From positions 1-21,279 of the IMG/VR virus record IMGVR_UViG_3300047546_000183: DNA of 21,279 bases. One strand, 5' to 3'. Position 1 is the first letter of the stretch. The number at the start of each line of letters is the position of its first letter. Below, piece after piece: positions 1 to 21,279 of this stretch. The position numbers were made by a program, and so were the translations under genes. Origin of the DNA: a virus. The notes below the pieces were generated by a model that saw only the letters and a program-made list of their open reading frames with translations, ran no database searches and was not told where the DNA came from.

Positions 1-801
1 CGAGATGGCTAATTGATCTGCGCCGGGTGAATAAATACCAGTGTTTGTGTCGCCGGTAAATGCAATGCTTGGTGTTGCAGCCGCGCCAGCAGATGCGCTA
101 ATAATGCTGTCAAATGTTGCAGTGCTGGTTACATCCAGTGTCCCAGGTACATCGACATTGTTGGTCCACTCAACACCAGTTCCAGCAGCATCAGTTTGCA
201 GCAGTTGACGAGCTGCGCCATCAGCCAACTTAGAAACAGCAATTTCAGCACTTGCCGAAATATCGCCATCCACAATCGTGGAATCGGCAATCATTGTGCT
301 TGTAATGCTGCCGGTGTCACCCGTGGTGACGACAGTACCAGTTACATCAGGCAGCGTGATCGTCTTATCCGAAGCAACCGACGCTGGTGCCTGCAGCGCG
401 ATGTAGTTGGTGCCGTTAGCGGTAGTTTCGCGGAAACGGACCTGTTGCTGGTTATCCATTACCAGCGCGCCAGTCATCGTGTCACCGCTGGCGTTGACGA
501 ACTCGCCGGCTTCACTGCGCCATGCTGAGCCGTCCCAGATTTTTAAGGAGTAGCCTCCGCCAGAAGTATCAAGCCACTGTTCGCCGACACTGTTACCAGC
601 TTCACCGCCTGTTGCGGGTGTAGCGTTTGGGGCAGTCGTACCAATGTGGACGGGGCCAACCTTTACAAGGGCGCCAGCACTGTCTTTGAAAAACAGGCCT
701 GTGCTTGTGGCGTTTGTATTGATTGCTAGTTGCCCATCGGACATTGCGCCAGGAGTCGGGCGCTTATCGGCAGTGCCGCTACGAAGGTGCTGAAGAGCCA
801 T
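1..801 (-). CDS. Fibre-type tail protein, C-terminus beyond the window
   Basis: The frame is open for 267 codons from ATG at 801 down to base 1 and continues past the edge. An in-frame TAA lies two codons upstream of the ATG, so this start is forced unless a rare codon is used; AAGGA abuts the ATG, too close for an ideal ribosome site. The N-terminus MALQHLRSGTADKRP followed by an SDGQLAINTN segment and an FFKDSAGALVKVGP segment is the opening I associate with cyanophage fibre or structural proteins. A GEQWLDT...LKIWDGSAW segment follows, then a SGDTMTG...KTITLPDVTGTV module that also occurs at the end of the adjacent fibre gene, then FTGDTNTGIYSPGADQLAIS at the window edge. Such proteins often end in a trimerisation or self-cleaving chaperone domain; that part is not visible. 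Role: probably distal tail fibre contacting the host. Confidence 0.85.
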   Translation of the reverse strand, partial: MALQHLRSGTADKRPTPGAMSDGQLAINTNATSTGLFFKDSAGALVKVGPVHIGTTAPNATPATGGEAGNSVGEQWLDTSGGGYSLKIWDGSAWRSEAGEFVNASGDTMTGALVMDNQQQVRFRETTANGTNYIALQAPASVASDKTITLPDVTGTVVTTGDTGSITSTMIADSTIVDGDISASAEIAVSKLADGAARQLLQTDAAGTGVEWTNNVDVPGTLDVTSTATFDSIISASAGAAATPSIAFTGDTNTGIYSPGADQLAIS

Positions 802-851
802 TCCTTAACGCCCGCAGGCCGGAAATTACCTTCTAACTGTAACGACTCTCC

Positions 852-2972
852 TTAATAAGTCCCGTCGTCGAGATCGCTGGTCAACGCCACCGTGCCAGTG
901 CTATTCGGCAGTGTGATTGTCCGGTCAGCCGTGGGATCGGTAACGGTCAGCGTGGTTTCGTAATCGTTGGCAGTGGAACCTTCAAAAATGATGGTGGTGC
1001 CAGTACCCATCGCTAGGTTGCCGGTCATGGTGTCGCCGGCTTTAGCGACTTTCTCGTTATCTAGTTCGGTAATGGCGCCCTGAACGTTTGTGCTGGCGAT
1101 GTTGCCAGTAGGCGTAAAGCCGACGTTCGATGCGATCTGAGCAACAATTGTTTCCGACGTTTCGATCAGGACATAACTGGTTCCGTTTGACAGAAGAATG
1201 TCGGGCGGTTCCAGTGCAACAGCTGGTGCGGGAGCCGTGCCAGTTCCGGTTTGGCTAACGACAACGTAATAACGGTTGTTGTTTGTGGCTGCTGCAGGAA
1301 GAGCTGCGCCAGATGTAAAGCCTGCTGCCGTACCCTCAGCCGTTACGGAATCCAGCAGGTTGGTGTTTGCGTCATAAGTGCCAGCGAGGATAATTTCACC
1401 GGCGCTAATACCGACCGGCTGGTAAACGTTTCCGTCCCACAGGAACAGATCACGAGTTAGCGGGTTAAAGAAGAACTGACCAATGTGTTCGGCGGTAGGC
1501 TGCGATTCACCAAACAGTGAGACGGCATAGTCGGCAACTTTTGCGCCAGTGATCGCATTGTTGGCGATGCGTGCAGCGGCAAATTCACCGCTTGTGATCT
1601 TGCTGGCATCAAGGTTTGGAATATCAGCAGCTTCGATTGCTGCACCAGTTACAACATGACCTTGGGCGTCAATTGTCACCTTGGAGTAGGTGCCAGCAGT
1701 TGCGCTATTGCTGTGGTTGAGCGTGCCACTGCTAACCGCAAGACCTGTGCCAGGTTGAATAATGCCCTTGGTGCTGCCGGTAGCGTCTGGTAAATCCCCA
1801 GGAACTAATGCGCGGAAAGCAGGTGTTGTAGACGCGCCGCTGGTAGGACCAGCCCAGACAGTATTAGCGGATTGGGTGTTAAGCGTTACGTCAACAGCAG
1901 CAGTGAAGTTGTCTGGATAGGTAACAGCAAATTCAAGTGGAGTTGACTCCGTGATCGTAATTTCGTTCAGTGCTGATTGCCGCTGCCAAGTGCTGCCGGT
2001 CCAGGTATATCCGTAACCAGTTGCGGTGTTAAGCCACTGTTGACCAGAAAATGCGCCAGAACCGCTTGGAGTTACGTTGCTGACAATGGTGGCACTATCG
2101 TCCGCAAGTTTGCCGGCAGTTACAGCGTCATCAACGATCTTGGCTGTGGTTACAGCGTTACTGGCCAGCTTTGCCTCAGTTACAGCAGCGCTAGCAATGG
2201 TTGCCGCAAATGAGCCAGTGCCCGAGCCGGTAACGTCGCCGGTCAGCGTGATCGTTTGGTCGCCAGTGTTGGTGCCGGAACTGGTGCCGCTGTGCGTGCC
2301 AGAGAATGTTCCGGACTGTGTAGCAAGAGTTCCCAGTCCAAGCGTGGCGCGTTGGGCGGTGGCGTCGGCGTCGTCAAGTAGTGCCCGACCCGCTGCAGTA
2401 CACGTAATTTCCTCAACGTCGCCGGATCCTGCGCTGCTGCGTCCCAGCAGTTTGTCCGTGGCGGAAACGTCTTGGATCTTGGCGTAGGTGACTGCGCCGT
2501 TTGCCAGTGCTGCCGTGCCGAGGCTGTCGCACTTTGCAGTTGTGACTGCGCCGTCAAGGATTTTTGCTGTGGTTACAGCGTCATTGGCGATGGTCGCGTT
2601 GACGTTTGCGAAGGCACCACCGCTATAAACTTGGAGTGCTCCAGTGCTGCTGTTGAAGTAGCCGCGACCTTCAAAGTTGTCGCTGACTGGAGCTGTGGTA
2701 TCAACCGCAATGCTGGAATCAGCAGCGAGTTTGGTGGCAGTAACAGCGCCGGAAGCAAGGGCAGTAGCGCCAATCTTGGTAGTGCTGGACTGATCCAGCT
2801 TGGAAAGATCAATACTGCTGGCGTCTACAAGGTCAAGACCGGCATCAACAAGATCCTTGACCGTGATCTTTTTGGTCTGGCTGGCTGATACGTCAGCAAC
2901 AGGCAGTACGTCGGTGGCCGCCGCAGACGCAGCCGGAAGGGCAGGTAACTGCGTAATGCGTTGGTCGGACAA
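852..2972 (-). CDS. Tail fibre protein with repeat-rich stem, TTG start
   Basis: This 706-residue protein opens with DQRITQLPALPAASAA, a pattern I know from phage fibre N-termini. The body has about eight short repeats of the form AVTxAKxxD (for example AVTATKLAADS, AVTTAKIVDD, AITGAKVADY), typical of extended, probably trimeric beta or coiled stems. Two WLN/WDG-type segments (GQQWLNTATGYGYTWTGSTW, FFFNPLTRDLFLWDG) and Gly/Thr/Ser-rich linkers separate them. The C-terminus carries an AGDTMTG...RTITLPNSTGTVALTSD module also present in the next gene. The start is TTG at 2972-2970, supported by GGAGG at 2985-2981, seven bases upstream. No receptor-binding or enzymatic domain is recognisable. Probable role: side or distal tail fibre. 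The neighbouring partial fibre gene suggests the two assemble together. Confidence 0.88.
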   Translation of the reverse strand: MSDQRITQLPALPAASAAATDVLPVADVSASQTKKITVKDLVDAGLDLVDASSIDLSKLDQSSTTKIGATALASGAVTATKLAADSSIAVDTTAPVSDNFEGRGYFNSSTGALQVYSGGAFANVNATIANDAVTTAKILDGAVTTAKCDSLGTAALANGAVTYAKIQDVSATDKLLGRSSAGSGDVEEITCTAAGRALLDDADATAQRATLGLGTLATQSGTFSGTHSGTSSGTNTGDQTITLTGDVTGSGTGSFAATIASAAVTEAKLASNAVTTAKIVDDAVTAGKLADDSATIVSNVTPSGSGAFSGQQWLNTATGYGYTWTGSTWQRQSALNEITITESTPLEFAVTYPDNFTAAVDVTLNTQSANTVWAGPTSGASTTPAFRALVPGDLPDATGSTKGIIQPGTGLAVSSGTLNHSNSATAGTYSKVTIDAQGHVVTGAAIEAADIPNLDASKITSGEFAAARIANNAITGAKVADYAVSLFGESQPTAEHIGQFFFNPLTRDLFLWDGNVYQPVGISAGEIILAGTYDANTNLLDSVTAEGTAAGFTSGAALPAAATNNNRYYVVVSQTGTGTAPAPAVALEPPDILLSNGTSYVLIETSETIVAQIASNVGFTPTGNIASTNVQGAITELDNEKVAKAGDTMTGNLAMGTGTTIIFEGSTANDYETTLTVTDPTADRTITLPNSTGTVALTSDLDDGTY
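2119..2579 (-). repeat. Short coding repeats in the fibre stem
   Basis: The octamer GCTGTAAC (plus strand gttacagc) occurs exactly at 2119-2126, 2149-2156, 2179-2186 and 2572-2579, with the first three spaced exactly 30 bases apart. Each encodes the A-V-T of a stem repeat. The repeat is explained by the protein repeat, though codon-level identity suggests recent duplication of ten-residue units. Confidence 0.7.
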
Positions 2973-2980
2973 GGTAAAGC

Positions 2981-2985
2981 CTCCG
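2981..2985 (-). promoter_or_regulatory. Strong ribosome site setting a TTG start
   Basis: GGAGG read on the minus strand lies seven bases before the TTG at 2972-2970. No nearby ATG in that frame gives the full conserved fibre N-terminus, so this site decides the start. Confidence 0.75.
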
Positions 2986-3008
2986 GTGCCTGCGGCCGTA
3001 AAATCAGT

Positions 3009-3884
3009 TTAGTCAGTAGCTTCCTGAAGCAGAAAGTCGAGTGACTGCTCCAGTTGGATACGGTCGTCGTCTTCCTTAAGGATGTAATCAGCAGGTCTGC
3101 CGACAAGCAACCGGATTTCTCCGGTCGTCACAAAATCAATTGCGCACTGGATTGTGTCGGTTGTGTTGACCGTGACCCCAGCACGAGTCACCATCGCAGT
3201 GGTCTGGTAAAAAATCGTCTGCGTCTCAGGCGTAATTTCTGAGTCGGTCAAATAAAAAGCACAGTCAAATTCGCTGCCAATGTCTAAACGCTGGATCAGC
3301 TGCAGCATCAGTAACGGTGATTCCTTGGAGCCGTCACTGGTGTAATCAAAAAAGCAGTCGATTGTGCCAGAGCCGCTAATCAGCCCGGCGGCATACTGAT
3401 TGCGAAATTTATCACTAAGGCTGGTTACATCCAGTGCTTCACGGTCGGTATTTAGTTGATAGCTGGTGACGTTACCCAGCGTGTTGTAACTAACGTCGCG
3501 GATTGTGTACGTGATCGCAATCGGTGCGCCAGTAAAGGCATAAACCGTTAGCTCAGCAGACCTGTTGTTGTTTACGGCGTCAGAAAATGTCGGGAAAAAC
3601 CGCAGGCCACCGGCGTTGTTGATGTTGACGTAAGCGGAGATTTCTTTTTCGACCGTTCCAGACAACCAAGATCCTGGCGCGAAACACTCCAAGCCTCGTG
3701 CGTCTGCTGTTGAAATGTCCAAACGGTCGCCGGTAAGGATGTTGTCTAGCGATGTATCTAGACCGATCCTATTTAGTGTCGTTGTAACGTCTGACGGATT
3801 AATACTGTCTGCAACTTGCACTGGGACAGCGCCAGTATTTCGCCGCAGTTTTACGGTGCCGTGAACACCAAGAAAAACCGTCAT
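3009..3884 (-). CDS. Minor tail protein with a C-terminal tail-tube-like domain
   Basis: 291 residues. Residues 1-120 begin FLGVHGTVKLRRN and include a TGDRLDIS motif and a GGLRFFPTFSDAVNN segment, a beta-rich arrangement I recall from cyanophage tail proteins of unknown role. Residues about 135-262 look like a tail tube domain: YQLNTDREALDVTSL, then GLISGSGTIDCFFDY, and a final strand set ending DFVTTGEIRLLVG. The same order occurs in the tail tube gene at 11996-12751 and in the gene just upstream. The C-terminal 25 residues are acidic (KEDDDRIQLEQSLDFLLQEATD region). It overlaps the preceding stop by ATGA, which suggests coupled translation. Probable role: structural protein of the tail tip or fibre attachment region. 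The domain assignment is by eye and needs a profile or structure comparison. Confidence 0.75.
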   Translation of the reverse strand: MTVFLGVHGTVKLRRNTGAVPVQVADSINPSDVTTTLNRIGLDTSLDNILTGDRLDISTADARGLECFAPGSWLSGTVEKEISAYVNINNAGGLRFFPTFSDAVNNNRSAELTVYAFTGAPIAITYTIRDVSYNTLGNVTSYQLNTDREALDVTSLSDKFRNQYAAGLISGSGTIDCFFDYTSDGSKESPLLMLQLIQRLDIGSEFDCAFYLTDSEITPETQTIFYQTTAMVTRAGVTVNTTDTIQCAIDFVTTGEIRLLVGRPADYILKEDDDRIQLEQSLDFLLQEATD

Positions 3885-4318
3885 GCGATTACGCCTCCGG
3901 CAATAAAGTCGCCGTCAACCGTAAATTGAATTGGCACGGAAGTTAGTTCGCCTGTAGAAACTGCCACCTGTGCAGAAGTGATGTAGGCGTAAAACTGGAT
4001 GTTGTCGTTGGCGTTGCTGCCCACGCGCAGTTCCATCAGTACACGGTCAGATTCGGCAACAGCGCCAACCTTTTGGATCTTGCTCAAGAGTGCGGTGAAC
4101 TGGCTGTAGGTAGCGGATTCGCCGGCTTCAAGCCTGTAGTACACCAGCGTGGCGCTGCCGGTGGCGCTTTTGATGCCAGGGACAAAAGTATTGCTGGTGC
4201 TATCGACGGTGTTGGTATTGATCAGCTCTACGGTCGTATCCAGCGACCAATCGCGGATCTTGGCGACAGGTTTACTGTCAATCACGAGGGAGCCGGATCG
4301 ACCTGTGTAAAAACCCAT
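3881..4318 (-). CDS. Tail-tube-like protein downstream of the tail tip gene
   Basis: 145 residues. The order of motifs matches phage tail tube proteins of the TP901-1/lambda V type: an opening strand pair (GRSGSLVIDSKPVAKI), the IRDWSLDTTVELINT strand and turn at residues 21-35, FVPGIKSATGSATLVYY at 45-61, a helix at about 70-84 (YSQFTALLSKIQKVG), and closing strands SVPIQFTVDGDF at 127-138. The main tail tube gene lies at 11996-12751, so this is probably a paralogue used elsewhere in the tail, perhaps as a tip ring or fibre adaptor. It lies 26 bases after the tail tip stop, starts at ATG 4318 with no clear ribosome site, and overlaps the next gene by ATGA. That it is the true tube and the other a variant is less likely given gene order. 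Confidence 0.78.
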   Translation of the reverse strand: MGFYTGRSGSLVIDSKPVAKIRDWSLDTTVELINTNTVDSTSNTFVPGIKSATGSATLVYYRLEAGESATYSQFTALLSKIQKVGAVAESDRVLMELRVGSNANDNIQFYAYITSAQVAVSTGELTSVPIQFTVDGDFIAGGVIA

Positions 4319-4344
4319 CGGACTGCGCTATGCGTAGTTTCAGG

Positions 4345-7300
4345 CTAGCGGATGGTAAATAGACCGTCGCTAAAGTCAGCGATCAGGCTTTGACCGGAGT
4401 TATCGCAGGGATGCTCCACAGCCCGAACGCTGACTTCGCCTTCCTCGTCCATCTGGACTTCGACCACACGGAAGGTGCGCTTTGCCTTGGCAGGTGTCCC
4501 AAGCACAAATAGCCAGCCTTCGTAAACGGCAAGGGAACTAGCCACGTTGGAGCTGATGCTGGCGGTTGTGGTAACAACGCTTTGACCGTCCTTGTAAAGC
4601 AAAACGCTGTAGCTGCCATTGGGGATTACGTCTGCCAGCGGGATGTTTAACGCGCCACCCGATTCAACCTGTCCGCTGTAGATGCCCTGCCATTCCTGAA
4701 GACCGGCATCAACGTAGATGTAGGCACCAGGAGATAGCGGGCTGTCGGTCGGGAATGTTTTAAACTCGATATTGCGGCGAATGTTACGGCGTTGCTGGCA
4801 CAACAGCTTGGCGTACATGATCGCCTGATTTCTGTTGGTGACGTACTGCGATAGATCAAACGTCTGGCGGATCGCCGTTGCTTCTGTTACGCCAACAAGG
4901 CTTACATCAACGCTGGCATTACGCGGAAACACGCCGTCACGTTCTGTGTTGCGATAAATCACCGTGGCGATAAGATCCTGAACGCTGCTGCCGTAGTCAA
5001 TAAATTCCTCTTTATAGGAATCCTCCAGAATGTTGCCTGCGGTAAACATGGCGCGGATTGGCACCGTGCGGGTAATGTTGCCGCTGTTGTCACAGGGCAC
5101 TGCAGGAATGAGCGTTTCCTTGCCACCAATACGACCAAGCTCCAGCAGGCTGTACGGACCAACTTCTGCCCAGAATTGACGCCAAGATGTTGGCTCGGCA
5201 ATCACACCGTCAAAGAACAAATTGTTGCGCTGGCAAAAACGTTTAGCCAGTGCCAATGCGGATAAATCAATTCCTTCGATCTTGGCGAACTGTCCAATGC
5301 CATCCACCGTGTCAAGAATGGTATCTAGGAAGATCTCAGGCGCAAAACTGGAAGCTGTATCTGGCGTGGAGCTGTAGCTGCCATCGTCATTCAGGCGGCG
5401 TACCAGGCGACCTTTGTTGACGAACACGCTCAAGGAACGCAGATCTTGGATGCCCTGACCGCTATAGACATTGAAGCCCAGCATGGTCATATTGTTATAT
5501 AGCTCCGGATAGTTGCTGAACGCCTCGGTGGATTGTTCCGTGACAGCTTTAATTTCTAGTTCTGGTCCATTATCAAAACTGAAAGTTAGCTGTGTATCTG
5601 AGCGCATGGAGAACAAGCTCCATTCGTCAATTTCAGACGGGTTTTTATTAATGGGCGCTAGATAACCGTTGCGAGCGCGTAGTTTTCCTGTGAAGGTAAA
5701 GGTGCCGCCAGCCGGGCCAGCAATATTCTGGACTGTGCCAGCGTTTTCGATGTAGGCAAAATCAGCGGCTCCGTAATAGCGCATTTCCGCTGCTGTTTCG
5801 GCAATCGGTTCAAACTTAAATTGCCAGTTTCCAATGTTGTCGTCAGCAATAAATTTGAGGAAGGTGTAGTTATCTTGATCAGCTCCACGTCGGATGACGA
5901 AAATACGTGGTACGCGGGCCCATGCGCCGCCAGTGCGGCGGTACAAGACCCAGAAAAACATCGAGCGGATCTTGTACCCGTTATCGCTATCTTTGTATGT
6001 TTTAGTCTCAACTTCTCCGTATGTTTTAGCTCGCCCTTGAACACGTTTAAATACGCGAGCTTTTAGGGCGAAGTCGACAATTCGGCATGGTGTAATTGTT
6101 TCGTATGAAGCCTCTTCGATTTTTACTAAACACTTTGTGTTAAAGAAATCGTTTTGAAGTTCTGGATTGTTTAGAACAGCTTGATACTCGGCTTTTTCGG
6201 CTTCCAACGCCACAATCTGCGCACGCCAGCCGTTTGCCCGTGCCTCTGTAGCTGCAGAATCGACATTGCTGGAATTGCCGTAAATGTCTGCAATTTCTTC
6301 ATTAAGTTTTTGAATACGACGTAGTTTTGCTTTACGATCTTCACGGAGACTGCGACCTTTACCGTTATCTGCAAAGCCGTATTGACGGATGGCCTCATCC
6401 AGTTTTGCCGTTATGTGCTTGAGTCGCCTATTAACAGCACGGATTTCCTCTTTCCAGCTGCGTATTGCTGCTCTATTGCGTTGAGCAGATGGTTTGTCTA
6501 GTTCGTCATCGATATATACCTGTAGCAAGCGACGCTGCTCTCGTGCAGCTTCTACTTTGTTGGCGAAGAAAATAACAACAGGGTCATATATACTTCCATC
6601 GTCACTTGTAATAGACTCAATTTCTTCTGCGGTCCATTTACGATCACGCAGTTCTTCAATGCTATCAATAAGGGCGTTTATTTCTGCAACACGGGTATTT
6701 ATCTCGTTAATACGCGCTTGTGCCGACGGCGTAAGTATCGGCGGTGTTTGATTGATTAAATTTAACAGCGCTTGAATAGCGGCGTTTATTCTGACAATTT
6801 CATCGGTAGCTTCTTTTTCATTGGCCTTGTAGTTTTGTGTGCCGTAGTCTTCCTGCGGGCAAATCCCAGATTCAATACATTCAAAGTCGATATTTGTTGC
6901 GTCGTTGTCCAGCTCTAGGTCAGTTATTTGGCCCTTAACTCGAAATTTTGCGCTGCCTAGTTTGTAGGTGCTGGCAGCATCAATCGAACTCAACATCGTG
7001 CGGCGCAATTCGGATGCCGCTTGTCTTACGTCACTGGCACCGCTGCTACTAAGAGGTTTAAAGCGGAGTGTGAAAACTGTTCCAACAGGAACGGCAGGAC
7101 GTGAATTATCAAGAAGATTATCTGGCCAGTAACCGCCTCTACCATTTAATTCAATGCCTAAATCAGCCCGTAAATTAGAGCTACCTTTTTCGTCGCGGTC
7201 TAGATATAAAACGTTGATAGGAATTGGAGCTGTGACGCCACAGCGTGTTGCTGTAGATGGTGAAAATGCTTGACTAAATCCTTCTGCTCTTGTTGCTCCA

Positions 7301-7956
7301 GAAAGGGATGCTTTAAAGACATAAGCTGAAGATGACTCAGCTCCAGTTGTCGGGTCCGCGCCACTGCCAAATTTTAAATCGCTAAAACGTAAAATCCCGT
7401 TTTGACGCAAATAAAGCCAGTATTTTTGTGCTGCAAGCTGGCGTAAAGTCGCTTGACCGAAGGCTGTACGCGCTACATCAATACCGGCTGGGTCAATGTT
7501 TGCCGCTCCAATAACTGCGGCCATCTGCATGAACTGACTAGATCCAAAACTTTTGACTGCAGACCAGACCAACGAGGTGTTGACGCGGACGCCACCCGTT
7601 GTGTTTTGGTCGGTGTTGCAGTAGACCAAGTTGACCGGATCGCCGTATTTGGCTAATTCCTGTGAACTGTTAAATCCAAAACGCGGGGAAAACGCTTGGT
7701 CGCGTCTACGGCGTTGATTTTGCTGGGATGGAAGTTCTGGCTTAGGCGCCAGTAATGCTGCGCCAACTTGAAACAGAACGCCAACAATTGTCAGAACAAG
7801 CGCAATCGTTCCAGGATCATTTTGTGGCAGTAGCAGTCTGTCTTCAGGCAGTTTTGTATGGTCAAATTGGGCCTGTACAAAGTTCAGGTATTCCTGCTCG
7901 CTAATGCCCAGCTCAGCAATCAGCTGGTGTTCGTAGGGCAGTAGGCGGCGGGTCAT
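4345..7956 (-). CDS. Large tail tip protein, J-like host-specificity protein
   Basis: 1203 residues, in the lambda J position after the NlpC-like gene and overlapping it by ATGA. Residues 49-70 form a strongly hydrophobic stretch (IALVLTIVGVLFQVGAALLA), as in many J-like proteins near the N-terminus. Residues about 90-370 and 610-1200 are beta-rich, consistent with the hub and fibronectin-like parts of central tail tip proteins; the end has a FRVVEVQMDEEGEVSVRAVEH segment typical of the J C-terminal region. Between them, residues about 376-600 are highly charged and helical with several coiled-coil-like stretches, an insertion compared with the usual layout. The coding sequence there is noticeably AT-rich. 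Probable role: hub at the distal tail end that seals the tube and supports fibres. The family call rests on size, position and these motifs. Confidence 0.85.
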   Translation of the reverse strand: MTRRLLPYEHQLIAELGISEQEYLNFVQAQFDHTKLPEDRLLLPQNDPGTIALVLTIVGVLFQVGAALLAPKPELPSQQNQRRRRDQAFSPRFGFNSSQELAKYGDPVNLVYCNTDQNTTGGVRVNTSLVWSAVKSFGSSQFMQMAAVIGAANIDPAGIDVARTAFGQATLRQLAAQKYWLYLRQNGILRFSDLKFGSGADPTTGAESSSAYVFKASLSGATRAEGFSQAFSPSTATRCGVTAPIPINVLYLDRDEKGSSNLRADLGIELNGRGGYWPDNLLDNSRPAVPVGTVFTLRFKPLSSSGASDVRQAASELRRTMLSSIDAASTYKLGSAKFRVKGQITDLELDNDATNIDFECIESGICPQEDYGTQNYKANEKEATDEIVRINAAIQALLNLINQTPPILTPSAQARINEINTRVAEINALIDSIEELRDRKWTAEEIESITSDDGSIYDPVVIFFANKVEAAREQRRLLQVYIDDELDKPSAQRNRAAIRSWKEEIRAVNRRLKHITAKLDEAIRQYGFADNGKGRSLREDRKAKLRRIQKLNEEIADIYGNSSNVDSAATEARANGWRAQIVALEAEKAEYQAVLNNPELQNDFFNTKCLVKIEEASYETITPCRIVDFALKARVFKRVQGRAKTYGEVETKTYKDSDNGYKIRSMFFWVLYRRTGGAWARVPRIFVIRRGADQDNYTFLKFIADDNIGNWQFKFEPIAETAAEMRYYGAADFAYIENAGTVQNIAGPAGGTFTFTGKLRARNGYLAPINKNPSEIDEWSLFSMRSDTQLTFSFDNGPELEIKAVTEQSTEAFSNYPELYNNMTMLGFNVYSGQGIQDLRSLSVFVNKGRLVRRLNDDGSYSSTPDTASSFAPEIFLDTILDTVDGIGQFAKIEGIDLSALALAKRFCQRNNLFFDGVIAEPTSWRQFWAEVGPYSLLELGRIGGKETLIPAVPCDNSGNITRTVPIRAMFTAGNILEDSYKEEFIDYGSSVQDLIATVIYRNTERDGVFPRNASVDVSLVGVTEATAIRQTFDLSQYVTNRNQAIMYAKLLCQQRRNIRRNIEFKTFPTDSPLSPGAYIYVDAGLQEWQGIYSGQVESGGALNIPLADVIPNGSYSVLLYKDGQSVVTTTASISSNVASSLAVYEGWLFVLGTPAKAKRTFRVVEVQMDEEGEVSVRAVEHPCDNSGQSLIADFSDGLFTIR

Positions 7957-8333
7957 TTGTGAAGCCTGAAGTAATGGCCGTAATCGGGTGGAAGCGGAGC
8001 CAGCACCACGCCGGATCTCTCGCTAATAAAAAGCACGTTGCCGTCGTCCATCACTGTACCCATGGCGCCGCCCTTTGTACCAGGCAGCAACACAACCGCG
8101 TGACGCTCAGGACCATCTAGCCGCGTGCCGTTTTGCAGAAGCCATTTCGCCATGATCCGACGCGGAAAGGTGTCGTCGGTATAGCGCTCAAAGTACCAAG
8201 CGAAATCTGGCGTGTGGTCGTAGTAGCCAAGCCGGCGGCGAACCTCGGCAAACAGTAGGCAGCAATCGACCGTACCTGAACCATCGCCGGGGTAGGCGCC
8301 CCATGCACGCTTCAAGCCGATTAGGTCGTTCAC
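7953..8333 (-). CDS. NlpC/P60-like tail assembly protein, possibly catalytically degenerate
   Basis: 126 residues, in the position of lambda K between minor tail and J-like genes. The TVDCCLLFAEVRRRLG segment (Cys24, Cys25) matches the catalytic-cysteine helix of NlpC/P60-type domains. The strand where these enzymes usually have His-x-Gly reads GAMGTVMDDGNVLFIS here, with Ala90 in the likely histidine position; His78, His120 and His125 exist but lie elsewhere. The start is GTG at 8333, sharing GTGA with the stop of the preceding gene, and the stop overlaps the next start by ATGA, so translation is probably coupled on both sides. Family role: tail-associated peptidoglycan or assembly protease in the tail tip. 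Whether this one cleaves anything is doubtful from the sequence. Confidence 0.75.
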   Translation of the reverse strand: MNDLIGLKRAWGAYPGDGSGTVDCCLLFAEVRRRLGYYDHTPDFAWYFERYTDDTFPRRIMAKWLLQNGTRLDGPERHAVVLLPGTKGGAMGTVMDDGNVLFISERSGVVLAPLPPDYGHYFRLHK

Positions 8334-8794
8334 CGTAAATACAGCTCGCTGTTAAGAGGCAGCGGGCCAACGTTTTCGCGTGTCAGGGTTCGAGCTGGGA
8401 AGGCGCTACCCACGCTGTCGATTGCAGAGCGGAAACGCAGTTCAACAGTGGTCTCGCTAAAGCTGGCGCCAATGCCGACGTAGTAATCGGTGAGCGCTGT
8501 AAGGATTTGGTCGCTGGCGTTTAGCCATGCGTTTGTGAACTGCAGCGTGCTCAGGCGATTGCCATTGGCTTGCTCCACCAAGCGCAGCACAACCTCTAAG
8601 TTCGGGAACAGTACCTGCAGCGTTTCGTTATCGCCGTTCAACGTTGCAAGAGCACCAGATGCCTGAAACGGAGCAAAGCCGTAGGACTCGCTTAAATACG
8701 AACTGTTAGTGCCGACAAAATAATTCTGGTAGCGGTGAACGACGCCACCGGCGGTTGTCAGCTTGAAATACTGTGCGATGCGGATTTCGCTCAT
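8330..8794 (-). CDS. Minor tail protein (lambda L-like position)
   Basis: 154 residues, beta-rich. It opens SEIRIAQYFKLTTAGGV and contains a HRYQNYFVGTN segment and an ALATLNGDNETLQVLFPN segment, the style of minor tail proteins that sit between the tape measure and the NlpC-like protein in siphoviruses. The family cannot be named with certainty. Its start overlaps the preceding stop as TGATG and its stop overlaps the next GTG start. Probable role: distal tail or tip ring component. No cysteine cluster of the iron-sulphur type reported for lambda L is present; the protein contains no cysteine at all. Confidence 0.75.
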   Translation of the reverse strand: MSEIRIAQYFKLTTAGGVVHRYQNYFVGTNSSYLSESYGFAPFQASGALATLNGDNETLQVLFPNLEVVLRLVEQANGNRLSTLQFTNAWLNASDQILTALTDYYVGIGASFSETTVELRFRSAIDSVGSAFPARTLTRENVGPLPLNSELYLR

Positions 8795-9183
8795 CAGTAA
8801 TCAAGCTCCCCGGCAAGGTTGATCGTCACAGTATTGCGTCCCACGTAGACCGAACGCACTTCAGGCGGGCTAGTGTATTCCCATTTAATTTGTGTTGGCG
8901 ATTGGATCTTGCTGGTTAGCGTTGCGTCCATCCCAGCAAATGTTTCTGCGGGCAAGGTAAACCGACTGAAACCGCCAGACGTGCCGTTGTAATGGTCGAT
9001 CAGCTGGGATGCTGCGGTATCGGTGATGTTTGTGAAGGTCAGCTGCAGTTCGTAGCCGTAGGCGCGATTGCCAAAGGCTCGCTTGACCGTGGCACCAGAC
9101 AAGGCGCGGTACACCTTTGTGGGAAACTGCCCAAGACGGAAACTCCGCTCTGATGGTTTGATGCCGGGGAATTGAGCAGTCAT
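8794..9183 (-). CDS. Minor tail protein following the tape measure (distal-tail position)
   Basis: 129 residues with alternating beta-strand character (YGYELQLTFTNITDTAAS, GGFSRFTLPAETF, VYVGRNTVTINLAGELDY). Position directly after the tape measure gene and before the L-like gene corresponds to lambda M or a distal tail protein. The start overlaps the tape measure stop as TGATG, and the stop overlaps the next start in the same way. Probable role: first ring below the tape measure at the tail end. The assignment is mainly positional. Confidence 0.72.
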   Translation of the reverse strand: MTAQFPGIKPSERSFRLGQFPTKVYRALSGATVKRAFGNRAYGYELQLTFTNITDTAASQLIDHYNGTSGGFSRFTLPAETFAGMDATLTSKIQSPTQIKWEYTSPPEVRSVYVGRNTVTINLAGELDY

Positions 9184-11354
9184 CAGCGGAGACCCACGCG
9201 GCTACGGGTGCCAGGGCTTTGTTGCAGTTTATCCAAGGTCATTGTCATTCCTCGCTTTGCACCGTCGCTGGCGGCTTGGCGGCGGGTGGCTGCCATAGCT
9301 TGCTCCAGCTGATCACGGCTGACGTATTCGACCCCGCCAATGTTCGTAGTCTGGAAGCTCATGTTGAGCACTGGTGCGCCTGCTGCAGCGGAACCGGAAC
9401 CCATGGCAGAACGCAGGTCGTTGTTTGACATGACGTTGCCGCCTGTTGAAGGCACAAACAGTTCAGGACCACGCTCACCAACGACATAGGGTTTGCCGCC
9501 TGTTACAGAGCCACCAGCCGCACGTGTAGGCAGCAAACTTGGGAGGCTAAATCCTTCTGCAAATCCGCCGCCACTTGGCAGTTGAACAGGTCCAGCACCT
9601 TGGAACATGCCACTTGAACCGAGACCGGCAAACATCTTGGCGATACCAATGGCGATATAAGTCGCGATCATTTTGGTACCTTCCTGAGCAAGAATTTGAC
9701 CAACACTTTGTAGGAAGTTCGCAAACACTTCTTTGGCGCTTTGTGTGCCGGCAATTAAGCCTTGTATGCCGCTAACCAAAGACGTGGCAATGGCATCACC
9801 AATTCCTTGTGCGACGCTGATTGCGCGAGTCTCAAGATCCTGTAGCTGCGCTTGCGCGTCTTGAATAAATGTCGCTACCTTGTTTTGCGGGCCAAGGTTG
9901 ATATCCGTCCTAAATGCTCCGGCTCCACCAGGTAGCATTTCGCCAGCCGTCAGTCTGGCACGTTTGTAGTATTCCTCAACTTGCTTTTTAAGTTCCTCTG
10001 TTTGTAGTTGAATAATCTCTAACCGATTTATTTCGCCATTCAGTGTCGTCAGATTCGTTCGTTGTTCTGCATTTTTTAGTTCACCAATCTGCTTAGTGCG
10101 ATCTTCAAAGTCGAATTGAATTTGCAGGCGTTTGCGTTCAATTTCTGAGCTTTCGTCTAGTAATAAAATCTGACGGCTGAATTGAGTCCCAAGTTGATCA
10201 CCAACTTCCAGCGACCGTTCAAGTTCTTTGCGCAGACGTTCCGCCTCACGCTCGGCATCGGATTTGCCTTCTTTCTTTTTCTTGCCACCAGTGGCCGCCA
10301 TAAGCCCTGGCAGCGTGACTGGAGCGGCAGGCGGCGTTGCAGTAGGCGGCTTGAGAATGCCCTGCTGATAACCGTATGTCCGCATTAGATCGCGGAACCG
10401 CTCTTCGCGTAATTGCGTAAATTGATCTGCATTAATGCGACCACCTCCGCGCAACCTAGCAATTTGTTCAGCTTCTTGCCCTGCTTGCCTAAACAAACGA
10501 TCACGTTGTTGCGCCGAAAGGTTTGCGCCTAATTGACGCTGCAGCAAGATTGTTTCAAAGACGTTATTAACCTGATTTGCGATATCAATAGCAAGACCCA
10601 AAATGCTCTGCATTGCAGGGGCAAGAATTGACCCCAAACGCGAAGCAAGGTTTTGCACAGCATCTTGCAGCGTGCTGAATCGCCCGGCTAACGTATCACT
10701 TTGCGCCACGGCGCCATCGGCATATTTGCCGCCAGCAGATGTAAGTTTTTGAATGGCATATTCAACAGCTTGTGCGCTGATTCGCCCTTTCTCTAGCGCA
10801 TCCTGAAATTCTTCACCGCTTAAGTTGTATTCCTCGCGTAGAACCTGTTGAAGCGCAACGCCACGCTCTTGGAACTGCAATAGTTCCTCGCCTTGCAGCC
10901 TGCCTTTCGCTTGGACTTGACCGTAGGCCGTGACAAGACCGCTTAACTCTGCACCAGTGGCGCCACTTACATCAGCAAGACGCCGCGTTGTTTCGACAAC
11001 CTTATTCGTTTCAACTCCAAACGCCTGCAATCGCTTGGCTGAATCAATTAGTTCAGTGCTGGTAAACGGTGTTGCCGCACCTAATTGCTGAAGATCTTTA
11101 ATGATCTGTCCAGCCTTTTCGGCACTGCCAGTCAGAACCTGGAGGCTACGTGTTTGGCTTTCAATTTCCGCTGTACTAACAAAAACGAACTTGGCCGCCT
11201 GAATGACAGAAAAAGCAGCAGCAAGCTTGCCTATCGCACCACCAAGGCCTCCTATTGCACGTTCTGTTTGCTGCGCTTGTGACTGAACCTCGCGTAGCTT
11301 CTGAGTTGCGCCACGGCTATCAACGTTAATGGCAACGTTGGCGACGACAGACAC
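9183..11354 (-). CDS. Tape measure protein
   Basis: 723 residues. Residues about 60-250 match the conserved N-terminal tape measure domain, including TGATGAELSGLVTAYGQVQA-like and GEELLQFQERGVALQQVL segments. A lysine-rich stretch (KKKKEGKSDAEREAERLR) starts a long helical, coiled-coil region to about residue 465. A hydrophobic segment follows (SVGQILAQEGTKMIATYIAI and on), then the C-terminal GGSVTGGKPYVVGERGPELF motif common in tape measure proteins. The start is GTG at 11354, seven bases after an AAGGG ribosome site. By the usual rule of about 1.5 angstroms per residue the tail would be a little over 100 nm; this is an estimate. It spans the tail lumen and sets tail length, using the chaperone encoded just upstream. 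Confidence 0.95.
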   Translation of the reverse strand: MSVVANVAINVDSRGATQKLREVQSQAQQTERAIGGLGGAIGKLAAAFSVIQAAKFVFVSTAEIESQTRSLQVLTGSAEKAGQIIKDLQQLGAATPFTSTELIDSAKRLQAFGVETNKVVETTRRLADVSGATGAELSGLVTAYGQVQAKGRLQGEELLQFQERGVALQQVLREEYNLSGEEFQDALEKGRISAQAVEYAIQKLTSAGGKYADGAVAQSDTLAGRFSTLQDAVQNLASRLGSILAPAMQSILGLAIDIANQVNNVFETILLQRQLGANLSAQQRDRLFRQAGQEAEQIARLRGGGRINADQFTQLREERFRDLMRTYGYQQGILKPPTATPPAAPVTLPGLMAATGGKKKKEGKSDAEREAERLRKELERSLEVGDQLGTQFSRQILLLDESSEIERKRLQIQFDFEDRTKQIGELKNAEQRTNLTTLNGEINRLEIIQLQTEELKKQVEEYYKRARLTAGEMLPGGAGAFRTDINLGPQNKVATFIQDAQAQLQDLETRAISVAQGIGDAIATSLVSGIQGLIAGTQSAKEVFANFLQSVGQILAQEGTKMIATYIAIGIAKMFAGLGSSGMFQGAGPVQLPSGGGFAEGFSLPSLLPTRAAGGSVTGGKPYVVGERGPELFVPSTGGNVMSNNDLRSAMGSGSAAAGAPVLNMSFQTTNIGGVEYVSRDQLEQAMAATRRQAASDGAKRGMTMTLDKLQQSPGTRSRVGLR

Positions 11355-11380
11355 GGCACAACCCTTTTGCTATCAGCAGT

Positions 11381-11566
11381 CTACCGTCGTCGTTTCATCT
11401 GACGTTCTTGCTCTTCATTCTGAATCTCAAAATAACTAGACCAGATCAGCAGCTCTTCTAGCGTGATTTCAGCATTGAGCCGAGCCAATGAATAGCCCAG
11501 CTCTTTTGCTACCCCAAGCTGTAACAACAGCAGATTGTCTTTCTTTAGCTCAGCCTTTACGGCTTT
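11381..11566 (-). CDS. Tail assembly chaperone frameshift extension (T part of a GT-type product)
   Basis: This frame has no ATG start except near its end and overlaps the end of the chaperone gene. It is open from just after a TGA at 11569-11567 to TAG at 11383-11381. It encodes ELGYSLARLNAEITLEELL followed by a WSSYFEIQNEEQERQMKRRR ending, which is typical of the T half of tail chaperones. It lies in the +1 frame relative to the upstream gene (equivalently -2). The overlap contains AAAA at 11567-11564, where a lysine tRNA on AAA could re-pair after a +1 step; an AAAG at 11558-11555 is an alternative. A shift at AAAA would give a 175-residue fusion. Role: binds the tape measure before tail assembly. 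The frameshift site is inferred. Confidence 0.8.
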   Translation of the reverse strand, partial: KAVKAELKKDNLLLLQLGVAKELGYSLARLNAEITLEELLIWSSYFEIQNEEQERQMKRRR

Positions 11567-11909
11567 TCATATCCAGTTCTTTGCCTTCCTCAGGGTTGGT
11601 GATGATGGCCAGCATCATGGCTTGAAGGTCAGCGTCAAGCACGTCGTTTTTTAGCTCAGCAATTTCACCAGCTTGAAACAGGCGTTGCCCTGCGTCATCA
11701 ACAGCTTTCGTAACCAAGAGATTCAAGGCAAATCCATTCGGATCATCACCGCCAGGCATCTTCTGCGCACGCTCACGCTCAGCCATCGTCAACGGTGTTG
11801 CGTAAAACTCAAACACATCGCCATTTGCCAAGGTCACCACACGCTTAATAGGCGTCAGGTTGGCTGCCTTTTTCAGACGGGCAAGGGCTGACGAAACCGG
11901 CGCAGGCAT
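11550..11909 (-). CDS. Tail assembly chaperone (G part)
   Basis: 119 residues, in the lambda G position between tail tube and tape measure. It contains PIKRVVTLANGDVFEFYATP, a PLTMAERERAQKM segment, and an acidic helical end (EIAELKNDVLDADLQAMMLA), consistent with this group of tail chaperones. It ends in DMKSRKG and TGA at 11552-11550. A further open frame that encodes the T half overlaps its last codons, so part of the ribosomes probably shift frame. No good ribosome site precedes ATG 11909; it lies 33 bases past the terminator after the tail tube gene. Expected to act in the cytoplasm and to be absent from virions. Confidence 0.85.
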   Translation of the reverse strand: MPAPVSSALARLKKAANLTPIKRVVTLANGDVFEFYATPLTMAERERAQKMPGGDDPNGFALNLLVTKAVDDAGQRLFQAGEIAELKNDVLDADLQAMMLAIITNPEEGKELDMKSRKG

Positions 11910-11941
11910 AAAAACAGGTCGTTTGTTATCACTTTAGGCAT

Positions 11942-11968
11942 AAAAAATCCCCCAGCGCAAGCCAGGGG
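11942..11968 (-). terminator. Rho-independent terminator after the tail tube gene
   Basis: Read on the minus strand, an 8-bp stem CCCCTGGC / GCTGGGGG (two G-U pairs) with a TTGC loop is followed by ATTTTTTAT. The two wobble positions become mismatches in plus-strand RNA, so the structure is directed leftward. It lies 27 bases after the tail tube stop, where phages often lower readthrough from an abundant protein gene. Confidence 0.8.
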
Positions 11969-11995
11969 CGTGAGGAGTCCAACCGACTGGCCTTA

Positions 11996-12751
11996 TCAGG
12001 CAGTGGCAAAGTCGAAGGTGGGCACGCCAGACGGGCGGAAGGTAATTTCAACCTGTTGGGCGTCGTCGGGGTTGATGTTCAGGCTGGCCGTCAGCAGCAC
12101 GGCATCCATGGCGATGGAGCGGCTAAGAGCCTCAGTGCTTTGCTTGTCGGTGTACAGCTTGAAAGCGCAACCAACTTGCTGACGTTGCAACACGTCTTCA
12201 ACCATGCGGTTAGACAGGGCGCTGTCTTCGTTGGTGACGTAAATGGTGGCAGTGCCGTTGCCATCAGCAAAACCGGGGATATAGGCGCGGAAGGGCGCAT
12301 ACTGACCGGCGGTTTGACCGATGACTGTAACGTCAATTTCAGCGCGACTAATTTCGAAGCTCCAGGATTGAACCTGGCCAACAGCGGCATAATCCGCGTA
12401 GTACACCTCAAATTCGTTAGGTGCAGCCACGGTGCCATCATCTGTGATCGCAAGGATGGTGCCACCAGCGGCAGTCGATACGGTGAGCGCACCAGTTGCT
12501 GCGGTGTAACTCAACACGTAATAGGTGGTGCTGGAATCAATAGGCGAAGGCAAAGTGCCGGTGCCAGATCCACCAGTTTGGCTATTGACGACGCGGAACT
12601 TAACAGGATCGCCCGCCTTCAGATTGAGATAAGTCTGAACAGTGATCGTGTCAGTACCAGCATTCACGCCAGACTCACCGAATGTACCGGTGGTGCCAGC
12701 GGGCTTGTAATACAGAGCGCCGGACGTGCCGGACAAAACAGTGACAGCCAT
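11996..12751 (-). CDS. Major tail protein (tail tube) with inserted beta domain
   Basis: 251 residues, between the tail terminator and chaperone genes, where siphoviruses encode the tube. The N-terminus SGALYYKPAGTTGTF and residues 127-251 (QSWSFEISRAEIDVTVIG, FRAYIPGFADGNGTATIYV, VEITFRPSGVP) fit the tail tube fold. Between them, residues about 33-116 look like a separate beta domain (LKAGDPVKFRVV, STTYYVLSYTAATGALTVST, GGTILAITDDGT), probably exposed on the outside of the tube. The start is ATG 12751 with no clear ribosome site and 29 bases after the previous stop. A terminator follows. It forms the stacked rings of the tail. The plus-strand open frame across it is an artefact of codon bias. 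Confidence 0.88.
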   Translation of the reverse strand: MAVTVLSGTSGALYYKPAGTTGTFGESGVNAGTDTITVQTYLNLKAGDPVKFRVVNSQTGGSGTGTLPSPIDSSTTYYVLSYTAATGALTVSTAAGGTILAITDDGTVAAPNEFEVYYADYAAVGQVQSWSFEISRAEIDVTVIGQTAGQYAPFRAYIPGFADGNGTATIYVTNEDSALSNRMVEDVLQRQQVGCAFKLYTDKQSTEALSRSIAMDAVLLTASLNINPDDAQQVEITFRPSGVPTFDFATA

Positions 12752-12780
12752 TGTTGTGAACGGTATTGGCTGTTATGAGT

Positions 12781-13212
12781 CTAGCTTTGCTCGTAAGCCT
12801 CAAAAGTAATGGCTACTTGCGTTTGGAAAAACCCTTCCGGCACAGAGGGTTCAATGGCACGCGGACCATTTGCGGGGTCAAATTTTATATTTTCAAGCTG
12901 CAAACGTGTGAACAGGCTGATGCAGCGTTGAGCAATGGTTAGTCCAGCACCAGGCCCAGCCCCACGCGGGGTGAACACATTAAAAACAAGGGTGCCGTTA
13001 CGACGATCAAAGCCTGCCCCGGTGCCACGGGCAGAGGTTGTAAGGATCGTCATGTATGCCGAATCACCCCAAATGATGTTTGTCTGAATCCAACTTGCGT
13101 TGTTCGGCGGCGAGAACGGAACGTTTTGATAGGCAACTTGAATGGCAGGCGAGGCGGCAAACTCCGTGGCAATACGGTTTTCGATGTAGGAACGGATGGT
13201 GTTTAGGCTCAT
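12781..13212 (-). CDS. Tail terminator protein
   Basis: 143 residues. It opens LNTIRSYIENRIATEF, a helix typical of tail terminators, and continues with ASWIQTNIIWGDSAYMTI, a conserved RNGTLVFNVFTPRGAGPG segment and a final FFQTQVAITFEAYEQS strand. This helix-plus-beta-sheet layout and the position between the HK97 gp10-like protein and the tail tube match gpU-type terminators. It overlaps the preceding stop by ATGA. Role: caps the tail tube at the head-proximal end and joins it to the connector. Confidence 0.85.
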   Translation of the reverse strand: MSLNTIRSYIENRIATEFAASPAIQVAYQNVPFSPPNNASWIQTNIIWGDSAYMTILTTSARGTGAGFDRRNGTLVFNVFTPRGAGPGAGLTIAQRCISLFTRLQLENIKFDPANGPRAIEPSVPEGFFQTQVAITFEAYEQS

Positions 13213-13619
13213 GAGTTACGACCGATCCGGTCCGCTTCAGCGTTGACGTAAGTTTGAATGTCTTTGGCGATGGAATCAACCCAGCCGCCGGGTACACCAG
13301 ATTTGCGACTGCCGTTGATGGCCAAAGGTTCAGCGTAAATCAGGTTGTTGTGGATGCTGTAAACGTTCCCGACCTGTTCATTGCCGAGTTGGTAGTTGAC
13401 GGCTTCTGGCGGCGGCGAGTTTGGGTAACTGCCTTCAGGTTGACCTTCAAACGGTGCAGCGTTTTGACCAATCGCCCAGCTTGCACGAAAACGGCCCGTA
13501 TCAACAGGGCTTTGCAATTTGAGCCTTTCATCAGCCGTCAGCACAGCAGCAGTGATCAGTTTGTTGAGCTGCCCCTCGGCATACTGACCAATCTCGCCAA
13601 TCCTGATCTGGCGTGCCAT
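13209..13619 (-). CDS. HK97 gp10-like neck protein
   Basis: 136 residues. The segment LKLQSPVDTGRFRASWAIG at about residues 33-51 is the hallmark of the HK97 gp10-like family, in which the PVDTGRLRxSW motif is widespread. A YSIHNNLIYAEPLAINGSRKSG region and a C-terminal helix (WVDSIAKDIQTYVNAEADRI) complete the pattern. It starts one base after the stop of the head-tail stopper gene and overlaps the tail terminator start by ATGA. Role: connection between head completion proteins and tail, position as in other siphoviruses. Confidence 0.88.
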   Translation of the reverse strand: MARQIRIGEIGQYAEGQLNKLITAAVLTADERLKLQSPVDTGRFRASWAIGQNAAPFEGQPEGSYPNSPPPEAVNYQLGNEQVGNVYSIHNNLIYAEPLAINGSRKSGVPGGWVDSIAKDIQTYVNAEADRIGRNS

Positions 13620-13620
13620 G

Positions 13621-13977
13621 TCATTCCCTCAGAAATATCTCAAACACAATTGCCTGATTATCCTGTTCAATCTTGTTGACCTGTACGGTTTGCATGATCC
13701 GCCCGGAGATTGTCACCTGATCAGCCACGCTGGGTTCAGCAGCAAGATCAACAGCAGCCACCGTCAGCTTCTTATCTGTGCTCTTGATTAGGTCGTTTAG
13801 CTCACGTTCAGTTACAGCTTCAAGCACGCCGCGCACAACGGTCTCAGAAGCAGTTGGTGTTGCCGTGCCTGTCGTCGGGTTGTACGCGCCAGTGGTGATT
13901 CGCCTGATGGTGACTTCGCCGCCGAATTTGGCCATCAATTTACCAGCGGTCTTCCGTAGTGAAGTAGCAAGTGCCAT
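13621..13977 (-). CDS. Head-tail stopper or joining protein
   Basis: 118 residues. A basic N-terminal helix (SLRKTAGKLMAKFG) is followed by beta strands: GEVTIRRITTGAYNPTTG, a VVRGVLEAVTERELND segment, and VADQVTISGRIMQTVQVNKI. This fits the SPP1 gp16/HK97 head-closure type of small beta-barrel proteins, and gene order supports it (before the gp10-like gene). The stop of the preceding gene and this ATG share TAATG. Role: closes the connector so that packaged DNA is held and the tail can dock. Confidence 0.78.
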   Translation of the reverse strand: MALATSLRKTAGKLMAKFGGEVTIRRITTGAYNPTTGTATPTASETVVRGVLEAVTERELNDLIKSTDKKLTVAAVDLAAEPSVADQVTISGRIMQTVQVNKIEQDNQAIVFEIFLRE

Positions 13978-14225
13978 TAGAGCTTGTACGCGACGCAGTG
14001 ACCGTTTTGCAGTTTGATGCTTGTAAAAACACCGTACAACGTTGTGGCGGCGCTCATGGATTGACCAGACAAGGTGGAACCATCCCAGTTCTGCGCAACA
14101 ATTGCGTCAATTTGGGCATTTGTTGTGAAATAAATTGCTGCCCAACGACCGGTGCGCGTCGTACTGTCGCCAATAAATGTTGCGCCTTTAGCGTAATCAA
14201 TACCGAGAACGTTGGAATCACTCAT
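13977..14225 (-). CDS. Small beta-rich protein, copy 2 of a tandem pair
   Basis: 82 residues, similar along its length to the gene just upstream. Shared features are a TGR(W/F) motif followed by a (R/A)(L/I)Y strand, an AQN/VQN turn, an S-rich strand, and the ending GVFTSIKLQNGHCVAYKL, against GVFTSVTLASGKIVAYKI in its neighbour. Both genes begin after the same junction (TGATCATG) with MSDSN or MADSD. Small proteins of this kind with a GxFTSIxL...AYK ending occur in phage structural clusters; the role is unknown. Position among connectors suggests a virion protein, for example a small head decoration or spike. Its stop overlaps the next start as TAATG. Confidence 0.8.
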   Translation of the reverse strand: MSDSNVLGIDYAKGATFIGDSTTRTGRWAAIYFTTNAQIDAIVAQNWDGSTLSGQSMSAATTLYGVFTSIKLQNGHCVAYKL

Positions 14226-14227
14226 GA

Positions 14228-14464
14228 TCAGATTTTATAGGCGACAATTTTGCCGCTTGCCAGAGTGACGCTTGTGAATACGCCTTCAATTGAATCACCG
14301 GCAGCCAAGGGCACAGAGCTGAAGGTATTGCCGCTGGCGTTCTGAACAGTCGCTGTGCTGATCACTGCATCAGCAAGGGCGTAGAGCCGCCAAAACCTGC
14401 CGGTGTGAGCGCTGGTATCACTGATGTACTCAAAACCAATGTTGTACATATCAGAGTCAGCCAT
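14228..14464 (-). CDS. Small beta-rich protein, copy 1 of a tandem pair
   Basis: 78 residues, related to the gene immediately downstream. It reads TGRFWRLYALADAVISTATV, then a GNTFSSVPLAAGDSIEGVF stretch and SVTLASGKIVAYKI. No cysteine, transmembrane segment or known catalytic motif is visible. It lies two bases after the connector gene stop and two bases before its paralogue, so all three are probably translated together. The family is unknown to me by name. Tandem divergence suggests two related subunits, perhaps of a heteromeric ring or of head spikes. Confidence 0.8.
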   Translation of the reverse strand: MADSDMYNIGFEYISDTSAHTGRFWRLYALADAVISTATVQNASGNTFSSVPLAAGDSIEGVFTSVTLASGKIVAYKI

Positions 14465-14466
14465 GA

Positions 14467-15033
14467 TCAGCTCCGGCGAATAGCAATGTTGCCCGGTCCA
14501 CTGATTCTAAGACCGGTTAAATACCGTTCCACAATCGGCGGGATGCGATCAACGCCAGTGGCTGTGCTGCTAGCGCCTGCAGTGGTGACGCTAAGGCTGC
14601 CAATGGACACGGACTTGTAATCCTCCAGTCCGCTCAGGGCCATCCCATCCTTATTGTTGTTCAAATACGTTGCCAGCACGCATTGTGCGTATTTGATCTG
14701 CGTTGGAATTTCGGTGTCGGTGAAATAATCCGTGGTGATGCGGAATGGAAAGCCGACGGCATAAGTATTGATATAGGTATCAGGCTTGCGCACGCCAGTA
14801 CGGGGCCACTGCAGAGCCTGCGTATCCGTTGCCCGAGCACCAAGAAAACGCTCACGATCAAGGCGTTGCGTGGCAGTAAACAACGCCCGGTTTTTTTGAT
14901 CAGTGGTGGCCGATGCCCAGGCGGTTACATCGTCATCCTGAACAAAACCCTCAATGATCGCTTCCGCTGCTACCAGTGTCAGATAGCTGTTGGCGTTTGC
15001 GCCGCCCACCGTTGCGTCGATTGTTATTGCCAT
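14467..15033 (-). CDS. Head-tail connector protein (annotated in relatives as DnaT-like)
   Basis: 188 residues opening AITIDATVGGANANSYLTLV with a following helix, the start pattern of phage head-tail adaptors often labelled as putative DnaT-like ssDNA-binding proteins. A conserved LQWPRTGVRKPDT segment and an EIPTQIKYAQCVLATYLNNN helix are typical of these gp6/gp15-type adaptors. Role: binds beneath the portal ring. The ATG at 15033 has no evident ribosome site and lies 83 bases inside the end of a small upstream ORF, so it may depend on ribosomes translating that ORF. The label DnaT-like is historical in such families; the position argues for a connector role. Confidence 0.85.
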   Translation of the reverse strand: MAITIDATVGGANANSYLTLVAAEAIIEGFVQDDDVTAWASATTDQKNRALFTATQRLDRERFLGARATDTQALQWPRTGVRKPDTYINTYAVGFPFRITTDYFTDTEIPTQIKYAQCVLATYLNNNKDGMALSGLEDYKSVSIGSLSVTTAGASSTATGVDRIPPIVERYLTGLRISGPGNIAIRRS

Positions 15034-15157
15034 CGGTAGACAGCGGCTGATCTTCTGTTACTTCAAGTGTAGGCGTAGGCTCTGCATCAGAAAAAGAGGC
15101 CCCAGCCGTAGCCAGAGCCTCACGTTCACGCAGCCGCCGGAAGGCGAACATGCTCAT
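14951..15157 (-). CDS. Small protein after the decoration gene, overlapping the connector gene
   Basis: 68 residues: FAFRRLREREALATAGASFS, an acidic and Pro/Thr-rich middle, then an Arg/Asn/Ser-rich end. Its ATG overlaps the preceding stop as TGATG, the same coupling seen elsewhere in this operon, and without it a 124-base gap would separate two genes of a tightly packed series. The F-F-RR-REREA opening resembles small ORFs following capsid genes in other phages, as I recall. The last 27 residues are read through the connector gene in another frame and look unconstrained. Function unknown. Moderately likely to be real. Confidence 0.55.
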   Translation of the reverse strand: MSMFAFRRLREREALATAGASFSDAEPTPTLEVTEDQPLSTDGNNNRRNGGRRKRQQLSDTGSSGSDH

Positions 15158-15525
15158 CAGTCAGCAGCCGACTTGAGAACGGCAAAATTGAGCACCACAG
15201 CTTCACCAGCGGTAGAACCGACGTTGGAAACAGTGATCTCAAAGCTGCCAGCGGCAGTAGCGGTCACGAAAGGCAGGTACTTACCAGTGGTAGCACCAGA
15301 CTTCACGGACACGTTCACCACGTCAGTAGCGGCCACTTCGCTGTTGGTCACAGTGAAGGAAACCTCGGCATCGCCCGCAAGCGAAGCGTTGTGCATGGTG
15401 ATTGAGCCACAGGGTTTGTTCAGCGTGACACCAGTGGACTTGCTGGTGGCCTGAGTGACAGCACCGCCGAGACCGGAGGTGTAGCCAATCGACTTACCGG
15501 CAGAAACTTCAAATTGAGAAGCCAT
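15157..15525 (-). CDS. Putative capsid decoration or head-stabilising protein
   Basis: 122 residues, low in charge, rich in Thr, Ser, Val and Ala. It contains GGAVTQATSKSTGVTLNKPC, then SITMHNASLAGDAEVSFTVT and a long VSFTVTNS...VVNVSVKSG beta stretch. Proteins with the VTQAT-KSTGVTLN-P-G-ITM pattern commonly sit right after the major capsid gene. A very good ribosome site (AGGAGGA seven bases before ATG 15525) and location 16 bases after the capsid gene suggest high expression. Probable role: head surface or head fibre-base protein; a purely structural beta protein of another kind is possible. Confidence 0.72.
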   Translation of the reverse strand: MASQFEVSAGKSIGYTSGLGGAVTQATSKSTGVTLNKPCGSITMHNASLAGDAEVSFTVTNSEVAATDVVNVSVKSGATTGKYLPFVTATAAGSFEITVSNVGSTAGEAVVLNFAVLKSAAD

Positions 15526-15540
15526 CGTTAGTTCCTCCTA

Positions 15541-16563
15541 TCAATCAAAGTTGGAGGTGATGGTGGCACGCACGATTCCAATGTTCTTGGTTTCGTACAC
15601 CTTCGACCAGTTACCAACGGTGGCCAGCTGTGCGCGGGTTGGGTTGGTGGTGGTCACGGCCCACTTAGCACCTACCGGGTGGTAGATGTAGTGCATGTCC
15701 AGCGACATGGCATCCGACTTGGCGAGGATATCGCGGTCGGTTTCAGTACGCATGGCAGCCTGCTCACCGGAGGCAATAGCGCCAGAGGTGAAGAAATAGC
15801 AGGCATAGTTGCCGGCACTGTTGCTGATGTCGTCAGAGACGATCACATTCAGACCCATGTAGGTCGGAACACGAACGTCACCGTAGGCAGCAGCCACAGA
15901 ACCGCCAACAGCGTTGATGGTGCTAGCGCCAGTTGCAGCAGTGCTCAGGCGTGCTTCCGTGTTGGTCACGTAGTCAATCGCCTTGCGCTCCACGAGGTCG
16001 TAGTAGCAAGCCGAGTGCATGGCCACAGCGGTCAGCTTGTCGCCTTGATCACCCAGAATTGCGCGAGCCTTAGCCACCTGGCGGGGGCCGAGAGCAGTTG
16101 CGCCGCTGGTGTCAAAACGCAGAGCATCAAAAGCAGGGGAGTCAGAGCCGGTCAGGCTGCCGAACACACCTTCCAGACACTTGTACAGGTCAGCCTGCTG
16201 TTGGTTGGCAACGTATTCACCAACCTTTTGACCAATGGCAGCCATGGGGTCGGAACCTGCGGCCAGAGCAGCAAGGTCGCGGGCCTCAAAGGCGCGGCCA
16301 CGGTGCAGGATCACGCCAACTTGCTTGTCAGCAGTGATTTTGCCAGGCGTCAGGCTGGTGGAGTCGGTAAGAACTTCCAGGTCGCCAGACAGATTTGCCT
16401 TCCAGAAAGGCACGTTTACGAAGTCACCACCCTCGGTTGCATTCAGTTCCGCCATGGGCTGCACAACGCCGCTGGCAAGAAACTGGTTCCGCAGAGTCGA
16501 TTGCTCGATCACATACGGAGTAAAAATCTCGGGGATGATGACATCAGAGCGAAGAGTCGCCAT
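15541..16563 (-). CDS. Major capsid protein (HK97 fold, Gp13-like type)
   Basis: 340 residues. The N-terminus SDVIIPEIFTPYVIEQSTLR with a following FLASGVVQP, then a GGDFVNVPFWKAN segment, and ITADKQVGVILHRGRAFEARDLAA match the coat proteins grouped as Gp13-like. The rest has VAMHSACYYDLVERKAIDYV and VIVSDDISNSAGNYACYFFT-type strands, ending with a YHPVGAKWAV segment near the C-terminus, common in this fold. The ribosome site GAGGA lies six bases before ATG 16563. It follows the scaffold gene and precedes the decoration-like gene. Role: forms the icosahedral shell. The plus-strand 309-codon open frame across it is a codon-bias shadow. Confidence 0.93.
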   Translation of the reverse strand: MATLRSDVIIPEIFTPYVIEQSTLRNQFLASGVVQPMAELNATEGGDFVNVPFWKANLSGDLEVLTDSTSLTPGKITADKQVGVILHRGRAFEARDLAALAAGSDPMAAIGQKVGEYVANQQQADLYKCLEGVFGSLTGSDSPAFDALRFDTSGATALGPRQVAKARAILGDQGDKLTAVAMHSACYYDLVERKAIDYVTNTEARLSTAATGASTINAVGGSVAAAYGDVRVPTYMGLNVIVSDDISNSAGNYACYFFTSGAIASGEQAAMRTETDRDILAKSDAMSLDMHYIYHPVGAKWAVTTTNPTRAQLATVGNWSKVYETKNIGIVRATITSNFD

Positions 16564-16617
16564 GATGAATCCTCAGGGAATTTGCTGTTTGCGGGCGTAA
16601 CCCAATAACGGAACGGC

Positions 16618-16642
16618 GTAACCATTCGCGTTTAACGGTTAC
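16618..16642 (-). other. Hairpin between scaffold and capsid genes
   Basis: In minus-strand RNA the arms GTAACCGTT and AATGGTTAC form a 9-bp stem with one G-U pair and a seven-base loop. It begins four bases after the scaffold stop. There is no T-run, so it is not a standard terminator; it may protect or process the capsid mRNA. The 9-mer ggcgtaacc recurs at 16594-16602 and 16615-16623. Confidence 0.45.
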
Positions 16643-16645
16643 ATC

Positions 16646-17341
16646 TTAAGCAGAAGCCGCTGCAGTTTTCAACTTTTCGTACAGATCACGATCCGTGCGG
16701 AACAGACGTGACTGCTCGGTCAGGTTGAAGTTTTCGGGTAGGAATGGGTTTTTAATACCGACCGGGATATCGGTACTGCTGACCTTTGTGCCGACAGGTG
16801 CGCCAGAGCCTTTGATGTTGGATGCCTTAAACAGGTAACCGCGTTCGGCCTTAAGGCGTTCTACCCACTGATCCATGGGAATTTCGTTGTAGCCATCAAC
16901 AGCAATGGGGTTGCCGCTGTCGTCAAGCTTCAACTGATCACGCACTAGACGCAGCGCATCGTGTGGATTGTGAGCGCCTTGTTCAGCAAGAATTGCAACG
17001 ACACGATTATCAAGTTGATTAACCGTCAGTTGTGACTCAAGATCGGCAATACGCTTTTTGTAGCCGTCTTCACGCTCTTGAAATTGCTGAGCGTATTGTT
17101 TCAGGGCTTCGTCGTATTTGCCTTTCGATTCAAGCTCTTCCTGTTCCTTCTTTCGCTTGAAGTCAACAAGTTCTTGAACGTTCAACCCGTCGGGCAGGTT
17201 GGGCGTTTTTTCTTTGGCCTCCTTAAGCTTGCCAATCAGCTCAAAGTTTTTGCGTTCTAGGGCCTCAACGCTGCGTTTAAGCGCATCAAGATCATCACCA
17301 GTTGCAGTCGGCGTAGCTTCCTGCAGTTGCTCTTCAGACAT
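16646..17341 (-). CDS. Capsid scaffolding protein
   Basis: 231 residues, immediately before the major capsid gene. Residues about 18-110 are strongly charged and helical (DALKRSVEALERKNFELIGK, later QYAQQFQEREDGYKKRIADL), the coiled-coil core expected of phage scaffolds. The C-terminal part has a short conserved-looking stretch (IKNPFLPENFNLTEQSRLFR) that probably contacts the capsid protein. No protease motif is present. It starts at ATG 17341 without a clear ribosome site, just after the only divergent gap in the window. Role: internal scaffold for procapsid assembly, lost before or during maturation. Confidence 0.85.
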   Translation of the reverse strand: MSEEQLQEATPTATGDDLDALKRSVEALERKNFELIGKLKEAKEKTPNLPDGLNVQELVDFKRKKEQEELESKGKYDEALKQYAQQFQEREDGYKKRIADLESQLTVNQLDNRVVAILAEQGAHNPHDALRLVRDQLKLDDSGNPIAVDGYNEIPMDQWVERLKAERGYLFKASNIKGSGAPVGTKVSSTDIPVGIKNPFLPENFNLTEQSRLFRTDRDLYEKLKTAAASA

Positions 17342-17367
17342 GAATGACCCGTAGGGTAACGATCAGA

Positions 17368-17395
17368 GTGTATAGGTAGGTTTACACCTTGTCAC
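17368..17395 (-). promoter_or_regulatory. Candidate promoter/operator in the divergent gap
   Basis: The 57-base gap between the divergent scaffold gene and the plus-strand ORF contains an inverted repeat GTGTA (17368-17372) ... TACAC (17383-17387). On the minus strand GTGACA (17395-17390) and TATACA (17374-17369), 15 bases apart, resemble weak -35 and -10 boxes for the capsid operon. Spacing is short and the boxes imperfect. Confidence 0.25.
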
Positions 17396-17398
17396 GTC

Positions 17399-17593
17399 AT
17401 GTCACGGCGCGAGTGGGATACACCGGTACGCGGACCATGGAACCCAATTATTCACCACTGTTTGAAGGCAGTGGATCTGCACATGATGGAATATTTAGCG
17501 ACGGGTGACCCGTGGCACGCGAGGAATGCGCAAGCGTTACGGGCATATGTGACTGGCCTAAAGGATTGGATACACCATCAGGAACGTCAGTAG
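17399..17593 (+). CDS. Small plus-strand protein of unknown function
   Basis: 64 residues: TPVRGPWNPIIHHCLKAVDL, then an HMMEYLATGDPWHARNAQAL stretch and a LKDWIHHQERQ end. It looks like two or three amphipathic helices and is rich in His and Trp. It fills the only sizeable gap between minus-strand genes, ends one base before the convergent gene, and no minus-strand ORF competes. I have an impression of similar short proteins (GDPWH followed by a LR-YV--LK-WIH helix) in cyanobacteria and their phages, but cannot confirm it. No ribosome site is close: TAGGTAGG ends 18 bases before the ATG. Not a helix-turn-helix by eye. A regulator, a moron or a host-derived protein are all possible. Confidence 0.72.
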   Translation: MSRREWDTPVRGPWNPIIHHCLKAVDLHMMEYLATGDPWHARNAQALRAYVTGLKDWIHHQERQ

Positions 17594-17594
17594 G

Positions 17595-17867
17595 TCACCA
17601 TTTTTCCTTGTCAGCCCAGTAAGCCGCAGACATTTTGCCTTTGGCGATATTGGCCGCATGGCGAGCCTTAAATGATGCCCTTCGTATTTTGTCTGATTCC
17701 GATTCTGATTTTCGTGGTGGTGAGCCTGACACGCCCTGCTGACCGAACCTAATCAGTTTTACCTTGTCGCCTTCCTTGGCCAAGACAGCGTGCGACTTGG
17801 TTGGATGGTCAGGCGTGCGTTTCGGCTTGTTGTAGCCGTCAAACTTTTCGCCGCGATACTCAATCAT
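17595..17867 (-). CDS. Small basic protein with GEKFxGYNKPKRTP motif
   Basis: With ATG 17867, the protein has 90 residues: a start of IEYRGEKFDGYNKPKRTPDH, then SHAVLAKEGDKVKLIRFGQQ, a Ser/Lys/Glu linker, and FKARHAANIAKGKMSAAYWA with a final DKEKW. I recognise this pattern from many phage genomes, where its function is unassigned. The start at 17867 is preferred over the upstream ATG codons at 17897-17873 because it overlaps the preceding stop by eight bases (ATGATTGA) and gives the usual N-terminus. It converges with the plus-strand gene, separated by one base. Basic charge suggests nucleic-acid contact or packaging in the head; that is inference. Confidence 0.85.
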   Translation of the reverse strand: MIEYRGEKFDGYNKPKRTPDHPTKSHAVLAKEGDKVKLIRFGQQGVSGSPPRKSESESDKIRRASFKARHAANIAKGKMSAAYWADKEKW

Positions 17868-18057
17868 CGTCATCCTCGTTGTCGTCTTCATCATCATCCT
17901 CGGTGCAGGTGATGACTTCTACGCCCTCGGCCAGTCTGCCCATTAAGGCACCAAGCACCTCGGGGCTATTTGGGCAAGGAAAGACAAAACGGCCCTCAAT
18001 CATGCCGTCGGAGCATTTGAGGTAGGTGCAACCGCCTTGCCAAATCTTGCCTTTCAT
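17860..18057 (-). CDS. Small protein with four cysteines and an acidic tail
   Basis: 65 residues. Cysteines at 10, 15, 28 and 51 (GGCTYLKCSDG, FPCPNSPE, ITCTEDD) could bind a metal, though the spacing is not a standard zinc finger. The last 13 residues are almost all Asp and Glu (EDDDEDDNEDDDD). Its start shares ATGA with the stop of the preceding gene, and its stop overlaps the next ATG. Function unknown. The acidic tail may pair with the basic products of the neighbouring genes or mimic DNA; both are guesses. Confidence 0.78.
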   Translation of the reverse strand: MKGKIWQGGCTYLKCSDGMIEGRFVFPCPNSPEVLGALMGRLAEGVEVITCTEDDDEDDNEDDDD

Positions 18058-18221
18058 TTTTTCGGCTTACGTTTTTTAGCTGTCTTTGCAGCAACCTTGA
18101 AAGCGTCTTTATCGGGATAATTGGCTTCGCCGGGACGTGCTTTGCGTTCTTTTTCTCCAGCCTCAATCCGCTTGCGCTTGGCAGCAATGTTGGCGTACAG
18201 GCCAGGCTTTTTGCGTGCCAT
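18054..18221 (-). CDS. Small lysine-rich basic protein (55 residues)
   Basis: ATG 18221 to TGA at 18056-18054 encodes 55 residues beginning ARKKPGLYANIAAKRKRIEA, then GEKERKARPGEANYPDKDAF and a KTAKKRKPKK end. About 40 percent of residues are Lys or Arg by eye. The opening KKPGLxxNIxAKRKRIxxG is a pattern I know from many phages as a conserved small hypothetical protein. The start shares TGATG with the stop of the preceding gene, and the stop overlaps the next start. Likely a DNA- or RNA-binding or packaged protein, by charge only. Confidence 0.85.
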   Translation of the reverse strand: MARKKPGLYANIAAKRKRIEAGEKERKARPGEANYPDKDAFKVAAKTAKKRKPKK

Positions 18222-18406
18222 CACTTTTTACTTTTTGGCTTGCGTGCTTTGCCAGCTTCGCTCAGTGCAATGGCGATTGCCTGTTTACGGCTTTTGACCT
18301 TGGGGCCTTTGCCGGGGCCAGGCTTGCCGGATTGCAGGGTGCCTTCCTTGTATTCCTTCATCACCTTGCCGATCTTCTTTTCGGCCTTGGTCGGCTTTTT
18401 AGCCAT
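18221..18406 (-). CDS. Small basic protein, DUF6496-like
   Basis: 61 residues from ATG 18406. The sequence AEKKIGKVMKEYKEGTLQSG, a Gly/Pro/Lys loop and VKSRKQAIAIALSEAGKARK fit the short basic family I know as DUF6496, marked by the KxRKQAIAIALSEA helix. An upstream in-frame ATG at 18463 exists, but 18406 gives the typical MAKK start and overlaps the preceding gene stop by eight bases (ATGGCTAA). Widespread in phages and bacteria, function unassigned; basic charge suggests nucleic-acid binding. Confidence 0.87.
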   Translation of the reverse strand: MAKKPTKAEKKIGKVMKEYKEGTLQSGKPGPGKGPKVKSRKQAIAIALSEAGKARKPKSKK

Positions 18407-19709
18407 TGTTTGAACCGTAGCGTTCTTGCAACACTCTAAGTGGGACTTCTGATCCATCTTCACGCACCATTCGGCTTAATGCCTGTTGTGGACCAAACTT
18501 CTGGCTGAGGCGATCAAAGTAGGCGGCGCGTGATTTGCCTAGCACCTCTTCCTGATACGCCTTCGGTTGTTTTTGTAGCCACTGGCCGTAGTTGGTACTA
18601 GCCAAAACTTGACCGCCTTCCGCAGCACGCTTGCCCTCACCGATTACTTCCTCGGGCGGACGCAAGCCAAGGGCGCGGTAATCAACGACTGGAATAGTGG
18701 TTGATCTGCAGTTGAAATGAACAGGCGGTTGCGGTCCTTTGCCGTAAACATATTCCTTGCCGTCAAGGCTGCGGCAGATCGCTGAGGTGCGGCTATCCAG
18801 CGTGGCAACGTAACGGTATTTCTTGGTTACGTCCTGATTGGCTTGGTAAACGTTTTGGCTGGCTGTGTTAGCTACCTGCTGCACGCTTGTACGCACAACA
18901 GTTAAAACCTGATGGTCAGCCATCTTGATCAGCTCGCCACCGGCTAGGGCTTGCTGTTTTGCGGTCTTGGCCAGTTGCCCAAAATCAAGGTTGCCGACAA
19001 GACGCCGTGCAATTTGTGGCGTGGGTTCACCGGCAAGGATGCCTGTTCTGATCGTGGTGTTGAAACGTTGCGCCTGCGATTCGGCAAGACCGCGAAAGGC
19101 TTTCTCTACGACCTGACCGTTTGGCAATGTGATCGCTGCACCTTGGCCAGCCGTCAGGTTGAAGCCACCCGTGCCAGGCAACGTGAAGTTGATATCCGTT
19201 GGATCAACAGTGGCGACAGTAGCGGCAAAGTTCGGCGCCACCTCAACTGTGTTGACTGCCTGCTGAGCAATAACGCTTGGCTCAATGCCACGGGCACCAG
19301 CCTCACCGCCAGCAACGGCAAGACGCAGTTGATCGGTCACAAATTCTGTTTGAAGCTCGGCTAGGCCCTGTAGTTCGGTGGCTGCGTATGCCGTGCTGCG
19401 TTCCGCCCAGCTATCCAGCGATTCCCTCAGTTGAGCCAACAAAACACGAAGTCGTTGCGCCTGAACTGATGCCGGACTGACGATGCCACCGCCTGCCGTG
19501 GGTACGCCAAGGTCAATACGTTTTAGATCGTCAACGGCACTGAGGATGATGCTGTTGTAATCACGAACGATCTGACCGGCAACAGCGTTGCTGAAACGAT
19601 TGAGATCAATGGCGTTGCGATAGATATTGGCAACAGGATCTTTGCGGTTAATACGCCGCTTGAATTGCTCAACGTTGAGCAGGCGAGGTGTTACGCCTGA
19701 TTGCGTCAT
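18399..19709 (-). CDS. MuF-type minor head protein
   Basis: 436 residues, directly after the portal gene with ATGA overlap. The C-terminal third has the MuF/SPP1 gp7 signature: YVATLDSRTSAICRSLDGKE followed by GKGPQPPVHFNCRSTTIPV at about residues 300-341, with Cys, His and CR in the expected order. The N-terminal 300 residues are mainly helical. The last 90 residues (GKSRAAYFDRLSQKFGPQQA and on) are an extra helical tail; I see no toxin-domain motif such as those fused to some MuF proteins. Role: minor capsid protein bound to the portal, involved in head assembly and DNA ejection. Confidence 0.92.
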   Translation of the reverse strand: MTQSGVTPRLLNVEQFKRRINRKDPVANIYRNAIDLNRFSNAVAGQIVRDYNSIILSAVDDLKRIDLGVPTAGGGIVSPASVQAQRLRVLLAQLRESLDSWAERSTAYAATELQGLAELQTEFVTDQLRLAVAGGEAGARGIEPSVIAQQAVNTVEVAPNFAATVATVDPTDINFTLPGTGGFNLTAGQGAAITLPNGQVVEKAFRGLAESQAQRFNTTIRTGILAGEPTPQIARRLVGNLDFGQLAKTAKQQALAGGELIKMADHQVLTVVRTSVQQVANTASQNVYQANQDVTKKYRYVATLDSRTSAICRSLDGKEYVYGKGPQPPVHFNCRSTTIPVVDYRALGLRPPEEVIGEGKRAAEGGQVLASTNYGQWLQKQPKAYQEEVLGKSRAAYFDRLSQKFGPQQALSRMVREDGSEVPLRVLQERYGSNNG

Positions 19710-21190
19710 TGTTCAGCAATAGCGTCATCGTTGTTTTCAGCCATCATTTCTTCGCCAGTTACATCTTCAGCGCCAAGGTTTTCAGGGCCACCAAGCTCAA
19801 TCAAGCCACCCGATTGAGTGCCCTCCAGTTCCTCTTCTACGTCAAAGTCATCGCCCAACACTTCACCTTGCGCCAGTTGATCCAGCAGTGTTTTTTGTGT
19901 GATGGTGCCTGCGGTGTAGAGCTGCAACAGTGCAAGGATTTCGGCGGGTTCAAGGCGTGCGCCCACAAAATCCCGATTGACATAGCTGCTGCCTGATTGC
20001 TGTTGACCAAGGTAATCAGCGTGATACCGCAGGCAGTTGTCAATCAGATCTTGAACCTGCTGTGCGATGACCATCATGGTGCTGTCGCCTTGGCTGCGGT
20101 CGATCCGCTTTGCCTCAGCCGTTTCAGCACTGAGCTTTTGACCTAGGACAGCAGACAGGCCAAGTTCATTGATCTGTCCAGCAAGCTGTTCAAGACGACG
20201 GAATTGCGCTTCGTAGCTCTTGCCTTCCGGTTCGATGTACTCAGCACGGCCTTCAGCAGGAAAGGCGATGGCTTCACCAGGGCCAGCAGATACTTCCTCG
20301 GCAGATGATGGGAAGCCGTAGAAGGCAAGCATTGGCACGCCGCTGATATGCAGCATGTTGTCCAGATCGCTCTGGATTTGGTAAGTCTTTAGGTTCAGCT
20401 CGGCAATGTCTTCCAGCGGCGGGCGTGACTCAAGCAGGCCAACACGGTTGGAGTAGGCGACGGCAAAGGGAATGTAATCAAGGCTGGTGGTGCCTTCTGC
20501 CACCATTTCATATTGACCTTTGGTGTCTGATTGGCGGTGCAGTTCGTAAGAGCCGGGTTTAAGTACGCGGATCTGCTCTAAGTATTTCTCACCAAAATCA
20601 CCATCAGGCACAACGATTAACTCACGCAAGCGCAGCATGGTTAGCTTCTGTGCGCCGTTGACGATTTCAGATCGCCAACCAAGAATGTCACGCGGCGTAT
20701 ACGTCACCCAATACGGGCGAAGCGATGCAGTATCAGTGATGTTCTGCAGTTCGTCTTCTGTTTCGCTGGGGAAATCAACCAACACGCCAGCGTGGCCGTA
20801 ACGCACAATCTTGCGCGTCAATTCGTAGACAAAGATATTGAGATCGTTACCCTGCAGGTCTACATCAAACAGTTGCTCACGGATCAGATCAGGTACGTCG
20901 TCAAGGCGTACAGGCTTGCGGGTCAACATGCCGGCCAGCATCCGTTCAAGGCGCTGGTAATACGGCGGGCAGACGCTACGAGCTAGGCGGTTGTCGTAAG
21001 ACTCGTCTTGCTCGCGGGGTTCTTGCGGAAGATAACGCCGATGCTTGCGGCGCATACCGTAAGTGCCCTCCATCAGATCTTCAATCAAGATCCAATGCGG
21101 TTCCTGTGCAGCCCAAGCGTTATTGGGGTCTTGCACCTGCGTGGCTTTGCGCGTCAGAAGCCGGTCGTATGCGTTGAAACCGGTGTACAT
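19706..21190 (-). CDS. Portal protein (DUF4055 type)
   Basis: 494 residues. It contains YYQRLERMLAGMLTRKPVRL near residue 80, a YGHAGVLVDFPSETEDE segment, RPYWVTYTPRDILGWRSEIV, the YIPFAVAYSN turn, and a helical stretch (LEDIAELNLKTYQIQSDLDN) with the SGVPMLAFYG and AEAKRIDRSQGD motifs. This is the layout of the DUF4055 portal group. The C-terminus is very acidic (EEELEGTQSGG to AENNDDAIAEQ). The ATG at 21190 lacks a strong ribosome site. The dodecameric ring at one capsid vertex is the DNA entry and exit channel, the docking point for terminase, and the site where MuF and connector proteins bind. Confidence 0.93.
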   Translation of the reverse strand: MYTGFNAYDRLLTRKATQVQDPNNAWAAQEPHWILIEDLMEGTYGMRRKHRRYLPQEPREQDESYDNRLARSVCPPYYQRLERMLAGMLTRKPVRLDDVPDLIREQLFDVDLQGNDLNIFVYELTRKIVRYGHAGVLVDFPSETEDELQNITDTASLRPYWVTYTPRDILGWRSEIVNGAQKLTMLRLRELIVVPDGDFGEKYLEQIRVLKPGSYELHRQSDTKGQYEMVAEGTTSLDYIPFAVAYSNRVGLLESRPPLEDIAELNLKTYQIQSDLDNMLHISGVPMLAFYGFPSSAEEVSAGPGEAIAFPAEGRAEYIEPEGKSYEAQFRRLEQLAGQINELGLSAVLGQKLSAETAEAKRIDRSQGDSTMMVIAQQVQDLIDNCLRYHADYLGQQQSGSSYVNRDFVGARLEPAEILALLQLYTAGTITQKTLLDQLAQGEVLGDDFDVEEELEGTQSGGLIELGGPENLGAEDVTGEEMMAENNDDAIAEQ

Positions 21191-21202
21191 GATCTGCCGC
21201 GT

Positions 21203-21279
21203 TTAGCCGTAGTTTGATTCTATTGGGCAAATGTAAGCCGGGCCTCCGATACCGCCACACACGGCGTTCAGCCTTACGG
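21203..21279 (-). other. Possible C-terminal end of an upstream gene
   Basis: A minus-strand frame enters from the right edge and stays open to TAA at 21205-21203, 12 bases before the portal ATG. It would end in VCGGIGGPAYICPIESNYG. Too short to identify; a terminase subunit is expected upstream of a portal, but this ending does not look typical. A CGCC/GGCG hairpin lies within it, so a non-coding leader is equally possible. Confidence 0.2.

Follow-up and report, generated by a model that had tools for sequence, protein, structure and literature searches.

Probable +1 frameshifting in a phage tail assembly chaperone gene

The tail assembly chaperones gpG and gpGT of phage lambda arise from a short G gene and an out-of-frame T extension that is reached by a −1 slip at a slippery heptamer, and their chaperone function is described in the accessible part of PMC5009743. 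Tail-chaperone shifts of −1, −2 and +1 have been published (accessible parts of PMC5009743, PMC4299906, PMC7230728 and PMC8211752), and the T gene of phage Mu lies in the +1, or −2, frame (accessible parts of PMC5009743 and PMC4378225). Extension of the tail chaperone via +1 is known for Bacillus phage Moonbeam, HSTV-2 and the HF1-group haloviruses, with slippage annotated in TTT CAA CTC TGA for Moonbeam and proposed at TTT-CGC for the HF1 group. An AGN-type sense codon occupies the A site in Ty1 (CUU_AGG_C), Ty3 (GCG_AGU_U) and the AGY sites of ant mitochondria (PMC5009743, accessible part). In the accessible text of PMC10885494, the PRFect authors state that a general motif for forward slippage in bacteria has not been identified. 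The prfB type of +1 shift has a stop codon in the A site. In Euplotes, AAA before a stop codon is used for frameshifting.

The locus described here belongs to a siphophage-like late module, encoded on the minus strand of a 21,279-base IMG/VR virus record (the window, which spans the whole record). It shares with lambda the gene position, flanked by the genes for the major tail protein and the tape measure, and the arrangement of a short G reading frame with an overlapping out-of-frame T that is conserved in relatives; unlike lambda, it has T in the +1 frame and AAA AGC at the junction. The site differs from those of Moonbeam and the HF1 group, neither of which is AAA AGY, and from the prfB type, since the A-site codon in the +1 loci listed is AGC, AGT or AGG. 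It resembles Ty1, Ty3 and the ant mitochondria in its AGN-type A-site codon, but belongs to a bacterial system and, unlike Ty3, allows full AAA-to-AAA re-pairing. We found no description of AAA AGY as a shift site and no frameshift report for the cyanophages discussed below in a literature search that mostly excluded subscription papers; a match to the site sequence in the SPP1 literature turned out to be a terminator rather than a frameshift. The AAA AGN junction appears, from comparative data, to be a real and well-conserved +1 variant of known tail-chaperone frameshifting.

The G/T locus

Table 1. Features of the G/T junction and its surroundings, in window coordinates.
Feature	Position	Strand	Basis
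Major tail protein gene, upstream neighbour of G	11996..12751	−	phrog_158, E 1.9e-7
G, tail assembly chaperone, 119 aa	11550..11909	−	Open reading frame; phrog_20784; HK97 chaperone-like fold (2ob9)
Purine run with GAGGAAGG at codons −8 to −6, which may act as a weak Shine-Dalgarno-like stimulator	11583..11591	−	Frequency of GAGG-type runs
T-frame TGA 5′ of the site, by-product of ATG-A	11567..11569	−	Non-adjacent in most L286 relatives
Putative shift site AAA AGC (P-site AAA 11567-11565, A-site AGC 11564-11562)	11562..11567	−	Conservation of AAA AGN
T extension as decoded after the predicted slip, GCC first, TAG 11383-11381	11381..11563	−	Open frame; relatives; synonymous change
G stop codon TGA	11550..11552	−	Sequence
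Tape measure gene, downstream neighbour	9183..11354	−	phrog_9959, E 1.1e-35
AG-345 clade, candidate upstream elements: Shine-Dalgarno-like run and GGCTAAAGCC			

The identity of G was approached through both sequence and fold (Table 1). G matches phrog_20784 with an E value of 2.3e-34, a family annotated with unknown function, and its homologues give weak matches to phrog_344 (tail assembly chaperone) and to Pfam TAC_13, one checked match to the latter falling below the cut-off. An AlphaFold2 model of G built from 53 family members is matched best, among PDB structures, by the HK97 tail assembly chaperone 2ob9 (Foldseek E 1.1e-3, probability 1.00; VIA-align Z 6.7, rmsd 4.6, 95 aligned); its mean pLDDT is a middling 64.9, which counts against the assignment. 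The predicted HK97-type fold lends moderate support to G being a tail assembly chaperone. The family profile matched no PDB sequence, and a search of genome contigs with G found no relative. A search of the window for phrog_344 gave no hit, its control likewise being without one.

On the minus strand, G ends in GAT ATG AAA AGC CGT AAA GGC TGA, with the ATG at 11570-11568, and the T frame, following a TGA at 11569-11567, is open from 11566 to its TAG (61 codons). A preliminary description of the window had placed T in the +1 (equivalently −2) frame relative to G, had proposed AAAA at 11567-11564 as the slip site and had noted that no X_XXY_YYZ site is available; its coordinates were correct when rechecked on the window sequence, the frame relation is as described and no such heptamer was found in the overlap. 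Elsewhere in G, upstream of the T-frame stop, positions 11652-11646 (−) form a canonical A_AAA_AAC in the G frame. A −1 slip at this heptamer was considered as a route to T and rejected, because its product terminates after 91 residues and so cannot reach T. CTA AAA AAC occurs at this position in 6/83 loci of the window clade, with mostly other codons elsewhere.

Two classes of putative shift site among relatives

Relatives comprised the window, IMG/VR contigs and named phages, the contigs being the matches listed in similarity searches, and removal of seven contigs fetched twice left 374 loci, window included. Among these matches, T is in the +1 frame relative to G in 243 loci and in the −1 frame in 127, counts that reflect selection by similarity and say nothing on prevalence; four loci (L055, L096, L236 and L356) could not be called, as T was missing or the contig ended. 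The comparison with related phages that the preliminary description had suggested shows the frame relation and AAA AG recurring. An in-frame AAA AGN lies within the overlap of all 243 listed +1 loci, which represent 192 distinct 450-nt cores, and of none of the 127 listed −1 loci. The A-site codon is AGC in 235 of the listed +1 loci, AGT in 6 and AGG in 2, and AAA followed by A, so that the P-site tRNA could re-pair one base forward across AAAA, is kept in 243/243. As background, the 240 nt 5′ of the site in 188 +1 loci together comprise 14,664 codon positions, of which only 10 have in-frame AAA AG. Among the −1 loci listed, 124/127 carry an X_XXY_YYZ heptamer, with T in the corresponding −1 frame: AAAAAAC (61), CCCAAAG (17), CCCAAAA (14), AAAAAAA (13), GGGAAAG (11), AAAAAAG (3), GGGAAAC (3) and CCCAAAC (2). 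The heptamer-less −1 loci among the matches listed are L218, L219 and L382. A TTTAAAA heptamer is also present in 13/243 of the listed +1 loci, which counts against the +1 model.

Named phages fall into both classes. The nearest is Cyanophage KBS-S-2A (NC_020854; 69.5% DNA identity), whose homologous G and T are 69.1% and 75.0% identical to those of the window; unlike the window it has a −1 arrangement at A_AAA_AAC, and T is unannotated in its record. The same heptamer is found in S-H1, HTVC202P and HTVC026P, and C_CCA_AAG in S-2L. Marine virus AG-345-A17, whose plate the accessible part of PMC6122165 assigns to the extracellular sort gate, is +1, with TTG AAA AGC TAA. In the Prochlorococcus phages MED4-117 and MED4-184 (L218 and L219), T lies in −1 across a heptamer-less overlap that holds just A_AAG; this junction may represent another unusual site.

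Among these homologous chaperones, slips in opposite directions would lead into the same T domain, and the two classes have separate signals. Like many aquatic phages related to it that keep the codon pair, the window belongs to the class with the predicted forward slip, the rarer direction compared with the usual backward one. With this natural contrast one can test directly which feature of a codon pair favours forward slippage in bacteria, and whether the phage is sensitive to the direction of the slip or to the product ratio alone. For annotation of the phrog_20784 family, it suggests that where the heptamer is absent, AAA AGY should be sought near the G stop.

Selection at the site and proposed mechanism

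All 65 distinct stretches of the window clade have AAA and AGC, and the preceding ATG is likewise invariant once L040 and L058, each with a second AAA AGC, have been aligned in register. The G codon after AGC is free, being represented by 11 codons, whereas the bases after the site read in the T frame always encode Ala (four codons), followed by V, L or I in 63/65 stretches, the other two being the mis-registered loci. Pairwise comparison of the overlap in 58 sequences gives, for the G frame, 167 synonymous against 2136 non-synonymous differences and, for the T frame, 1265 against 814. This synonymous excess in the T frame, together with the free G codon, indicates that T is translated from the codon directly after the site.

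In the AG-345 clade, the G stop follows AGC immediately in 50/65 distinct stretches, so that the P site at the moment of the slip can hold only AAA or AGC, and only AAA re-pairs fully one base forward. AGC accounts for 105/1,915 serine codons of this clade (105/36,333 of all codons, with AGT at 658), yet is found at the site in 60/65 stretches. In the window clade AGC is not rare (980/51,601 codons), and slow decoding of AGC there is a possibility only.

AAA AGN is exclusive to the +1 loci among those listed, and the sequence that follows it evolves in the T frame; a slip of one base forward is therefore most likely, and programmed +1 ribosomal frameshifting very probably yields a GT fusion of the tail assembly chaperone. 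In the proposed mechanism, G would be translated until AAA is in the P site with AGC waiting in the A site; a share of the peptidyl-tRNA-Lys would then slip one base forward, re-pairing fully from AAA to AAA, whereupon GCC would enter to give ...LDMK-AVKAELKK... and a predicted GT of 175 residues, as against 119 for G. By analogy with lambda, G would coat the tape measure protein and T would recruit the major tail protein. It is from these patterns that we infer the occurrence of slippage, its direction (+1 over −2), its efficiency and any role for a slow AGC.

Alternative explanations

The same reading frame would result from a −2 shift of the kind known for Mu (PMC5009743, accessible part), in which the tRNA moves back two bases and one extra residue is incorporated, and the frame relation itself agrees with this route. 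Pairing rules argue otherwise: two bases back, a P-site lysyl-tRNA would meet UGA, UAA, CCA or ACA, depending on the E-site codon, and a serine tRNA leaving AGC in this way would meet AAA. The window family therefore differs from Mu in having no conserved −2 re-pairing, as opposed to the AAA-to-AAA +1 re-pairing present in 243/243 of the listed +1 loci, which makes a −2 shift improbable. The preliminary description had also drawn attention to the TGA adjoining the site. Most relatives of L286 have their T-frame stop 38 or 53 nt upstream of the G stop, and the adjacent TGA is consequently a by-product of the E-site codon, not a signal. A slip at the second candidate AAA GGC (11558-11553), three codons later, had been put forward as well, and AAA is indeed found there in 61/65 window-clade rows, with two others in another register; it is, however, GAA in L066, L115 and L116 and is absent from the AG-345 clade, where in most loci the stop right after AGC leaves no later codon. 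This position is very unlikely to be the site used.

Two further possibilities would dispense with forward slippage at AAA AGC altogether, and the preliminary description had named both as grounds on which its reading would fall. T could begin at its own internal start codon, given that TTG or ATG occurs in the T frame at some loci; the first T-frame ATG, GTG or TTG is nevertheless scattered from 6 to 40 codons after the site and is missing in 4/188 loci, and these codons lie mostly within the conserved T domain, whereas selection on the T frame begins earlier, at the codon after AAA. We consider independent initiation as improbable as use of the second AAA. A one-base sequencing or assembly error splitting parts that are really in a −1 or a single frame, as can happen in single metagenome contigs, has a negligible chance of accounting for an arrangement that recurs, with the same frame and site, in 243 listed loci and 192 distinct 450-nt cores. 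Forward slippage at AAA AGC remains the preferred reading.

Apparent changes of direction by recombination

On trees, the +1 loci are mixed in among the −1 loci. The joint G and T tree requires four direction changes (88 rows) or five (98 rows), the G-only tree seven, at least four of them forced by starred branches, and the T-only tree five, with at least one so forced. A single clade of all +1 rows is rejected (p-AU 0.0024), as are the groupings of the window with L282 (0.012) and of the window with L282 and L119 (0.023); those of the window with L119 (0.25) and of L282 with L119 (0.32) are not rejected, all groups tested having been named after the tree was seen. In L375 (+1) and L380 (−1), blocks of G share 55 to 60 of 60 bases almost up to the site, after which identity falls to 28-37 of 60 through T and to 17-24 of about 60 beyond. 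L375/L374 and L306/L338 break at the same place of the junction, with opposite directions. It would seem that a recombination breakpoint lies at the shift site and that the site and T have been exchanged along with the beginning of the tape measure gene. Since recombination is visible at the junction, a convergent origin of AAA AGC through several independent inventions is not claimed.

Candidate stimulators

Loci of the AG-345 clade have a Shine-Dalgarno-like purine run (AGGAGG, GAGGAG or AGGGGG) some 23-31 nt before AAA in 81/81 cases, against 6.8% of 12-nt background windows, and the amino acids encoded there vary (K or R, then G or E). GAG GCT AAA GCC is invariant in 65/65 AG-345 stretches. 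This sequence, situated 45 nt upstream of AAA AGC (L123-L202 and L084), consists of codons otherwise uncommon in this AT-rich clade. It could form a GGC-UAAA-GCC hairpin, a possible structure for which RNAalifold scores on short upstream stretches were equalled by 5/100 and 4/100 column shuffles; on the longest stretch, where a second small hairpin is added further upstream, 7/100 shuffles were as low. As the sequence is invariant, the hairpin is devoid of covariation.

In the window clade, GAGG-type runs occur at −24 to −15 in 58/63 stretches, compared with 2% of background windows, and codon −8 is GAG in 56 and GAA in 5, as opposed to 242 to 139 in the gene body; this is suggestive only of a weak Shine-Dalgarno-like stimulator. 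RNAalifold predictions downstream of the site in the window clade were no better than column shuffles, which counts against the +1 model.

A broader model, to which we give even chances, would hold that AAA_AGY is a recoding signal of bacteria in its own right, intrinsically +1-prone, that T and the tape measure are exchanged as one cassette with the shift site, recombination at the G/T junction thereby changing the direction of the frameshift, and that in the AG-345 clade the signal is boosted by the Shine-Dalgarno-like run and the invariant GGC-UAAA-GCC mini-hairpin sequence that follows it, a new kind of stimulator located upstream.

Elsewhere in the window, two adjacent small reading frames on the minus strand, 13977-14225 and 14228-14464 (82 and 78 aa), are alike by eye, both having a TxHTGR/TRTGR-like stretch and a GVFTS..L..G..VAYK end, and look like a tandem duplication.
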